The position numbers and the translations under genes are program-made. Positions 1-64,000 of a stretch of 64,000 nt of DNA are shown here, piece by piece. The stretch is taken from assembly GCF_031128465.2 (NCBI RefSeq), contig NZ_CP155618.1, forward strand, positions 2,365,501-2,429,500, in the 5' to 3' direction. The notes below the pieces were generated by a model. It had not been told where the DNA came from and did not search any database. It saw only the letters and a program-made list of their open reading frames with translations. Every line of letters starts with the position of its first letter. The first letter of the stretch is position 1. Source of the DNA: Mariniflexile litorale. GTDB lineage: Bacteria; Bacteroidota; Bacteroidia; Flavobacteriales; Flavobacteriaceae.

Positions 1-37
1 GGATTTTAAAATAATCTTATAAATTTAATATTAGTTT

Positions 38-72
38 AAAACCACCACAAGTTCTCTTTTGGTGGTTTTTTA
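38..72 (+). terminator. Rho-independent terminator of an upstream gene outside the window
   Basis: A ten-base arm AAAACCACCA pairs with TGGTGGTTTT across a 12-base loop and runs into a T tract. It lies before the methionine sulfoxide reductase operon and probably ends a plus-strand gene to the left of the window. The rest of positions 1-163 shows only the promoter element listed next. Confidence 0.8.
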
Positions 73-92
73 TTTACCTATTTTTTAAGTAG

Positions 93-100
93 TATCTTTG
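93..100 (+). promoter_or_regulatory. Bacteroidota-type -7 element of the msr operon
   Basis: TATCTTTG matches the TAnnTTTG -7 consensus of Bacteroidota sigma-70 promoters. No convincing TTTG -33 box sits at the expected distance. It is the only good candidate between the upstream terminator and msrB. Confidence 0.45.
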
Positions 101-217
101 TTTTTCTTATCATACTCATTATGGGTTACTTGTTGAAAGGAAATCAATAAATTAACGACCAATATGAGGATAGTATTATTAGCAATTATAATTAAAAAAA
201 AGAAAGATAACACTCAT

Positions 218-676
218 ATGATTACTTGGAAAGAAGTTATTAATTTTTCCGTAAAAGGAAATCCAGCTCCAGACAAACGTATAGAAAAAACAGATGCTGA
301 ATGGAAAATACAGCTAACCCCAGAGCAATTTAGGGTTGCCCGTCAAAAAGGTACCGAAGCACCACACAGCGGTGCACTTTGTAGTATTCATGATGCTGGG
401 AAATACAATTGCGTTTGCTGTAACACGCCGCTATTTGATTCAACCATTAAATTTAGTTCAGGTACAGGTTGGCCCAGTTTTACACAGCCTATAAAACAAA
501 ATGCGATTAAATACGAAAGAGATATTTCTTTTGGGATGGTGCGCGTTGAGGTGATGTGTAATACTTGTGATGCACATTTGGGACATGTATTTCCAGATGG
601 TCCGGAGCCTAGCGGATTGCGATATTGTGTTAATTCGGAATCCATGGTATTAGAAACAAATAAGGAAGCAAAGTAA
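218..676 (+). CDS. msrB: Peptide-methionine (R)-S-oxide reductase MsrB
   Basis: MsrB reduces the R epimer of methionine sulfoxide in oxidised proteins. The 152-residue product carries both zinc-binding pairs (CVCC at 65-68 and CNTC at 114-117), the GTGWPSF substrate loop (82-88) and RYCVNS (135-140), whose Cys is the catalytic nucleophile. An in-frame ATG at 164 would add 18 Lys/Ile-rich residues with no place in the family, so the ATG at 218 is preferred. There is no signal peptide, so it should act in the cytoplasm. Its stop overlaps the msrA start by one base (TAATG), which indicates translational coupling and one transcript with the next four genes. Confidence 0.93.
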   Translation: MITWKEVINFSVKGNPAPDKRIEKTDAEWKIQLTPEQFRVARQKGTEAPHSGALCSIHDAGKYNCVCCNTPLFDSTIKFSSGTGWPSFTQPIKQNAIKYERDISFGMVRVEVMCNTCDAHLGHVFPDGPEPSGLRYCVNSESMVLETNKEAK

Positions 677-1215
677 TGGTAAACAAAAATATACAAATAG
701 CAACAGTTGGAGGTGGTTGTTTTTGGTGTACTGAAGCCGTTTTTCAAGAAGTAAAAGGTGTTGAAAAAGTGGAGTCGGGTTATTCAGGTGGCCATGTGCC
801 TGGACATCCTACGTATCGTGAGGTATGTTCAGGATTAACCGGACATGCAGAGGTTATTCAAATAACTTTTGATGAGACTATAATTTCATATGAAGACATT
901 TTAATGATCTTCATGACTACGCACGACCCAACCACTTTAAATAAGCAAGGAGCCGATGTGGGTACGCAATACCGTTCAGTAATTTATTTTCATGATGAAA
1001 ATCAAAAGAAAATAGTTGAAAAGGTGGTGGAAAAAGTAGCGGAGTATTATGATAATCCTATTGTGACAGAAGTAGGTCCTTTAGATGTGTTTTATAAAGC
1101 AGAAGATGAGCATCAAGATTATTACAGAAACAACAAAGAACAAGGTTATTGTAGCTTTGTAATTACTCCAAAATTATCGAAACTTAGAAAGTTGTATGGC
1201 GACAGATTAAAATGA
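676..1215 (+). CDS. msrA: Peptide-methionine (S)-S-oxide reductase MsrA
   Basis: MsrA reduces the S epimer, complementing MsrB. The canonical active site GGCFWCTEAVF is at about residues 13-23, with Cys15 as nucleophile. The TGHAEV segment with the active-site Glu, the TQYRS strand and the HQDYYR segment with the substrate-binding tyrosines are all present, and a late Cys (YCSFVI) can resolve the disulfide. At 179 residues it has the normal length. It overlaps msrB by one base and selO by four (ATGA), so msrB-msrA-selO are tightly coupled. A second, divergent MsrA lies at 3741-4253. Confidence 0.95.
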   Translation: MVNKNIQIATVGGGCFWCTEAVFQEVKGVEKVESGYSGGHVPGHPTYREVCSGLTGHAEVIQITFDETIISYEDILMIFMTTHDPTTLNKQGADVGTQYRSVIYFHDENQKKIVEKVVEKVAEYYDNPIVTEVGPLDVFYKAEDEHQDYYRNNKEQGYCSFVITPKLSKLRKLYGDRLK

Positions 1216-2777
1216 TGAAACTTAATATAAAAGATACATTTAATACCCAATTACCAGCAGACCCCATTCTAGAGAATTCCAGGAGACAAGTTGAAAAGGC
1301 CTGTTTTTCGTATGTAACACCTAAGCATACAGCAAAACCAGAATTGCTTCATGTATCTTCTGAAATGCTTAAAAATTTAGGTCTTTCAAAAGAAGATGCA
1401 CAAAGCGAAGAATTTCTAAGAGTGTTCACAGGAAATACTGTGCTGCCAAATACGAAACCATATGCCATGTGTTATGGTGGACATCAGTTTGGGAATTGGG
1501 CAGGACAATTAGGTGATGGGCGCGCTATTAATTTAGCCGAAGTTGAACACAACAACAAACATTGGGCAATACAGTTAAAAGGCGCTGGAGAAACACCTTA
1601 CTCCCGGAATGCAGACGGGTTAGCTGTTTTACGCTCTTCAATAAGAGAGTATTTATGTAGTGAGGCCATGCACCATTTGGGTGTACCAACAACAAGAGCT
1701 TTATCATTGGCATTATCTGGCGACCAGGTTTTACGAGATGTTTTGTATAACGGCAATCCAGACTATGAAAAAGGAGCAATTGTGTGTCGCGTGGCACCTT
1801 CATTTTTGCGTTTTGGCAATTATGAGATTCTGGCGGCGAGACAAGATGTTAAAACACTAAAAACCTTAGTAGATTATACCATCAAACATTTTTTTAATCA
1901 CCTAGGAGAACCTTCAAAGGAAACTTATTTGGCTTTTTTTAATGAAGTTTCACAACGTACATTAGATATGATAATTCATTGGCAACGCGTCGGTTTTGTG
2001 CATGGTGTGATGAATACTGATAACATGTCTATTCTTGGTTTAACCATAGATTATGGACCTTACGGTTGGCTTGAAGGTTTCGATTATGGCTGGACGCCGA
2101 ACACGACCGATCGCCAACATAAACGTTATCGTTATGGAAATCAACCTAATATAGGACTGTGGAATTTATATAAATTAGCCAACGCCTTATATCCTTTAAT
2201 AGAAGATACACAAGCACTTGAAAGTATATTAGATACGTATAAAACAGATTTTGAAGTGAAGTCTTTAGTGATGATGCGTTCAAAATTAGGATTAGAAACT
2301 GAAGATGTTTTTGATGCCTCTTTAATTCAAGATTTGGAAGATAATTTACTGCTTACAGAAACGGATATGACTATTTTCTTTAGGAAATTAAGTGATTTTA
2401 ATAAGGAAGAAGTTTCCGAAGGATTAGAAATTGTTAAAAAGGCATTTTATATTTCAACAGAAATAACTGGTGAAATTCAACAAAAATGGGATGCATGGTT
2501 TCAACGGTATGCGGAACGTTTGAAGCAAGAACAAACAAATTCTAAAGTACGAAAAGAGAATATGAATTTGGTGAATCCAAAATACGTGCTTCGTAACTAT
2601 ATGGTACAATTAGCTATTGATGACGCTGATAAAGGCGATTATCGGTTAATTGATGAATTATTTCAATTACTAAAAAAACCTTATGACGAGCAACCGATAT
2701 ACGAAAAATGGTTCGCAAAGCGTCCTGATTGGGCACGACATAAAGTAGGCTGTTCCATGTTGTCATGTAGCTCGTAA
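1212..2777 (+). CDS. selO: SelO-family protein adenylyltransferase (YdiU/UPF0061)
   Basis: SelO is a pseudokinase-fold enzyme that transfers AMP from ATP to Ser, Thr or Tyr of target proteins and is linked to redox stress responses. The family signature GGHQFGNWAGQLGDGRA sits near residues 89-105, followed by QLKGAGETPYSR, LRSSIREYLCSEAMHHLG and the HGVMNTDN...DYGP catalytic region. The C-terminus ends CSMLSCSS, matching the Cys-rich tail where many homologues carry Sec or Cys. The length, 521 residues, is normal. ATG codons at 1212 and 1215 are equally possible; 1212 gives the ATGA overlap with msrA. Location in an Msr operon fits a role in protein oxidation repair. Confidence 0.92.
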   Translation: MMKLNIKDTFNTQLPADPILENSRRQVEKACFSYVTPKHTAKPELLHVSSEMLKNLGLSKEDAQSEEFLRVFTGNTVLPNTKPYAMCYGGHQFGNWAGQLGDGRAINLAEVEHNNKHWAIQLKGAGETPYSRNADGLAVLRSSIREYLCSEAMHHLGVPTTRALSLALSGDQVLRDVLYNGNPDYEKGAIVCRVAPSFLRFGNYEILAARQDVKTLKTLVDYTIKHFFNHLGEPSKETYLAFFNEVSQRTLDMIIHWQRVGFVHGVMNTDNMSILGLTIDYGPYGWLEGFDYGWTPNTTDRQHKRYRYGNQPNIGLWNLYKLANALYPLIEDTQALESILDTYKTDFEVKSLVMMRSKLGLETEDVFDASLIQDLEDNLLLTETDMTIFFRKLSDFNKEEVSEGLEIVKKAFYISTEITGEIQQKWDAWFQRYAERLKQEQTNSKVRKENMNLVNPKYVLRNYMVQLAIDDADKGDYRLIDELFQLLKKPYDEQPIYEKWFAKRPDWARHKVGCSMLSCSS

Positions 2778-2805
2778 TTCATTCAATTAATAAAAATATA
2801 ACATA

Positions 2806-3750
2806 GTGATTTTAGGATTAGGAATGGCTGCCATTGGTAGGCCGCATTATATTAATGTAAGGAAAAATACAACTGCAAAAAGCGAGGTAACCGAACTTAA
2901 AGCTAATGGTTTTGAAGTTTTAGATGAAGCTTACAAATTAGGTGTGCGTTATTTTGATACCGCCCCAGGTTATGGATTGGCAGAGCAATTATTAATAGAA
3001 TGGTTAGCAAATAAAAACGATAACAGCATACAAGTAGCCACTAAATGGGGTTACACCTATACCGCAAATTTTGATGCGGATGCGTTGGTTCATGAAGTAA
3101 AGGAACATAGTATTTCAAAATTAAAAGAGCAATGGCAGGTGTCTAAAAACCTATTGCCATTTTTAACAACCTATCAAATTCATTCGGCAACTTTAGAAAC
3201 GGGTGTGTTAGAAAATGAATCGGTTTTAAATGAATTAGCCCATTTAAAAAGTGAGTTTAATTTAAAAATAGGGATTTCAACTACGGGGGAAAATCAAGTA
3301 GAGGTTATAAAAAAAGCATTAGAAGTATCTGTTGATGGTATACCGTTATTTGATACATTTCAAAGCACCTACAATGTTTTAGACCAAAGTGTTTTTAATG
3401 TAAATAATTTATTGAAACAAGAAGGTAAAAAGTTAATTATTAAAGAAGCCTTGGCTAACGGTAGAATTTTTAGAAACTCAAATTACCCAAAGTATACCGA
3501 TTTCTATAATTATATGGAAAGTGTATCAAACAAATATAATGTTGGTGTAGATGCTATTGCATTACAGTTTTGTGCTAGAACAATTCCTGAAAGCATTATT
3601 TTAAGTGGCGCGAGTACAGTTGGTCAGTTAAAAGAAAATTTAAAATTGGATGCATTTGTTTTAACTGAAGAAGAATTAAATCGATTAAAACATTTTAGCG
3701 TTGAGCCAACATGGTATTGGAATGAGCGCAAGCAATTAAAATGGAATTAA
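2806..3750 (+). CDS. Aldo/keto reductase family protein
   Basis: A TIM-barrel NAD(P)H-dependent oxidoreductase of 314 residues. The AKR tetrad can be read as Asp and Tyr in FDTAPGYGLAEQ, Lys in VATKWGY and His in YQIHSAT. The late segment RTIPESIILSGASTVGQLKENL is the usual cofactor-binding end. The start is a GTG at 2806; an ATG at 2824 would cut into the first beta strand (LGLGMAAIGRP), so GTG is preferred. The gene is 28 bases after selO and overlaps the next msrA-like gene by ten bases, so it belongs to the same operon. Substrate unknown. Confidence 0.85.
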   Translation: MILGLGMAAIGRPHYINVRKNTTAKSEVTELKANGFEVLDEAYKLGVRYFDTAPGYGLAEQLLIEWLANKNDNSIQVATKWGYTYTANFDADALVHEVKEHSISKLKEQWQVSKNLLPFLTTYQIHSATLETGVLENESVLNELAHLKSEFNLKIGISTTGENQVEVIKKALEVSVDGIPLFDTFQSTYNVLDQSVFNVNNLLKQEGKKLIIKEALANGRIFRNSNYPKYTDFYNYMESVSNKYNVGVDAIALQFCARTIPESIILSGASTVGQLKENLKLDAFVLTEEELNRLKHFSVEPTWYWNERKQLKWN

Positions 3751-4253
3751 TTTCTAAAATTGCATTAGGAGGTGGATGCCATTGGTGTACAGAAGCTGTT
3801 TTTCAATCGTTACTTGGTGTTGAAAAAGTAGAACAAGGTTATATAGCTTCAGTGGATGAAAATAGCAATTTTTCCGAAGCCGTGATTATTCATTTTAATT
3901 CTGAATTAATTTCATTAGAAACATTAATAGAAATTCATTTATATACACATAAAAGTACCAGCAATCATTCCATGCGAACTAAATACCGTTCGGCAATTTA
4001 TGTGTTTTCAGGACTTCAAAAACTTCAGTCGGAAACTATTATTAAGAATTTTAAAAAGGACTTTGATAATAAATTAATCACCCAAATCTATCCATTTCAC
4101 TCCTTTAAAGCTTCTAGAGAATCGATTCAAAATTACTATCAAAAAAATCCAGAAAAACCATTTTGTAAAACGTTCATCAATCCTAAATTGAAATTGTTGT
4201 TAAATCAATTTTCTAAACATACTAACATTGAAGAGTTAAAGCATTTGGTCTAA
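3741..4253 (+). CDS. Divergent second MsrA-family protein
   Basis: This 170-residue protein resembles MsrA along most of its length. The active site reads GGGCHWCTEAVF, with His replacing the Phe of the GCFWC motif; the nucleophilic Cys and the Glu are kept. The SGG...NPTY...TGHAE stretch that helps form the substrate pocket in ordinary MsrA is shortened to a run around DENSNFSEAV. TKYRS replaces TQYRS, while NYYQKN and a late Cys (FCKTF) remain. It may have altered substrate range or reduced activity. It overlaps the aldo/keto reductase by ten bases and ends the operon. Confidence 0.85.
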   Translation: MELISKIALGGGCHWCTEAVFQSLLGVEKVEQGYIASVDENSNFSEAVIIHFNSELISLETLIEIHLYTHKSTSNHSMRTKYRSAIYVFSGLQKLQSETIIKNFKKDFDNKLITQIYPFHSFKASRESIQNYYQKNPEKPFCKTFINPKLKLLLNQFSKHTNIEELKHLV

Positions 4254-4300
4254 TAAAGCAGATTAAACGGGAATTATTATATTTAAAAAGCGATCTAATG

Positions 4301-4308
4301 TATTTTTG
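4301..4308 (+). promoter_or_regulatory. -7 promoter element upstream of acyl-CoA thioesterase
   Basis: TATTTTTG matches the Bacteroidota -7 consensus and lies 19 bases before the start codon at 4328. The -33 box is not clear. Confidence 0.5.
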
Positions 4309-4327
4309 CATTTATTAAAGCGATTAT

Positions 4328-5194
4328 ATGACTTCTGTATCCGATTTATTAAACTTGTTAATTTTAGAGAAAATTAGCGAAACTGAATTTAATGGTGTTA
4401 GTAAAACCATTGGTAGCCCTATTGTTTTTGGAGGCCAAGTGCTTGCACAAGCTCTTAATGCCGCAAGTAGAACCATTACCAATGATAGAATATTACACTC
4501 GATGCATTCGTATTTTTTGGAGGCTGGTAATTTAGAATTACCAATTACCTACAATGTAAGTGTTGTTAGAGACGGTGGGAGTTTTTCGGTACGTCGTGTA
4601 ACAGCGCATCAAAAAGAGCGAACTATTTTTATATTATCGGCATCGTTTCATAAAAAGGAAGAAGGTTACGACCATCAAATACCTATGAAACCCGATTTAA
4701 AGCAACCGGAAGAATTGTTGGGGTGGACGGATATTCTTCAGAAATTCGGAGATTTTTTACCTAAAAGCCTTAAAGCTTTTTTTGAAATAGATCGTCCTAT
4801 AGAATTTAAACCAACCGAAATAGTAAATCCTTTAGATAAGAAAGATGTACCACCATTTAGCGATGTGTGGTTTAAGTTAAAAGGCGATGCTAAAAACATA
4901 GATTTGGCTACAAAACAGCAAATTTTAACTTATATTTCAGACTATAATATTTTAGGTTCTACGTTGTATCCACATGCCAGTAAAGCACACTGGGGCAATA
5001 CACAAACGGCCAGTTTAGATCATTCGATGTGGTATTTTAGAGATTTTGATTTTGATGATTGGTTGTTATATTCCATGGAATCTCCAAGTGCTTCTAGTGC
5101 TCGCGGGTTTGCTCGTGGCAATATATTCACTAGAGACGGGAAATTAGTAGCATCGGTAGCTCAAGAAGGCCTAATGCGCCCCATTGTTAAGTAA
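4328..5194 (+). CDS. tesB: Acyl-CoA thioesterase II (TesB-like, double hotdog)
   Basis: Hydrolyses acyl-CoA to free fatty acid and CoA in the cytoplasm. The 288-residue product has the two-hotdog TesB layout. The first repeat has GGQVLAQALNAASRT and DGGSFSVRRVTAHQ; the second has SLDHSMWYFRDFDFDDW, SARGFARGNIF and VASVAQEGLMR. The Asp in SLDHSMW and the Gln in VAQEG correspond to catalytic positions of the family. It has its own promoter element and stands alone between the msr operon and the GAF gene. The symbol is given by family; physiological acyl chains are unknown. Confidence 0.88.
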   Translation: MTSVSDLLNLLILEKISETEFNGVSKTIGSPIVFGGQVLAQALNAASRTITNDRILHSMHSYFLEAGNLELPITYNVSVVRDGGSFSVRRVTAHQKERTIFILSASFHKKEEGYDHQIPMKPDLKQPEELLGWTDILQKFGDFLPKSLKAFFEIDRPIEFKPTEIVNPLDKKDVPPFSDVWFKLKGDAKNIDLATKQQILTYISDYNILGSTLYPHASKAHWGNTQTASLDHSMWYFRDFDFDDWLLYSMESPSASSARGFARGNIFTRDGKLVASVAQEGLMRPIVK

Positions 5195-5261
5195 ATAAGA
5201 CATAATAATTTTGACATATTTGTAATGAGTCAGTTGAATTAAAGACTGATTAAATTAATTG

Positions 5262-5269
5262 TATTTTTG
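5262..5269 (+). promoter_or_regulatory. -7 promoter element upstream of GAF protein
   Basis: TATTTTTG lies 20 bases before the ATG at 5290, with TTGA at 5234-5237 as a possible -33 box (24-base gap). Confidence 0.5.
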
Positions 5270-5289
5270 TAATTCACAATTTTAAAGGC

Positions 5290-7662
5290 ATGGACTTGTA
5301 CGAACATCTGGAATCGCCAATGATTTTTAAAATAAGTTTTAACGAACTTCTTAAAACTTACGAGCAACTTTCGAATAGTGACGATGAGTTTCTTGCGATT
5401 AAAGCAAAACGGATTTTAGAAATTCAAAAACCTTATCCTGATTTGCGAGAAGGTTTTACCGATTTGTCGTTGCTAGAAACCTACAAAAAGCCCATAGCAG
5501 CTATTCTTCAAGATTCTTTCAGTCCTATTTTAAGTAATAATGAAATAAAAACAGCGTCTGTTCCATTTCAAAACATCTTTTTTAATACTTCAAACCGTTT
5601 TAAAGAACTTATTAAAAAGGCAGGAGATGACTTTGTTTTAAAAATTAGAAACATGCCTGAAGATGATACGTATATTGTTACTTGTACGATTATCTTAAAT
5701 TTTTGCTATGGCTATAATTTGAATTTAAAACGCCCATTTTTTTATGAAATACCTGATGAAAAAGGTATTTTAAGGTATTATAAAATTTTATACAATGCCG
5801 ATTTTTGCGAAATAATACCAACAGAAGCAGCTAAAAAAATCACCCCAGAAGATTATGATGAATTGTTAGATAATTTTGATAATATAGAACTTTGGAAAGA
5901 AAAATTTCCGCCCAATAGCTATATTTTTAAAGGCTTTGTTATTTCAAATATTTTTGATGTTACAGATGATCAGTCTATTTCAAATGTAAAATCAAGTCTT
6001 ATTTCTAAAGACAAACGCAGTGATGAAAATTTTATAGAAAAGTTCCAAGGGGTGTTTAGTTCGCTTTTAGGTATTAAGGACATTCGTGTAGGATTCTCAA
6101 TTTATAATAAGGAAGATGATACTTTAGAGCCAGTTTATGGCGAAGGCATGTCTAGCTTTCTATTGAATAATAAAGAAATAAACCCATGTGAAAGCATTTT
6201 ATGTGGTTGGTCTTATAATCAACTGCTTAAAGAGAAAAAATTCTACACTATTTCAGATGTTGACAAATTCTATAAATTGTCTCAAGGAAAAGCACCCCAA
6301 ATTGCCGTATTAAAAAATCAAGGTATTAAAAGTGCTATTTTGGCTCCCATTGCAGATGGTGACACTTTACTGGGAATATTAGAAATTGTTTCCCCAGAAG
6401 CTAAAGTTTTAAACAGCATCAACGCAAACAAATTAATTGACGTTATGCCGTATATTGTTTCGGCGGTGTTGCGTTCAAAAAAAGAAGAAGAAAATTTAAT
6501 TGAAGCTGTAATTCAACAAGAATGCACCTCCATTCATCCAAGTGTTCACTGGAAATTTGAAAAAGAAGCTAAAGCTTTTATAAATGAACAACTCAAAGGA
6601 AATCAAGCCGTATTTAATAAAATTTCATTTGAAGATATCTACCCGTTGTATGGTCAAATAGATATTAAAGGTTCTTCGGAAACCAGAAATTGGGCAACAC
6701 AGCAAGATTTGTCTTTACAACTAAATAGCGTAAAAACCATTTTAGATGCTGCTTTTAAAAAAGAAGCACTTCCTATATATGAGCAATTTATATTTCAAAT
6801 AGATAATTATTTGGAGAATTTAAAGTTGCACTTTCAAGTGGATAGCGAGCAGCAAATTTCGGAGTTTTTAAAGCACGATATTAATCCGTTATTAGCACAT
6901 TTGTCGAAATTAAAAGAATTAAATTCAAGTATTAATTCATATAAAGAAACGATTGATGCGAAGGCAGGGACTTTCTATAAACACAGAAAAAACTATGATA
7001 ATACGATTGCAAGTATCAATAAAAAGATGGCTTCTCTTTTAGATAAAAAGCAAGTTGAAGCCCAAAAAATGTATCCTCATTATTTTGAACGTTTTAAAAC
7101 GGATGGTGTAGAACATAACATGTACATAGGTGAATCTATAACTAAGGAAGATAGTTTTAACCCTATTTACTTATACAATTTAAGATTGTGGCAATTGCAA
7201 GTTATGTGCGAAATGGAGAATGCTTATTACCAAATGCAGCCTAATTTTTCTATTGGTTTAGATGTGGCTTCCATGATTTTAGTGTTTAACCAACCTTTGT
7301 CTATTAGTTTTAGAATGGATGAAAAACAATTTGATGTGGATGGTACTTATAACGCTCGATATGAAATTGTAAAAAAACGTGTAGATAAAGCATTTATAAA
7401 AGGTACAAAACAGCGCGTTACCCAAAAAGGAAAAATGAGTATTATTTATTCCCAAAAACAAGATGAGTTGGAATATCTGCGCTATATTAAATTTTTACAA
7501 TCTAAAAATTATTTAGATACCGATGTGGAAATTGTTGAGTTGCAAGATTTGCAAGCCGTAACAGGCTTAAAAGCAATTCAAGTTAGTTTGTTATACCATA
7601 AAAATATAGAAGATAAGGCCTTTTATACTTATAACGATTTAATTAAAGAAATTGAAAATTAA
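5290..7662 (+). CDS. Large GAF-domain protein
   Basis: A 790-residue cytoplasmic protein without signal peptide or membrane segments. The middle (about 245-400) reads as a GAF sensor: an amphipathic start, GVFSSLLGIKDIRVGFSIY, and later AILAPIADGDTLLGILEIVSPE, which matches the final GAF strands. The N-terminal 230 residues and the long, largely helical C-terminal half (Lys/Glu-rich, possibly coiled around 540-620) match no domain I can name. No kinase, cyclase or DNA-binding output is visible, so output may be protein-protein contact. It converges with the HD-PycTM gene, the two stops overlapping by four bases. Ligand and role are unknown. Confidence 0.8.
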   Translation: MDLYEHLESPMIFKISFNELLKTYEQLSNSDDEFLAIKAKRILEIQKPYPDLREGFTDLSLLETYKKPIAAILQDSFSPILSNNEIKTASVPFQNIFFNTSNRFKELIKKAGDDFVLKIRNMPEDDTYIVTCTIILNFCYGYNLNLKRPFFYEIPDEKGILRYYKILYNADFCEIIPTEAAKKITPEDYDELLDNFDNIELWKEKFPPNSYIFKGFVISNIFDVTDDQSISNVKSSLISKDKRSDENFIEKFQGVFSSLLGIKDIRVGFSIYNKEDDTLEPVYGEGMSSFLLNNKEINPCESILCGWSYNQLLKEKKFYTISDVDKFYKLSQGKAPQIAVLKNQGIKSAILAPIADGDTLLGILEIVSPEAKVLNSINANKLIDVMPYIVSAVLRSKKEEENLIEAVIQQECTSIHPSVHWKFEKEAKAFINEQLKGNQAVFNKISFEDIYPLYGQIDIKGSSETRNWATQQDLSLQLNSVKTILDAAFKKEALPIYEQFIFQIDNYLENLKLHFQVDSEQQISEFLKHDINPLLAHLSKLKELNSSINSYKETIDAKAGTFYKHRKNYDNTIASINKKMASLLDKKQVEAQKMYPHYFERFKTDGVEHNMYIGESITKEDSFNPIYLYNLRLWQLQVMCEMENAYYQMQPNFSIGLDVASMILVFNQPLSISFRMDEKQFDVDGTYNARYEIVKKRVDKAFIKGTKQRVTQKGKMSIIYSQKQDELEYLRYIKFLQSKNYLDTDVEIVELQDLQAVTGLKAIQVSLLYHKNIEDKAFYTYNDLIKEIEN

Positions 7663-8855
7663 CGAGCATTAAGCTTAAAGGCTACAGCAAAAGCAATCAC
7701 GCTTATAATAATGCCTACCATGAATACACTGTATGTCAATCGGAGTATTTTGTATTTTTTATCTAAAACCAACCCTAAAAAATACAAGTCTTTTTTCATA
7801 GACGAGTATAAATAATCTCTATCTAACATCATTTCACCCATAGCCCATTCAAAATCCTTTAGGCTCATTTTATGGAAATTTCCAAAGAATAATAAGTTCA
7901 CTTTTTTGTTGGCAACATCTTCTTTAGTAAATTTTCCACTGGTAACATTTGGTCGCGTTGCTAAAATGGATAATATGATGGAAACTACAGTAAATAGTAC
8001 AAAAACAACGGTGGGAATAATAAGGTATTCGTTTGAGGCATTGTCTAATTTAGAAACCAAATTAGATAATACTAGCGATACAATAATGGCATTAACAGAG
8101 AGTAGAATATTAGCTTTAGTATCTGCAATATTACTTAAAGTGATGTGGTTTTTAAGAGTCACTCTAAACATGGTTTCAATACCGCGTTCAGGTAATTCTA
8201 CTTTGTTCTTTTTAAAATTTAATTCGGCTTTTTTATGTTTTAGCTTAACAGAATTCTGCTTTGTTTTATTTTGAAGTTTTAGTAATTTCGATATATTTTT
8301 TGATTTGGTCGCAGTCCAATTGGTCGCTGCTGCTTCAGAATAAAATCGATGATTTTTGGTTAAAAAATTAATATTCTCTTGCAACCATTCACTTTCGGTC
8401 AATGTTTTGTCACAAGAAAGTTCCCATTCTTTTCTTAGTAGTTCAGAAATATCACTAAAATCTTTACTACCAATATGCGAACAATCAGCATCACGAATAA
8501 TTTGTTCACTGATGTTTTTGGGTTCATAACCCATTACAGTAGCTAAAATTAAATGAGTAACAGTATTAATCGTTTCTTCAGAAGTATTTTGGTTTTTTAA
8601 GAAAGCTTCAGCAATAGCAACACTCTTTTCTTCATGTTTGTCCGTGCTTTCAGTATAACCTGTGTCATGAAACCAAGCAGCTAAAATCAATGATTCTTTT
8701 TCAGATTCATTTAAATTTGATAAATCGGATAGCTCCTTTACTTTTTCAACAACAAGCTGAGTATGTGCCAAATTATGATAAATAAAATGGCTGCTTAATT
8801 TGGTGTTTAATAAATGAATGACATGTTTTTCAGCTTCTGCCACAAGATTATCCAT
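7659..8855 (-). CDS. HD-domain hydrolase fused to Pycsar-type membrane effector domain (PycTM, DUF5706)
   Basis: The N-terminal half (about 1-190) is an HD phosphohydrolase: histidines in YHNLAH (26-31), the HD pair in WFHDTGY (63-64), HLILA (101) and a later Asp in RDADCSHIG. A charged linker (about 190-222) leads to a membrane module: IETMFRVTLKNH, the signature IADTKANILLSVNA (243-256), and hydrophobic spans at about 249-268, 277-299 and 373-394. IADTKAN plus this layout matches the transmembrane effector of Pycsar anti-phage systems, which disrupts the membrane when cCMP or cUMP binds. No cyclase gene is adjacent. The HD part could cleave a nucleotide signal and thereby set effector activity; that is inference. 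The gene appears monocistronic. Confidence 0.8.
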   Translation of the reverse strand: MDNLVAEAEKHVIHLLNTKLSSHFIYHNLAHTQLVVEKVKELSDLSNLNESEKESLILAAWFHDTGYTESTDKHEEKSVAIAEAFLKNQNTSEETINTVTHLILATVMGYEPKNISEQIIRDADCSHIGSKDFSDISELLRKEWELSCDKTLTESEWLQENINFLTKNHRFYSEAAATNWTATKSKNISKLLKLQNKTKQNSVKLKHKKAELNFKKNKVELPERGIETMFRVTLKNHITLSNIADTKANILLSVNAIIVSLVLSNLVSKLDNASNEYLIIPTVVFVLFTVVSIILSILATRPNVTSGKFTKEDVANKKVNLLFFGNFHKMSLKDFEWAMGEMMLDRDYLYSSMKKDLYFLGLVLDKKYKILRLTYSVFMVGIIISVIAFAVAFKLNAR

Positions 8856-9025
8856 AAGAGCATACGATTTAGAGTAAAAATACTAAAGTTTAACGAATTT
8901 AAACATTCGTTTTTAATTTGTCGTAAATTTACAGAATGCTTTCTGATTTGAATCGTTTTGTAAGGTCGCTTAGTAGATTCCTACTTAATGAATCAAATAA
9001 GTTTAAGAATTATATACATAAAAAC

Positions 9026-12000
9026 ATGATCCCTCAGATAAAACTAGTTAGCTTTTTTTTGATTGCTTTACTTTTTAGTGCGTGTGCGACCTATAGTCCG
9101 CAGTATAAAGATTCAAATTGGAAAGCCGATATATCTACTAAAGAAATTGCTCACTCCTTTTACCTTATAGGAGATGCCGGAAATTCACCTTTGGGAACAT
9201 CATCTAAAGCCTTAGAAGCATTTAAAAACCAACTAAGTAAAGCTTCCAAACAGAGTACGGTTATTTTTTTAGGTGATAATGTGTACCCTAAAGGAGTGCC
9301 TAATAAGGAAGATGAAAATAGAGAGTTTGCCGAACATCAACTTAATATTCAAACAGAAGCAGTTGAAAATTTTAAAGGTAAAACCATTTTTATCCCTGGA
9401 AACCACGACTGGTATTCTGGAATGAAAGGGTTAAAAAGACAAGAAGATTTTATTGAAGATAAACTGGGTAAAAATACTTTTTTGCCTGAAAATGGTTGTC
9501 CGATTGAAAAAGTAACTATTTCAGACGATGTGGTTTTAATTATTATAGATTCTGAATGGTATTTGGCCGATTGGGATAAGTATCCAACTATAAATGATGA
9601 TTGCGACATAAAAACCAGAAGTAAGTTTTTTGATGAGCTTGAAGGTGAAATTAAAAAAGCACAAGGAAAAACGACACTAATTGCTGTGCATCATCCTATG
9701 TTTTCAAATGGGTCACATGGCGGGCAATATTCATTTTCAAGTCATTTAAAACCATTTCCAGTACTAGGAACATTAAAAAACATCATTAGACAAACAGGAG
9801 GTGTTACCACGGTAGATGTCCAAAATAAGTTATACAATGAATTAAGAAAACGTATCATTACGTTGTCTCAAGAAAATGATAAAGTTGTTTTTGTATCGGG
9901 CCATGACCATAATTTGCAATACATCGTTCAAGACAATGTGCAACAAATTATTAGCGGCTCGGGGTCTAAAATTTCAACAACTCGAAATGTGGGTAATGGA
10001 CAATTTTCTTATGGAACACCTGGATATGCCATATTAGATGTTTATACAGATGGGGCTTCTCAAGTTCGTTTTTATTCAGCAGAAAATGATAAAGTGGTGT
10101 TTCAAACCCAAGTACTTTCAAAAGATAAGAAAGACGATGCTCTTAATTATCCAACCTCGTTTCCCAAGGAAAGAATAGCAGCTATTTATAAAAAGGAAGA
10201 AATTTCAAAAGGAAGTATTTATAAAACGTTATGGGGCGATCGTTTTCGAACTTATTACGGTACCGAAATTAAAGCACCGACAGTAAATTTAGATACGTTG
10301 TTTGGAGGCTTAACGCCTATTAGAAAAGGAGGCGGCCATCAATCAAAATCGTTGCGATTAAAAGATAAACAAGGGAGGGAATATGTGATGCGTGCGCTTC
10401 GAAAAAATGCCATTCAGTATTTACAAGCAGTTGCTTTTAAAGACCAGTATATTGAAGGACAGTTTGAAGATACATATACCGAAGGCTTGCTGCAAGACAT
10501 TTTTACGGGTTCACACCCTTATGCGCCATTTGTGGTTGGTCCTTTAGCAGATGCCGTTGGTATTTATCATACAAATCCGGTGCTGTATTATGTGCCCAAG
10601 CAAAATGCCATAGGGCAATTCAATGATGAATTTGGAGACGAATTATATATGATTGAAGAACGTACCGATGATGGGCATGGCGATAAAGCAAGTTTTGGGT
10701 TTTCAAATACAATGATTAGTACGGATGATTTGTTAAAAAAGATTAATAAAGACGAAGATTTTGTTTTAGATGAAGCCGCCTATATTCGAGCGCGTTTATT
10801 TGATATGCTTATTGGCGATTGGGATAGGCACGAAGACCAATGGCGTTGGGCTGAATTTAAAGAACATGGAAAAACAATTTACAAACCTGTACCCAGAGAT
10901 AGAGATCAAGTGTTTTCTAAAATGGCAGATGGTATGTTGTTAAAGTTGGCTACCTCGATAATTCCTAGTTTACGATTAATGAAATCGTATAGTGAAGATT
11001 TAAAGAACCCGAAGTGGTTTAATACCGAGCCATATCCGTTAGATATGGCGTTGATTAATCAATCAGGTCGCGACGTTTGGAATGCCCAAGTAAAGCAAAT
11101 TACAGAGAATTTAACCGACGCTATTATAGACGAAGCATTTACCAATTTCCCTAAAGAAGTACAGGACGAAACCATTCAAGATATTAAAAGAAAGCTTCAA
11201 GGAAGACGGGCTAATCTTCAAAAAATTTCAGAAGCGTATTTCAATCATATTAACAAATTTGCTGTTATAAAAGGAACCAATAAAGATGATTGGTTTGAAA
11301 TTGAACGTATGCCAGGAGGAAAAACTAAAGTGTTAGCATATCGAATAAAAAAGGGAGAAAAAGCAGATCTATTTCATCAAAGAACGTATAATACGAATGA
11401 AACAAACGAAATTTGGATATATGGTTTAGATGATGACGATGTTTTTAAAGTTTCAGGAGAAGGAGATCATCTGATTAAAGTGCGTTTAATTGGTGGGCAA
11501 AACAATGATGTATACAATATAGTGAACGGAAGTAAAGTTAAGGTTTACGAATATAAGTCGAAAGAAAACACATTTAAGACACCCGAAGGACGTGTAAAAT
11601 TAACCGATGATTACGAAACGAATGTATACGATTATAAAAAACTAAAAAACAACACCAATCAACTCATACCAACTATTGGTACAAATCCAGATGATGGGTT
11701 TAAAATAGGATTATTAAACACATTCACAACCTATGGTTTTGAGCGTAATCCATTTACATCGCAACATTCGCTTTCGGGTGCTTATTATTTCGCTACAAAA
11801 GGGTTTGATGTAAGTTATAGTGGCGAGTTTGCTCATGTTGTGGGACATATGAATTTAGGTTTGAAAGTACATTTCACAAGTCCTAATTTCGCTATGAATT
11901 TCTTTGGTTTCGGAAATGAAACACCAAATTATGAAGCTGATGACAATGATGGGTTTGATGTGGGTTTAGATTATAATCGTGTAAAAATCAGTTTGCTTAA

Positions 12001-12703
12001 AGTGTCACCTTCTTTAATTTGGCGTGGACGTTTTGGTGCTAGTTTTGAAGTAGGAGTTTCTTTTGAACATAACGAAGTGGAAGAAACAGAAGGGCGCTTT
12101 ATTAATCTCGTTCTAAACGATATAATAGAAGTAGGTAATAGTTTTTATGGAATGAACGCTAAATATCAATATTCAAATTCCGATAGCAAAGCATTTCCAA
12201 CATTAGGAATGCTAGTTGCTCTTGAAACAGGATATAAAAATAATGTGGATACTTCCAATGGTTTTGGATACATTATTCCTGAACTGGCTTTCGATTACAA
12301 ATTAATACCAAGCGGACAACTGGTTTTGGCAACCAAACTTAAAGCACAAATTAATTTAGGTGATGGTTTTGAGTTTTATCAAGCAGCAAATTTAGGTGCT
12401 AATAATGGATTAAGAGGTTATAGAAATGAACGTTTTACCGGTAAAAGTGCCTTTGTACAAAGTACCGACTTGCGTTTGAATTTACGTAAACTAAAAACGG
12501 GCTTGTTACCTTTAAATATTGGTTTGTATGGTGGTGCAGATTATGGTAAAGTTTGGATGGAAGATGAAGATTCCAATAAGTGGAATACGTCCCTTGGTGG
12601 TGGGTTTTTCGTTAATGCCGCCAATATGATTACGGGAAATGTTTCGGCATTTCATAGTCATGATGGATTACTTATTGCTTTTAAATTAGGGTTTGGGTTT
12701 TAG
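9026..12703 (+). CDS. Lipoprotein with metallophosphoesterase, kinase-like segment and Omp85-like barrel
   Basis: A 1225-residue three-part protein. An ATG at 8936 is in frame but the ATG at 9026 directly precedes a lipoprotein signal (LLFSAC, lipid Cys20), so 9026 is chosen. Residues about 45-360 hold all calcineurin-like phosphoesterase motifs: GDAG, GDNVY, GNHDW, HHP and GHDHN. The middle (about 430-700) has YVMRALRKN, IGDWDRHEDQWRW (near 595) and PRDRDQVF (near 624), which resemble the Lys, catalytic Asp/metal residue and DFG-like Asp of HipA/CotH/FAM20-type kinases. The C-terminal third is beta-rich and contains GLRGYRNERFTG (near 1129), matching the RG[FY] motif of Omp85/BamA barrels. 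It probably sits in the outer membrane with soluble domains at one face. No operon partner. Confidence 0.82.
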   Translation: MIPQIKLVSFFLIALLFSACATYSPQYKDSNWKADISTKEIAHSFYLIGDAGNSPLGTSSKALEAFKNQLSKASKQSTVIFLGDNVYPKGVPNKEDENREFAEHQLNIQTEAVENFKGKTIFIPGNHDWYSGMKGLKRQEDFIEDKLGKNTFLPENGCPIEKVTISDDVVLIIIDSEWYLADWDKYPTINDDCDIKTRSKFFDELEGEIKKAQGKTTLIAVHHPMFSNGSHGGQYSFSSHLKPFPVLGTLKNIIRQTGGVTTVDVQNKLYNELRKRIITLSQENDKVVFVSGHDHNLQYIVQDNVQQIISGSGSKISTTRNVGNGQFSYGTPGYAILDVYTDGASQVRFYSAENDKVVFQTQVLSKDKKDDALNYPTSFPKERIAAIYKKEEISKGSIYKTLWGDRFRTYYGTEIKAPTVNLDTLFGGLTPIRKGGGHQSKSLRLKDKQGREYVMRALRKNAIQYLQAVAFKDQYIEGQFEDTYTEGLLQDIFTGSHPYAPFVVGPLADAVGIYHTNPVLYYVPKQNAIGQFNDEFGDELYMIEERTDDGHGDKASFGFSNTMISTDDLLKKINKDEDFVLDEAAYIRARLFDMLIGDWDRHEDQWRWAEFKEHGKTIYKPVPRDRDQVFSKMADGMLLKLATSIIPSLRLMKSYSEDLKNPKWFNTEPYPLDMALINQSGRDVWNAQVKQITENLTDAIIDEAFTNFPKEVQDETIQDIKRKLQGRRANLQKISEAYFNHINKFAVIKGTNKDDWFEIERMPGGKTKVLAYRIKKGEKADLFHQRTYNTNETNEIWIYGLDDDDVFKVSGEGDHLIKVRLIGGQNNDVYNIVNGSKVKVYEYKSKENTFKTPEGRVKLTDDYETNVYDYKKLKNNTNQLIPTIGTNPDDGFKIGLLNTFTTYGFERNPFTSQHSLSGAYYFATKGFDVSYSGEFAHVVGHMNLGLKVHFTSPNFAMNFFGFGNETPNYEADDNDGFDVGLDYNRVKISLLKVSPSLIWRGRFGASFEVGVSFEHNEVEETEGRFINLVLNDIIEVGNSFYGMNAKYQYSNSDSKAFPTLGMLVALETGYKNNVDTSNGFGYIIPELAFDYKLIPSGQLVLATKLKAQINLGDGFEFYQAANLGANNGLRGYRNERFTGKSAFVQSTDLRLNLRKLKTGLLPLNIGLYGGADYGKVWMEDEDSNKWNTSLGGGFFVNAANMITGNVSAFHSHDGLLIAFKLGFGF

Positions 12704-12889
12704 TAGTTTTATATTAATTTAATGGTTGTTCATCGAAATTCAATTAGAATGCACGGTCATTCTCACGTTAGAATTTTCATTTGATAGCTTAGTTGAGATG
12801 TAATAGTGGTTAAATTCTTCTAATTGTATGAGTGAGAAAGATAAAAATGAATTAAGATTAACGGCATATGCATAAAAACCATTTTATTA

Positions 12890-13615
12890 ATGTTAAATTT
12901 ACACAGATATTTTGATAAGAATTATAAGGTGGATAAAAACATATTAAATATAGGGCACAGAGGAGCTAAAGGACATTTAGCCGAAAATACTTTAGAATCT
13001 ATTAAAAAAGCTTTAGACTTGGGGGTTGATGGCATTGAGATAGATGTGCACAGATGTGCTACAGGGCAGTTGGTGGTTTTTCATGATTTTACATTAGATA
13101 GGATGACGAATGGTACGGGCGAAGTTTCAAAACACACACTCAACCAATTAAAGCAAGTAGAGGTAAAAGGGCGTTGTCAAATCCCAACTTTATCGGAAGT
13201 TTTATCTTTTTTAAATAATAAATGTCTGTTGAATATTGAGTTAAAAGGTCATGATACTGCACAGGAGGCGAGTAGATTAATCGATTTTTTTGTTGAAAAA
13301 AAGGGGTGGGATTACGCGAATATTGTAGTTTCTAGTTTCCAAAAAGTATTACTACAAAAGGTTTATGAAATAAATAAAAAAATACCTTTAGGGGTGTTGA
13401 CCGATACGAATTTAGATGAGGCTGTTGCTTTTGCTAAAACAATAAATGCCGTATCCATACATCCAGATTACACGATGTTAACTGAAGAAATTGTTGAGAA
13501 TTTAAAGGAAAATTTTAAGGTCTATACTTATACCGTGAATAACTTAAAGCCAATCAAACGTATAAAATCTTATGGCGTTGATGGCATTATTTCCGATTTT
13601 CCTAATAGGTTATGA
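12890..13615 (+). CDS. Glycerophosphodiester phosphodiesterase
   Basis: Hydrolyses glycerophosphodiesters to glycerol-3-phosphate and an alcohol. The 241-residue TIM barrel shows GHRGAKGHLAENT (catalytic His and Arg), EIDVHRC (metal-binding Glu/Asp), VVFHD (second catalytic His), NIELKG and the terminal GVDGIISDFP. No signal peptide is seen, so it is probably cytoplasmic. The stop overlaps the start of the following flavoprotein by four bases, so the two are co-transcribed, although no functional link is evident. The 186 bases upstream hold no recognisable site beyond a weak imperfect inverted repeat. Confidence 0.9.
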   Translation: MLNLHRYFDKNYKVDKNILNIGHRGAKGHLAENTLESIKKALDLGVDGIEIDVHRCATGQLVVFHDFTLDRMTNGTGEVSKHTLNQLKQVEVKGRCQIPTLSEVLSFLNNKCLLNIELKGHDTAQEASRLIDFFVEKKGWDYANIVVSSFQKVLLQKVYEINKKIPLGVLTDTNLDEAVAFAKTINAVSIHPDYTMLTEEIVENLKENFKVYTYTVNNLKPIKRIKSYGVDGIISDFPNRL

Positions 13616-14823
13616 TTAAAAAAGACGTGGTTATTGTTGGTGGCGGTGCAGCAGGTTTTTTTGCTGCTATTAATATCGCTGAAAATAACCCGAATTTAAA
13701 AATAGCTGTTTTAGAACGGGGTAATGAAGGTTTGCAGAAAGTGAAAGTTTCTGGAGGAGGAAGATGTAACGTAACGCATGCCGAATTTATTCCCCAAGAA
13801 TTAATAAAGAATTATCCGCGAGGTAAAAAAGAATTATTAGGGCCTTTTCATCAATTCATGACAGGAGATACCATCGAGTGGTTTCAAAAGCGAGGGGTTG
13901 AATTAAAGATAGAAGAAGATGGTAGAATGTTTCCTGCAACTAACTCATCGCAAACTATTATTGACTGTTTTTTAGATGAAGCTAAAAAGCATAAAGTTGA
14001 AATCCTGTATAATCAAAGTGTTGTAAACGTATCTCCTCAATCAAGAGGTTTTGAAATTTCAACAAAGGGGAATAAATATTCTTGCGATAAATTACTAATT
14101 GCAACAGGAAGCAATCCAAAAATTTGGGCTCTTTTAGAAAATTTAGAACATACTATTTCACAACCAGTTCCTTCATTATTTACATTTGATGTTAAAGACG
14201 AACGTATTAAAGATATTCCAGGTGTCGTGGCTCAAAATGTGGAAATTAAAATTTTAGGAACCGATTTATGTAGTGAAGGTCCTTTACTTATTACACATGT
14301 TGGTTTCAGTGCCCCAGCCATTTTAAAATTATCTGCTTTTGGAGCTATAGAATTGGCAAAACGAGACTATAAATTTCCAATAGAAATCAATTTTATAAGA
14401 CAGTCTTTCGAAGATTGTTTAAACATTTTAAAAACATTAAAACACGATTTAGCAAAAAAAATAGTGTTTAAATCGGCTCAGTTTGACTTGCCAAAGCGTT
14501 TATGGCAAAAATTGGTGTTAGTTTCTAATATGAATAAAGATGCCCGTTGGGCAGATTTAAATAAAAGTCAATTAGAAGATTTAGCATTACAACTTACACA
14601 AGCCATTTTCCAGGTGGATGGTAAAAGCACCTTTAAAGAAGAATTTGTAACAGCTGGAGGTATTGATTTAAAAGAAATCAATTTTAAAACCTTTGAAAGT
14701 AAACTTCATAAAGATCTTTATTTTGCAGGAGAAATTATTAATGTAGATGCTGTTACAGGCGGTTTCAACTTTCAAAATGCATGGACAGGTGCTTACATTG
14801 CTGCTAAATCTATTTCTAAATGA
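13612..14823 (+). CDS. BaiN/RdsA-family NAD(P)/FAD-dependent oxidoreductase (HI0933-like)
   Basis: A 403-residue flavoprotein of the HI0933-like family. The FAD dinucleotide fold is at the N-terminus (VIVGGGAAGFFAAINIAE), followed by GGGRCNVTHAE, the family hallmark. LLIATGSNPK is the second nucleotide-contact strand, and the C-terminal FAGEIINVDAVTGGFNFQ closes the FAD site. Members are widespread but mostly without a settled reaction. It overlaps GDPD and the DUF1697 gene by four bases each, suggesting one operon. Confidence 0.88.
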   Translation: MIKKDVVIVGGGAAGFFAAINIAENNPNLKIAVLERGNEGLQKVKVSGGGRCNVTHAEFIPQELIKNYPRGKKELLGPFHQFMTGDTIEWFQKRGVELKIEEDGRMFPATNSSQTIIDCFLDEAKKHKVEILYNQSVVNVSPQSRGFEISTKGNKYSCDKLLIATGSNPKIWALLENLEHTISQPVPSLFTFDVKDERIKDIPGVVAQNVEIKILGTDLCSEGPLLITHVGFSAPAILKLSAFGAIELAKRDYKFPIEINFIRQSFEDCLNILKTLKHDLAKKIVFKSAQFDLPKRLWQKLVLVSNMNKDARWADLNKSQLEDLALQLTQAIFQVDGKSTFKEEFVTAGGIDLKEINFKTFESKLHKDLYFAGEIINVDAVTGGFNFQNAWTGAYIAAKSISK

Positions 14824-15356
14824 ATACTTGTATAGCATTTTTAAGAGGTATCAATGTTGGTGGGCATAAAAAAGTTCCAATGGCAGAATTACGAGATTTG
14901 TTAACAGGAGCAGGTTTTCAAAACGTACAAACTTATATTCAAAGTGGTAATGTTATTTTTCAATCTTTAGAAAAAACATCGGAATTAGAAACTAAAATTA
15001 AAAAACGGATGCATTCTTATTTTGGTTTTGAAGTTCCAGTAATAGTGAAAACGAATAGTGAATTGCAAACCATTTTTGATGCATGTCCTTTTTCAGAAGA
15101 AAAGAAAGAAACAAGTTATTTCATATTTTTAAGTGACATTCCAAATGAAAATTTAATTAAGAAAGCTCAAGAAATAACTTATGAAAATGAAGAGGTTATA
15201 ATAAAAAAAGACTGTCTTTATTTTTATTCTTCAACAGGTTATGGTAAAACAAAATTTAATATGAATACCTATGAACGCAAGTTGAAGGTTGTTGGAACAT
15301 CAAGAAATTATAAAACCATGGTAAAACTATTATCTTTGTCCTTAGATTTAATTTAG
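14820..15356 (+). CDS. DUF1697 family protein
   Basis: A 178-residue cytoplasmic protein starting with CIAFLRGINVGGHKKVPM, the conserved start of DUF1697, and containing TYIQSGNVIF and a late KTMVKLLSL segment. The biochemical role of this family is unknown to me. It overlaps the preceding flavoprotein by four bases and ends two bases before mvaD, so it sits in a continuous plus-strand run. Confidence 0.85.
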   Translation: MNTCIAFLRGINVGGHKKVPMAELRDLLTGAGFQNVQTYIQSGNVIFQSLEKTSELETKIKKRMHSYFGFEVPVIVKTNSELQTIFDACPFSEEKKETSYFIFLSDIPNENLIKKAQEITYENEEVIIKKDCLYFYSSTGYGKTKFNMNTYERKLKVVGTSRNYKTMVKLLSLSLDLI

Positions 15357-15357
15357 A

Positions 15358-16443
15358 ATGACAGCACAAGAATTTACCCCTAAAGCATATTCAAATACTA
15401 CTGAAAGTGGAAAAGTTACATGGGAATCGCCCAGTAATATTGCGTTGGTGAAATATTGGGGAAAAAAGAAAGATCAAATTCCTGAAAACCCATCCATCAG
15501 TTTTACGCTTAATAACTGTAAAACAATTACAACTTTAACTTTTTCAAAAAAAGAGAATAGTTCTGATTTTGAATTTGATGTGTTCTTAGATGGAGAAAAG
15601 AAGGATGATTTTAAACCGAAAATACAAACGTTTTTTGAGCGTATTGAGTTGTATTTGCCGTTTTTAAAGCATTATAAATTCAAAATAGAAACAAAAAACA
15701 CGTTTCCACATAGTTCAGGAATAGCATCCTCTGCAAGTGGCATGAGTGCATTGGCTTTATGTTTAATGAGTGTAGAGGAAGAGTTAGGTGTAGATCATTT
15801 GGATGATTATTTTTATAAAAAAGCATCTTTTTTAGCACGTTTAGGTTCTGGTTCTGCATGTAGAAGTATTGAAGGCGATTTAATTGTTTGGGGACAAACC
15901 GAGGCTATTGAAGGAAGTACAGAGTTATTTGGTGTAAAATATCCTTATAAAGTTCATGAAAATTTTAAAGACTACCAAGACACCATTTTATTGGTTGATA
16001 AAGGAGAAAAGCAGGTGAGTAGTTCGGTGGGGCATAACCTAATGTATAATCATCCGTATGCAAACAACAGGTTCCAGCAAGCGCATGATAATCTTGAAAA
16101 GTTAAAACCTATTTTAGAATCGGGAAATTTAAACGATTTTACTGCTTTAATTGAAAGTGAAGCGTTGACGCTGCATGCGATGATGATGACTAGTATGCCT
16201 TATTTTATTTTAATGAAACCAAACACTTTGGAAATAATCAATAAAATTTGGGGTTTTAGGGAAGAAACCGGTTTAAACATTAGCTTTACTTTAGATGCAG
16301 GTGCAAACGTACACGTACTATATCCAAAGAATGAATCATCTGAAATTTTAGAATTCATTAAAAATGAATTAGTTGTATATTGTCAAAACGGTCATTATAT
16401 TTGCGATCAAATTGGTTTTGGAGCTAAGCAATTAACAATGTAA
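15358..16443 (+). CDS. mvaD: Diphosphomevalonate decarboxylase
   Basis: Catalyses the ATP-dependent decarboxylation of mevalonate diphosphate to isopentenyl diphosphate, the last step of the mevalonate pathway. The 361-residue GHMP enzyme shows SNIALVKYWGKKK (substrate-binding Tyr/Lys region), NPSISFTLN, and the ATP loop PHSSGIASSASGMSAL. FTLDAGANVHVLY near the end carries the catalytic Asp. The mevalonate kinase gene follows at 16839, separated only by the broken four-helix-bundle cassette, and a UbiA prenyltransferase comes next, so this is an isoprenoid lipid cluster. Confidence 0.93.
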   Translation: MTAQEFTPKAYSNTTESGKVTWESPSNIALVKYWGKKKDQIPENPSISFTLNNCKTITTLTFSKKENSSDFEFDVFLDGEKKDDFKPKIQTFFERIELYLPFLKHYKFKIETKNTFPHSSGIASSASGMSALALCLMSVEEELGVDHLDDYFYKKASFLARLGSGSACRSIEGDLIVWGQTEAIEGSTELFGVKYPYKVHENFKDYQDTILLVDKGEKQVSSSVGHNLMYNHPYANNRFQQAHDNLEKLKPILESGNLNDFTALIESEALTLHAMMMTSMPYFILMKPNTLEIINKIWGFREETGLNISFTLDAGANVHVLYPKNESSEILEFIKNELVVYCQNGHYICDQIGFGAKQLTM

Positions 16444-16444
16444 A

Positions 16445-16460
16445 ATTGATAATTGACAAT
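16445..16460 (+). repeat. Left inverted repeat of inserted cassette
   Basis: ATTGATAATTGACAAT begins two bases after the mvaD stop. Its reverse complement recurs with one mismatch at 16817-16832, so the pair brackets the broken four-helix-bundle gene. Confidence 0.65.
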
Positions 16461-16803
16461 GAAGAGCAAAATATTATTAAAACTAAAAGCGATCAATTTG
16501 CAGTGAGAGTTGTAACTTTGTACAAGTTTTTAGTTGAAGATAAAAAGGAGTTCGTGCTTTCAAAACAATTATTCCGCTCTGGAATAGTGATTGGAGCTAA
16601 TGTCAAGGAAGCAGAACATGCAGAAGGAAAGCCATTTTAGTCATAAGTTGACAGTTGCTCAAAAGAAGCGAATGAAACTGAGTACTGATTTGCTTAAAGA
16701 AACAAATTATTTGGATAATTCTGAGTATATTAGTACTCAGATTGATATAAAAGAAATTTTAAAACTTCTTACAAGTATCATTAAAACATCAAAACAAAAA
16801 TAA
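16446..16803 (+). pseudogene. Broken four-helix-bundle protein (S23/IVS-type) gene
   Basis: Two overlapping frames together give one four-helix-bundle protein of the 23S-rRNA intervening-sequence type. The first frame (to 16640) reads SDQFAVRVVTLYKFL...KQLFRSGIVIGANVKEAEHAEG and stops. The second (from about 16615) continues SHKLTVAQK...LLKETNYLDNSEYISTQIDIKEILKLLTSIIKTSKQ. A net frameshift lies near 16620-16635, and a short stretch near 16668-16695 (KRMKLSTD in place of the expected EANETEYW-like run) points to further small deletions. No intact start-to-stop frame remains. The cassette lies between mvaD and mevalonate kinase and is bounded by a 16-base inverted repeat. Confidence 0.75.
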
Positions 16804-16816
16804 TTTTCAATTATTA

Positions 16817-16832
16817 ATTGTTAATTATCAAT
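16817..16832 (-). repeat. Right inverted repeat of inserted cassette
   Basis: ATTGTTAATTATCAAT is the inverted partner of 16445-16460 (15 of 16 bases match). It ends six bases before the mevalonate kinase ATG and so probably supplies that gene's present leader. Confidence 0.65.
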
Positions 16833-16838
16833 ATAAAC

Positions 16839-17768
16839 ATGAAAGGACCATTATTTTACTCTAAAATTCTACTTTTTGGCGAGTATGGAATCATTAAAGA
16901 TTCTAAAGGACTATCAATTCCTTATAATTTTTATAATGGCGCTTTAAAAACAGATAAAAATCCATCGGAGACTTCTTTAAAATCTAATGAGAGTTTAAAA
17001 CGTTTTGTTGATTATTTAGAGGGTATCAATCCTGAATTGGTGACTTTTGATATTGAAGCTTTAAAGAATGACGTAAATGGGGGTATGTATTTCGACTCGT
17101 CTATCCCTCAGGGATATGGTGTAGGTAGTAGTGGTGCATTAGTGGCTGCTATTTACTATAATTATGCTCATAATAAAATTACAGTTTTAGAGAATTTAAC
17201 TCGTGAAAAATTACTGACTTTAAAATCAATTTTTTCAGAAATGGAATCTTTTTTCCATGGAAAATCCTCTGGTTTAGACCCTTTAAATAGCTATTTGAGT
17301 ATTCCTATTCTTATCAATTCAAAAGATAATATTGAAGCCACTGGCATTCCTTCACAAAAAGCTGACGGAAAAGGTGCTGTGTTTTTATTAGACAGTGGTA
17401 TAATTGGAGAAACTGCACCTATGGTAAGTATTTTTATGGAAAATATGAAACAAGAAGGTTTCCGTAATATGCTTAAAGATCAATTTATAAAACATACCGA
17501 TGCTTGTGTGGATGACTTCTTGAAAGGCGATATCAAATCGTTATTTAAAAACACCAAACAATTATCAAAAGTGGTATTGAATAACTTTAAACCCATGATT
17601 CCTGTTCAATTTCATGAGCTTTGGAAAAAAGGAATTGAAACCAACGAGTACTACTTAAAACTTTGTGGTTCTGGCGGCGGCGGTTATATCTTAGGCTTTA
17701 CTGAAGATATAAATAAGGCTAAACAAGTATTAAAAGATTACAAGTTAGAAGTAGTTTATAACTTTTAA
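16839..17768 (+). CDS. mvk: GHMP-family mevalonate kinase
   Basis: Phosphorylates mevalonate with ATP. The 309-residue product starts MKGPLFYSKILLFGEYGI, the typical N-terminal strand of mevalonate kinases (K-I-L-L-FGEY). The ATP-binding motif IPQGYGVGSSGALVAA is near residues 88-103, HGKSSGLDPLNSYLS provides the catalytic Asp region and LCGSGGGGYILGF is GHMP motif 3. A TTG at 16818 is in frame but lies in the inverted repeat, so the ATG at 16839 is chosen. Context with MvaD and UbiA supports mevalonate as substrate. Confidence 0.87.
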   Translation: MKGPLFYSKILLFGEYGIIKDSKGLSIPYNFYNGALKTDKNPSETSLKSNESLKRFVDYLEGINPELVTFDIEALKNDVNGGMYFDSSIPQGYGVGSSGALVAAIYYNYAHNKITVLENLTREKLLTLKSIFSEMESFFHGKSSGLDPLNSYLSIPILINSKDNIEATGIPSQKADGKGAVFLLDSGIIGETAPMVSIFMENMKQEGFRNMLKDQFIKHTDACVDDFLKGDIKSLFKNTKQLSKVVLNNFKPMIPVQFHELWKKGIETNEYYLKLCGSGGGGYILGFTEDINKAKQVLKDYKLEVVYNF

Positions 17769-17780
17769 AAAAGACCCGCT

Positions 17781-17909
17781 ATGCAAAAGTTGATTGAAGC
17801 GTTTTCTATAAGTCTTTTTATTTGGCAGTTTGTTTTAGTTGTTTTCTTATTAGCTATCGTATACATATTATATAAGTTATTTGAATTTTTAAGTAAAAAA
17901 AAACTTTAG
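17781..17909 (+). CDS. Small single-span membrane protein (42 aa)
   Basis: An ATG-initiated frame of 42 codons fits exactly between mevalonate kinase (ends 17768) and the UbiA gene (starts 17913), three bases before the latter. It begins MQKLIEAFSISLFIWQF, has one hydrophobic helix (about residues 10-31) and ends with a basic tail FLSKKKL. Tight spacing on both sides and the credible membrane-peptide composition support a real gene. A function is not known; it could assist the membrane prenyltransferase encoded next. Confidence 0.6.
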   Translation: MQKLIEAFSISLFIWQFVLVVFLLAIVYILYKLFEFLSKKKL

Positions 17910-17912
17910 GTC

Positions 17913-18818
17913 ATGCTTTCTCGCAGACAAAAACACATACTTCTTAAGTTTTTCGGTATGTTTTCTGTTGTTAGAGGTTACAATATTTTAATCATTGTAA
18001 TTGCTCAATATTTAGCATCCATTTACATTTTAGCACACGATAAACCATTTAAACAGGTTGTTTTAGATCTTAATTTGTTTTTGTTGGTTTTAGCATCATC
18101 TGTAACCATCGCTGGAGGTTATATTATTAATAATTTTTACGATTCGGAAAAGGATTTAATTAATCGCCCCATAAAATCGAAGTTAGATAAATTAGTAAGT
18201 CAAAATACCAAGCTATCTTTTTATTTTGTTTTAAATTTTTTAGCGGTTATCATGGTAAGCTATGTGTCTTTTAAAGCCGTTATTTTCTTTTCAATTTATA
18301 TTTTTGGTATTTGGTTTTATTCACATAAATTAAAAAAAATGCCTTTTGTTGGTAATTTAACATCGGCAATTTTAACCATCACACCCTTTTTTGCCATTTT
18401 CATGTATTATAAAAATTTCGAAACGGTTATTTTTGTGCATGCTGTTTTCTTGTTTTTACTCATTTCGATGCGAGAACTTACTAAAGATTTGGAGAATATC
18501 ACAGGCGATTTAACTCAAAATTACCACACCATTCCTGTTATTTATGGTGAAATAGTTTCTAAACGCATACTTACAGTGTTGGCAATTTTAACACTCTTTC
18601 CTATTTATTTGCTATTATTTAAATTTGAAATTGGTTATATGTATATGTATTTCTATTTAAGTATTGTGTTAATGGTGGTTTTTTTAGTGTTGTTATGGAA
18701 ATCTAAAACCAAATTACATTACTTATTAGGACACAGTATTTTAAAGTTTATTATAGTTTTAGGTGTTTTTAGTATTTTGTTAATAGATATTAATTTGTTG
18801 CTTAACAGGATTTTATAA
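17913..18818 (+). CDS. UbiA-family prenyltransferase, geranylgeranylglycerol-phosphate geranylgeranyltransferase-like
   Basis: An integral membrane enzyme of 301 residues with about eight to nine hydrophobic spans. UbiA enzymes transfer a prenyl group from its diphosphate to an acceptor. The first Asp-rich motif is YIINNFYDSEKDLINRP, and the second is RELTKDLENITGD, both needed for Mg-diphosphate binding. The first Asp of the usual NDxxD is Asn here. Position next to MvaD and mevalonate kinase supports an isoprenoid product. The geranylgeranylglyceryl phosphate assignment follows flavobacterial relatives; menaquinone- or heme-type UbiA activities cannot be excluded. Confidence 0.8.
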   Translation: MLSRRQKHILLKFFGMFSVVRGYNILIIVIAQYLASIYILAHDKPFKQVVLDLNLFLLVLASSVTIAGGYIINNFYDSEKDLINRPIKSKLDKLVSQNTKLSFYFVLNFLAVIMVSYVSFKAVIFFSIYIFGIWFYSHKLKKMPFVGNLTSAILTITPFFAIFMYYKNFETVIFVHAVFLFLLISMRELTKDLENITGDLTQNYHTIPVIYGEIVSKRILTVLAILTLFPIYLLLFKFEIGYMYMYFYLSIVLMVVFLVLLWKSKTKLHYLLGHSILKFIIVLGVFSILLIDINLLLNRIL

Positions 18819-18834
18819 AATCGTAAATCAAAAG

Positions 18835-18866
18835 TTGTGAATGATAATTTTTAAGAAGTATCTTTG
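18835..18866 (+). promoter_or_regulatory. Promoter of the pseudouridine synthase gene
   Basis: TTGTGA (18835-18840) and TATCTTTG (18859-18866) are spaced 18 bases apart, a good match to the Bacteroidota -33/-7 pair. The start codon is at 18878. Confidence 0.6.
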
Positions 18867-18877
18867 CAAAAAAATAA

Positions 18878-19759
18878 ATGATGAGCAGAACGCAAGGAAC
18901 AAGTGGAAAAGGGAAACCTTCAGGTAGAGGTCAGCAAAATGGAAATGGTAAAAATGAAAGTAGAGGAGGTAATACTTCAAAAAGTAAAAATTTTGCTAGA
19001 GGGAATGCGCCTATAAAAAACACCAATCTGCCATCAAAAAAACCTTCAAATCCAAACGAAATTAGATTAAATAAATACGTAGCTAATTCAGGTATGTGCT
19101 CGCGTAGGGAAGCTGATGTACATATCGCAACAGGACTTGTAACTGTAAATGGTAAGGTAATTACCGAAATGGGTTATAAAGTAAAGTTAGAAGATGAAGT
19201 GCGTTATGATGGTGCGCGTATTAACCCAGAGAAAAAAGCATATGTTTTACTAAACAAACCGAAAGGGTTTGCTACAACTACCAGTGAAGGAAAGGGTAGA
19301 ACGGTAATGGATTTGGTATCTAATGCCACCTCATCTAAAATAGCACCCATTGGGCGTTTAGGTAGAAACTCTAAAGGTTTGTTGTTATTTACTAATGATG
19401 ATGTTATCGCTGCAAAATTCACCAATTCTAAAAATGGAGTGCCTCGTTTATTTCATATAGAATTAGATAAAAATTTAAAGCTTGAAGATTTAAAAACAAT
19501 CCAATCAGGTTTTAAAATTGAAGGTAAACTTATAGCTGTAGAGGAGATTAGTTATATTGATAATACTTCCAAAAATGAAATAGGTTTAAAAATTAAAAAT
19601 ACAGGGAACACATTAATCCGAACTATTTTTGATTATTTTAAATACGAAATTGTCAATCTAGATTGTGTTGCTATTGGGCCACTAACTAAAAAGGACATTC
19701 CGCGTGGACATTGGAAACATCTCACAGAACAAGAGTTAAACAACCTAAAAATGCTTTAG
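18878..19759 (+). CDS. RsuA/RluB-family pseudouridine synthase with substituted catalytic position
   Basis: A 293-residue protein. Residues 1-60 are a low-complexity Gly/Asn/Lys/Arg tail likely to bind RNA. An S4 domain follows (IRLNKYVANSGMCSRREADVHI, 62-83), then the RsuA-type catalytic domain with VLLNKPKGFATT and GRLGRNSKGLLLFTND (159-174). In RsuA/RluB/E/F enzymes the catalytic Asp lies in GRLD; here position 162 is Gly (codon ggt). The protein may therefore be inactive or use another residue, unless this is a lineage-wide variant. It has its own promoter and is monocistronic. Confidence 0.85.
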   Translation: MMSRTQGTSGKGKPSGRGQQNGNGKNESRGGNTSKSKNFARGNAPIKNTNLPSKKPSNPNEIRLNKYVANSGMCSRREADVHIATGLVTVNGKVITEMGYKVKLEDEVRYDGARINPEKKAYVLLNKPKGFATTTSEGKGRTVMDLVSNATSSKIAPIGRLGRNSKGLLLFTNDDVIAAKFTNSKNGVPRLFHIELDKNLKLEDLKTIQSGFKIEGKLIAVEEISYIDNTSKNEIGLKIKNTGNTLIRTIFDYFKYEIVNLDCVAIGPLTKKDIPRGHWKHLTEQELNNLKML

Positions 19760-20251
19760 GTTATTGTGATTTTATGCCTTAATATTACGCTGTATTTTGT
19801 CGTTAATTTTGAAGTAGTAACTGCTTTGCAATAACAAGAGGGGCTGTATGTGAAGCAGTAGCAAAACAATGTAATATATAGTTCAATCTCTTCGGATAAG
19901 GCTCTAAACGGCTTCTAAAAAAAATCTAAAAAAAAAACCAAAATCAGTCTAAAATTAAATTTTTTATATTTCATTTGTAATGTAATTTCTGAACAAATTG
20001 AAACGTATTTATATGTTCGGGTTTTTGAAATATAAGAAGGTATTTTCAAAAGCAGCTTATAGAAAAAGCGACCGAATTTTAAAGCTAACTTCTGCTTATA
20101 CTATTGCTGCTAACCAGCATATACATGGCTTTGTTCCTACGACACAAAGTCCCATTCGTATTTGATTAATAGATAAATATAATTTGATTAGAAACGAATG
20201 TTTCTTAACTTTAAAAAAATAATATTAAACTATTACATCTAAAAATAAAGA
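19760..20251. other. Intergenic region with an uncertain 50-codon frame
   Basis: No gene of normal size is visible here. The left part is AT-rich with runs of A around 19918-19941. The right part holds the 50-codon frame listed separately and the leader of the arginine decarboxylase gene. No clear -33/-7 promoter pair or terminator was found. Confidence 0.6.
20013..20165 (+). CDS. Possible small basic protein (50 aa)
   Basis: ATG to TGA frame of 50 codons starting MFGFLKYKKVFSKAAYRKS and ending QSPIRI. It is basic, has no membrane span and resembles nothing I recognise. It lies 86 bases before the arginine decarboxylase gene, so it could be an independent small protein or a leader peptide. 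Support is limited to an open frame with plausible composition. Confidence 0.3.
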   Translation: MFGFLKYKKVFSKAAYRKSDRILKLTSAYTIAANQHIHGFVPTTQSPIRI

Positions 20252-21649
20252 ATGAATACTAAATACATTGATTTAATTAATCAATCTTTTTACTTTCCTC
20301 AAGAAGAATTTGATCTAAACGACAAGCACTTAGAGTTTCATGGCATAGACCTTATGGGTTTAGTTGAAAAATATGGAGCACCTTTAAAATTTACGTATTT
20401 ACCACAAATTTCAAACAACATTCATAGAGCTAAAGGATGGTTTGAAAAAGCTATTAAAGCGAACAAATATAAGGGTAAATACAATTATTGTTATTGTACT
20501 AAAAGTTCTCATTTTAAGCATGTACTCGATGAAGCTTTAAAAAACGATATACATATAGAAACATCATCTGCTTTTGATATTGATATTGTTGAAAGCTTAA
20601 AAGCAGAAGGGAAAATAACCGATAAAACTTATGTAATTAGTAACGGGTTTAAGAGAGATCAATACATTTCTAACTTAGCGAGGTTAATTAATAATGGGCA
20701 CAAAAACTGTATTCCCATTATTGATAATTATGAAGAAATTGATTTGTTATCAAAAGAAATAAAAGGAAAATTTAATATAGGAATTAGAATAGCTTCAGAA
20801 GAAGAACCTAAATTCGAGTTTTATACCTCGCGTCTAGGTATTGGTTACAAAAATATTTTACCTTTTTATAGAAGCCAGATTAAAGAAAACAAAAAAGTGA
20901 AACTTAAAATGCTTCATTTTTTTATCAATACAGGTATTAGAGATAATGCATATTATTGGAATGAGTTAACCAAATGTTTAAAAGTATATACCAGCTTAAA
21001 ACGTATTTGTCCTAGTTTAGATAGTTTAAATATTGGCGGTGGTTTTCCTATTAAAAATTCTTTGGCTTTTGATTTTGACTATGAATACATTGTGGGTGAA
21101 ATTATCAATCAAATAAAGTTAGTTTGTGAAGAAGAAGAGGTAGAAGTGCCTAATATTTTTACCGAGTTTGGTAGTTTTACTGTTGGTGAAAGTGGTGGAG
21201 CTATTTATGAGGTTTTATATCAAAAACAACAAAACGATCGTGAAAAATGGAATATGATTAATTCATCGTTTATTACTACATTGCCAGATACTTGGGCTAT
21301 TAATAAACGCTTTGTGATGTTGCCAATTAACAGGTGGAATGAAAGTTATGAACGTGTGTTATTAGGAGGTTTAACTTGTGATAGCGATGATTATTACAAT
21401 AGTGAACAACACATGAATGCCATTTATTTGCCAAAATATAATAAAGACAAACCACTATACATTGGTTTTTTTAATACAGGTGCTTATCAAGAAACTATTG
21501 GTGGGTTTGGTGGTTTACAACACTGTTTAATCCCGATGCCAAAACATATATTGATAGATAGGGATGCTGATGGAAATATTACAACAGAGTTATTTAGTGA
21601 ACAACAAAAAAGTGAAGACTTACTTAAAATTTTAGGTTATGACAAATAA
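20252..21649 (+). CDS. speA: PLP-dependent arginine decarboxylase (fold type III)
   Basis: Converts arginine to agmatine. The 465-residue protein shows the PLP lysine in YNYCYCTKSSHF (near residue 75), the phosphate-binding LNIGGGFPIKN, TEFGSFTVGESGG and the second active-site motif GGLTCDSDDYYN, followed by FFNTGAYQETIGGFGG. It is shorter than E. coli SpeA, as is usual for this Bacteroidota group. Substrate choice rests on the company of agmatinase-like and DHS-like genes; diaminopimelate or other basic amino acids are less likely. It overlaps the agmatinase-like gene by 11 bases. Confidence 0.85.
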   Translation: MNTKYIDLINQSFYFPQEEFDLNDKHLEFHGIDLMGLVEKYGAPLKFTYLPQISNNIHRAKGWFEKAIKANKYKGKYNYCYCTKSSHFKHVLDEALKNDIHIETSSAFDIDIVESLKAEGKITDKTYVISNGFKRDQYISNLARLINNGHKNCIPIIDNYEEIDLLSKEIKGKFNIGIRIASEEEPKFEFYTSRLGIGYKNILPFYRSQIKENKKVKLKMLHFFINTGIRDNAYYWNELTKCLKVYTSLKRICPSLDSLNIGGGFPIKNSLAFDFDYEYIVGEIINQIKLVCEEEEVEVPNIFTEFGSFTVGESGGAIYEVLYQKQQNDREKWNMINSSFITTLPDTWAINKRFVMLPINRWNESYERVLLGGLTCDSDDYYNSEQHMNAIYLPKYNKDKPLYIGFFNTGAYQETIGGFGGLQHCLIPMPKHILIDRDADGNITTELFSEQQKSEDLLKILGYDK

Positions 21650-22577
21650 CACGTATGCTGGTATACCAGAAGAATTTGTAAAATTAGAACAATCAAAAAT
21701 TGTTTTAATTCCAGTGCCTTATGATGGAACAAGCACGGTGCAAAAAGGATCTGAAAAGGGGCCAGAAGCTTTTTTGAATGCTTCAAACAACATGGAACTT
21801 TATGATATAGAAACAGATACAGAAGTTTATCAACAAGGTGTTTACTTAGCAGATTTGGTTGAAGATAACACATCACCAGAAGCGTTAATCGATGCTGTAC
21901 ATCAAACAACAAAAAAATATATAAAAAAGAATAAGTTTGTAACCATTTTTGGTGGTGAACATGCTATTTCTATTGGAAATATTCGTGCTTTTAACGAGAT
22001 GTTTCCAAGTTTAACTGTGTTGCATATAGGTGCACATGCCCATTTACGTAAGAGCCATAACGGTACTTCTGTTAATAATACTTGCGCACTGCATGAAGCG
22101 AGCCAAACCACTAACTTAATACAAGTGGGGATTCGTTCGATGAGTGCGATTGAAAAAACAATTGCAGATATTGATAAAACCTATTTTTCTCACGAAATGG
22201 CGGTAGATGATACTTGGATAGATTCAGCCATCGATCAAATGACAGATAATGTATTTATCAATTTTAGTTTAAGTGGTTTAGACCTCTCTATTATGCCAAA
22301 TACAACGTCTCCTTTACCAGGTGGTTTGTTTTGGTATGAAACTTTAGATTTTATAAAACAAGTTTTTGCAGAAAAAAATGTAGTTGGGTTCGATATGGTT
22401 GATTTATGCCCACATGCCAAACAAAAATCTTCAGATTTTGTAGCTGCAAAATTGTATTATAAGATGTTAAGTTATAAATTTATGGATCAAGAAGTAGGAG
22501 ACGATTACGATAATGCTTACGATAATTCAAAACAAAAAAATAACGCAACAAAATTTAACGACGACGATGAGTACTAA
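21639..22577 (+). CDS. Agmatinase/arginase-family protein lacking Asp metal ligands (probable pseudoenzyme)
   Basis: The scaffold clearly belongs to the ureohydrolase family (VLIPVPYDGTST, FGGEHAISIGN, LPGGLFWYETL), and the gene is positioned as agmatinase between SpeA and DHS. The manganese site is dismantled. The family motif DAHxD reads GAHAH (131-135), and the [ST]xDxDxxDP motif reads FSLSGLDLSIMP (209-220), so all four Asp ligands are replaced by Gly131, His135, Ser210 and Ser212. Only His108 and His133 remain. Substrate-side positions also look changed (VVGFDMVDLCP has Asp where Glu is usual). The frame is intact for 312 codons with an extra Asn/Asp-rich tail. Agmatine hydrolysis by this protein is unlikely. 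Confidence 0.85.
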   Translation: MTNNTYAGIPEEFVKLEQSKIVLIPVPYDGTSTVQKGSEKGPEAFLNASNNMELYDIETDTEVYQQGVYLADLVEDNTSPEALIDAVHQTTKKYIKKNKFVTIFGGEHAISIGNIRAFNEMFPSLTVLHIGAHAHLRKSHNGTSVNNTCALHEASQTTNLIQVGIRSMSAIEKTIADIDKTYFSHEMAVDDTWIDSAIDQMTDNVFINFSLSGLDLSIMPNTTSPLPGGLFWYETLDFIKQVFAEKNVVGFDMVDLCPHAKQKSSDFVAAKLYYKMLSYKFMDQEVGDDYDNAYDNSKQKNNATKFNDDDEY

Positions 22578-23544
22578 AGGACCCATATCAAAATTTATAG
22601 AAAAGAACTATTTACATTTTAATGCTGCTGCTTTAGTAGATGCTGCAAAAGGTTACGAAACTCATTTATTAGAAGACGGAAAAATGATGGTAACTTTAGC
22701 GGGTGCAATGAGTACGGCAGAGTTAGGGAAATCGTTAGCAGAAATGATTCGTCAAGATAAAATTCATATCATTTCTTGTACAGGCGCGAACCTTGAAGAA
22801 GATATTATGAATTTAGTAGCGCATAATTCATATAAAAGAGTGCCAAATTATAGAGATTTATCTCCACAAGAAGAAAGAGATTTATTAGATAATCATTTCA
22901 ATCGTGTTACCGATACTTGTATTCCTGAAGAAGAAGCATTTAGACGTTTACAATCGCATTTATTTGATATTTGGAATAAAGCTGATAAATCAGGTGAACG
23001 CTATTTTCCTCATGAATTTATGTATCAAATGATAAATTCTGGTGTTTTAGAACAATATTATGAGATAGACCCAAAAGACTCTTGGATGGTTGCTGCTGCT
23101 GAGAAAAATTTACCTATTGTAGTTCCTGGTTGGGAAGACAGTACCATGGGAAATATTTTTGCTTCTTATTGTATTAAAGGCGAATTAAAAGCCTCTACTA
23201 CCAAAAGTGGTATTGAATACATGATGTGGTTAGCCGATTGGTATCCAAAAAATTCAGGAGGAAAAGGTGTAGGTTTCTTCCAAATTGGAGGCGGAATAGC
23301 TGGTGATTTTCCCATATGTGTTGTGCCTATGCTTTACCAAGATATGGAAATGCATGATATTCCTTTTTGGAGCTATTTTTGTCAGATTAGCGACTCAACA
23401 ACTAGCTATGGGTCATACTCTGGGGCTGTTCCAAATGAAAAAATAACTTGGGGTAAATTAGATATAGATACACCAAAATATATAATAGAAAGCGATGCAA
23501 CTATTGTTGCACCATTAATTTTTGCATATTTGCTAGACCAATAA
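22567..23544 (+). CDS. Deoxyhypusine synthase-family protein (possible homospermidine synthase)
   Basis: A 325-residue NAD-dependent aminobutyl-transferase homologue. The ATG at 22567, overlapping the agmatinase-like gene by 11 bases, gives MSTKGPISKF; upstream in-frame starts lie inside the previous gene. Family features include LAGAMSTAELGK, SCTGANLEEDI, FFQIGGGIAGDFPI and late ITWGKLD, whose Lys matches the catalytic lysine of DHS (WGK). Bacteria lack eIF5A, so such proteins are thought to make homospermidine or related polyamines from putrescine/spermidine. Gene order SpeA-SpeB-like-DHS supports a polyamine role. Confidence 0.85.
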   Translation: MSTKGPISKFIEKNYLHFNAAALVDAAKGYETHLLEDGKMMVTLAGAMSTAELGKSLAEMIRQDKIHIISCTGANLEEDIMNLVAHNSYKRVPNYRDLSPQEERDLLDNHFNRVTDTCIPEEEAFRRLQSHLFDIWNKADKSGERYFPHEFMYQMINSGVLEQYYEIDPKDSWMVAAAEKNLPIVVPGWEDSTMGNIFASYCIKGELKASTTKSGIEYMMWLADWYPKNSGGKGVGFFQIGGGIAGDFPICVVPMLYQDMEMHDIPFWSYFCQISDSTTSYGSYSGAVPNEKITWGKLDIDTPKYIIESDATIVAPLIFAYLLDQ

Positions 23545-23561
23545 TACAACTCAAAAAAAAA

Positions 23562-23975
23562 ATGATACGCAAGATTGTAGATTACAAAAAATTAAATGAA
23601 GATATATTAAATCTTCTTGTGGAAAAGTTTCCTGATGGATACGATGAGGCCGACATTATTTCGTTTAGAAATGCACAAAATGAAATAATTGAAGCTGTCG
23701 AGGTTAGAACCGATGATACTATATATTTGGTAAAAGTGGGTAAACGTCTAGTACAAGCTATGGAAGACTTTGGGGATGACGATGCAGACGTGGCAGAAGA
23801 TGATTTTGAAGAAGTTAAAGTTGACGATCCCGATGCGGATTTAGAAGATGACGACGATGATATTGTAATAAAGAAAGATAGTTCGGAAGATGACGACGAC
23901 AATGATATGGATGACAATGCCGACTCAGATTACGATGAAGATGATGAAGATGATGAAGATGATGACATTGATTAA
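23562..23975 (+). CDS. Acidic-tail protein of unknown function
   Basis: A 137-residue protein with a small folded N-terminus (about 1-67: MIRKIVDYKKLNEDILNLL, an FPDGYDEADIISF segment and a predicted strand YLVKVGKRL) followed by about 65 residues made almost wholly of Asp and Glu. Such tails often bind basic proteins, calcium or polyamines, or compete with nucleic acid; none is shown here. It starts 17 bases after the DHS-like gene and 21 bases before the next small gene, so it is probably part of the polyamine transcript. Confidence 0.75.
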   Translation: MIRKIVDYKKLNEDILNLLVEKFPDGYDEADIISFRNAQNEIIEAVEVRTDDTIYLVKVGKRLVQAMEDFGDDDADVAEDDFEEVKVDDPDADLEDDDDDIVIKKDSSEDDDDNDMDDNADSDYDEDDEDDEDDDID

Positions 23976-23996
23976 CTCATAGTAAATAATTGTTTT

Positions 23997-24227
23997 ATGA
24001 GAACAGCTATTTTTAAGTCTTACGAAAACGGTTATTTTACGTTTTGGTTTGAAAATGGAGAAGAATTAGTATTTGAGGAAGTACATCCAAGAGTATTAAA
24101 ACAATACGATTTAAAGAACGATGAAAGTTACATCGATAAAAGTTTTAGAATAACTTTTGTTGAAGACTTTGATGGTGACGATGAAGATTATGCTATTTAT
24201 AGAGTTGAAAGTTTAAAACCTCTTTAA
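23997..24227 (+). CDS. Small hypothetical protein (76 aa)
   Basis: A 76-residue, acidic, beta-rich protein starting MRTAIFKSYENGYFTFWFEN and ending YAIYRVESLKPL. The alternating hydrophobic pattern (ENGYFTFWFENGEELVFEEV) suggests a small barrel. No known family is recognised. Short gaps to both neighbours and the same strand suggest co-transcription with the acidic-tail gene and the VOC-like gene. Confidence 0.7.
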   Translation: MRTAIFKSYENGYFTFWFENGEELVFEEVHPRVLKQYDLKNDESYIDKSFRITFVEDFDGDDEDYAIYRVESLKPL

Positions 24228-24239
24228 TCCTATTAAATT

Positions 24240-24653
24240 ATGGGTGCATCATTTCATATGTCGTTGCCATGTTTAAGTATAAAAAGTATAGAAAACTTTT
24301 ATGTAGGTAATATTGGCGCTTCCTCAGGTAGGAAAACACAAAGTTGGATTGATATCGATTTATTTGGCAATCAAATAACATTTATCAAGGCTGAAAAGTT
24401 TAGTTTTCACAGTCCTAATTATGTTTTTGAAGGTAAAATATTGCCATCGTTTCACTTCGGAGTTATTGTAGATTTAAAAGATTGGGAACAAGTTTACTCA
24501 AAATTTAAACAGCAAAAACTAGACTTAGTTACTCAAGCAACATTTTTGGAAGGTAAAATAGGAGAACATGTTTCGTTCTTTATAAAAGATCCAAATGATT
24601 ATATGTTGGAGTTCAAGAGTTTTAAAAACTCAATGTCTATTTTTGAAAAATAA
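24240..24653 (+). CDS. VOC-superfamily (glyoxalase-like) protein
   Basis: A 137-residue protein with the beta-alpha-beta-beta-beta pattern of the VOC fold: FHMSLPCLSIKSIENFY at the N-terminus, WIDIDLFGNQITF in the middle and the closing FFIKDPNDYMLEFKSF, where the Glu is the typical last metal ligand. His in FHMSLP could be the first ligand. The reaction is unknown; dioxygenase-, glyoxalase- and resistance-type members look alike at this level. A terminator follows immediately. Confidence 0.78.
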   Translation: MGASFHMSLPCLSIKSIENFYVGNIGASSGRKTQSWIDIDLFGNQITFIKAEKFSFHSPNYVFEGKILPSFHFGVIVDLKDWEQVYSKFKQQKLDLVTQATFLEGKIGEHVSFFIKDPNDYMLEFKSFKNSMSIFEK

Positions 24654-24660
24654 GTGTAAT

Positions 24661-24690
24661 AAGCTATGAAATTTGTTTCGTAGCTTTTTT
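24661..24690 (+). terminator. Terminator of the 20.2-24.7 kb transcript, overlapping the convergent gene end
   Basis: AAGCTATGAAA pairs with TTTCGTAGCTT (G-U pairs allowed) around a four-base loop, followed by T residues. It covers the last codons and stop (24664-24666) of the minus-strand membrane gene, so coding and terminator sequence are shared. Confidence 0.7.
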
Positions 24691-26139
24691 GTTTATAAAA
24701 ACTTCCCAAATAAACACGCTATACACAATCGCGTATTCCAACCCAATAATCCATAGGTTTTCGGTGTTATTGGTGTTTATATAAGCTAAGTAGCTTAGTG
24801 TCATAGCAAAACTCCAAACTAACGGGAATTTATAGTTAGTAAAGATAGATAAAATCAAAAGGGTGGCCACGTACCAAGGGTGTACAGTAGTGGCTGTAAA
24901 GTAATAGAATGACAAAGCCAAAAGCATACTTGTTATCAGTTGAACGGTTGTTTTGTTCTTTCTGAAAAATGCCATCCCTAAAACAAATAAAACAACAACA
25001 ACAGGAATGATTTTACCTATGGTACCAATTTCATTATAACCTCTAAATTGATAACCAATTTCTCGTGCTATATAATACAAACTGGCATTAAATTCAAAGT
25101 CTTGAAACCACAAGCCAACTGTTTTAGTATAATTACTGATGAATTGTTTCGAGTAAAAAGGTAGAAATAACAAAATGGTGGTAAGTAACGTGACGCAGTA
25201 AAAACTAATTAATTTTAATAGTCCGCCATTGTGAGGTGTAAGTCGCAAAGCAATCTCTTCCTTAGAAACAGATTGCTTCATTTTATTTGTAATAATGTTT
25301 CTCGCTTCATCAGGTGTTAGGTTGAGTGCAGTCGAAACCTTTTTATTATTGAAAAACCACTTCAAAAACAAAGGTAAAAACATTAAAGGAATTAATTTCA
25401 CCGAAATAGAGCAGCCTAAAATAATTGCAGCAAATAACCATTTTCTTGAATGTAGTAAGTACAAACTCCACACTAAAAAGAAAATCATCACGCCTTCAAA
25501 ATGAAGATTTCCTGTTAATTCTATAATAATAAACGGATTCAAAACATACCAAAAAATGTTGTGTGCAGGAAGATTTAATCTTTCTAATAATTTTTTTCCA
25601 AAAAAGAGTGTACCAAAATCGGCTGCAATTATAAGGATGCGCATCACCACAACCGACCCTAAAATACTTTTCCCTGCAAACAAACCTGCGATCACAAAGC
25701 ATAATTGATTTAAAGGTGGGTAGTTGGTAAAATGACTGGCATTCAATTCTCCCATGCCTTGATGTAATTCTTGAGCTTGATCTACAGGGAATTTGCTCAT
25801 GCTTATAAACGACTCTACGTTGTGTAAATAGGGGTTGAAACCTTCTAAAAGCATTCGGCCATCCCAAATAAAACGGTAAAAATCTTGTGATAAGTTTGGT
25901 ATGGCTAAAATAAAAATGGCTCGAAATATAAAGGCTAACCAAGTTAAAAATACAAGCTGTGATTTTAACAGCTGTACCAGTTTGTAAAACAAAAAGAATA
26001 AAGCAGTATACAACATGATAAGCTTTACATAATCGGTTCTAACCAAGTTGTATGCAAATGTAAAATATAATAAACAACTAGAAACTACAAGCAGTAACCA
26101 TGCTCTATTGGATTTTAAAAAAACAAGGTTTGAAAACAT
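24664..26139 (-). CDS. Polytopic membrane mannosyltransferase-like protein with repeat-derived insert
   Basis: About 491 residues with a dozen or so hydrophobic spans, resembling GT87/DUF2029-type mannosyltransferases that use polyprenyl-phosphate sugars. Early features include RFIWDGRMLLEGFNPYLHN and HFTNYPPLNQL, the DGR/NPY and NYPP motifs of these enzymes, and late TVHPWYVATLL. The start is ATG at 26139 (MFSNLV); an upstream TTG adds two residues. Residues about 267-305, between membrane spans, are encoded by sequence matching the palindromic repeats found at 39.4-40.5 kb (25223-25339). That loop is Lys/Thr-rich and unlike the rest. Acceptor and sugar are unknown. Confidence 0.78.
   Translation of the reverse strand: MFSNLVFLKSNRAWLLLVVSSCLLYFTFAYNLVRTDYVKLIMLYTALFFLFYKLVQLLKSQLVFLTWLAFIFRAIFILAIPNLSQDFYRFIWDGRMLLEGFNPYLHNVESFISMSKFPVDQAQELHQGMGELNASHFTNYPPLNQLCFVIAGLFAGKSILGSVVVMRILIIAADFGTLFFGKKLLERLNLPAHNIFWYVLNPFIIIELTGNLHFEGVMIFFLVWSLYLLHSRKWLFAAIILGCSISVKLIPLMFLPLFLKWFFNNKKVSTALNLTPDEARNIITNKMKQSVSKEEIALRLTPHNGGLLKLISFYCVTLLTTILLFLPFYSKQFISNYTKTVGLWFQDFEFNASLYYIAREIGYQFRGYNEIGTIGKIIPVVVVLFVLGMAFFRKNKTTVQLITSMLLALSFYYFTATTVHPWYVATLLILSIFTNYKFPLVWSFAMTLSYLAYINTNNTENLWIIGLEYAIVYSVFIWEVFINKKATKQIS
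25223..25339 (-). repeat. Palindromic repeat inserted in frame inside the membrane glycosyltransferase gene
   Basis: Read on the plus strand, 25223-25256 resembles the inverted-type copy of the 39-40 kb repeat (CATTG.GAGG...GCAATCT), 25269-25297 starts as the forward copy (CAGATTGCTTC), and 25319-25339 is AGGTTGAGTGCAGTCGAAACC-like, another dispersed flavobacterial repeat motif. On the coding strand GAGATTGCTTTGCGAC and ACACCTCACAATGGCGG match the forward repeat. The 117 bases are a multiple of three and encode 39 residues without a stop. Confidence 0.7.
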
Positions 26140-26316
26140 AATCAAATATAATATTATTTGTTTGTCGAATTAAATTAGAAACCTAATGTTACTATTACGT
26201 TATAGTTAAAAATAATTGTAATTAATCTGCAATACATGACTTCTATCATAATTTAAAAAGGAGTCTATCCTTAATTTTAGCCTGTAAATACTGATAAACT
26301 TAATAAATTATAAATC

Positions 26317-26721
26317 ATGAATATATCTCATATTGAGCATATTGGAATAGCGGTTGAAAATTTAGAAAATTCCATTAAATATTATGAAGACGTTTTAGGA
26401 ATGACATGTTATTCTATTGAAGAGGTTGTTGATCAGAAGGTGAAAACAGCCTTTTTTTTGGTAGGTAATACAAAAATTGAATTACTTGAAAGTACCTCGC
26501 CAGACGGGGCTATCGGGAAATTTATTGCTAAAAAAGGCCCTGGAATACACCATATTGCTTTTGCTGTAAATAACGCTACAGAGGCTTTAAAATTAGCAGA
26601 AGACAGAGGCGTGACTCTTATTGATAAAGTCTCGAGAAAAGGAGCTGAAGGATTAAATATTGGCTTTTTACATCCAAAATCTACACTAGGAGTTCTAACT
26701 GAACTTTGTTCAAAACAATAA
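26317..26721 (+). CDS. mce: Methylmalonyl-CoA epimerase
   Basis: Interconverts (R)- and (S)-methylmalonyl-CoA. The 134-residue VOC-fold protein starts NISHIEHIGIAVENLENSI, has metal-binding His in HIEHIG and in GIHHIAF, Glu in IELLE, and ends FLHPKSTLGVLTELC with the last Glu ligand. It opens the plus-strand methylmalonyl-CoA block that continues to 35894, 36 bases before the carboxyltransferase gene. The 177-base divergent spacer upstream shows no clear promoter pair. Confidence 0.93.
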   Translation: MNISHIEHIGIAVENLENSIKYYEDVLGMTCYSIEEVVDQKVKTAFFLVGNTKIELLESTSPDGAIGKFIAKKGPGIHHIAFAVNNATEALKLAEDRGVTLIDKVSRKGAEGLNIGFLHPKSTLGVLTELCSKQ

Positions 26722-26757
26722 AAGGTTATTAAAACAGATAAGTAAATAGTTAAACAA

Positions 26758-28317
26758 ATGGCAAATCAAGATAAAATTAACGAGCTCATTCAAAAAAGAG
26801 CGGAAGCAAAGTTAGGAGGCGGTGAAAAACGTATCGATTCGCAACATGCTAAAGGAAAGTTAACAGCCCGAGAAAGAATAGACATTCTTTTAGATGATGA
26901 TAGTTTTGAAGAGTTCGACATGTTTGTAACCCACAGGACGAAATCTTTTGGATTGGATAAGGAAATTTATTTATCAGATGGGGTTGTAACGGGTCATGGA
27001 ACCATTGATGGAAGAATTGTTTACGTATTTGCTCAAGATTTTACCGTATTTGGTGGGTCGCTTTCAGAAACATTTGCGTTAAAAATTTGTAAAATTATGG
27101 ATATGGCTATGAAAATAGGTGTACCCGTTATAGGGTTAAATGATAGTGGAGGTGCACGTATTCAAGAAGGTGTGAGATCGCTTGCAGGGTATGCCGAAAT
27201 TTTTCAAAGAAATATTATGGCATCGGGTGTTATTCCTCAAATTTCTTCCATTTTAGGACCTTGTGCAGGGGGCGCGGTATATTCACCAGCCTTAACAGAT
27301 TTTACCATCATGACGGACAAAACAAGTTACATGTTTGTTACTGGTCCAAAGGTGGTCCAAGCTGTAACAGGAGAAGTTGTTACGGCCGAACAATTAGGAG
27401 GTGCTCATATTCATTCAACAAAATCGGGAGTATCACATTTTTTAGCGGAGAATGATGAAGAAAATCTCATGCTCGTAAGGAAATTGTTAAGTTACTTACC
27501 TTCCAATAATCTTGAAGAACCACCAACCATTTCAACCTCCGACCCTATAGATCGGTTGGATGATGTTTTAAATACTATTATTCCCGAAAATGCGAATCAG
27601 GCTTATGATATTATTGATGTGATTTCAATAATCGCCGATAATGGCGAGTTTTTAGAAGTACATAGAAACTATGCCCGAAATATTGTGGTTGGTTTTGCAC
27701 GTTTCAATGGGCGCTCCGTTGGTATTGTCGCTAATCAGCCAAAATATTATGCGGGGGTTTTAGACTGTGAGTCGTCGAGAAAAGCCGCCCGATTTGTTCG
27801 TTTTTGTGATGCCTTTAATATTCCTGTGGTAACCTTAGTGGACGTACCAGGTTTCTTGCCAGGAACGGGTCAAGAATACGCTGGAATTATTTTACACGGT
27901 GCAAAATTATTATTTGCTTATGGTGAAGCTACTGTTCCAAAAGTAACCATTACACTTCGGAAGTCTTATGGGGGTGCGCATGATGTTATGAGTTGTAAAC
28001 AACTTAGGGGCGATTTAAATTACGCTTGGCCAACGGCAGAAATTGCAGTCATGGGTGCAAAAGGAGCTGTGGAGGTTTTAGAAGGTTCTAACATTCGTAA
28101 AATTGAAAATGCTGATGAAAAACAGCATTATATAGAGGAGAAAGAGAGCGAGTATAATACCAAATTTGCTAATCCGTATGTAGCTGCTAAATATGGATTT
28201 ATTGATGATGTTATTGAGCCCAGAAATACCAGGTTTAGAATTATTAGAGCTTTGGAATTATTAGCCAATAAGAAAGAAGTAAATCCGCCTAAAAAACATT
28301 CAAACATTCCATTATAA
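26758..28317 (+). CDS. mmdA: Methylmalonyl-CoA decarboxylase alpha / propionyl-CoA carboxylase beta (carboxyltransferase)
   Basis: A 519-residue carboxyltransferase that moves the carboxyl group between methylmalonyl-CoA and biotin. Both crotonase-like halves are present: [20 protein letters not shown] and [17 protein letters not shown] in the N half, [25 protein letters not shown] (motif shortened to [14 protein letters not shown]) and [11 protein letters not shown] in the C half. On sequence alone it could serve propionyl-CoA carboxylase, but the following OadG-, biotin- and OadB-type genes point to the Na+-pumping decarboxylase. Its stop overlaps the next start by one base (TAATG). Confidence 0.9.
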
Positions 28318-28679
28318 TGACACATCTATTTTTATTTACCGACACGCTAAGCGAAGGCTATGTTATTCTAGTAACAGGACTTACAATTGTTTTTGGAGGC
28401 TTATTGCTTTTAACCTTGTTTTTTAAATATGGATTACCAGTGATGCTCTATATCTATAAAATAATAAGTAAGGGAAGAGATAAAAAAATAAAAGAAATAT
28501 CCCCTAAAGTTAATGAGCAGTTTACAGGAGAAATGGCGGCGGCAATTTCTGCGGCAATTCATATGTATCTGAATGCTCAGCATGATAATGAAAATGCAGT
28601 ATTAACGATTAAACAAGCTAGAAAATTATATTCCCCTTGGAGTTCTAAAATTTATAGTGCTTATGGTAATAGACTCTAG
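28317..28679 (+). CDS. OadG-type gamma/delta subunit of Na+-translocating decarboxylase
   Basis: A 120-residue protein with one N-terminal transmembrane helix (GYVILVTGLTIVFGGLLLL) and a charged, helical cytoplasmic tail containing EMAAAISAAIHMYL. This is the layout of OadG/MmdD, the small subunit that assembles carboxyltransferase, biotin carrier and membrane pump. Its identity is weak by sequence but firm by position, coupled to mmdA by a one-base overlap and 30 bases before the biotin carrier gene. Confidence 0.82.
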   Translation: MTHLFLFTDTLSEGYVILVTGLTIVFGGLLLLTLFFKYGLPVMLYIYKIISKGRDKKIKEISPKVNEQFTGEMAAAISAAIHMYLNAQHDNENAVLTIKQARKLYSPWSSKIYSAYGNRL

Positions 28680-28709
28680 TTCAAAACTTATAAAGAAACA
28701 TAAAAGGCA

Positions 28710-29138
28710 ATGAAAAATTTCACATTCAAAATAAACGAAAATAATTACGGTGTTAAAATAGTATCACACGAGAATAGCACTATAGAGTTGGAGGTAAATG
28801 GAACGTCTTATTCCGTTAAAATGAAGGAAGAGGTAAAAACTATAAAAACGCCCACACTAGTTCGTAAGCCCGCAAGTGCAGTTGTTGAGCCGCTAAAAGT
28901 AAGTAATCCAAATTCTGGTTCCTCAGGGTCAAAAATTGTGGCACCTATTCCAGGTGTTGTTTTATCAATTAATGCAAAAGTAGGAGATAGAATTAAAGAG
29001 AACGATATACTATTAGTTTTAGAAGCCATGAAAATGGAAAATAGTATAGCTTCAGAAAAAGCAGGTATCGTTTCTGCCATTCATGTAAAAGTTGGGCAAC
29101 AAGTTTTGCAAAGTGACATCATGATAGAATTAGAATAA
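28710..29138 (+). CDS. mmdC: Biotin carboxyl carrier subunit
   Basis: A 142-residue biotin/lipoyl attachment protein. The C-terminal domain (about 72-142) starts KIVAPIPGVVLSI and includes LVLEAMKMENS, in which the Lys is biotinylated. A Thr/Pro/Val-rich linker joins it to a small N-terminal strand region that probably docks to the OadG-type subunit. It carries CO2 from the carboxyltransferase to the membrane decarboxylase. Confidence 0.92.
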   Translation: MKNFTFKINENNYGVKIVSHENSTIELEVNGTSYSVKMKEEVKTIKTPTLVRKPASAVVEPLKVSNPNSGSSGSKIVAPIPGVVLSINAKVGDRIKENDILLVLEAMKMENSIASEKAGIVSAIHVKVGQQVLQSDIMIELE

Positions 29139-29200
29139 AAGACAAAACGGCTTCAAATTGTAATTGAATAAGCATTTTGAGCTTGTTAAAAAATGAAAAA

Positions 29201-30523
29201 ATGAAAAAAGTAATATTAATATTTGGAGTTCTATCGTTGTTGGTTTTTATAAGACCTGTTTTAGGATTGAATGCTCATGCCGCAACTACAAACTTAACTA
29301 CGGCAACAGTTAATCAATCTGAAGAAAATTCAGAAAAAAGTTTTGTGTCTGAAGCCTTCGATGGTATAAAACAATTTTATCAATACACGGGTTTTGCGAA
29401 TGCCGAATCTGGGAATTTGCTTATGATTGTAATAGGGATTGTCTTTATATATCTCGGAATTAAATTTGATTATGAACCGCTGCTTTTAATCCCTATTGGA
29501 GCAGGTGTTATAATAGGTAATATTCCTTTTGTAGCAGGTAATCAAACGGGGATTTACGAAGAAGGTTCTGTACTTAATTACCTTTATTTTGGGGTTGTGA
29601 AGGGGGTCTACCCACCTTTAATTTTTTTAGGAATTGGGGCCATGACCGATTTCTCATCGCTTATAGGCAACCCTAAACTCATGCTTTTAGGAGCGGCAGC
29701 ACAAATTGGGGTTTTTGGAACTTTTTTAGGAGCACTTTATTTAGGGTTTAGTCTGCCAGAAGCTGGTGCTATTGGAATTATTGGTGGTGCCGATGGTCCT
29801 ACCGCTATTTTCTTATCCTCTAAACTGGCAAATGGTATAAATATATTGCCAGATGGGACTACGGTTAAGAATTTAATAGGACCTATCGCTATTGCTGCCT
29901 ATTCTTATATGGCATTGGTACCAGTTATCCAGCCTCCAATAATGAGGTTGCTAACTTCTAAAAAGGAGCGATTAATTAGAATGAAACCTCCAAGAGCAGT
30001 GTCGCAAAAGGAAAAAATGATCTTTCCAGTAGTTGCATTGTTACTAACAACTTTTATATCACCTAGTGCATTGCCTTTATTAGGGATGTTGTTTTTTGGA
30101 AATTTATTAAAAGAATCGGGCAGAACCGAACGACTTGCCGATACAGCACGAACTAAATTAATAGACATCGTAACCATACTTTTGGGTGTTACGGTGGGAG
30201 CATCCACGCAAGCAGATATTTTTATCACTAAAGATTCTATGCTAATATTTGGATTGGGAGCTATCTCATTTGTAATAGCAACGATGGGTGGTTTGCTTTT
30301 TGCTAAATTTATGAATCTGTTTCTTAAAGAAGGTGATAAGTTAAACCCACTTATTGGAGCTGCAGGAGTTTCGGCGGTTCCAGATAGTGCTAGGGTGGTA
30401 CATGCTGAAGGCTTAAAAAGTGATCCTCATAATTATTTACTTATGCATGCCATGGCACCTAATGTTGCAGGGGTTATAGGTTCAGCTATTGCGGCGGGTA
30501 TCATACTAAGTTTTTTAGGATAA
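29201..30523 (+). CDS. mmdB: Na+-translocating decarboxylase beta subunit (OadB/MmdB)
   Basis: A 440-residue polytopic protein that decarboxylates carboxybiotin and exports Na+. GIIGGADGPTAIF is the conserved region containing the Asp needed for sodium coupling, and AAGVSAVPDSARVVHAEG corresponds to the second conserved pore region. The N-terminus carries an extra segment: a hydrophobic signal-like start and a polar stretch (TATVNQSEENSEKSF) before the usual first helices. A TTG at 29177 is in frame, but the ATG at 29201 (MKKVILIFG) gives a normal start. Confidence 0.92.
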   Translation: MKKVILIFGVLSLLVFIRPVLGLNAHAATTNLTTATVNQSEENSEKSFVSEAFDGIKQFYQYTGFANAESGNLLMIVIGIVFIYLGIKFDYEPLLLIPIGAGVIIGNIPFVAGNQTGIYEEGSVLNYLYFGVVKGVYPPLIFLGIGAMTDFSSLIGNPKLMLLGAAAQIGVFGTFLGALYLGFSLPEAGAIGIIGGADGPTAIFLSSKLANGINILPDGTTVKNLIGPIAIAAYSYMALVPVIQPPIMRLLTSKKERLIRMKPPRAVSQKEKMIFPVVALLLTTFISPSALPLLGMLFFGNLLKESGRTERLADTARTKLIDIVTILLGVTVGASTQADIFITKDSMLIFGLGAISFVIATMGGLLFAKFMNLFLKEGDKLNPLIGAAGVSAVPDSARVVHAEGLKSDPHNYLLMHAMAPNVAGVIGSAIAAGIILSFLG

Positions 30524-30578
30524 TATAAGATGATATAAAAAGGATAAAAAGGAAAGACAAATTTTAAAAGTTAAGGAT

Positions 30579-31865
30579 ATGAACTTACCAAATAAAATGA
30601 CAGCTGAGGAAGCTGTGAAATTGATAGAATCAGGTGATAGAGTGTTAATTCAAGGAGGTTCGGCCACGCCGCAAACACTTATTAGAGCTATGGTTGCGAG
30701 AGCCTCAGAATTACGAGGCGTAAAAATTGTTCACTTACATACGGAAGGCGAATGTGGCTATACTGCTCCCGAATTAAGAGATAGTTTCAATACTAGTGTT
30801 TTTTTTATTGGTGGAAATGTGAGAAAAATGGTTGGTAACACCGTTAATTATATTCCCATTTTTTTAAGTGATATCCCTAACTTATTCCGCCAAAGATACA
30901 TGGAGTTGGATGTTGTTTTAGTGAATGTTTCTCCACCAGACAAGCATGGGTTTTGTTCTTTAGGAGTTTCCGTTGATATTGTTATATCGGGTATAGAACA
31001 AGGCAAGAAAGTAATAGCGCAAATTAATCCTAAAATGCCGCGTACTTTTGGAGATGCACTTATACATGTTAAAAATTTTGATGCTTGTGTTGAGGTTGAA
31101 GATGATATTTATGAAATGAAGTTTGTAGCACCATCGGCAGAAGAGCAAGCCATCGGAAAAAATATTGCTGCAATTATAGATGATGGCGCTACCTTACAAA
31201 TGGGTATTGGAGGTATTCCTAATGCTGTTTTAACATATTTAACCCATCATAAAAACTTAGGAGTTCATACCGAAATGTTCTCGGAAGGCATCGTAGATTT
31301 AGTTGAAAGAGGTGTTGTGAATGGCTCTAAGAAAAAAGTAAACCCGTATAAAATAGTTTCAGGTTTTGCCATGGGAACACGGCGATTGTATGATTTTATG
31401 GATGACAATCCAGAGATTGAAATGCTGGATATTGCCTATGTAAATGATACGGCTATCATTCGTCAAAACCCTAAAGTAACCGCTATTAATTCAGCCATAG
31501 AAATAGATATAACTGGCCAGGTTTGTGCAGATTCTATTGGTACTAGAATGTTTTCGGGTGTAGGTGGGCAAATGGACTTTATGCGAGGTGCGGCACTGTC
31601 TCAGGGCGGAAAACCTATCATTGCTGTAAATTCAACGACCTTAAAAGGGGTTTCTAAAATTGTACCCATGTTAAAACAAGGGGCTGGTGTGGTTACAACC
31701 CGAGCTCATGCCCGATTTGTTGCCACCGAATATGGTGTTGCTGAATTATTTGGTAGAACTTTAAAACAGCGTGCACAGTCGCTTCGTGACATAGCACATC
31801 CAGACCATAGAGAAACCTTAGATAAAGCTATTTTTGAAAGATTTGGAAGTAGCCTTATGGTTTAA
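30579..31865 (+). CDS. Acetyl-CoA hydrolase/transferase family CoA-transferase
   Basis: A 428-residue class I CoA-transferase. The two-domain fold shows VLIQGGSATPQTLIRAM early, GIGGIPNAVLTYL and the active-site Glu in VHTEMFSEGIVDL, then AHARFVATEYGVAELFG late. In this operon the likely reaction is CoA exchange between propionyl-CoA and succinate or acetate, which closes a succinate-propionate cycle; 4-hydroxybutyrate or acetate specificity is also possible. It sits 55 bases after mmdB and 27 before mutA. Confidence 0.85.
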   Translation: MNLPNKMTAEEAVKLIESGDRVLIQGGSATPQTLIRAMVARASELRGVKIVHLHTEGECGYTAPELRDSFNTSVFFIGGNVRKMVGNTVNYIPIFLSDIPNLFRQRYMELDVVLVNVSPPDKHGFCSLGVSVDIVISGIEQGKKVIAQINPKMPRTFGDALIHVKNFDACVEVEDDIYEMKFVAPSAEEQAIGKNIAAIIDDGATLQMGIGGIPNAVLTYLTHHKNLGVHTEMFSEGIVDLVERGVVNGSKKKVNPYKIVSGFAMGTRRLYDFMDDNPEIEMLDIAYVNDTAIIRQNPKVTAINSAIEIDITGQVCADSIGTRMFSGVGGQMDFMRGAALSQGGKPIIAVNSTTLKGVSKIVPMLKQGAGVVTTRAHARFVATEYGVAELFGRTLKQRAQSLRDIAHPDHRETLDKAIFERFGSSLMV

Positions 31866-31892
31866 TATTAAAGTGAACCTAATACAAATATT

Positions 31893-33710
31893 ATGAATAC
31901 GAATAACATTCCACTTTTTTCTGAATTCAAACCTGTTACTAAACAGGAGTGGTTAGATAAAGTAAACATAGATTTAAAAGGAGATGATTTTAATAGAAAA
32001 TTGGTTTGGAAAAACTTAAATGATATTAATATCCAGCCTTTTTACAATACGGAAGATGCATTGGATTACTTAAGTCATACAGGCGAGAATTCACAAGCTT
32101 TAATAAATTACAGATGTATTTGTGTGCTGTCGGTAGAAAGCGGCAATAAGCAAGCTCTAAAAGCCATAAAAGAAGGGGTTACTGGATTGCTTTTTGAATT
32201 AGAAGAAAATGTTTCTGCAACAACACTTTTAAAAGGGATTGATTTGAATCAGGTGGCTGTTTCGTTTGTTTTATCAAAAGAAGCCATTCGTTTTCCAAAA
32301 GATTTCTTTGCCTTTGTTGAACAGAATATCAGCCATCCAAAAAACCTTAGAGGGTATATTGATTTGGGTTTAATTTCTAATTATGTAACCAAAGGCATTA
32401 GCGATGTTGATCCATTTGAGTCTTTGGCAAGTTTTGTGAAATTAAGCACAGGATATCCGAATTTTAAAACTATAACCATTTCTGGAACGGCTTATTTAGA
32501 TGCGGGTTCTAACCAAGTTCAGGAAGTGGCTTATACTTTAAATTCATTGGTTTATTTAATAGAGCAATGTTTATACAAAGATATTAGTGTGCAATCTGTT
32601 TTTAATAATTTGCATGTTCAACTGGCTATAGGCTCTGAATATTTTGTTGAAATAGGTAAGTTTAGAGCCTTTAATAGTTTATTGCATGAAATTGCTAAGA
32701 AATATGGTGTGACCAATTTTAAACATAGTTTAACAGCTAAAACATCTATTTGGAGTAAATCGGTTACCGATGCACATACTAATTTATTGCGAGCCACTAC
32801 TGAGGCCATGTCTGCTATTTTAGGAAACACCGATGGTGTTTTAATTGATGCTTATGATAAAGAATTTAATGAAGCTTCGGATTTTTCGAATAGAATAGCG
32901 GGCAATATTTCAACTATTTTAAAGGAAGAATCTTATCTAGGTAAAGTAGCAAATCCCGTAGATGGATCTTATTATATTGAAGAAGTAAGTACTAAAATTG
33001 CTGATAAAGCTTTATACCTTTTTAAAGCAATTGAAGCACAAGGTGGTTTTTATAAAGCTTTTGAAAGTGAATATATTCAACAACAAATTGCGGAGATTCG
33101 TCAAGAAAAAATAAAACTGATAAGTCAAAGAAGATTGCCCATGGTTGGGGTAAATAAATATCCTAATCTTATGGAAACGGTTCCTTCAAAAGTTTTATCA
33201 TCTCAAGTTATCGCAAATCCTAAAGTATTAACACCAAGAAGAGCTTCCTTAGAAATTGAAGCTTTAAGAAAAGTAACCGAGCAAATAGTTGATGAAACGG
33301 GTAAACGTCCTGTAGTGGAGCTTACAAGTTTTGGAAATTTAACGATGCGTAAAGCAAGAGCTGCTTTTTCCTATGATTTTATAGGGGTTAGTGGTTTCAA
33401 AATATTACAGGAAAAGAGTTTTGAAAATGTAGAAGAAGCCGCAAAAAGTAGCGCACAATCAGAATCTGATGTGGTTGTAATTTGTAGTTCTGATGCCGAT
33501 TATGATGAAAATGCTTTACTATTTATTGAAACATTTAGAAGGATTAATTCAGAGAAAGTACTTCTGTTAGCAGGAAATCCTCTAAACATATTGAATTCTT
33601 TAACTGCTGCTGGATTGGATGGCTGCATTCATTTGAAATCGGATGTCATCCAAACCATCTCAGGTGTTCAGAAAAAAATTCAGAAGTATAACAACCTATT
33701 AAAGGTGTGA
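31893..33710 (+). CDS. mutA: Methylmalonyl-CoA mutase small (beta) subunit
   Basis: A 605-residue homologue of the mutase that acts as the non-catalytic partner in the MutAB heterodimer. It has the TIM-barrel part (ATTEAMSAILGNTDGVLIDAY shortened: TEAMSAILGNTDG; NPVDGSYYIE) and a Rossmann-like C-terminal domain. The cobalamin motif DxHxxG of the large subunit is absent, replaced around SSDADYDENA, as expected for the small subunit. It precedes mutB by 51 bases. Confidence 0.92.
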   Translation: MNTNNIPLFSEFKPVTKQEWLDKVNIDLKGDDFNRKLVWKNLNDINIQPFYNTEDALDYLSHTGENSQALINYRCICVLSVESGNKQALKAIKEGVTGLLFELEENVSATTLLKGIDLNQVAVSFVLSKEAIRFPKDFFAFVEQNISHPKNLRGYIDLGLISNYVTKGISDVDPFESLASFVKLSTGYPNFKTITISGTAYLDAGSNQVQEVAYTLNSLVYLIEQCLYKDISVQSVFNNLHVQLAIGSEYFVEIGKFRAFNSLLHEIAKKYGVTNFKHSLTAKTSIWSKSVTDAHTNLLRATTEAMSAILGNTDGVLIDAYDKEFNEASDFSNRIAGNISTILKEESYLGKVANPVDGSYYIEEVSTKIADKALYLFKAIEAQGGFYKAFESEYIQQQIAEIRQEKIKLISQRRLPMVGVNKYPNLMETVPSKVLSSQVIANPKVLTPRRASLEIEALRKVTEQIVDETGKRPVVELTSFGNLTMRKARAAFSYDFIGVSGFKILQEKSFENVEEAAKSSAQSESDVVVICSSDADYDENALLFIETFRRINSEKVLLLAGNPLNILNSLTAAGLDGCIHLKSDVIQTISGVQKKIQKYNNLLKV

Positions 33711-33761
33711 CATTGAAATTTGGTGATTCCATATTACCATTGAATAAAAATACTAGAAATT

Positions 33762-35894
33762 ATGAGACCAGATTTTTCAGATATAACATTAGATACTGTT
33801 AAGAAACATGAAACAGTACTATCAGATACCCAACAAGTTTGGAATACGCCTGAGGGAATTCCTGTAAAAAAACATTTTTCAAAACACGATATTGATAATG
33901 CGGAACATTTGGGATTTGCTGCCGGGTTACCTCCGTTTACAAGAGGGCCGTACAGTACAATGTATGTTACTAGACCATGGACCATTCGTCAATATGCAGG
34001 ATTTTCAACGGCTGAAGAGTCGAATGCGTTTTACAGAAGAAATTTAGCTGCTGGACAAAAAGGACTCTCAGTAGCATTTGATTTAGCAACACATAGAGGC
34101 TACGATTCCGACCATCCGCGTGTAACAGGTGATGTTGGAAAAGCAGGAGTTGCTATCGATTCTATTTTGGATATGGAGATTTTATTCGACCAGATTCCTT
34201 TAGATAAAATGTCGGTTTCAATGACTATGAATGGTGCTGTGTTGCCCATTATGGCGTTTTATATTGCAGCGGCAAAAAAACAAGGTGTGTCTTTAGACCA
34301 TTTAAGTGGCACCATTCAAAATGATATTTTAAAAGAATTTATGGTGCGTAATACGTATATCTATCCACCATTGCCTTCCATGAAAATTATTGGTGACATT
34401 TTTGACTACACCACGAAGCATATGCCTAAATTCAATTCCATTTCTATTAGTGGTTACCACATGCAAGAAGCTGGTGCTACGGCCGATATTGAGTTGGCAT
34501 ACACCTTAGCCGATGGTATGGAATATATTAGAACAGGTTTGGCTTCTGGTTTAAAAATTGATGAATTTGCTCCCAGACTTTCGTTTTTTTGGGCGGTTGG
34601 AATGAATCATTTTATGGAAATTGCAAAAATGCGTGCTGCACGGATGCTTTGGGCAAAAATTATTAAATCGTTTCATCCAACCAATCCAAAATCGATGGCA
34701 TTGCGTACGCATAGTCAAACATCGGGTTGGAGTTTAAGTGAACAAGATCCTTTTAATAATGTAGCGAGAACTTGTGTGGAAGCTATGGCCGCAGGTTTAG
34801 GAGGCACACAATCCTTACATACAAACGCCTTGGATGAAGCGATAGCTTTACCAACCGATTTTTCAGCACGAATAGCACGTAATACGCAAATTTATATTCA
34901 AGAAGAAACACAAATTACTAAGGCCGTAGATCCTTGGGCCGGTTCGTATTATGTGGAATACTTAACACAAGAAATCGCTAAAAAAGCTTGGAAACTTATT
35001 GAAGAAGTTGAAGAACTAGGGGGTATGGCTAAAGCTATTGAAACAGGCGTTCCTAAAATGCGTATAGAAGAGGCTTCGGCACGTAAACAAGCCCGTTTAG
35101 ATTCTGGACAAGATATTTTGGTTGGTGTGAATAAATTTAGAACCGATGAAAAATCGAATATCGAGATTTTAGAAGTAGATAATTCTACTGTCCGATTATC
35201 TCAAATAGAACGTTTGAAAAAATTAAGAGCGCATAGACATCAGGATGTGGTGAATGCCAATTTAAAAGCATTAACAGATTGTGCAGAAACAGGTAAAGGA
35301 AATTTATTAGAATTGGCTGTTGAGGCTGCTGAAAATTTCGCAACTTTAGGTGAAATATCGGATGCTTTAGAAGTTCATTTTGGACGTCATAAAGCGGATA
35401 ATAAATTAATAAGCGGTGTGTACGGAAAAGAAGTAAAAGACGATAGTTTGTTTGAAAAAGCACAACTACTTGCTGATAAATTTGCTGAAATAGAAGGGCG
35501 TCGTCCGCGTGTGATGGTGGCTAAAATGGGACAAGATGGACACGATAGAGGAGCTAAAGTGGTAGCGTCAAGTTTTGCCGATTTAGGATTTGATGTTGAT
35601 ATGGGGCCTTTATTTCAAACCCCAGAAGAAGTGGCTAAACAAGCCATTGAAAACGATGTTCATTTTGTTGGAGCATCCAGTTTGGCTGCTGGTCATAAGA
35701 CCTTAATTCCACAATTAATTGGGGAACTAGAAAAACTAGGAAGACCAGACATTATGGTGTTTGCTGGTGGTGTGATTCCAGAACAAGATTATAATTATTT
35801 ATTGGAACGTAAAGTGGTAGCCATTTTTGGACCTGGAACTGTAATTTCTAAAGCTGCAATTAGTATTATGGAAAAATATTTGGAGCAAGAATAG
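33762..35894 (+). CDS. mutB: Methylmalonyl-CoA mutase large (alpha) subunit
   Basis: A 710-residue adenosylcobalamin enzyme converting succinyl-CoA and (R)-methylmalonyl-CoA. The TIM barrel shows [20 protein letters not shown] and [12 protein letters not shown], both substrate-contact regions, and [21 protein letters not shown]. The C-terminal B12 domain has [11 protein letters not shown] near residue 588, whose His is the lower cobalt ligand. It is the last gene of the plus-strand block and is followed by a terminator. MeaB, its GTPase chaperone, is encoded at 37194-38198 on the other strand. Confidence 0.96.
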
Positions 35895-35918
35895 ACTTTG
35901 TTATTATTTGAATGGTTG

Positions 35919-35957
35919 AAACTCCGTTTGTGTTATGTCATACAGATGGAGTTTTTT
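35919..35957 (+). terminator. Terminator downstream of mutB
   Basis: AAACTCCGTTTGT pairs with ACAGATGGAGTTT, with G-U pairs, around a loop of about ten bases, and TTTT follows. It starts 25 bases after the mutB stop. Confidence 0.75.
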
Positions 35958-36429
35958 GTGCATTCATATTCTAAGTTCGATTAGTAAGTTTTTAATTATC
36001 AATCAGTTTACTAAAATTTTACGATATTTTATTTAATTTTAATACTTTTAAGATCCAAATAAAGACCTAGCAGGCGGCTAAAAGAATAATTATTTGTTAC
36101 TGAAATTCAAATTGTTAATAAGCATCGTATTCCTATTTACATGCGTATTAACTATCTTAGTAGTAACGTGATTTGGGTTAGATTGAGATTATACTACCTA
36201 CTTAGCATATTATAACCATACTATAACCATGCTATAACTATACAGTATCTACCAAGCATCTACGAAGTATGTAAGCGTGAGCTATGCTCTGATTATTCAT
36301 TTTCAGAAAATTAGTGTTGGATGTTACACTTAGCTTGGCGATGTACTACTTTAAATGGACTTCGACAAGCTCAGGTACACATTTTGGTGCTAGGAAATAG
36401 TTTGGTAACGCAGAGTGAATAATATTTTT
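35958..36429. other. Gene-free region with degenerate repeats
   Basis: No credible gene. At 36210-36242 three 11-base units of the form CTATAACCATA follow one another, with decaying copies after them. ACTTCGACAAGCTCAG at about 36359-36375 resembles a dispersed flavobacterial repeat half-site. The sequence before the thioesterase gene end is A/T-rich. It looks like accumulated non-coding debris between convergent transcripts. Confidence 0.55.
36210..36242 (+). repeat. Three 11-bp degenerate tandem repeats
   Basis: Units TTATAACCATA, CTATAACCATG and CTATAACTATA lie end to end. Their 11-base period is close to one helical turn. No associated gene or site explains them. Confidence 0.5.
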
Positions 36430-37182
36430 TTAAAATTTTTTCCAAACTGTGTTCGCTGTAGCACAAACCTTATTGCTTCCTTCCACTTTAATGGTGTGTT
36501 GAAAAGAATAATCTATACCATTCTTATTTGTTAAAGATAACACATGGTCGCCATATTGAGCTTCAGAAATAAAACGACCATCTATTTCGTGTAAATAATA
36601 ATGATCAACAATATCTTCAGGTATCGATTCAATAACCCACTGTAAATACTTGATATTATTTACGTGCTTATTACTGTCTATATCAAACCTATGAACTTTG
36701 AATTTTTTAATATGGTCTGCAACATCTAACGCGTCTATTTTTTTCTTGATGTTTTTTATGATGGATTCTTCACCGAAAAAAGACCATTTTTCTTTCATAT
36801 CATTAAAAATGGGTAATGGTTTCCTTTTTTCAATATCAAAGAAAACCCATAAACCTTTGGCGCTGCCTATTATATTTTGTTGTTCATCAAAAATAATATT
36901 CTCTCTATAACCTTTAATAGAAGTGTAGCTTGATAACCAGGTTCTAATGGTGATTTTTTCTTTGTAATTAGGATAGCGATCCATTTTTAAAACCCCAGAA
37001 ACCAATACCCATCCCACATTTTTTTTAAGAAGGTCGAATAAACTGTGGTTTATAGAATAACAATGGTCTGCCGCAGTTTCTTCTAATAAAGCTAAAATGA
37101 TTATAGGCGTCGCCAAGCCTAATTTATTTGTTTCGAAATATCTCAGTTCAAATTGTTTGTCAAAATAATTTTCAAACTTCAT
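36430..37182 (-). CDS. Acyl-ACP thioesterase-like hotdog protein
   Basis: A 250-residue two-hotdog protein of the acyl-[ACP] thioesterase family. The N-terminal repeat has YFETNKLGLATPIIILALLEETA; the C-terminal repeat has FKVHRFDIDSNKHVNNIKYLQW (motif core DIDSNKHVNN), which contains the Asp, Asn and His catalytic set of FatA/FatB-like enzymes. It releases free fatty acids from ACP. It starts 11 bases after the stop of meaB on the same strand, so the two are probably co-transcribed, although a functional link is not obvious. Confidence 0.85.
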   Translation of the reverse strand: MKFENYFDKQFELRYFETNKLGLATPIIILALLEETAADHCYSINHSLFDLLKKNVGWVLVSGVLKMDRYPNYKEKITIRTWLSSYTSIKGYRENIIFDEQQNIIGSAKGLWVFFDIEKRKPLPIFNDMKEKWSFFGEESIIKNIKKKIDALDVADHIKKFKVHRFDIDSNKHVNNIKYLQWVIESIPEDIVDHYYLHEIDGRFISEAQYGDHVLSLTNKNGIDYSFQHTIKVEGSNKVCATANTVWKKF

Positions 37183-37193
37183 TTTTTATAATT

Positions 37194-38198
37194 TCAAAAA
37201 GACTTTTTAAATGTTTCAATAATGTCTTGTGCTGCTTTTATAGGTGAAATTTCAGAAGAAATAATCGCTTTTTCTAAAACAGAAAGCGTGCTGGCCATAT
37301 TTTCGGAAGCATAAAACATGTGTTTTAATTCTTCATTGATGTTATTATACATCCAATGTATTTTTTGATGGTTTCTGTTTTTTATAAAATAACCATTATC
37401 AGTTACTAACTGTTTGTATTTTACAACTTCGTCCCACACTCTATCGATTCCCGTATTTTTGGTTGAAGACGCTTTTGTTACTACTGGCTCCCAACCAGAT
37501 TCTGATTGCGGAAAAATATGTAAGGCATTTTGGTATTGCAAACGCGCCATTTCACTCATTCGAACGTTATCGCCATCAGCCTTATTAATAACCACCATAT
37601 CGGCCATTTCCATGATGCCTTTTTTAATACCTTGAAGTTCGTCGCCAGCACCGGCTAACATTAAAAGCAAGAAAAAATCGGTCATCCCATGAACAGCTGT
37701 TTCCGATTGTCCCACACCAACTGTTTCAATTAAAATTATATCATACCCAGCAGCCTCACACAGCAACATGCTTTCGGCTGTTTTGTTAGCCACACCACCA
37801 AGCGTGTCGCCAGAAGCAGATGGACGAATGTAGGCGTTCTCTAAATTACTCAGTGCTTCCATGCGTGTTTTATCGCCTAAAATACTGCCTTTTGATCGTT
37901 GGCTACTTGGATCAATAGAAAGAATGGCTACTTTATAACCTTGATTGATGATGTGTTTTCCGAAAACTTCAATAAAAGTGCTTTTTCCAACACCAGGAAC
38001 TCCGGTAATACCGATTCTGATAGAATTTCCCGAAGCGGGTAAAATACCTTGAATAACATCTTTGGCAAGTGTTTTATCACTTTCTAAATTGCTTTCTATA
38101 ATTGTAATGGCTCTGGAGAGAATAACGCGATCGCCTGCTAAAACACCATCGATATAAGCTTGTGCGGAGAGTCGGTTTTTGGGTTTGTAGTTTGACAT
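37194..38198 (-). CDS. meaB: Methylmalonyl-CoA mutase-associated GTPase MeaB
   Basis: A 334-residue SIMIBI GTPase that gates cofactor loading and protects methylmalonyl-CoA mutase. Visible motifs are the P-loop GVPGVGKST (near 64-72), LSIDPSSQRSKGSILGDKTRM (core SIDPSS and GDKTRM), ETVGVGQSE as switch/Walker B region, and NKAD for guanine specificity. It lies divergent in orientation to mutAB, 1.3 kb beyond the mutB end, completing the methylmalonyl-CoA module. Confidence 0.95.
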   Translation of the reverse strand: MSNYKPKNRLSAQAYIDGVLAGDRVILSRAITIIESNLESDKTLAKDVIQGILPASGNSIRIGITGVPGVGKSTFIEVFGKHIINQGYKVAILSIDPSSQRSKGSILGDKTRMEALSNLENAYIRPSASGDTLGGVANKTAESMLLCEAAGYDIILIETVGVGQSETAVHGMTDFFLLLMLAGAGDELQGIKKGIMEMADMVVINKADGDNVRMSEMARLQYQNALHIFPQSESGWEPVVTKASSTKNTGIDRVWDEVVKYKQLVTDNGYFIKNRNHQKIHWMYNNINEELKHMFYASENMASTLSVLEKAIISSEISPIKAAQDIIETFKKSF

Positions 38199-38374
38199 TT
38201 AGTGGTAAAAAATTACTCCTATAAAGATACTGATAAAGTGAAAATTTGCCATGTGTTTGGGGTGTTTTTTGTGGAAATAATAAATTTTGTAAAATAGTTT
38301 TGCTTGTTATTTATCTGAAAAAAAAAATGTTAAATTGGTTTTCGATAAAATAAATAATAGGAACTAATATATAA

Positions 38375-38398
38375 GTTTGTTTTATTTTAATAACAAAC
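38375..38398. promoter_or_regulatory. Inverted repeat upstream of Mrr-like gene
   Basis: GTTTGTT and AACAAAC flank a ten-base AT-rich centre, 16 bases before the nuclease start codon. It could be an operator or an RNA hairpin. Seven-base arms in AT-rich DNA may also be chance. Confidence 0.3.
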
Positions 38399-38414
38399 AT
38401 AAAGTGTAAACGGA

Positions 38415-39293
38415 ATGGGAAGAAAAAAAATACATGATAAAGTACCTACTCATGATGAAATGATGATTCCTACTTTGGAAGCTCTAAAATTATTAGGTGG
38501 TTCAGGTTCTATAGAAGAAATAAATGAAAAGGTTTATGAGGTTGCTGGATATGATGAAGAGATTTTGGAAGTACCACATGATGAAAATGGAGTTCAAACT
38601 AAAGTTGAATACAGGTTAGCTTGGGCAAGAACATATTTGAAAAAATATGGGTTGATAGATAATTCTTCTCGAGGTGTTTGGGCATTAAATAATAACGAAA
38701 TTGATACAACTAATCTTAATCCTAACCAAATTTTAAAAGAAGTTAGAGAACAAGCTAGAAAACCTAAATCCGATAAAATTAAAACAATAAAGGAGGTTGA
38801 GTCTGATATAGAGGAGGAAGTTGAAGATCAAATTGATTGGAAAGAAAGTTTAATTTCAATTATATTAAAAATTGAGCCTTCAGCTTTTGAAAGACTTTGT
38901 CAAAGGATTTTAAGAGAAAGTGGATTTGTGCAAGTTGAAGTTACTGGAAAATCGGGAGATGGAGGAATTGATGGGAAAGGAATAGTTAGGTTAAATGGTT
39001 TTCTAAGTTTTCATGTCTTTTTTCAATCAAAAAGATATAAAGGTTCTGTTGGTTCTGGTGATATCAGGGATTTCCGAGGAGCGATGCAAGGTAGAGCAGA
39101 TAAAGGACTTTTTATTACAACAGGAAATTTTACAAGAGAAGCAATTAAAGAAGCCACAAGAGATGGAGCGCCTCCAATTGATTTAATTGATGGAGAATTA
39201 TTATGTGATAAATTGAAAGAGTTTAATCTAGGAGTAAAAACAGAACTTATAGAAGATGTTTCTGTAAATGCTGAATGGTTTTCGAAAATTTAA
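38415..39293 (+). CDS. mrr: Mrr-like type IV restriction endonuclease
   Basis: A 292-residue nuclease with an N-terminal Mrr winged-helix domain (about 1-95; THDEMMIPTLEALKLLGGSG, RLAWARTYLKKYGLI) and a C-terminal PD-(D/E)xK domain (about 145-265). The catalytic segment is FERLCQRILRESGF, KSGDGGIDGKG (Asp) and FFQSKRYKG, where QxK follows the Mrr pattern. TTGNFTREAIKEA is the typical later motif. Mrr enzymes cut methylated foreign DNA. No methyltransferase or specificity gene is adjacent, which fits a stand-alone type IV enzyme. It lies beside the REPIN field. Confidence 0.9.
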   Translation: MGRKKIHDKVPTHDEMMIPTLEALKLLGGSGSIEEINEKVYEVAGYDEEILEVPHDENGVQTKVEYRLAWARTYLKKYGLIDNSSRGVWALNNNEIDTTNLNPNQILKEVREQARKPKSDKIKTIKEVESDIEEEVEDQIDWKESLISIILKIEPSAFERLCQRILRESGFVQVEVTGKSGDGGIDGKGIVRLNGFLSFHVFFQSKRYKGSVGSGDIRDFRGAMQGRADKGLFITTGNFTREAIKEATRDGAPPIDLIDGELLCDKLKEFNLGVKTELIEDVSVNAEWFSKI

Positions 39294-39432
39294 ATAAAAA
39301 ATCAGCTATAAAAAGTAACTCAATATAAGGCATCATTATTAGCAATAATATCTATATGTGTTTAAAAGTTAGAGTTAGTGATTTAAGTACTATCATTTTT
39401 AAGCCTCTGAAACAATAAGTTAATTGATAAGC

Positions 39433-39466
39433 AGATGGCTTCGGCGTACACTTCTCGCCATGACGG
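39433..39466 (+). repeat. Palindromic repeat copy with compensated stem (atggc/gccat)
   Basis: Forward copy CAGATGGCTTCG...CTCGCCATGACG. Compared with the common form the stem changes from ATTGC/GCAAT to ATGGC/GCCAT, both arms altered together. Confidence 0.75.
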
Positions 39467-39481
39467 ACATTATGGTGTTCC

Positions 39482-39580
39482 CGTCATTGCGAGGCACGAA
39501 GCAATCTGTAAATTGGGTGCTGAAATGTTGGGTGTAACTCCAAATAAACAGATTGCTTCGTCGTACCTCCTCGCAATGAC
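39482..39580. repeat. REPIN-like doublet 1 (inverted copy plus forward copy)
   Basis: An inverted copy (39482-39508, CGTCATTGCGAGGCACGAAG...) and a forward copy (39549-39580, CAGATTGCTTCGTCGTACCT...) face each other across a 40-base spacer and can form a long hairpin. Confidence 0.75.
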
Positions 39581-39594
39581 TAGGAAATAATGAA

Positions 39595-39627
39595 CAGATC
39601 GCTTCGTCGTACCTCCTCGCAATGACG
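39595..39627 (+). repeat. Palindromic repeat, forward copy
   Basis: CAGATCGCTTCGTCGTACCT...CGCAATGACG, a single forward copy 14 bases after doublet 1, with one unpaired stem change (ATCGC). Confidence 0.7.
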
Positions 39628-39638
39628 AGTAGAATAAA

Positions 39639-39682
39639 CAGATTGCCTCACTTTTTTTCTAATGAAAAAGCTAGCAATGACG
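39639..39682 (+). repeat. Palindromic repeat variant with replaced centre
   Basis: The outer parts CAGATTGCCTCA and GCAATGACG are kept, but the centre is a different hairpin, CTTTTT...AAAAAG. It ends 20 bases before the GIY-YIG start codon. Confidence 0.6.
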
Positions 39683-39702
39683 GAAATTATTAAATTAGTG
39701 AC

Positions 39703-40005
39703 ATGAAAAAATCATTTGTTTACTTTATGACCAATAAAAATAACACCGTTATTTATGTTGGTGTAACTAGTGATTTATTAAAAAGGGTTTATCAGCACAA
39801 AACGAAAATTTATAAAGGATTTACTTTTAAATACAATTGTGATAAGCTTATTTTTTTTGAAGAATTTGATGCTATAAATCAAGCCATTGCCAGAGAAAAG
39901 CAAATAAAAGGTGGTAGTAGGAAACGAAAAGAAGAATTAATAAATTCGATAAACCCTGAATGGCATGATTTGTCGGATGGATGGTTGTTTTATTTTGATA
40001 GATGA
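39703..40005 (+). CDS. Stand-alone GIY-YIG endonuclease domain protein
   Basis: A 100-residue single-domain protein of the YhbQ/COG2827 type. GIY-YIG signatures are FVYFMTNKNNTVIYVGVTSD (Y...IYVG), catalytic Arg in LLKRVYQHK, and the metal-binding Glu in AIAREKQIKGG. The tail is Lys/Trp-rich (INPEWHDLSDGW). Such proteins are DNA endonucleases or repair-related; the cellular role of this subtype is unsettled. The gene is embedded in at least thirteen copies of one palindromic repeat, with copies starting 20 bases upstream and 15 bases downstream. That suggests a link between nuclease and repeat, by inference. Confidence 0.88.
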   Translation: MKKSFVYFMTNKNNTVIYVGVTSDLLKRVYQHKTKIYKGFTFKYNCDKLIFFEEFDAINQAIAREKQIKGGSRKRKEELINSINPEWHDLSDGWLFYFDR

Positions 40006-40019
40006 ATAATGTAATGAAT

Positions 40020-40119
40020 CGTCATTGCGAGGCACGAAGCAATTTCATGATGTATGCTTCAAAGCGACTTAAAGTTGTATTACATACAGATTGCTTCGTC
40101 GTACCTCCTCGCAATGACG
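40020..40119. repeat. REPIN-like doublet 2
   Basis: Inverted copy at 40020-40044 and forward copy at 40087-40119, spacer about 42 bases. It begins 15 bases after the GIY-YIG stop codon. Confidence 0.75.
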
Positions 40120-40132
40120 AGGAAAGAATAAA

Positions 40133-40159
40133 CAGATTGCTTCGTACCTCGCAATGACG
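40133..40159 (+). repeat. Short palindromic repeat copy
   Basis: CAGATTGCTTCGTACC...GCAATGACG, a forward copy lacking about six central bases; the ATTGC/GCAAT stem is intact. Confidence 0.7.
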
Positions 40160-40175
40160 TTTGGGTTTTGTCGTT

Positions 40176-40270
40176 GCGTTAGCGATTGAAGCGTTATCCT
40201 TTTTAAAACTTTGTGAATCAGTTGGTTAATTGATGAGCAGATTGCTTCGTTGGTTTCTCACTCGCAATAA
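40176..40270 (+). repeat. Long direct repeat, copy 1 (95 bp)
   Basis: Begins GCGTTAGCGATTGAAGCG and includes a forward palindrome copy at 40238-40272. It recurs at 40448-40542 with only about four differences, so it duplicated recently. Confidence 0.85.
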
Positions 40271-40272
40271 CC
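40238..40272 (+). repeat. Palindromic repeat copy within long direct repeat 1
   Basis: CAGATTGCTTCGTTGG...CTCGCAATAACC, forward orientation, with a longer centre than most copies. Confidence 0.7.
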
Positions 40273-40288
40273 AAAAGTATGATGTTTA

Positions 40289-40385
40289 CGTCATTGCGAG
40301 GAACGAAGCAATCTCATGCAGCGTACAAAAGTGTTTCAAGGTAAATAACAAACAGATGGCTTCGTCGTTCCTTCTCGCCATGACG
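40289..40385. repeat. REPIN-like doublet 3
   Basis: Inverted copy at 40289-40314 and forward copy at 40353-40385, spacer 38 bases. The forward copy has the compensated stem ATGGC/GCCAT. Confidence 0.75.
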
Positions 40386-40396
40386 AAAAGAAGAAA

Positions 40397-40431
40397 CAGA
40401 TTACTTCAGTCGTGCCTCCTTTGTAATGACG
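40397..40431 (+). repeat. Palindromic repeat copy with compensated stem (attac/gtaat)
   Basis: CAGATTACTTCAG...TTTGTAATGACG. The stem ATTGC/GCAAT has become ATTAC/GTAAT by paired changes. Confidence 0.7.
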
Positions 40432-40447
40432 TAATATTTCTGCCTTT

Positions 40448-40542
40448 GCGTTAGCGATTGAAGCGTTATCCTTTTTAAAACTTTATGAAGCAGTTGGTTA
40501 ATTGATGAGCAGATTGCTTCGTTCGTTTCTCACTCGCAATGA
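40448..40542 (+). repeat. Long direct repeat, copy 2 (95 bp)
   Basis: Near-identical to 40176-40270, at an offset of 272 bases. It contains the palindrome copy 40510-40545. Confidence 0.85.
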
Positions 40543-40545
40543 CGG
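40510..40545 (+). repeat. Palindromic repeat copy within long direct repeat 2
   Basis: CAGATTGCTTCGTTCG...CTCGCAATGACGG, forward orientation. Confidence 0.7.
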
Positions 40546-40570
40546 TAAACAATTGTTTTAAAAAGATTTA

Positions 40571-40605
40571 AGCGGAAAGCGCGACCCTTGTGGTAACGCC
40601 CAAAT
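40571..40605 (+). repeat. Dispersed 35-bp element, copy 1
   Basis: Starts AGCGGAAAGCGCGACCCTTG and ends GTAACGCCCAAAT. The same element with two mismatches is at 55399-55433. Both copies lie just beyond the 3-prime end of a minus-strand gene. Confidence 0.8.
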
Positions 40606-40617
40606 ACTTATAAAAAA

Positions 40618-40653
40618 AATCTCAAAACACTATTTAAAGTTTGTTTTGAGATT
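40618..40653 (-). terminator. Terminator of the GT2 pair on the minus strand
   Basis: An 11-base perfect stem AATCTCAAAAC/GTTTTGAGATT. Read on the minus strand it is followed by eight T residues. It lies 29 bases beyond the stop of the gene ending at 40683. Confidence 0.85.
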
Positions 40654-40682
40654 GATTAATTTTTATGATGTTGGATGTTAAT

Positions 40683-42173
40683 TTATACTTTAGAAGTCAG
40701 CGATTTAATAAACACATAACCAAAGCCTAAAAATAACATTAAGTGGAAAGGGAACAGTCCGAAATCCCCACCTTGGTTCCCTACTATAAAAGCACTGTAC
40801 ATACCAAAAGCAAAATATGCCATTAATAAACCTTCGAAAATAACGTGTATGGATATTGTTTTTTTAATGTATTTATTCTTTTTCCAGCCTTCTTTAAGAG
40901 AACTGATGTTGAATTTTGGTGTGCGTACAAATTCACTTTTCTTACCCCAATGACCTTCTAAAACGGCAATAGAGTTATGTAATGAAAAGCCCATAGCGAT
41001 GGAGAAAAACACAAAAAACATACCGATGTAACGGATGAAGTTTTTAAACCCACCACCATAAATATTTTTGTACATAAACCAATAGCATACAAAAAATATG
41101 ATAGAGCTTACCACAAAGAAACTCATAACGTAAAAGTAAGGTTTTAAGTGTGTGTACTCATTTTTTATGTATAGCATCGGGATGCTTAATACGGCTACAA
41201 CAAGTACATTTAAAAACATGGTGCTGTTTAGTAAATGTAGCAAACCGTGTAATTTTGTTTTTGCTGAAATGTTTTTGCTTTTTAAAACCCGCCAAAGCAT
41301 TTTTCTAAAGTTTTCGGCACCACCTTTGTTCCATCTAAATTGTTGTGAACGGGCTGCGCTAATTACGATTGGTAATTCGGCAGGGGTTTCAACGTTCTCA
41401 AGATATTTGAATTTCCAATTTTTAAGTTGGGCACGGTAGCTTAAATCTAAATCTTCGGTTAAGGTATCACCTTCCCAGTTTCCGGCATCTATAATACAGG
41501 TCTTTCTCCAAAGTCCTGCGGTACCGTTAAAGTTAATAAAGTGTCCTTTACTATTTCTACCTACTTGTTCTAAAGTAAAATGAGCATCTAAAGCGAAGGC
41601 TTGTATTTTTGTAAGGATGGAATAATTGCGGTTTAAATGCCCCCAACGCGTTTGAACAACACCAATTTTTTCATCCTTAAAATAAGGAACGGTGCGTTTT
41701 AGCCAATCGGTTTGCGGTAAAAAATCGGAATCGAAAATGGCAATAAATTCACCTTTAGCAATTACTAAACCTTCTTTTAAAGCACCTGCTTTAAAACCTG
41801 TTCTATCTATTCTTGTAATGTGTGTAATATCTAATCCTGTAGCTTTTAATGCTTCAACATGTGCACGAGTTGTTTCTACAGTTTCATCGGTAGAATCGTC
41901 TAATACTTGAATTTCAAGTTTGTTAGAAGGATAATCCATTTTTGCAATGTTATCTAACAAGCGTTCCATAACGTACATTTCGTTATAAACAGGCAGTTGT
42001 ATAGTTACAAAAGGGATTTCTTCGGGATTTGAAAAATCGAAAGTTGGGGAATTATCTTTAGCCTTCTTTGAGGCTAGGTAATTCAGTAATAGATTTAATT
42101 GCGCAAGTGCATACATAAAAATAAGCAAAAGCGAAATGGTGTAAATAATGATAATGGTGGTTTCTAGAATCAT
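40683..42173 (-). CDS. Cellulose synthase-like family 2 glycosyltransferase
   Basis: A 496-residue processive-type GT2 membrane enzyme. An N-terminal helix precedes the catalytic domain with VLDDSTDET, FDSDFLPQ (DxD-type), GTAGLWRKTC and the acceptor-gating QQFRWNKGG. C-terminal hydrophobic spans (about five) follow. It resembles bacterial CesA/mannan synthase-type proteins more than secreted polysaccharide initiators; the sugar polymer is unknown. It overlaps the preceding DPM-like GT2 gene by four bases. A GH113-like, mannan-active-type gene lies 3.8 kb away, which weakly hints at mannose chemistry. Confidence 0.85.
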   Translation of the reverse strand: MILETTIIIIYTISLLLIFMYALAQLNLLLNYLASKKAKDNSPTFDFSNPEEIPFVTIQLPVYNEMYVMERLLDNIAKMDYPSNKLEIQVLDDSTDETVETTRAHVEALKATGLDITHITRIDRTGFKAGALKEGLVIAKGEFIAIFDSDFLPQTDWLKRTVPYFKDEKIGVVQTRWGHLNRNYSILTKIQAFALDAHFTLEQVGRNSKGHFINFNGTAGLWRKTCIIDAGNWEGDTLTEDLDLSYRAQLKNWKFKYLENVETPAELPIVISAARSQQFRWNKGGAENFRKMLWRVLKSKNISAKTKLHGLLHLLNSTMFLNVLVVAVLSIPMLYIKNEYTHLKPYFYVMSFFVVSSIIFFVCYWFMYKNIYGGGFKNFIRYIGMFFVFFSIAMGFSLHNSIAVLEGHWGKKSEFVRTPKFNISSLKEGWKKNKYIKKTISIHVIFEGLLMAYFAFGMYSAFIVGNQGGDFGLFPFHLMLFLGFGYVFIKSLTSKV

Positions 42174-42862
42174 TTTTTGATACTGTATTTAAAAATCCAA
42201 CTTAAGATTTTTGCGCCAGCAAATATACTACCTTTTATGGTTCCTGAAACTTTTGAGACTCCAATTCTATTTCTGTAATTTACGGGCACTTCGGTGTATG
42301 TTAATTTTTGTTTTAAAGCCTTTAGTTGCATTTCTACTGTCCAACCATAGGTTTTGTCAATCATGTTTAGTGCTAATAATTTATCGTATTTTATGGCTCT
42401 AAATGGGCCTAAATCGGTAAATGTTGCACCAAAAAAAAGTGTCATTAAAGAGGTTGCTAACCAATTACCAAAAATTTGGGGTACGGTCATAGAACCTGCT
42501 TCTCGTAAACTTTTAACGCGCGCACCAATAACAAAATCGATGTTTTTTTCGATTATGGGCGCTACAATTTTTGTTAATTCTTCTGGATAATCGCTATAGT
42601 CGCCGTCCAAAAATACAATAATATTTGGTTTTCCGGGTTGATTGGCAATGTAATCCAATCCTTTAAGGCAAGCGTAACCATAGCCTCTGTTTTTTTCGGT
42701 TAATACCGTTGCTCCTGCTTTTTTTGCGTTTTCCTCAGTTTTGTCGGTAGAATTATTATTAACAACAATAATTTCTTGAACAGAATTTGGTAGCGCATTA
42801 ATAACTTTTGTAATAGCATCTGCTTCGTTAAAAGCAGGTATAATTACTTTTATTAGGTGCAT
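42170..42862 (-). CDS. GT2 glycosyltransferase (dolichyl-phosphate mannose synthase-like)
   Basis: A 230-residue GT2 enzyme: KVIIPAFNEADAI, IIVVNNNSTDKT, GYGYACLKGLDYI and FLDGDYSDYPEE (DxD). RNRIGVSKVSGTIKGSI is the typical C-terminal motif. There is no membrane anchor beyond a hydrophobic C-terminal stretch. Such enzymes move a hexose from a nucleotide sugar to a polyprenyl phosphate. It could supply lipid-linked mannose to a membrane transferase such as the one at 24.7-26.1 kb, but that pairing is inference. The 77 bases upstream contain a promoter. Confidence 0.87.
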   Translation of the reverse strand: MHLIKVIIPAFNEADAITKVINALPNSVQEIIVVNNNSTDKTEENAKKAGATVLTEKNRGYGYACLKGLDYIANQPGKPNIIVFLDGDYSDYPEELTKIVAPIIEKNIDFVIGARVKSLREAGSMTVPQIFGNWLATSLMTLFFGATFTDLGPFRAIKYDKLLALNMIDKTYGWTVEMQLKALKQKLTYTEVPVNYRNRIGVSKVSGTIKGSIFAGAKILSWIFKYSIKK

Positions 42863-42883
42863 AAATAATTAACTTTCAGAGCA

Positions 42884-42919
42884 CAAAAGTACAATAGTTT
42901 TATTGAGATATTTAACAAA
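42884..42919 (-). promoter_or_regulatory. Promoter of the GT2 pair
   Basis: On the minus strand TTTG (42916-42919) and TACTTTTG (42884-42891) match the -33/-7 pair, 24 bases apart. The start codon is at 42862. Confidence 0.5.
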
Positions 42920-42939
42920 ATATTTACTATTTCATTAAA

Positions 42940-44541
42940 TTATTTTTTGTTGATTAAGGTCATTAAATCAACATCATTACCCAGTAATATTTCGTTAGAA
43001 TTGATGCGACCTTCCATGGTATCATTCTCTAATTTTAGAACACCACGAGGACAAACAGCAGAACAAATACCGCAACCAACACAGCTGGAGCGTACAATAT
43101 TTTCGCCTTTTTGAGCATAGGCACGTACATCGATACCCATTTCACAATAGGTAGAACAATTGCCACAAGAAATACATTGCCCCCCATTAGTCGTAATTCT
43201 AAATTTGGAAAACATACGTTGTTGAAACCCTAATATGGCTGCCATTGGGCATCCAAAACGGCACCAAACACGATTTCCTAAAATAGGGTAGAAGCCTGTG
43301 CCAATAACACCAGAAAAAATAGAGCCAATATATAAGCCATAAGCCGAACGTAACGTGCTAGCTTTTATTAAGAAAATTTTATCGGAAGTTCCTGTATAAT
43401 GCATAATAAACAGCACCGCAATAACTACAAAGTAGCCAATGGCTCCATAACGTGCATCTTTGCCTAGTTCTTTTCTTTTAAAAATCATAGTTATTGAAAA
43501 GACGAGGGTAAGTAGGATGCCAACACCTAAAAGAAAAGCACTTCGTGTTAACCAGAATGTATCGGGGTCGTCTCCTAAATAGGTGTAAATTACAGCGGTG
43601 GTCATAACAACCGAGAAAACCAAAACAGTATGTATTAACCAACGTTCTAGTTTCCATGCAGATAGTTTTTTGCTGCTTAATTGTCTGAATGAATCGCCAG
43701 CAGTTTCTGCCAACGCACCACAACCACAAACCCATGAGCAATACCAGCGTTTTCCGTATTTGTAAGTTAAGAAAGGGGAAATTACAAAAATGGAAATAAT
43801 ACCAAAAAGTAACATTAATAAGCCTAAAGCGCCAGATGATAATAAACCGTTAATAGACCAACTATCGAACAAATAATAGTTTAATGGCCACATGCTTTTT
43901 AAATCGTAATAAGGTAAATTATAATCAGAACTGGCATTTAGTCGCGACATGAATTCAGGAATAAGAAATGCAAAGCCTAGTTGAAAAAACATGACGGAAG
44001 CAGTTCGTAACTGTTCATACCTATTGTGGCGGTATTTTAGCATGAATTTGTAACCAAATACTAAAATAGCAACCGTATATAGTGTTCCATAAACAAACCA
44101 TTGGCTTGCAGGGTTTCCGCTTAATAACCGGCTTAAAGGATCGAATAATGAAATTAATCCTGTGTTGGGTTCACCGCTTGGTGTTTGTCCTAAATATTGT
44201 GGGTAAAAATAAAGAACAATATAAAAACCAGTAAGTAAAACCCCTGTCATCCAACCTAAAACACCTCGTGATGAGATGGATTTAAACCAAACGCCATCGT
44301 TTTTAATACCTTCAAGTTTTTTTAAATAAGCATCATTTGCAAATAAGATAGTTCCTAAGGTAATCAATCCTATTGAGAGCGTTAAAAAGAGTGTTTTATT
44401 AGGGAAGTGCGTATTGAAAATTGCCAATCCAAAAATAAAAAGTCCAATGATCCCTAAGGCAACAGCTACTTTTTGTTTTATTGATAAATCATTAGCTTCT
44501 GGTTTTGCTAAGGACATGCTTTCGTTTATTTGATTGCTCAT
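42940..44541 (-). CDS. Polytopic membrane protein with 4Fe-4S clusters (NapH/NosR/CcoG-like)
   Basis: A 533-residue protein with about nine to ten membrane helices. Cys motifs occur as CSWVCGCG (near 270), CRFGCP (near 430), then two ferredoxin-like sets CISCGNCSTYC (near 453) and CVGCGICSAVCP (near 484), each binding a 4Fe-4S cluster. The design resembles NapH/NosR-type proteins that move electrons across or out of the membrane. It lies two bases after the flavoprotein gene, so the two probably form a redox pair. Its electron donor and acceptor are unknown. Confidence 0.85.
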   Translation of the reverse strand: MSNQINESMSLAKPEANDLSIKQKVAVALGIIGLFIFGLAIFNTHFPNKTLFLTLSIGLITLGTILFANDAYLKKLEGIKNDGVWFKSISSRGVLGWMTGVLLTGFYIVLYFYPQYLGQTPSGEPNTGLISLFDPLSRLLSGNPASQWFVYGTLYTVAILVFGYKFMLKYRHNRYEQLRTASVMFFQLGFAFLIPEFMSRLNASSDYNLPYYDLKSMWPLNYYLFDSWSINGLLSSGALGLLMLLFGIISIFVISPFLTYKYGKRWYCSWVCGCGALAETAGDSFRQLSSKKLSAWKLERWLIHTVLVFSVVMTTAVIYTYLGDDPDTFWLTRSAFLLGVGILLTLVFSITMIFKRKELGKDARYGAIGYFVVIAVLFIMHYTGTSDKIFLIKASTLRSAYGLYIGSIFSGVIGTGFYPILGNRVWCRFGCPMAAILGFQQRMFSKFRITTNGGQCISCGNCSTYCEMGIDVRAYAQKGENIVRSSCVGCGICSAVCPRGVLKLENDTMEGRINSNEILLGNDVDLMTLINKK

Positions 44542-44543
44542 AC

Positions 44544-45851
44544 TTATGCTTTTTGAAGTTGATGATTTGTGTAAGTTTTTAAAATTTCAGGTTCGTGCCT
44601 TTTGTAAAATTCGGGGTCGAAATTAGCCTCCGCTAAATGTTTTATCACATAATCTACATCACGTTTTTCGGTAAGCCAATTATCAAAAGTTTCGTGTTTC
44701 ATACGTATTCCGAAAGTGTTAATACCTAAAAATGCGTTTGTGTTTTTGTTAAAAGAAACCGTGATGCATTTGGTGTCGTCTTCATGTTTCCAATGGAAAT
44801 GTTGCTCGTAATCTGGTTTATTTTTTGTGCTATGAACCCATCCGTAGGTTTGGTATTCAATATCTAAGAACTTGGCAGAATTAAACCAATGCCCTGGATT
44901 ATATGACATACGATTACCGCAAATGGTTTGAGCCAAAGTTTCACCCATCATTCTCCCCGTGTACCAAACGGCCTCAATAGGTCTTCTGTTTCCAATGGCT
45001 TCATGTTGTTCAGCACAATCGCCAATGGCATAAATATCTGGTATGTTGGTTTCTAAAAACCGATTCACTTTGACGCCTTTACCTATTTCAATATTGGAAT
45101 TTTTAATGAAATCGATATTTGGAGTCACGCCAGCAGTCAATCCAACCACATTACATGGAATTTCTTCGTTTGTGCCTTCAATAATTATAGACTTTACTCG
45201 ACCGCTTTCATCTGAAACAATTTCTTTTAAATTGGTTGATAAACGTAAATCGATATGATGGTTTTTAATATGGCGGTTAATCATTTCACTTTCACCATCT
45301 GGTAATACACCATTCCAAAAACTAGGCTCTCGCACTAAAAATGTGACTGGAATATTTCTGGAATTTAGCATTTCAGCAAGTTCAATCCCTATTAAACCAC
45401 CACCAACAATCACGGCACGTTTACAAATTTCATTGTTTGGTGCATGCTGTTCTAAATTTTCTAAATCTTGTTTGTGGTACATGCCCATAACACCTTTTAA
45501 ATCTTGTCCTGGCCAACCAAATTTGTTAGGTTTACTACCGGTTGCAATAATGAGTTTGTCGTATTTTAAGGAGTCGGTATTTTCAAAATGGAGTGTTTTC
45601 GCTTCTGTATCAATATGCTTTACCAACCCTTTTTTTAGTTCTATTCGGTTTTTCTTCCAAAACCAATTTTCATAAGGCTGGGTGTGTTCAAACTTCATAT
45701 GTCCCATGTACACGTACATCAAAGCGGTTCTCGAGAAAAAGTAATCGGTTTCGGCAGAAATGATGGTGATTTTTTTATCTGAAAGTTTTCTAATATGCCT
45801 TGCAGTTGTTATACCAGAAATGCCATTGCCAATAATAACTATATGCTCCAT
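44544..45851 (-). CDS. FAD-dependent NAD(P)H oxidoreductase (rubredoxin/nitrite reductase-like)
   Basis: A 435-residue pyridine nucleotide-disulfide-type flavoprotein. FAD is bound by VIIGNGISGITTARHI at the start, NAD(P) by VIVGGGLIGIELAEML (near 147), and YAIGDCAEQHEAIG closes the FAD site. The redox-active Cys pair of disulfide reductases is missing, as in NADH-rubredoxin reductases. The C-terminal 100 residues (from about 315) are an added domain with WVHSTKNKPDYEQHFHW. It overlaps nothing but is followed after two bases by the Fe-S membrane protein, suggesting it feeds electrons into that protein. Confidence 0.87.
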   Translation of the reverse strand: MEHIVIIGNGISGITTARHIRKLSDKKITIISAETDYFFSRTALMYVYMGHMKFEHTQPYENWFWKKNRIELKKGLVKHIDTEAKTLHFENTDSLKYDKLIIATGSKPNKFGWPGQDLKGVMGMYHKQDLENLEQHAPNNEICKRAVIVGGGLIGIELAEMLNSRNIPVTFLVREPSFWNGVLPDGESEMINRHIKNHHIDLRLSTNLKEIVSDESGRVKSIIIEGTNEEIPCNVVGLTAGVTPNIDFIKNSNIEIGKGVKVNRFLETNIPDIYAIGDCAEQHEAIGNRRPIEAVWYTGRMMGETLAQTICGNRMSYNPGHWFNSAKFLDIEYQTYGWVHSTKNKPDYEQHFHWKHEDDTKCITVSFNKNTNAFLGINTFGIRMKHETFDNWLTEKRDVDYVIKHLAEANFDPEFYKRHEPEILKTYTNHQLQKA

Positions 45852-45946
45852 AAAATGTTATTGCGTTCTGTTATTAGGTCGAAGGTTATACCCAAACCTT
45901 AAAAGATTTGTTTAATTTGTTTAAATTTAAACATTAAATACAAGCT

Positions 45947-46957
45947 ATGAAGATTATTTTTAGAATGAGTTTGTTTCTCTTGGTATGTTCTTGTGCTATG
46001 ACGTCTCATAAAACAGAAAAGATAAACGGTGTGAGTTTTGTGGCGTCTAGAGACACTATAAATGATGTGCATATAAAACCTTTACTTAATATTCATGCTA
46101 ATTATGCGGCTATTATGCCTTTTGGATTTATTAGGGAATTATCCCACCCAGAAATTGTATTTAATACAGAAAGACAGTGGTTTGGAGAAAGAGCTGTTGG
46201 TGTAAAACAATATGCTGAAAATATGAAAAAAAATCAAATTAAAGTGATGTTGAAACCTCAAATTTGGGTGAGTCGTGGTGCGTTTACAGGAGGAATTAAA
46301 ATGACATCGGAAGCCGATTGGCAGGTTTTGGAAGATTCATATACAAGTTTTATATTAACTTATGCCAAATTAGCTCAAGAACTACAAACCGAAATTTTTT
46401 GTATTGGTACCGAATTAGAAAGTTTTATTGATGAGCGTCCTGAGTATTGGAAGCAACTGATTGTTAACATTAAAAAGGTTTATAAAGGAAAGTTAACCTA
46501 TGCTGCTAATTGGAATGAATACGATAGAACCCCTTTTTGGGATCCATTGGATTATATTGGTATTGATGCTTATTTTCCCGTGAGTGACGAAAAAACACCT
46601 ACGGTTGAAGCCTGTAGAAAAGGTTGGTTAAAACACAAACCCACTATTAAATCCTTTTCTGAAAGGTATAAAAAACCTATTTTGTTTACAGAGGTTGGTT
46701 ATAGAAGTGTCGATTTTTCAGGAAAAGAACCTTGGAGAAGTGACCGTGATATGACTGTGGTTAATTTGGAAGCACAAACAAATACTATGCAAGTGCTTTT
46801 CGAAGTATTTTGGAATGAAGATGAAGATTGGTTTGCAGGAGGGTTTTTATGGAAATGGTTTCATAACCACAAAGAAGCTGGTGGAGAAAACGATAGTAGG
46901 TTTACACCACAAAATAAACCTGTTGAGACTTTAGTAAAAGCACACTATTCGAAGTAA
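45947..46957 (+). CDS. GH113-like TIM-barrel lipoprotein
   Basis: A 336-residue lipoprotein: hydrophobic signal MKIIFRMSLFLLVCSC with lipid Cys near 16. The barrel resembles GH113 beta-mannanases. IGTELESFIDERPEYW (near 152) would supply the acid/base Glu and LFTEVGYRS (near 247) the nucleophile. YIGIDAYFPVS and WKWFHNHKEAGGE are typical subsite segments. It probably faces the periplasm or cell surface and cuts a mannose-containing glycan. Substrate is inferred from the family only. Divergently oriented from the flavoprotein gene, with a 95-base spacer. Confidence 0.8.
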   Translation: MKIIFRMSLFLLVCSCAMTSHKTEKINGVSFVASRDTINDVHIKPLLNIHANYAAIMPFGFIRELSHPEIVFNTERQWFGERAVGVKQYAENMKKNQIKVMLKPQIWVSRGAFTGGIKMTSEADWQVLEDSYTSFILTYAKLAQELQTEIFCIGTELESFIDERPEYWKQLIVNIKKVYKGKLTYAANWNEYDRTPFWDPLDYIGIDAYFPVSDEKTPTVEACRKGWLKHKPTIKSFSERYKKPILFTEVGYRSVDFSGKEPWRSDRDMTVVNLEAQTNTMQVLFEVFWNEDEDWFAGGFLWKWFHNHKEAGGENDSRFTPQNKPVETLVKAHYSK

Positions 46958-47013
46958 TTAAATTTTAATCAAAAGTTAACCATCATCTTCTTTATTCTAA
47001 ATCATAATCTTTT

Positions 47014-47021
47014 TAGTTTTG
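47014..47021 (+). promoter_or_regulatory. -7 promoter element of the phosphatase gene
   Basis: TAGTTTTG fits TAnnTTTG, 19 bases before the ATG at 47040. No clear -33 box. Confidence 0.45.
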
Positions 47022-47039
47022 TAAAAACTATTTGATTTT

Positions 47040-47774
47040 ATGAGCATATATGCTATTGGTGATATTCATGGAGGGTTAAAAGCCTTGATACAGGTGTTAA
47101 ACAAAGTAGAAGTTAAAGAAGAAGATACGCTTATTTTTGTGGGCGATTATGTAGATGGATGGAGTGAATCTGCACAAGTTATTGAGTTTTTGATAGATGT
47201 TTCAGAAGAAGTAACTTGTGTTTTTATCAAAGGAAATCATGATGTTTGGTGTGAAAAATGGTTAGAAACTGGAGATGTAAATCCAACTTGGTATATGCAT
47301 GGTGGTAAAGAAACTATGGATAGTTATGAGTCTTATTCCGATGAAGAGAAAATAGAGCATTTAGAATTTTTTCAAAAAATGCCCCTATATCATATTGATA
47401 AAGAAAACCGATTGTTTCTTCATGCTGGTTTTACCTCCATGCACGGTGTAGAAAAAGAAGTATTTAAAGAGACTTTTTATTTTGATAGAACGCTGTGGGA
47501 AATGGCTTTGACTTTGGAACAATCCTCTATTAAAGAAGATTCGCCTATGTTTCCTAATCGTTTAAAACACTACAAAGAAATCTTTATTGGGCATACGCCT
47601 ACCACTAATTTTAATCATGACGAACCGATGCATGCTTATAATGTTTGGAATATTGATACAGGTGCTGCCTTTAAAGGAAAAATTACCGTTATGAACATTG
47701 AAACCAAGGCATTCCATCAAAGTGATGAACTACCTGGTTTATATCCAAATGAAAAAGGAAGGAATAAAGTTTAG
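47040..47774 (+). CDS. PPP-family metallophosphoesterase (serine/threonine phosphatase-like)
   Basis: A 244-residue cytoplasmic calcineurin-like phosphoesterase. All motifs are present: IGDIHGG at the N-terminus, VGDYVDGW, KGNHDVW, FLHAGF and FIGHTPT, ending INIDTGAAF-like (NIDTGAAF). The layout matches bacterial PrpA/ApaH-like enzymes, so substrates may be phosphoproteins or dinucleoside polyphosphates. It converges with the pyruvate carboxylase gene, overlapping by four bases at the stops. Confidence 0.88.
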   Translation: MSIYAIGDIHGGLKALIQVLNKVEVKEEDTLIFVGDYVDGWSESAQVIEFLIDVSEEVTCVFIKGNHDVWCEKWLETGDVNPTWYMHGGKETMDSYESYSDEEKIEHLEFFQKMPLYHIDKENRLFLHAGFTSMHGVEKEVFKETFYFDRTLWEMALTLEQSSIKEDSPMFPNRLKHYKEIFIGHTPTTNFNHDEPMHAYNVWNIDTGAAFKGKITVMNIETKAFHQSDELPGLYPNEKGRNKV

Positions 47775-50700
47775 GTTAACTTTATTACCAAATCTTCCGA
47801 GTTTACCATAATGCCTGGTTTTAAAACCAATTGTTTTATTGTAGCTTCTTCGGTTGCTGTTATGGTGGTTTCCATTTTCATTGCTTCGATAATAAATAAG
47901 GGCTGATTTTTTACAACCTTGTCACCCTTTTTAACTAAAATATTAGATAACATACCTTGTAATGGTGCGCCTATTTGAAGCGGATCTGTTTTATCTGCTT
48001 TAGCATGTTCAACCTTTTCAACTTTAATGCTGTTGTCTTTAATATCAACACTACGTCCTTGTCCGTTAAGTTTAAAATACACGGTTACCATACCGTCGCT
48101 ATTCGGTTTGCTAATTGAATCTAAAGTGATAAGAATGGTTTTTCCTTTATCTACTTCAACAATAATTTCTTCTTCCACCTCCATGCCATAAAAGAAATTT
48201 TTGGTAGGCAATTTCATGAGGTTGTCGTATTTTAAATGCTTGTTGTAAGCATCCGTAAATACTTTAGGGTATAATTGATAGGATAGGAAATCGGTATAAT
48301 CGATGGTTCTACTTAAATCATGTTCAAATATTTTTTTGAAGGCTTCATATTCTTTTTTAAGATTTAAAGGAGGAATGTGAGCATTCGGTCGGTCGGTATA
48401 AGGTTTTTGTCCTTTTAAAATTATTTTTTGAAGTTTTTTAGGAAATCCGCCAACAGGTTGGCCTAAATCGCCTTTAAAAAAGTCAATGACCGATTGTGGG
48501 AAAGATAAAGATTCCCCTTTTTCAAGCACATCTTCAATGGTTAAATTATTACTAACAAGATACTGTGCCATGTCTCCAACCACTTTAGAACTTGGAGTTA
48601 CTTTTACAATATCACCAAAAAGGGCATTTACTTTACTGTACATAGAGGTGATTTCATGAAAACGTGATTCCAATCCAAGACCTCTAGCCTGGGGTTTTAA
48701 GTTTGAATATTGCCCACCAGGAATTTCATGTTTAAAGACTTCTCCAGAACCTGATTTTAAACCAGATTCAAACGGATAATAATACTCTCTTACATTTTCC
48801 CAATAATTGGAATATTCATTTAAAGAATCAATGTTTATGTTACTAGCTCTATCTTGAAATTTCATCATTTCAACCACCGAATTAAAATTAGGCTGTGATG
48901 TGAGTCCAGATAAGCCTCCTAAAGCCACATCAACCACATCGACGCCCGCTTCAATCGCTTTTAAGTAAGTCGCAGATTGAATGGAAGACGTGTCGTGTGT
49001 ATGTAAATGAATCGGGATTTTTAATTCTGATTTTAAAGCCGTTATAAGCTCGTAAGCTGCATACGGTTTTAATAGCCCTGCCATGTCTTTAACACCTAAA
49101 ATATGAGCGCCCGCATTTTCAATTTCTTTAGCGAGATTCACATAGTACTTTAAATTGTATTTCTTGTTTTCAGGATTTAAAATATCGTTGGTGTAGCAAA
49201 TTGACCCTTCGGCTAAACCATTGGTTCTAGTGCGAACATGTTCAATACAAGGAGCTAGTGATTCCATCCAGTTAAGCGAGTCAAAAATTCTGAAAACATC
49301 AACACCATTTTCCCAAGATTGTTCCACAAATTCACCTATTAAATTATCAGAATAAGCTTTGTAACCTACACCATTAGAGCCTCTAATAAGCATTTGTAAA
49401 AGCAAATTGGGCATGGCTTTACGCAATAATTTAAGGCGTTCCCATGGATTTTCTTGTAGAAAACGCAAACACACATCAAAGGTAGCGCCTCCCCAAACTT
49501 CCATACTAAAAATATCGGGATGGTTTTTTGCATAACCTTCTGCAACTTGAAGCATATCATACGTTCGCATTCTCGTAGCCAATAAACTTTGGTGTGCATC
49601 GCGCATGGTGGTATCAGTAAAATGAACTTTCTTTTCATTCATCAACCATTGTGAAAATTTTTCAGGTCCTAATTTAGTTAGTAAATCTTTTGTACCTTCT
49701 GGAAAACGAGCATCGGCATCAAACTTTGGAACTATGGGTTTTATAAAAGTTTTACTAGGGTCTATTTTTTTAACATCGGGGTTTCCATTTACAATAACGT
49801 CCCCTAAATAGGTGATTATTTTGGTGGCTCGGTTTCTCGGTGCTTTAAAAAGAAATAAATCAGGATTCGATTTAATAAAGTTTACAGTCACTTTGCCTTG
49901 CCTAAAAGTATCATGCTTTAAAATATTATCAAGAAAAGGCATGTTTGTTTTTACCCCTCTAATTCTAAATTCAGCTAAGGCACGGCGTATTTTTCTACTA
50001 GCGCCATCTAAGGAGTTGCCATGTGCTGTAATCTTAACAAGCATGGAATCGAAAAAAGGCGAGATTTTGGCACCCTGGTAAATGCTTCCTGCATCTAAAC
50101 GAATACCAAATCCAGAGGCACTTCGGTAAGCCGAAACGGTTCCATAATCTGGTTTAAAATCATTTTGAGGATCTTCGGTTGTAATTCTACATTGCAGCGC
50201 ATACCCATTGATGCGAATTGATTCTTGGTTGGCTATTTTAATTTGCTCGTCAGATAGTTTGTATCCGCCAGCAATAAATAATTGTGCTTTTACTAAATCG
50301 ATGTTAGTAATGACTTCAGTAACGGTGTGTTCCACTTGAATTCTAGGATTGACTTCAATAAAATAAATAGAATCATCATCGTCTACTAAAAACTCAACCG
50401 TACCAATGTTGTTATAATTTACAGCTTTACATATTTTTATGGCGTAGGCATATAAAGCGTCTTTAGTTTCATCTTTCAGGCCAAAAGAGGGCGCGAATTC
50501 AATTACTTTTTGGTATCGGCGTTGTACAGAGCAATCGCGCTCGAAAAGGTGAACGGTGTTTCCGTAATTATCGGCAACAATTTGGATTTCTATATGTTTT
50601 GGGTTTTCTACAAATTTTTCTAAAAACACGGTGTCATCACCAAACGCATTTAGAGCTTCGCGTTTGCTTTCGTTATAAGCGCCCTTAAGTTCGTCTTCTT

Positions 50701-51223
50701 TTCTAATAACCCGCATGCCTCTTCCGCCACCTCCAGAGGCCGCTTTTAGCATGATGGGATAGCCAATTTTTTTAGCTTCGATTAAAGCTGTTTTTATATC
50801 TATTAAGGGTTTCTCGTTGCTTCGAATTATGGGAATGTTATTGGCTACCGCAACTTCTTTAGCCATAATTTTGTCGCCTAAAGATTTTAAAACAGATACT
50901 TTCGGACCAATAAAAATAAGACCATTGTCTTCACATTTCTTAGCAAAAGTGGCATTTTCAGAAAGAAAACCATATCCCGGATGAATAGCATCGGCACCAT
51001 TATCTAAAGCAACCTTTATAATAGCATCCATATTCAAATATGGCTTTAAAGGTTCGTTGTCTTCACCAATTTGGTAGGATTCATCAGCTTTGTATCGATG
51101 TAGTGAGTATCTGTCTTCGAAGGTGTAAACACCAACGGTTTTAATGCTAATTTCGGTGCAGGCTCTAAAAATTCTAATGGCAATTTCACCTCTGTTTGCT
51201 ACAAGTACTTTTTTGATGTTCAT
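47771..51223 (-). CDS. pyc: Pyruvate carboxylase
   Basis: Biotin-dependent, ATP-driven carboxylation of pyruvate to oxaloacetate. The 1150-residue single-chain enzyme has biotin carboxylase first (about 1-455; KVLVANRGEIAIRI, KAASGGGGRGMRV, FIEVNPRIQVEHTVTE), then the carboxyltransferase barrel (about 530-805; TTMRDAHQSLLATRMRT, DSLNWMES), and the C-terminal biotin domain with FIIEAMKMETTI, whose Lys carries biotin. It replenishes oxaloacetate and can feed the methylmalonyl-CoA genes at 26-38 kb via succinate. It is monocistronic. Confidence 0.97.
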   Translation of the reverse strand: MNIKKVLVANRGEIAIRIFRACTEISIKTVGVYTFEDRYSLHRYKADESYQIGEDNEPLKPYLNMDAIIKVALDNGADAIHPGYGFLSENATFAKKCEDNGLIFIGPKVSVLKSLGDKIMAKEVAVANNIPIIRSNEKPLIDIKTALIEAKKIGYPIMLKAASGGGGRGMRVIRKEDELKGAYNESKREALNAFGDDTVFLEKFVENPKHIEIQIVADNYGNTVHLFERDCSVQRRYQKVIEFAPSFGLKDETKDALYAYAIKICKAVNYNNIGTVEFLVDDDDSIYFIEVNPRIQVEHTVTEVITNIDLVKAQLFIAGGYKLSDEQIKIANQESIRINGYALQCRITTEDPQNDFKPDYGTVSAYRSASGFGIRLDAGSIYQGAKISPFFDSMLVKITAHGNSLDGASRKIRRALAEFRIRGVKTNMPFLDNILKHDTFRQGKVTVNFIKSNPDLFLFKAPRNRATKIITYLGDVIVNGNPDVKKIDPSKTFIKPIVPKFDADARFPEGTKDLLTKLGPEKFSQWLMNEKKVHFTDTTMRDAHQSLLATRMRTYDMLQVAEGYAKNHPDIFSMEVWGGATFDVCLRFLQENPWERLKLLRKAMPNLLLQMLIRGSNGVGYKAYSDNLIGEFVEQSWENGVDVFRIFDSLNWMESLAPCIEHVRTRTNGLAEGSICYTNDILNPENKKYNLKYYVNLAKEIENAGAHILGVKDMAGLLKPYAAYELITALKSELKIPIHLHTHDTSSIQSATYLKAIEAGVDVVDVALGGLSGLTSQPNFNSVVEMMKFQDRASNINIDSLNEYSNYWENVREYYYPFESGLKSGSGEVFKHEIPGGQYSNLKPQARGLGLESRFHEITSMYSKVNALFGDIVKVTPSSKVVGDMAQYLVSNNLTIEDVLEKGESLSFPQSVIDFFKGDLGQPVGGFPKKLQKIILKGQKPYTDRPNAHIPPLNLKKEYEAFKKIFEHDLSRTIDYTDFLSYQLYPKVFTDAYNKHLKYDNLMKLPTKNFFYGMEVEEEIIVEVDKGKTILITLDSISKPNSDGMVTVYFKLNGQGRSVDIKDNSIKVEKVEHAKADKTDPLQIGAPLQGMLSNILVKKGDKVVKNQPLFIIEAMKMETTITATEEATIKQLVLKPGIMVNSEDLVIKLT

Positions 51224-51300
51224 AGGAATAGAAAATTAAAACAGATTTTTAAATGAAAGGGATACTTAAACTAATTGTCTGAAAATACGAAAAATAAATA

Positions 51301-51993
51301 TTAAGCAATATGTTTTAAGTAATAAATATGTAGTTCTTCTGCTGAAGCACCAATCCATCTTTTAAAATAAATCCTTGCAAAGTGATATTGAAGTTTCCAA
51401 ACACCATGTTTTTGGTACAACCTTGCTGAGGTTTTAAGTTTTTTATTGATAACTACAAATTGCTTTCTTTCGTATAAAGCTTGAATAAGGATGTTGTCTT
51501 CATAAATCACATAGCTTTCATTGAAACCGCCAATGTCTTCAAATAAACGTTTGGTTATAAATTGACTTTGATCACCGCCACGGCAAGCAGGGTGATTAAA
51601 CTGTGTAAACCAACAGACTAGTTTTAACCACCAATGGGTACTGTTAAATTGCATTCTAAAGCATCCCGCCTGATTGTTTTTTTTAACTTCATCAACAATG
51701 AATTGATCGAAATTTTTAGGAGGAAAAGAATCGGCGTGTAAAAAATAAAGAATGTTTCCTGTAGCGTGTTTTGCGCCTAAATTCATTTGTTTAGCACGTC
51801 CTTTTTTGGAATTTAATAAGATGCTATTGGAGAACTTTGAAACAATACTTTGTGAACCATCAGTACTGCCGCCATCGACAATAATAATTTCAGAAACATT
51901 ATCTTTTGAAGTGTTTTTTAGAATATAAATCAGCAGATTTTCAATAATCTCAGCTTCATTAAGAATAGGAATGATGATTGAAATTTTATTCAT
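51301..51993 (-). CDS. Arsenosugar-cluster glycosyltransferase 2 (TIGR04283-type, rSAM-associated)
   Basis: A 230-residue GT2 protein: SIIIPILNEAEII, IIVDGGSTDGS, KGRAKQMNLGAKHATG and FLHADSFPP, the last being the HADxxxP motif of the family first called rSAM/selenodomain-associated transferase 2. The family habitually occurs with ArsS and ArsM. It likely adds or moves a sugar or glycerol-phosphate unit in arsenosugar assembly. It overlaps the DUF547 gene by eight bases and is the last gene of the minus-strand arsenosugar block. Confidence 0.87.
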   Translation of the reverse strand: MNKISIIIPILNEAEIIENLLIYILKNTSKDNVSEIIIVDGGSTDGSQSIVSKFSNSILLNSKKGRAKQMNLGAKHATGNILYFLHADSFPPKNFDQFIVDEVKKNNQAGCFRMQFNSTHWWLKLVCWFTQFNHPACRGGDQSQFITKRLFEDIGGFNESYVIYEDNILIQALYERKQFVVINKKLKTSARLYQKHGVWKLQYHFARIYFKRWIGASAEELHIYYLKHIA

Positions 51994-52687
51994 TCAAGTC
52001 CCAATTATAATCTTTATATCGAGTTTTAGCTTTCGCTGAAATTTTAATGTCTGAATATCGATTTAAGAAATCAATTAAACCACCATTTTGTTTGAAATCT
52101 TTAGCGAACCATTGAAATATTTTCGAGAGTTCTAATGTGTCTGTTGAAATAATATTTCTGTTAGTATCACTTAAGAAATTTTTGGTTGCTTTAGTAAGTT
52201 GTTGTTCTATATTTTCAGTAGTATAAGCTTCGTTTGATAATTTCGGACAAGAAACAGAGGCACAAACAATAGCAAAATGAATACGTGGTTCGTCCATTTT
52301 ACGTAAAATTTCATGTTCAATGTCGTTTAAATTATACCATGTATTACCCAGCTTCCAAAGCTTTTGATCCCAAGGGTTTTTAATGTCTTTGATACTTTTA
52401 ATAGGGGAATTACGTAAAATTAAATCAATGGTTAAGGCATTATAAGCGTTTATCCAATAGACTAATTTTTCTTCTTTTGAATGGGAATCATTGAGAATAT
52501 TTTTGCTTAGATAGTTGATGTATGTATTTAACTCTTTATTATCTGTTTTGAAGGTTTTGTAATTAACCTGTCCCTTGTCGGAAACATGTTTTTCTAAAAG
52601 TATCGTCCATGATGAATGGTCTACATTTTGAGCTCGAATAGAAACGCTTAATAGGGTACAGATAACAATGCTGAATAATTTTGTCAT
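51986..52687 (-). CDS. DUF547 protein, exported
   Basis: A 233-residue protein with an N-terminal signal peptide (MTKLFSIVICTLLSVSIRAQ, cleavage after RAQ-type site). The rest is DUF547: NYKTFKTDNKELNTYI, YWINAYNALTIDLIL, IHFAIVCASVSCPKL and IFQWFAKDF. The CASVSCP motif contains two Cys and is the family hallmark. It is probably periplasmic. The family function is unknown; its overlap with two arsenosugar-cluster genes suggests an accessory role there. Confidence 0.85.
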   Translation of the reverse strand: MTKLFSIVICTLLSVSIRAQNVDHSSWTILLEKHVSDKGQVNYKTFKTDNKELNTYINYLSKNILNDSHSKEEKLVYWINAYNALTIDLILRNSPIKSIKDIKNPWDQKLWKLGNTWYNLNDIEHEILRKMDEPRIHFAIVCASVSCPKLSNEAYTTENIEQQLTKATKNFLSDTNRNIISTDTLELSKIFQWFAKDFKQNGGLIDFLNRYSDIKISAKAKTRYKDYNWDLNE

Positions 52688-53571
52688 TATTTTTTATTGA
52701 GAGGATAAAACTCCTGATTTATAAAATCTTTAGGGAATTGCTCGTCGTCTTTAAAACCTAATTCAATATCTTTTCCGTTATGTGGAATATAATTTGTTTT
52801 AAAAATGTAATCCCAAAGGCTTAGAGTTAGTCCGTAATTAACACCATACCTTGCATGTTTAGGAAGTTCTTTTGCATGATGCCAAATATGCATTTTAGGA
52901 TTGTTAAAGATGTATTTTAAAAAACCATAATCCCAACCCAAATTGGCATGATTTAAATGCCCAATTACAATGCTGAAAAAGAAAACAATGGCCACATCTT
53001 GCGCATCGAATCCACCAATAATAGCAATGGGAATATATAATAGCGATTTGTAAACTACGGGTTCCATCCAATGGTAGCGGAGGTGTGCTGCAAACCCCAT
53101 TTCTTTAACGGAGTGGTGCACCTTATGAAAATTCCATAAGAAAGGCACGCGGTGTAACAAGCGGTGCGTGTTCCATTGTACAAAATCTGAAACTATAAAA
53201 AATATAAATAGTCCGAGCCATTTTGGTAAATCGTCTACATCGAATAGTTGAAAACTTGAAACGGAGAGTCCTATTGTTTTTAAGCCATCATTAAACAATT
53301 CTGCTACTGTATTTGATAAAGCAATGAGCACAATTAAATTTAAAAGGAAGAAATTGAAGAACATATAAAAAGTGTCTAACCAAAAATCTTTCCTAAAAAT
53401 AGATTGGTTTTTACGCCAGGGGAATATAATTTCCAACAGCCAAACAACGAGAGAGATTATAATTAATCCATAAAAAAAGTTATCCCAATGGTTGATTGAA
53501 ATTAACTCGTGCTTTAAGTAATTCCAATAACCCGAATAGGATTTTTTTATGATGTTTATGTATTTTTCCAT
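52687..53571 (-). CDS. Sterol desaturase/fatty acid hydroxylase-family membrane protein
   Basis: A 294-residue polytopic di-iron enzyme. Four or so hydrophobic spans surround the His motifs HRLLH, HKVHH and HIWHH, plus HLNHANLGW, which bind the di-iron centre for hydroxylation or desaturation of a lipid. It ends where the DUF547 gene begins (one-base overlap), so it is co-transcribed with it. In the arsenosugar setting it may modify an arsenolipid or its carrier; this is inference. Confidence 0.85.
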   Translation of the reverse strand: MEKYINIIKKSYSGYWNYLKHELISINHWDNFFYGLIIISLVVWLLEIIFPWRKNQSIFRKDFWLDTFYMFFNFFLLNLIVLIALSNTVAELFNDGLKTIGLSVSSFQLFDVDDLPKWLGLFIFFIVSDFVQWNTHRLLHRVPFLWNFHKVHHSVKEMGFAAHLRYHWMEPVVYKSLLYIPIAIIGGFDAQDVAIVFFFSIVIGHLNHANLGWDYGFLKYIFNNPKMHIWHHAKELPKHARYGVNYGLTLSLWDYIFKTNYIPHNGKDIELGFKDDEQFPKDFINQEFYPLNKK

Positions 53572-53587
53572 GGTTAGGTACAGTCGT

Positions 53588-53620
53588 AGACCCTTCAGGA
53601 TTTTAAAACCTGAAGGATCT
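53588..53620. repeat. Palindrome at the 3-prime side of the RAYT gene
   Basis: Arms AGACCCTTCAGG and CCTGAAGGATCT pair with one mismatch around ATTTTAAAA. It touches the transposase stop codon (53620-53622). It is the degenerate partner of 54221-54253. Confidence 0.85.
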
Positions 53621-54183
53621 TACTCAAGAATTAATTTTTCATTTTCAATATTTATAACAACTTTTCTTTGCTGATGAGTTTCTATAAAGTTAGTTAAATC
53701 ATCAAACAAATTGATTACTTCTTCTCTTTGTATGTGTGTTTTAGCTTGTGATATTATGGATTGATATGATGAATGTTTATAGGTGCTAAAATCGTTATGA
53801 ATTTGGTGGTTTTCAGGATTCAAGTGAATATATAAAACCAATGTTTTAAGATATTCTTCATTTGAAATACATATTCTTTTAAAAGGCTTTTCAAGGAGAC
53901 TTCCTGTGCGATTATATTTCTTATTGATTGCTTTTGTGTATGCATTAAATAAATTTGACAATTTTTGGGAAGGTGTAGCGCAATCTTCATTAATTTTTAA
54001 TAATAGATGAAAATGATTTGGTAAAAGACAATAGCTGAAAATTGAAAAATCTGGAATAAGATGTTTTTTGATTAAATCTAGAAAATAGGTGTAATTAATA
54101 TCTTCTAAGAAAATATTTTGACCGTTGTTTCCGCGATTGTATATGTGATAATAATGTTCTGTTACCAGTTTTTCTATTTGCAT
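53620..54183 (-). CDS. REP-associated tyrosine transposase (RAYT, IS200/Y1-type)
   Basis: A 187-residue single-domain transposase. HYYHIYNRGNNGQNIF begins the Y1 fold, LLPNHFHLLL holds the HUH metal-binding pair (HFH), and YLKTLVLYIHLNPENH contains the candidate catalytic Tyr. These features match RAYT proteins that mobilise REP palindromes as single-stranded DNA. The gene lies inside the arsenosugar block, between the sterol-desaturase gene and arsM, framed by palindromes at 53588-53620 and 54221-54253, all three within 0.7 kb. That layout is a complete RAYT/REP unit. Confidence 0.9.
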   Translation of the reverse strand: MQIEKLVTEHYYHIYNRGNNGQNIFLEDINYTYFLDLIKKHLIPDFSIFSYCLLPNHFHLLLKINEDCATPSQKLSNLFNAYTKAINKKYNRTGSLLEKPFKRICISNEEYLKTLVLYIHLNPENHQIHNDFSTYKHSSYQSIISQAKTHIQREEVINLFDDLTNFIETHQQRKVVINIENEKLILE

Positions 54184-54220
54184 TTTTTCTATTTTAAAAC
54201 AGAAGATTTATTAGAGTTAT

Positions 54221-54253
54221 AGACCCTTCAGGTTTTTAAAACCTGAAGGGTCT
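54221..54253. repeat. Palindrome at the 5-prime side of the RAYT gene
   Basis: Perfect 16-base arms AGACCCTTCAGGTTTT and AAAACCTGAAGGGTCT with a single central T. It lies between the transposase start and the arsM stop and could also serve as a terminator for arsM. Confidence 0.9.
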
Positions 54254-54260
54254 TATTAAA

Positions 54261-55229
54261 TTAACAACACCCACCTCCATCATAATGATAAGTAGATTCA
54301 CTAATAAATATATCGTCTCTGTTTAATGAGGCTAAAGCACCTGCGGTTTTATCGCAAATGGCTAAAGGTTGGTTTTTTAATAACACATGACCTAGCTTAT
54401 CATCAAAATAATCGTGTTCACCATAGTAAATAGCGGCTTTGCCTGTAAATATGCAGGGGCCATCGCTTGGCATGGGGTCTTTGATTGCTGCTACTTCTAT
54501 AGACTCAATATATATTAATTCATTTGTTGGATAGTGTTTTGAATCTAGAATGCGGTATGGTTTTCTTGCTCTAATTTCAATGGTTCCAAAACCAGCATCG
54601 GTGAGTGCTTTTACATAGTCTGCAATAGGTAAACTACCACTTAAGCATAAAGCGCGCAAGCGATCGTCGTTTCTAAGTTCCTCATTCATTTCTTGCTCAC
54701 AGGTGGGGTCGCTCATTACTAACCTACCATGTGGTTTTAGTACGCGGTACATTTCGGCAATGGCTTGCTTTAAATCATCTGCTTTGAAAATATTGAACAG
54801 GCAATTTTGAGCAGCGACATCAATACTATTATCTTTCACAGGAAGATTCATAGCGTCGCCTTTTTTGAGGTCTACAAAATTGCTTTTAAACCAAGAATTT
54901 AATGTTTCGGCTTCTATGAAGTTTTTGCGGGATGCTTCTAACATTTCATCCACCACATCAATACCAACTACGCCGCCTTTTTGACGGTTGAAATAAGCAA
55001 ATTGTAATAATTCCATACCACCGCCCACACCAACATATAACATTTTTGGGTTGTTGGTTAAATCGCGGGCATGTACTGTAGAACCGCAACCATAATTCAT
55101 TTCCTGCATTATTTTTGGAATTTTTAATCCAGGTAATTCCCAAATAGGGTTGGTGGTACAGCATAAGCCAACATCTGGAGTTAATGCTGCTTCTTTGTAA
55201 ACGTTGTGTGTGGTTTCTAGGTAACTCAT
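54261..55229 (-). CDS. arsM: Arsenosugar-type arsenite S-adenosylmethionine methyltransferase ArsM
   Basis: A 322-residue methyltransferase that methylates As(III) to mono- and dimethyl forms. SAM is bound by YVGVGGGMELLQFA (near 67-80), with GIDVVDEML, GDAMNLPVKDNSIDVAAQN and MYRVLKPHGRLVMSDPTCEQE following. Cys residues in VGLCC, NYGCGS, NCLF, DPTCEQ and ALCLSGSLP could ligate arsenic, and the protein ends GGGCC. That layout matches the ArsM group associated with ArsS. The stop lies just left of the RAYT unit, which separates arsM from the sterol-desaturase gene. Confidence 0.9.
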   Translation of the reverse strand: MSYLETTHNVYKEAALTPDVGLCCTTNPIWELPGLKIPKIMQEMNYGCGSTVHARDLTNNPKMLYVGVGGGMELLQFAYFNRQKGGVVGIDVVDEMLEASRKNFIEAETLNSWFKSNFVDLKKGDAMNLPVKDNSIDVAAQNCLFNIFKADDLKQAIAEMYRVLKPHGRLVMSDPTCEQEMNEELRNDDRLRALCLSGSLPIADYVKALTDAGFGTIEIRARKPYRILDSKHYPTNELIYIESIEVAAIKDPMPSDGPCIFTGKAAIYYGEHDYFDDKLGHVLLKNQPLAICDKTAGALASLNRDDIFISESTYHYDGGGCC

Positions 55230-55240
55230 TTATAGATGTC

Positions 55241-55295
55241 TTAGACTTTTAGATTTTAGACTTGTTAGATTATTTAGACAACTTAGATTGTTAGA
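55241..55295. repeat. Seven TTAGA units upstream of arsM
   Basis: TTAGA followed by C or T occurs seven times in 55 bases at irregular spacing, ending 11 bases before the arsM start codon (minus strand). It may be simple-sequence expansion or a binding array. Confidence 0.5.
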
Positions 55296-55307
55296 TAGTT
55301 TGTTTTC

Positions 55308-55340
55308 AGACCTCACAGGTTTTTAAAACCTGTGAGGTCT
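55308..55340. repeat. Third palindrome with covarying stem
   Basis: Perfect 16-base arms AGACCTCACAGGTTTT and AAAACCTGTGAGGTCT with a central T. It keeps the outer AGACC and inner GGTTTT of 54221-54253 but swaps CTTCA for TCACA, with matching changes in the other arm. Confidence 0.9.
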
Positions 55341-55398
55341 TGTTTTGCGTTAGGGATTGCAGCGGAAAGCCCACAGTGAGATACGAACGAGGACTTGT

Positions 55399-55433
55399 AG
55401 CGTAAAGCCCGACCCTTGTGGTAACGCCCAAAT
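55399..55433 (+). repeat. Dispersed 35-bp element, copy 2
   Basis: Two mismatches from 40571-40605. It ends two bases before the stop codon of the PNP gene. A related fragment, TTGCAGCGGAAAGCCC, is at about 55357. Confidence 0.8.
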
Positions 55434-55434
55434 G

Positions 55435-56247
55435 CTATATTGTTTTTATCAATTCTTTAAATAATGTAATCATGTTTGGTTCTGCTTTTTCTGCCATGGC
55501 AATAATTTCGGTAATATCTACAGGTTTTAAGTTGTTTGGGTCGCATTCGTCAGTAAGAACTGATACCGCAGCTACTTTTAATTTTAGATGATTTGCCACA
55601 ATAATTTCCGGTACAGTGCTCATACCCACAGCATCGGCACCTAAAATTTTTAGCATGCGGTATTCGGCGCGGGTTTCCAGTTGCGGGCCAACAACACTGG
55701 CATAAACACCTTCGTGTAATGTAATGTTATTGGTTTTAGCGATGGTTTTAAATTGAGAATTGATTTCAGCATCGTAAGGTGCACTCATATCGGTAAAGCG
55801 TTCTCCCATTTTTTCAACGCCTTTAAAAGCTAGGGGAGAGCTGCCTTGAAGGTTGATGTGGTCTTCAATAAGCATCAATTCACCTTTTTTAAAATTTAAA
55901 TTGATGGCACCCGCAGCATTGGAAATTAATAGGGTTTTGATGCCTAATTTTTCCATGATGCGCACTGGATACGTAACGTCTTGCAACGAGTAACCTTCAT
56001 ATATGTGAAAGCGCCCTTGCATAACCACGACTTTTTTACCTTCAAAAGTGCCGTAAATTAATTTTCCTTTATGGAACTCAACGGTGGCTGTTGGGAAGTT
56101 AGGAATATGGTTATAACTAACTTCATTTATAAGGTCGATTTCATTTACGAGCTGTCCTAAACCAGTGCCTAGTATAATGCCGATTTCGGGGTTGTCGAAT
56201 CCTTTACCTTGTAAATATGTAACGGTTTCTTCTATTTCTTTAATCAT
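55435..56247 (-). CDS. Purine nucleoside phosphorylase
   Basis: A 270-residue trimeric-type PNP that cleaves purine nucleosides with phosphate. GIILGTGLGQLV is the phosphate site start, VVMQGRFHIYEGYS (core GRFHIYEG) and LLISNAAGAINLNFKKGELMLI (core NAAGAIN) are conserved, and GVYASVVGPQLETRAE plus VGMSTVPEIIVA build the purine pocket. It is embedded in the arsenosugar cluster, overlapping the TIGR04282-type gene by eight bases. In this setting it may remove adenine from the deoxyadenosyl-arsenic product of ArsS; an ordinary salvage role is equally possible. Confidence 0.9.
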   Translation of the reverse strand: MIKEIEETVTYLQGKGFDNPEIGIILGTGLGQLVNEIDLINEVSYNHIPNFPTATVEFHKGKLIYGTFEGKKVVVMQGRFHIYEGYSLQDVTYPVRIMEKLGIKTLLISNAAGAINLNFKKGELMLIEDHINLQGSSPLAFKGVEKMGERFTDMSAPYDAEINSQFKTIAKTNNITLHEGVYASVVGPQLETRAEYRMLKILGADAVGMSTVPEIIVANHLKLKVAAVSVLTDECDPNNLKPVDITEIIAMAEKAEPNMITLFKELIKTI

Positions 56248-56941
56248 GTAACTTTTTAATATGGTGTTGTAAATCTAAATTTGATTGATACGCTTTTGAA
56301 GCAATTAAATCTTCGTAAGTATCTATATCATTTAATGTCTCTAAGGTAGTGAATAGGATGTTATTTTCTTCTAAATCGGTTAAGGTTTCTTCTAGTAATT
56401 TAGGTTCGCTCCAAGATTTATTATTGAAAATAAAATGATACATATTTGAGAGCCCTAATAAATAATAGCCACCATCTTCTGCTGGACCAATAACTACTTT
56501 GTGCTTTTTTAAAGCATCAAAAGCGTTATTAATAGTTTCTTTCTTTAGATCTAACAAATCACTACCTATAATAATTATTTTTTCATAACCCATTTGAAAC
56601 AACTCTAAAAATGCATTTTCCATTTTAGAACCCAAATCATCACCTTGTTGTAATTTTTTTCTAAAAACAGTAGCATCCCAAATATCATTTTTTTGAATGG
56701 AATTGGAGTAAAATACAAATCGATCTACTGGAATTTCTTTAGAAACATGGGCAGTATGTTGCAATAGGGATTTGTATATGTATAGAGCAGATTCATCACC
56801 TATGCTTTTAGCTAACCGTGTTTTACATTTTCCCAATTCTGGATTTCTAGTAAAAATAATGAGTGCATTTTTTGAGGTAGGAAAATAGAAGTTTGTAGCC
56901 ATCTCTCGAGTTTCATTGTTATTATTGCTTAAAATCCCCAT
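56240..56941 (-). CDS. Arsenosugar-cluster transferase 1 (TIGR04282-type, CofC-like)
   Basis: A 233-residue nucleotidyl/glycosyl-transferase-fold protein first described as rSAM/selenodomain-associated transferase 1. ALIIFTRNPELGKCKTRLAKSIG is the nucleotide-binding N-terminus, IIIGSDLLDL and GPAEDGGYYLLGL are conserved mid-motifs. An upstream in-frame start would overlap arsS, so the ATG at 56941 (MGILSNNNN) is preferred; an ATG at 56902 is also possible. It overlaps the PNP gene by eight bases. It likely activates or transfers a group during arsenosugar assembly. Confidence 0.85.
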   Translation of the reverse strand: MGILSNNNNETREMATNFYFPTSKNALIIFTRNPELGKCKTRLAKSIGDESALYIYKSLLQHTAHVSKEIPVDRFVFYSNSIQKNDIWDATVFRKKLQQGDDLGSKMENAFLELFQMGYEKIIIIGSDLLDLKKETINNAFDALKKHKVVIGPAEDGGYYLLGLSNMYHFIFNNKSWSEPKLLEETLTDLEENNILFTTLETLNDIDTYEDLIASKAYQSNLDLQHHIKKLHD

Positions 56942-56964
56942 GACTGTTCTTTTAAAAATTGCAC

Positions 56965-58017
56965 TTAAGCCACACTGCCTTGACAACTGCTTCCTGCACC
57001 TGCCGTACAACCATAACAGTGTTGCGAAATAACAATATTTCTACCTTCTAGTAAATCTTCATTATAGTCTGAAATGTGTTTCACTTTACTGTTTACAGGT
57101 AGTTCTAACATTTGATTAAAATCACAATCAAATAAATAACCATCCCAACTAATAGATAGCGTATTGGTACACATAACATTTGCTACGGCACTTGGGTTGT
57201 ATGCTTCCACTAGTGAATACATATAATCTTCATAGTTTTCAGAAGCAATTAGATAATCTAAAAACCTGCTTATAGGTAGATTTGTGATAGCAAATAGATT
57301 ATGAAATTGTATATTAAATTCTTCTAGAAGTGATTTTTTAAAATCTTTTTCTAATGATTTTTGATTGCCTGGTAAAAAGGCACCTGATGGGTTGTAAACC
57401 AAATCCAATCGCAAATTGCTGTTGGGCATTCCGTAACCTACGGCATTTAACATTTTTAAAGCTTTAATAGAGGCGTTAAAAACACCATCTCCCCGTTGTT
57501 TGTCTGTTTTTCCTTTAGTCCAATGAGGCATGGAACTTGCTACGTGCACATTATATTTTTTGAAAAACTCAGGTAAATCGTTATATTTTTTATTAGCGGT
57601 AATTATGGTTAAGTTAGAACGAACAATAAAATCTTTAATACCAGCTTTGGAGGCTTCTTCAACAAACCAACGGAAATTGGGATTCATTTCAGGTGCACCA
57701 CCTGTTAAGTCTAAGGTATGGGCGCCTGTGTTTTTGATGACTTCCAGACACTGACTCATAGTGTCCCGTGTCATGATTTCTTTGCGATCTGGACCAGCAT
57801 CTACATGGCAATGCGAACAAACCTGATTACACATATAGCCCACATTGATTTGTAAAATTTCAAGTTTTTTAGCTTTTAGTGGAAATTGCCCAGTTTCAAA
57901 AATTTTATCTTTAAAAGTTGGCAATTCCCCCTTTTGAAAAATACCATTTGATAAAATTTCTAATTGTTTATTGCTTTGTGCTAATTCGCTTTTGCGTTTA
58001 TGTAGGGATTTAATCAT
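56965..58017 (-). CDS. arsS: Radical SAM protein ArsS (arsenosugar biosynthesis)
   Basis: A 350-residue radical SAM enzyme thought to attach the 5-deoxyadenosyl group to dimethylarsenite. The 4Fe-4S motif is CNQVCSHCHVDAGPDRKE (CxxxCxxC), followed by LDLTGGAPEMNPNFRW, the SAM-binding GGE-like region. The C-terminal Cys-rich domain contains CTNTLSISWDGYLFDCDFNQ-type spacing and ends HCYGCTAGAGSSCQGS, the element in which some homologues carry Sec. It follows the AhpD-like gene by 79 bases and leads the tight run ArsS-transferase 1-PNP. Confidence 0.93.
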   Translation of the reverse strand: MIKSLHKRKSELAQSNKQLEILSNGIFQKGELPTFKDKIFETGQFPLKAKKLEILQINVGYMCNQVCSHCHVDAGPDRKEIMTRDTMSQCLEVIKNTGAHTLDLTGGAPEMNPNFRWFVEEASKAGIKDFIVRSNLTIITANKKYNDLPEFFKKYNVHVASSMPHWTKGKTDKQRGDGVFNASIKALKMLNAVGYGMPNSNLRLDLVYNPSGAFLPGNQKSLEKDFKKSLLEEFNIQFHNLFAITNLPISRFLDYLIASENYEDYMYSLVEAYNPSAVANVMCTNTLSISWDGYLFDCDFNQMLELPVNSKVKHISDYNEDLLEGRNIVISQHCYGCTAGAGSSCQGSVA

Positions 58018-58096
58018 TAAAGTTTTAGGGTTTCAAAGTTGTCTTCCATAGTGAAATCGAGAGGATGTAATGTTCTCAATTTCATTCGACACTAAT

Positions 58097-58432
58097 TTAC
58101 ATATCTAGCTTATTCACTTTATTCATCATTTGTACGCCATGTACTAACGATGCGCCACCACGAATGGCTGCGGCGACATGGAGAGCTTCCATCATTTCTT
58201 CTTTGGTAATGCCTCGTTGCAAGCCATCGCCTGTATAGGCGTCAATACAATATGGACATTGAATGGTATGGGAAACAGCTAAAGCAATTAACGATTTCTC
58301 TCTTTCAGTCAGTGCGCCTTCTTCAAAAACTTTGCCGTAGTAATCGAAAAATTTAGCTCCTAATTCTTCATTCCATTCAGAGATTTTTCCAAACTTTTTT
58401 AAATCGGCAGGGTCGTAATATGTTTTTTGCAT
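58097..58432 (-). CDS. Arsenosugar-associated AhpD-like protein (CMD family)
   Basis: A 111-residue carboxymuconolactone decarboxylase/AhpD-fold protein. KSLIALAVSHTIQCPYCIDAYTG carries the CxxC redox pair (CPYC), followed by ALHVAAAIRGGASLVHG. These features match the small peroxidase-like proteins found with ArsS. It may reduce As(V) intermediates or guard thiols, by inference. It is the first gene of the minus-strand arsenosugar block, with TATCTTTA a possible weak promoter between 58433 and 58460. Confidence 0.88.
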   Translation of the reverse strand: MQKTYYDPADLKKFGKISEWNEELGAKFFDYYGKVFEEGALTEREKSLIALAVSHTIQCPYCIDAYTGDGLQRGITKEEMMEALHVAAAIRGGASLVHGVQMMNKVNKLDM

Positions 58433-58502
58433 AAAGTGTTTTTTATAAAGATAAAAATCTATTGGTTTTAAGTCGGAGGATATTTAAATACTTAACAAAA
58501 AA

Positions 58503-58536
58503 AGTTCATTATTTAATTTGATAAATAATGAACTTG
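58503..58536 (-). terminator. Terminator of the acyl-CoA dehydrogenase gene
   Basis: A perfect 14-base stem AAGTTCATTATTTA/TAAATAATGAACTT with a six-base loop. Read on the minus strand it is followed by a T run (58496-58504). It lies 26 bases after the gene's stop. Confidence 0.85.
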
Positions 58537-58561
58537 ATTGTTATGTAAAGTTCTGAAACTT

Positions 58562-59704
58562 TTATTGTTTTATTAAACTTCGAGAAATTACGATTTTTTG
58601 AATTTCAGAAGTACCTTCATAAATCTGTGTAATTTTGGCATCTCTCATCAACCGTTCTACATGATAATCTTTAACAAAACCATTGCCACCATGTATTTGT
58701 ACTGCTTCTATAGAATGTTCCATCGCTACTTTCGATGCGTATAATTTAGCCACGGCACTCGATACATCGTAGTTGTTGCCTTGGTCTTTATCCCAAGCGG
58801 CTTTCATTACTAAATGGCGTGCTGCTTCAATTTCGGTGTACATATCGGCTAATTTAAAAGCGATGGCTTGGTGGTTGCATATTTCAGTCCCAAAAGCTTT
58901 GCGCTCTTTTGAGTATTTTAAAGCCAATTCAAAGGCCCCCGAAGCAATACCTAAAGCTTGTGAAGCGATGCCTATTCGACCACCAGATAGTGTTTTCATG
59001 GCAAATCTAAATCCAGAACCATCGTCGCCAATTCTATTTTCTTTAGGAACTTTGACATCGTTAAATTGTAAGGTATGTGTGTCGCTTCCGCGAATGCCTA
59101 ATTTATTTTCTTTTGGTCCAACATGAAAACCTTCCATGCCTTTTTCAACAATAAAAACATTAATACCATGCGAACCTTTATCTCTATCTGTTTGCGCTAT
59201 TACTAAATATACATCGGCTCGTCCACCATTGGTAATCCAGTTTTTTGTGCCATTTAATACATAGTGATCCCCTTTATCAATAGCCGTCGTTTTTTGAGAC
59301 GTTGCATCACTACCAGCTTCAGGTTCGCTTAAACAGAAAGCGCCAACAAACTCGCCCGTTGCCAATTTTGTTAAATATTTTTGTTTTTGTTCTTCAGAAC
59401 CAAACGCTTCAAAACCATAACATACCAATGAGTTATTAACAGATACAATAACTGAAGCAGATGCATCAATTTTTGATAATTCTTCCATAATTAGCACATA
59501 AGATATAGCATCCATGCCACTGCCACCATATTTTGGATCTACCATAATACCGAGAAAGCCTAAATCGCCCATTTTTTTTACTAACTCCTTTGGGAAATGT
59601 TGATTTTCATCACGTTCAATAACACCGGGAAGTAATTCTGTTTGAGCAAAATCACGAGCGGCGTCTCGTATCATAATATGTTCTTCGGAAAGATTAAAAT
59701 TCAT
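58562..59704 (-). CDS. Acyl-CoA dehydrogenase
   Basis: A 380-residue FAD enzyme catalysing alpha-beta desaturation of acyl-CoA. CLSEPEAGSDATSQKT and NGTKNWITNGG line the FAD/acyl site, ERKAFGTEICNHQAIAFKLADM is family-typical, and AKITQIYEGTSEIQKIVIS carries the catalytic Glu (YEGTSE). A TTG nine bases upstream is in frame; the ATG at 59704 (MNFNLSEEH) is preferred. The short-chain or butyryl-type is likely from overall similarity. It is monocistronic with its own promoter and terminator. Confidence 0.93.
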   Translation of the reverse strand: MNFNLSEEHIMIRDAARDFAQTELLPGVIERDENQHFPKELVKKMGDLGFLGIMVDPKYGGSGMDAISYVLIMEELSKIDASASVIVSVNNSLVCYGFEAFGSEEQKQKYLTKLATGEFVGAFCLSEPEAGSDATSQKTTAIDKGDHYVLNGTKNWITNGGRADVYLVIAQTDRDKGSHGINVFIVEKGMEGFHVGPKENKLGIRGSDTHTLQFNDVKVPKENRIGDDGSGFRFAMKTLSGGRIGIASQALGIASGAFELALKYSKERKAFGTEICNHQAIAFKLADMYTEIEAARHLVMKAAWDKDQGNNYDVSSAVAKLYASKVAMEHSIEAVQIHGGNGFVKDYHVERLMRDAKITQIYEGTSEIQKIVISRSLIKQ

Positions 59705-59743
59705 AATTCTCAATTAAGATGATGATTCATTAAAATATATTTA

Positions 59744-59751
59744 CAAATATA
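59744..59751 (-). promoter_or_regulatory. -7 promoter element of the acyl-CoA dehydrogenase gene
   Basis: TATATTTG on the minus strand fits TAnnTTTG, 39 bases before the ATG. No clear -33 box. Confidence 0.45.
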
Positions 59752-59784
59752 GCTTTTTAGTGTTAATTATTTAATGAGGATTGT

Positions 59785-59792
59785 TATTTTTG
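59785..59792 (+). promoter_or_regulatory. -7 promoter element of anmK
   Basis: TATTTTTG lies six bases before the ATG at 59799. It overlaps the longer in-frame start region at 59781, which supports 59799 as the true start. Confidence 0.5.
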
Positions 59793-59798
59793 TTCCAT

Positions 59799-60863
59799 AT
59801 GATAAAAGACGAATATAAAGTTGTGGGTGTTATGTCTGGCACATCATTAGATGGTGTAGATTTTGTTTACGCCACATTTAAATTTGATAAAACTTGGCAT
59901 TTTAAAATTATTTATTCTGAAACTATAGCTTACAATTCACAATGGGTGGAAAACCTTAGAGGGCTGGTTTCTTTTAACTTAGAAGGCTTAAAAGAAATGG
60001 ATAATAATTACACCAATTTCTTGTCCATGCGCATTGCAGCCTTTATAAATAAATTTGAAATTAAAAATATTGATGCTATTTGTTCGCATGGTCATACGGC
60101 ACTGCATCGGCCAGAAAAAGGGTTGACGTATCAAATAGGTAATATGCCGCATTTAGCTGTATTGCTAGAGCAAACAGTAGTTTGCGATTTTAGAGTGCAA
60201 GATGTTGAATTAGGCGGACAAGGGGCGCCTTTAGTGCCAATAGGTGATAGATTATTATTTTCTGAATACGATTTTTGTTTGAACTTAGGTGGGTTTGCTA
60301 ATATTTCTACCGAGATTGACGGAGAACGTATTGCTTATGATGTATGTCCTGTAAATATTGTTTTAAACAGTTATGTTAAACAATTGGGGTTTGATTATGA
60401 TGATGAAGGCAAGATTGCTTCAACAGGAACTATTAATGATGAATTACTTGAAAAATTAAACAACCTAGAATTTTACAAAGCAAATTACCCAAAATCTTTA
60501 GGGCTTGAATGGGTAGATAAATATGTTTTTCCACTTGTAAATGCCTTTCAACTAGAAATAAAAGATGTTTTAAAAACATTCGTAGAGCATGTGGCTATAC
60601 AGCTTGCTTGTGAAATAAACAAGAAAAAGGAAGCGACTGTTTTAGCGACTGGCGGAGGTGTTTATAATGCCTATTTAGTAGAGAGACTAGAAGTGTATTC
60701 CAAAAATAAAATTATCATACCATCAAAATCTATTGTAGAATTTAAAGAAGCTTTAATCTTTGGTTTCTTAGGAGTTTTAAAGATTCGCAATGAAGTGAAT
60801 TGTTTAAAAAGTGTTACAGGTGCAAGCAAAAATCACAGTTCAGGCAGGATATATCTTCCTTAA
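59799..60863 (+). CDS. anmK: Anhydro-N-acetylmuramic acid kinase
   Basis: Phosphorylates and hydrolyses 1,6-anhydro-N-acetylmuramate to MurNAc-6-phosphate for cell-wall recycling. The 354-residue product shows VGVMSGTSLDGVDF at the N-terminus (ATP phosphate loop), CSHGHTALHRPE, DFRVQDVELGGQGAPLVPIGD (core GGQGAPL with the catalytic Asp upstream) and LATGGGVYNAYL near the end. The ATG at 59799 is chosen because the promoter element overlaps the earlier possible start. It has no neighbour in the same pathway. Confidence 0.94.
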   Translation: MIKDEYKVVGVMSGTSLDGVDFVYATFKFDKTWHFKIIYSETIAYNSQWVENLRGLVSFNLEGLKEMDNNYTNFLSMRIAAFINKFEIKNIDAICSHGHTALHRPEKGLTYQIGNMPHLAVLLEQTVVCDFRVQDVELGGQGAPLVPIGDRLLFSEYDFCLNLGGFANISTEIDGERIAYDVCPVNIVLNSYVKQLGFDYDDEGKIASTGTINDELLEKLNNLEFYKANYPKSLGLEWVDKYVFPLVNAFQLEIKDVLKTFVEHVAIQLACEINKKKEATVLATGGGVYNAYLVERLEVYSKNKIIIPSKSIVEFKEALIFGFLGVLKIRNEVNCLKSVTGASKNHSSGRIYLP

Positions 60864-61472
60864 AAAATAATGTAAAATTAACCTCGACGGGTTTTAGTTT
60901 TTTATATTTGTTTAATTAATAATTAAAATGCTTTTTTTAAATGACTCAATTTTTGAGGTTTGTTAATGTGAAATACAGTGAACTAAGAAAATTAAAACTA
61001 AAAACAGAATCAATCGATACAGTTGTAAAATAATTATTTACAAGAAATTACTAAGATAATGCATCCAAAATTATTTTAATAGAAAGGGTTTTCAATCCTA
61101 TAGTTGTTATTGATAGTTAAAACAAAGTGTACTCTATCTAACAGTTTGTTAGGTAATGCGTTGTTGCCAATATGATTATGGGTTTATAAAATATAAATGT
61201 ACTGTAATTCAAGGTGTTGTGAATATGGGTGTTGTAGCTGTATTTTATTTGTCTGAAATGCGTGCAAAAGTGGTTGGAATTAGCGATATTGCAAGCGTTT
61301 TATTTCATGAAGAAAGCTTTACTTTTAAAGAGATTACAAATCTATTTTTGGTGAAATCGGGAAATATTTTAGTATACAATTTAAAACATATATAGTAACC
61401 AATCTAAAATTGACATGAATGCGACCGCTTTTGAAATAGCATTAAGTCAATTTATATAATTTATTAATTTTT
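60864..61472. other. Gene-poor region with a probable pseudogene remnant
   Basis: Only the dehydrogenase-like remnant at about 61170-61395 is recognisable. Bases 60864-61155 and 61396-61472 are AT-rich and show no feature I can support. Confidence 0.6.
61156..61395 (+). pseudogene. Remnant of a Glu/Leu/Phe/Val dehydrogenase-like gene
   Basis: A 79-codon frame whose last 65 residues resemble the NAD-binding domain of amino-acid dehydrogenases. TVIQGVVNMGVVAVFYLSEM matches the TVxxQGFGNVG...FL.E pattern and AKVVGISDIASVLFHEESF matches AKVVxxSDxxGGxxNxxG-type sequence, followed by FKEITNLFLVKSGNI. The Gly-rich loop GxGNVG has decayed to GVVNMG, and neither the N-terminal catalytic domain nor the rest is present. 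It looks like a fragment left after deletion. Similarity was judged by eye. Confidence 0.5.
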
Positions 61473-62867
61473 ATGGAAGCAGCAATTATTTTAGTATTTG
61501 TAATAGGTTATTTGGCAATTACGCTAGAACACAATCTAAAAATAGATAAACTTATACCAGCATTAGTGATGATGGCTATTTGTTGGGCATTAATATCATT
61601 AGGTTTAGACAGTTTTCCTAATTGGTTTGATTCGGCTAAACATAGTTTAGTTGACGGTTTTGCAGGTTTTGCACCAGAAGAAAAACTTCATTTAATGGAA
61701 GAAACCTTATTGCATCATCTTGGAAAAACTGCTGAAATACTAGTATTTCTTTTAGGAGCAATGACTATTGTAGAAATCATTGATTACTTTGATGGGTTTG
61801 CAACTATAAAAAACTTTGTAAAAACTAAAAAGAAGACAAAAATATTATGGCTTTTTGGCTTTTTAGCATTTATTTTATCAGCAATTATCGATAACCTTAC
61901 TGCAACGATTGTGCTTATTTCAATTCTTCAAAAAATTGTAAAAGATAGAGAAGTTCGTATATGGTTTGCGGGTTTAATAATAATTGCCGCAAATGCAGGA
62001 GGTGCTTGGTCTCCTATAGGAGATGTTACAACGACGATGCTTTGGATTGGTAAAAAAGTGTCTACAGGTCATTTAATGGGCTATTTATTAATTCCATCAT
62101 TTTTGTGTATGGCAGTGCCAACTTTGATAGCTTCTTTTCTTCCAGCATTTAAAGGAGATTTAGAGATTGAAGAAGTAGAAGAAAAAAAGAAATCAAAATT
62201 TGGGAGTACTATGTTGTATTTAGGCTTAGGGGCCATTGTATTTGTGCCAATATTTAAAATGGTAACACACCTGCCTCCATATGTAGGTATGATGTTATCT
62301 TTGGGTGTTGTGGCTGTTTTTGCAGAAATATATAGCTCTTCAAAATTTAGTATCAGCGATTTCAATGATGCGGCAGAGAGTGATGCCCATGCACACCACA
62401 GTCCAGTACATAGTTCTTTATCAAAAATCGAATTACCTAGTATATTATTTTTCTTAGGTATTTTAATGGCAGTTGCTGCTTTAGAGTCTTTAGGTGTTTT
62501 ATTTGAATTTGCCGATTCATTAAAAGAAGGTATGCCAATGCTTGGAACCGAGCTGCATCATTCAGGAGTGTCCGATTTAGTGATGTTGTTATTGGGAGTT
62601 GGTTCAGCAGTTATTGATAATGTACCTTTAGTCGCAGCGAGTTTAGGGATGTTTTCAGAGCCCATGGATAATGAGCTTTGGCATTTCGTAGCATTTTCTG
62701 CCGGAACAGGAGGTAGTATGTTAATTATAGGTTCTGCAGCAGGTGTAGTTGCTATGGGAATGGAGAAAATTGATTTTTTCTGGTACTTAAAGAAAATTTC
62801 ATGGCTTGCAGCAATTGGATTTTTAGTAGGCTCGGCAGCATTCATGGTAACCAGAACATTGTTTTAA
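61473..62867 (+). CDS. nhaD: NhaD-family sodium/proton antiporter
   Basis: A 464-residue membrane protein with about a dozen hydrophobic spans, of the NhaD/ArsB-like ion transporter superfamily. SAIIDNLTATIVLISIL and the mirrored GSAVIDNVPLVAASLGMF are the inverted-repeat half-site loops with Asp-Asn, and ANAGGAWSPIGDVTTTML is the conserved NhaD signature. A loop rich in His (SDAHAHHSPVHS, near 306) between helices may sense pH or ions. It exchanges Na+ for H+ and would draw on the sodium gradient also used by the MmdB pump. Confidence 0.93.
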   Translation: MEAAIILVFVIGYLAITLEHNLKIDKLIPALVMMAICWALISLGLDSFPNWFDSAKHSLVDGFAGFAPEEKLHLMEETLLHHLGKTAEILVFLLGAMTIVEIIDYFDGFATIKNFVKTKKKTKILWLFGFLAFILSAIIDNLTATIVLISILQKIVKDREVRIWFAGLIIIAANAGGAWSPIGDVTTTMLWIGKKVSTGHLMGYLLIPSFLCMAVPTLIASFLPAFKGDLEIEEVEEKKKSKFGSTMLYLGLGAIVFVPIFKMVTHLPPYVGMMLSLGVVAVFAEIYSSSKFSISDFNDAAESDAHAHHSPVHSSLSKIELPSILFFLGILMAVAALESLGVLFEFADSLKEGMPMLGTELHHSGVSDLVMLLLGVGSAVIDNVPLVAASLGMFSEPMDNELWHFVAFSAGTGGSMLIIGSAAGVVAMGMEKIDFFWYLKKISWLAAIGFLVGSAAFMVTRTLF

Positions 62868-62962
62868 TACCCTTGTCATTTTTAAATAAAAAGAATCAAT
62901 AGTATCTATTTTATACTTAAACAAAAAAAGAATCGTTATACACTTCAAGAAATATATTTTTT

Positions 62963-63664
62963 ATGCTGAATACATTATTACAAAATACACAAGAAGGAGC
63001 AGAGTTGCTTACGGATGAGGTACCTGTTCAAAAAACACTTTCAATTATAGAATTAATTAGTAGTGGTGGAGTTGCAGGACAATTTATCATTGCTTTACTT
63101 TTTTTAATGCTGGTAGGAGCCATTTATATTTATTTTGAACGCATGTTTGCTATAAAAGCAGCATCACAAATAGATGGAAATTTTATGAATCAAATTAAAG
63201 ATCATGTATCCCATGGGAAAATTGATTCCGCGCAAATACTTTGCGCTCAAGTAAATTCACCCGTGTCTAGATTAATTGGTAAGGGTATTTCAAGAATAGG
63301 AAAACCTTTAGCCGATATTAATACAGCTATAGAAAATGCAGGTAGACTAGAAGTTTATGGTTTAGAAAAAAACGTAAGTGTTTTAGCTACAATTTCTGGA
63401 GCCGCTCCAATGATTGGATTTTTAGGGACGGTTATTGGTATGATCTTATCCATATTTGAAATTGCAAATTCTGGTGGACAAATTGATATTAAGTTACTTG
63501 CAGATGGGTTGTATACAGCTATGACAACTACAGTAGCAGGTTTAATTGTTGGTATTGTAGCTTACATGGCTTTTAATCATTTAGTTGTGAAAACTGACAA
63601 AGTGGTATATCAAATGGAAGCTAATTCCTTAGAGTTTTTAGATCATTTAAATGAACCTACATAA
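62963..63664 (+). CDS. exbB: MotA/TolQ/ExbB proton-channel family protein
   Basis: A 233-residue inner-membrane protein with three transmembrane spans: GQFIIALLFLMLVGAIYIYF (near 37-56), the pair VLATISGAAPMIGFLGTVIGMI (core GAAPMIGFLGTVIGM, near 140) and TTTVAGLIVGIVAYMAF (near 190). These match ExbB/TolQ pore-forming helices. It partners with the ExbD-like gene four bases downstream to energise outer-membrane transport or integrity. Confidence 0.92.
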   Translation: MLNTLLQNTQEGAELLTDEVPVQKTLSIIELISSGGVAGQFIIALLFLMLVGAIYIYFERMFAIKAASQIDGNFMNQIKDHVSHGKIDSAQILCAQVNSPVSRLIGKGISRIGKPLADINTAIENAGRLEVYGLEKNVSVLATISGAAPMIGFLGTVIGMILSIFEIANSGGQIDIKLLADGLYTAMTTTVAGLIVGIVAYMAFNHLVVKTDKVVYQMEANSLEFLDHLNEPT

Positions 63665-63667
63665 AAA

Positions 63668-64000
63668 ATGAATTTAAAAGGTAGAAATAAAGTAACGCCA
63701 GAATTTAGTATGGCCTCTATGACAGATATTGTTTTTCTGTTACTCATTTTTTTTATGTTAGCTTCAACCTTGGTAACTACCAATGCTATTGATATACTAT
63801 TGCCAAAAGCTAGTGGAAAAACCGAGAACAAGAAGTCTATAGCGGTTAGTATAAAAGCAGATTTAACTTATTATATAGACCAAAAGCGAGTAGGTGAAAG
63901 CGTTTTAGAAAACGAATTATTAGCAGCCTTATCTTCAGAAGAAAAGCCAACCATTGTTTTAAGAGCTGAAAAATCAGTACCTGTTGAAAATGTAGTTAAG
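63668..64000 (+). CDS. exbD: ExbD/TolR-family protein, truncated by the window end
   Basis: 111 codons visible, running off the window. MNLKGRNKVTPEFSMASMTD leads into one transmembrane helix IVFLLLIFFMLASTLV; the Asp of MTDIVF is the proton-relay residue of ExbD/TolR. A periplasmic domain follows (IAVSIKADLTYYIDQKRVGE...). It starts three bases after the exbB stop, in the usual ExbB-ExbD pair. Confidence 0.92.
   Translation, partial: MNLKGRNKVTPEFSMASMTDIVFLLLIFFMLASTLVTTNAIDILLPKASGKTENKKSIAVSIKADLTYYIDQKRVGESVLENELLAALSSEEKPTIVLRAEKSVPVENVVK

Follow-up and report, generated by a model that had tools for sequence, protein, structure and literature searches.

A SpeB-like protein lacking the Asp metal ligands of agmatinases is kept in the polyamine operon of Mariniflexile litorale

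Introduction

Why does a polyamine operon keep an agmatinase-family gene whose product has lost the residues expected to bind the catalytic metals? This question arises at a locus of Mariniflexile litorale, which we analysed in a window of 64,000 nucleotides (C1:2365501-2429500) from its one-contig genome of 4.52 Mb. In the window, a speA-like gene is followed by a SpeB-like gene, a DHS-like gene and a gene for a very acidic protein, and the first three genes overlap:

20252..21649, + strand: speA-like arginine decarboxylase, first gene of the operon, 465 aa, overlapping the start of the SpeB-like gene
21639..22577, + strand: SpeB-like (agmatinase family) protein of 312 aa, predicted to be catalytically dead from its motifs, the PDB alignment and the orthologue alignment
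22567..23544, + strand: DHS-like gene (homospermidine synthase type), whose ATG at 22567-22569 overlaps the stop of the SpeB-like gene
23562..23975, + strand: very acidic protein of 137 aa without a Pfam match, the next gene after the DHS-like gene

The overlap of speB with both neighbours, pointed out in the first-pass annotation of this DNA, is borne out by the ORF coordinates. We place the probable start of the DHS-like gene at 22567, and its listed ORF is open up to 22513. The speA-like protein matches TIGR01273 with 160.8 bits, below the cut-off of 624.1, and PF02784 with 54.6 bits.

Results

Loss of the metal site in the SpeB-like protein

By sequence, the SpeB-like protein belongs to the ureohydrolase family (PF00491, 152.2 bits; TIGR01230, 177.1 bits, cut-off 174.3). 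It resembles agmatinase SpeB in its whole-length homology, its place by speA, and its GGEH and scaffold motifs, but none of the four Asp ligands remains, and the conserved Glu is lost or changed at two positions. The motifs in the ORF at 21639-22577 read GGEH (His108), GAHAH (131-135) and FSLSGLDLSIMP. Gly131, His135, Ser210 and Ser212 occupy the positions of metal-binding Asp in agmatinases, exactly as the first-pass annotation had read them, from the beginning of residue 131 at 22029 to the end of residue 212 at 22274. The positions concerned are as follows:

21960..21962, + strand: His108, the kept His of GGEH (alignments)
22029..22043, + strand: GAHAH (131-135), the former DAHxD metal motif, with D131G and D135H (alignments)
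22266..22274, + strand: S-L-S (210-212), the former D-x-D metal ligands (alignments)
22314..22316, + strand: Leu226, position of the conserved Glu of PEPGG in canonical orthologues (orthologue alignment)
22401..22403, + strand: Asp255, position of the conserved Glu of VELCP in canonical orthologues (orthologue alignment)

In the phmmer alignment against the PDB, GAHAH lies opposite DAHSD, DAHTD and DAHLD of 3pzl, 3lhl and 1wog, respectively, and the second motif lies opposite VDMDGID, IDLDVLD and VDVDGFD of the same structures. Since both motifs pair with canonical ones, the possibility that the Asp ligands sit elsewhere in the protein is ruled out. The SpeB-like protein also departs from 122 canonical orthologues at other positions that are at least 98% invariant among them, by S109A, H147N, A148T, D169S, A184S, T208N, P216L, G223T, T224S, E226L, L239I and E255D. 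The Glu residues of PEPGG and VELCP (226 and 255), which we take to have a role in the agmatinase pocket, are thus replaced by Leu and Asp; position 255 is still Glu in one of the six Mariniflexile (L009).

With neither the metal-binding residues of the binuclear site nor the conserved acids of the pocket, the SpeB-like protein should not hydrolyse agmatine. The missing catalytic residues, the intact frame and the purifying selection described below are those of a ureohydrolase pseudoenzyme, and they support a protein that, judged by its site, has no agmatinase activity. Automatic annotation misleads here, as the TIGR01230 score would still name the dead protein an agmatinase.

Degenerate SpeB among relatives

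Some SpeB match is found in 172 of the 219 genomes of the family that we searched, and a close orthologue (E below 1e-80) in 138. We aligned 134 orthologues, taken from 30 loci, 100 further stretches and four more Mariniflexile; the orthologues of G178, G036, G218, G105, G147, G116, G012 and G035 were listed and stand outside the alignment. All six ligands (H-D-H-D-D-D) are present in 122 aligned sequences, 11 are degenerate, and one is a fragment (G066, L136), in which the speB orthologue matched as two pieces with one stop.

The degenerate copies come from 11 genomes in six genera, namely six Mariniflexile, G076, G120 (Aestuariibaculum suncheonense, matched to L184), G115, G138 and G184, and the frame is open in every one. 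All six sampled Mariniflexile carry the dead form, the other five being 83-90% identical to the M. litorale protein, whose best named matches are from M. sp. AS56, M. gromovii, M. fucanivorans and M. maritimum, corresponding by coordinates to G005, G002, G001 and G003. Among the best 80 named contigs, which overlap with the genome set above, 75 are canonical and five degenerate, all five from Mariniflexile or Aestuariibaculum. The four Asp ligands are lost together in the six Mariniflexile, G076 and G120, the last two reading GAHAN and NLN. This loss is common to separate genomes of Mariniflexile and two other genera with an open frame, and a sequencing error or frameshift is therefore ruled out. 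In G115 and G138, D131 and D210 remain, whereas D135, D212 and the GGEH Glu are gone. G184 retains D131, D210 and D212, with AGER replacing GGEH and with DAHAH in the first Asp motif.

The residue patterns, a FastTree of SpeA and DHS, and the SpeA tree (four label changes) suggest at least three independent losses. The concatenated SpeA and DHS tree is disturbed by the likely exchange of DHS, and L131 has no DHS row in it. A single clade of all 11 degenerate genomes is not rejected by the AU test on SpeA (p 0.346), and the SpeB tree unites L053 and L080 (support 0.948).

A putative AguA/AguB route

We searched 223 genomes (the 219 and four Mariniflexile) for AguA with TIGR03380 at E<=1e-40. 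AguA is present in 35 of them: all 11 with degenerate SpeB, 12 of 122 with canonical SpeB and 12 of 81 without a close SpeB orthologue. At this threshold it occurs in none of the eight orthologue genomes outside the alignment, nor in G066. With the degenerate genomes counted by genus, the comparison is 6/6 vs 12/122 (Fisher p 3.4e-6, kinship uncorrected), and few independent losses, possibly one, stand behind the association. Matches above the threshold were left uncounted, in genomes with canonical SpeB (G157 and G173, ~1e-27; G214, 1e-23) and in those without a SpeB orthologue (G220, 1e-25; G221, 1e-28), along with many weaker ones. AguB (TIGR03381, E<=1e-85) adjoins AguA in 21 of the 21 AguA genomes among 70 searched, including all 11 degenerate ones, and four of the 70 have an AguB match of 1e-72 to 1e-74 without AguA (G145, G129, G013 and G107). 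In M. litorale the pair is located as follows:

C1:3258662-3259690: aguA, adjoining aguB (TIGR03380, PDB matches)
C1:3259754-3260599: aguB, adjoining aguA (TIGR03381, PDB matches)

The best structure match of AguA is 1xkn, named a putative peptidyl-arginine deiminase, and the matches 3hvm, 2jer and 1vkp carry the name agmatine deiminase. The GxxHC region is present, with WGFGTLHC opposite WGLGAIHC of 1xkn. AguB matches solved N-carbamoylputrescine amidohydrolases, with hits to 6mg6, named a carbon-nitrogen hydrolase, and to 5h8i. AguA scores 242.2 bits against an equivalog cut-off of 381.8, which is reached by none of the 70 genomes and by one of five matching control genomes; AguB scores 326.0 against 410.25. 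Since both lie under the NCBIfam cut-offs, their exact activities are putative. The first-pass annotation had suggested that agmatine might be used through agmatine deiminase, and the presence of this predicted pair in all 11 genomes with a degenerate SpeB, M. litorale included, argues for that route.

No second close agmatinase is found in the M. litorale genome; its other two PF00491 proteins are distant, scoring 35 and 21 bits on TIGR01230 (cut-off 174.3). The operon holds no second PF00491 gene and thus no catalytic partner of the MetCaCb type.

One of the two distant proteins, HutG-like (L002:1195-2205), has DTHSD, but reads EIDCHAID near the second motif, where one metal ligand may be replaced. 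The other, a divergent arginase-family protein of 388 aa (L003:1225-2391, minus strand; match G000:C1:1030328-1031038) has VNVDSKFDL and SIDLSSVKG near the motif places, and the flanking ORFs presumably encode GldK and a topoisomerase. An extra agmatinase-like protein, 27% identical to the dead SpeB and found in only one of the six Mariniflexile (G005; L010:1465-2280), keeps GGDH, DAHCD and DMDGFDP.

We also considered spermidine made via NspC as the end of the route. Of the 28 genomes searched, G184 alone exceeds the NspC cut-off; the matches in G002 and G003 are weak, and M. litorale has none. In G184, aguA and aguB adjoin nspC (L154:3352-7890), next to a gene that we take to encode carboxyspermidine dehydrogenase, and the 4.5 kb stretch around its SpeB contains no DHS. 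From these two features, the G184 lineage may have switched over to spermidine.

Selection and shifted constraint in SpeB

We compared codon models (GY+F3X4) of the operon genes within Mariniflexile, in a wider clade of nine genomes (the six Mariniflexile, G076 and G120, which form an eight-genome clade, plus G115) and in three sets of nine canonical genomes. The omega values are:

SpeB: Mariniflexile 0.060; nine-genome clade 0.064; canonical 0.041, 0.040, 0.044
SpeA: Mariniflexile 0.010; nine-genome clade 0.012; canonical 0.024, 0.032, 0.023
DHS: Mariniflexile 0.012; nine-genome clade 0.011; canonical 0.014, 0.017, 0.014

Constraint on the dead SpeB is looser than on the genes beside it, but the gene is far from neutral. 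When canonical pairs at a similar SpeA distance serve as reference, SpeB changes 1.6 to 2 times faster relative to SpeA; at SpeA distances of 0.06-0.10, the median SpeB/SpeA ratio is 3.53 (7 pairs) vs 1.75 (69 canonical pairs). As SpeB outpaces SpeA beyond the canonical pairs, its constraint is partly relaxed. Each Mariniflexile breaks 11-12 of 35 near-invariant positions in the motif windows (residues 104-112, 129-145, 207-231 and 250-257) and 3-5 of 72 elsewhere, while the other degenerate genomes break 7 to 16 of these 72. The open frames, the low omega and the concentration of Mariniflexile substitutions in the active-site motifs uphold the earlier reading of a pseudoenzyme rather than a broken gene.

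The relaxation is uneven along the protein. The stretch that behaves differently from the rest is located at:

22485..22574, + strand: C-terminal acidic tail of the SpeB-like protein, residues 283-312 (divergence comparisons)

In pairs matched on a SpeA distance of 0.08-0.13 (7 clade pairs, all involving G120, vs 421 canonical pairs), the amino-acid differences in the dead clade and in canonical SpeB are:

Residues 1-49: 0.437 vs 0.147
Residues 206-226: 0.259 vs 0.068
Residues 227-260: 0.109 vs 0.089
Residues 261-282: 0.084 vs 0.110
Tail, residues 283-312: 0.143 vs 0.539 (5th percentile 0.300)

Residues 227-282 as a whole differ by 0.099 in the dead clade and 0.098 in active SpeB. The divergence of the tail relative to the body has a median of 0.59 in the dead clade (range 0.19-1.52; 28 pairs, eight genomes) against 3.20 in canonical SpeB (minimum 1.05; 5819 pairs), where no pair lies at or below 0.59 and 12 lie at or below 1.52. 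Among 20 canonical copies from near relatives (190 pairs), it is 3.72.

In residues 283-297, same-amino-acid codons differ about as in canonical pairs (0.42 vs 0.46), whereas amino acids differ far less (0.143 vs 0.578), which indicates that the protein itself is held there. In residues 298-309 the same-amino-acid codon difference is 0.16 vs 0.25, pointing to some constraint at the DNA level near the DHS start, and in residues 227-282 it is slightly low (0.40 vs 0.46). These codon changes, together with the matching on SpeA distance, counter the idea that the slow tail reflects a younger divergence alone. L053, which completes the nine-genome clade, lacks the slow C-terminal end: once it is included, the mean rises to 0.305 for the tail and to 0.263 for residues 261-282. 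The eight tail sequences are one clade, and their pairs share branches. In this clade, constraint has moved: the pocket and the N-terminal part are relaxed, residues 227-282 are normal, and the tail is slow. The structural or regulatory role proposed in the first-pass annotation is favoured indirectly, by this shift to the C-terminal end.

The DHS-like neighbour and the g128 operons

The DHS-like protein has the DHS domain (PF01916, 137.9 bits), and its catalytic Lys region reads SGAVPNEKITWGKL opposite SGARPDEAVSWGKI of human DHS. The NCBIfam DHS and homospermidine models all score under their cut-offs. Throughout the nine-genome clade, the DHS-like protein carries T117S, G128H, L129F/Y, L175N and V220C (numbering of the 343-aa ORF) at otherwise near-invariant positions. 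None of these five shifts occurs in the DHS of G138, which also has a degenerate SpeB. The SpeA of the nine genomes breaks no or one near-invariant position.

Among 296 genomes sampled across the phylum, four g128 genomes have the most similar DHS proteins (91-95% identical). The next closest come from other families and classes (up to 87%), and other DHS of the own family reach 77-83%. The four g128 operons (L246-L249) run from speA to DHS to the acidic gene, without speB. The nine clade DHS and the four g128 DHS form one branch in the DHS tree (support 99), and a tree that holds the clade together with the family DHS is not rejected by the AU test (p 0.286). Lateral exchange of the DHS-like gene with lineages having SpeB-less operons is likely, not proven, and a link between this exchange and the loss of SpeB is unproven. 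Among 17 g128 genomes, none has a SpeB orthologue and 14 have AguA (E<=1e-40). Four of the 17, three of them AguA-less and the fourth being G469, hold a distant ureohydrolase of ~365 aa, which has no match in the other 13; the genomes of L246-L249, three without and one with AguA, all hold it.

The 137-aa acidic protein ends in an Asp/Glu-rich tail with tandem GATGAAGAT at 23934-23965. Its gene also lies 3' of DHS in L246-L249, and at L131 a similar acidic protein comes after SpeB. It may be a working part of the polyamine operon.

Discussion

We consider it probable that AguA and AguB bypassed the agmatinase step, and that SpeB then became a non-catalytic protein acting via its C-terminal end. 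The starting point would be an ordinary flavobacterial agmatinase in a speA-speB-DHS operon, whose function was lost in lineages that also hold AguA and AguB, encoded elsewhere on the chromosome and presumably present before the loss. Arginine would be converted by SpeA into agmatine, by AguA into N-carbamoylputrescine, by AguB into putrescine and by the DHS-like enzyme into homospermidine; these activities and this flow are predicted from homology. The dead SpeB would be kept as a protein with an intact fold. What function it still has would reside in the C-terminal third and the acidic tail, which most likely dock to a partner. SpeA and the changed DHS-like enzyme of the same operon would be the first candidates. 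A role as ligand sensor through the former pocket is unlikely given the variation at its positions, and conservation of the C-terminal third and the tail makes protein-protein contact our best guess. The loss of ligands, the presence and co-occurrence of AguA and AguB, the purifying selection and the shift of constraint are observed. Against this explanation stand the twelve genomes in which AguA and intact SpeB coexist, and the scores of AguA and AguB under the equivalog cut-offs.

Comparable routes exist in other systems. The AguA/AguB route to putrescine, of which AguB of Bacteroides thetaiotaomicron is an example in the available text of PMC10135574, resembles that of Mariniflexile in that AguA and AguB match solved enzymes, but in Mariniflexile the pair is accompanied by a dead SpeB, not by the absence of SpeB. 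According to the accessible part of PMC9992855, chlorovirus PBCV-1 has a full route of ADC, AIH, NCPAH and homospermidine synthase, and clusters of Pelagibacter and Fonsibacter include AIH, NCPAH and a DHS homologue acting as homospermidine synthase. In two Flavobacterium species the main polyamine is sym-homospermidine (PMC8570120, available text); our literature search found no paper on homospermidine in Mariniflexile.

One alternative, which we regard as unlikely, is that the protein is irrelevant and the frame is kept only to couple translation of speA to that of the DHS-like gene. The overlap of speB with one of these genes at each end would suit such coupling, as would the small change of same-amino-acid codons in 298-309. 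A bridge needs an open frame, not particular amino acids, but the amino acids of 283-297 are held while their codons change normally. Moreover, since speA is directly followed by DHS in four g128 genomes, the bridge is dispensable there.

It is likewise improbable that the DHS-like enzyme takes agmatine directly, in the manner of the Thermus caldomycin synthase, with SpeB lost upon the change of substrate and bis-guanidino homospermidine kept. The Thermus enzyme CdmS is a DHS homologue that joins two agmatines, after which a ureohydrolase yields homospermidine (PMC10981699, as far as its available text goes). The five shifts of the clade DHS, its grouping with g128 DHS and the absence of SpeB from the operons of these closest relatives are consistent with such a change. 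However, AguA and AguB in all 11 degenerate genomes would compete for agmatine, the four SpeB-less g128 genomes all hold the distant ureohydrolase and one holds AguA, and the DHS of G138 lacks every shift.

A slowly decaying pseudogene, made redundant by AguA and AguB and drifting without stops so far, is quite unlikely. Its faster evolution than SpeA or DHS and its relaxed pocket and N-terminal part would be expected of decay. The frame, however, is open in 11 of 11 copies over six genera. Among the six Mariniflexile, all of which have the loss in common, omega stands at 0.06, well short of 1. The protein is also as conserved as active SpeB in 227-282 and more so in 283-297.

We find it very unlikely that SpeB joins an active ureohydrolase in a mixed oligomer of which it supplies the non-catalytic half. 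The superfamily offers a precedent in MetCb of metformin hydrolase, a metal-free pseudoenzyme kept as the partner of MetCa in a heterohexamer (PMC11271267, available text). The catalytic relative of MetCb is encoded beside it, whereas the Mariniflexile operon encodes none, the genome has no further PF00491 proteins besides two distant ones that lie outside the operon, and a second agmatinase-like match to the SpeB-like protein exists in one of six Mariniflexile only (G005).

It is highly improbable that the pocket was remodelled towards a new activity or a new metal site, such as one formed by His108, His133 and His135. His108 is kept in 10 and His133 in all 11 of the 11 degenerate copies, and residue 135 is His in four of six Mariniflexile; in the other two Mariniflexile, and also in G076 and G120, residue 135 is Asn. 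Variation extends to residues 222-224, to 212 (S or N) and to 210 (S, C or N), whereas conservation would be expected of a rebuilt site.

Returning to the AguA/AguB bypass with a retained non-catalytic SpeB, a more specific version is conceivable, and we put it forward tentatively. The dead SpeB might be a regulator or scaffold that binds SpeA or the new DHS-like enzyme through its C-terminal third and acidic tail and sets their activity, catalysis having been swapped for control after AguA and AguB took over. Trypanosomatid prozymes of AdoMetDC and DHS are dead members of polyamine-enzyme families with a non-catalytic role. Their partner is an active paralogue from their own family, while no close active paralogue of the dead SpeB was found in the M. 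litorale genome. An arginase-like protein of Trypanosoma brucei has reportedly evolved without the binuclear Mn cluster; it belongs to the eukaryotic arginase branch and is not known to sit in a polyamine operon.

Pseudoenzymes of the ureohydrolase superfamily are thus already known, and a dead agmatinase in a polyamine operon is a variant of these. Among open-licence papers, surveyed mostly by listing, we found no report of such a case. The locus offers a small natural experiment on an enzyme turning into a non-enzyme, in which the bypass by AguA and AguB, the loss of catalytic residues, the change of a neighbour and the shift of constraint can all be placed among close relatives. Why dead metabolic enzymes persist thereby becomes directly testable in named marine species.
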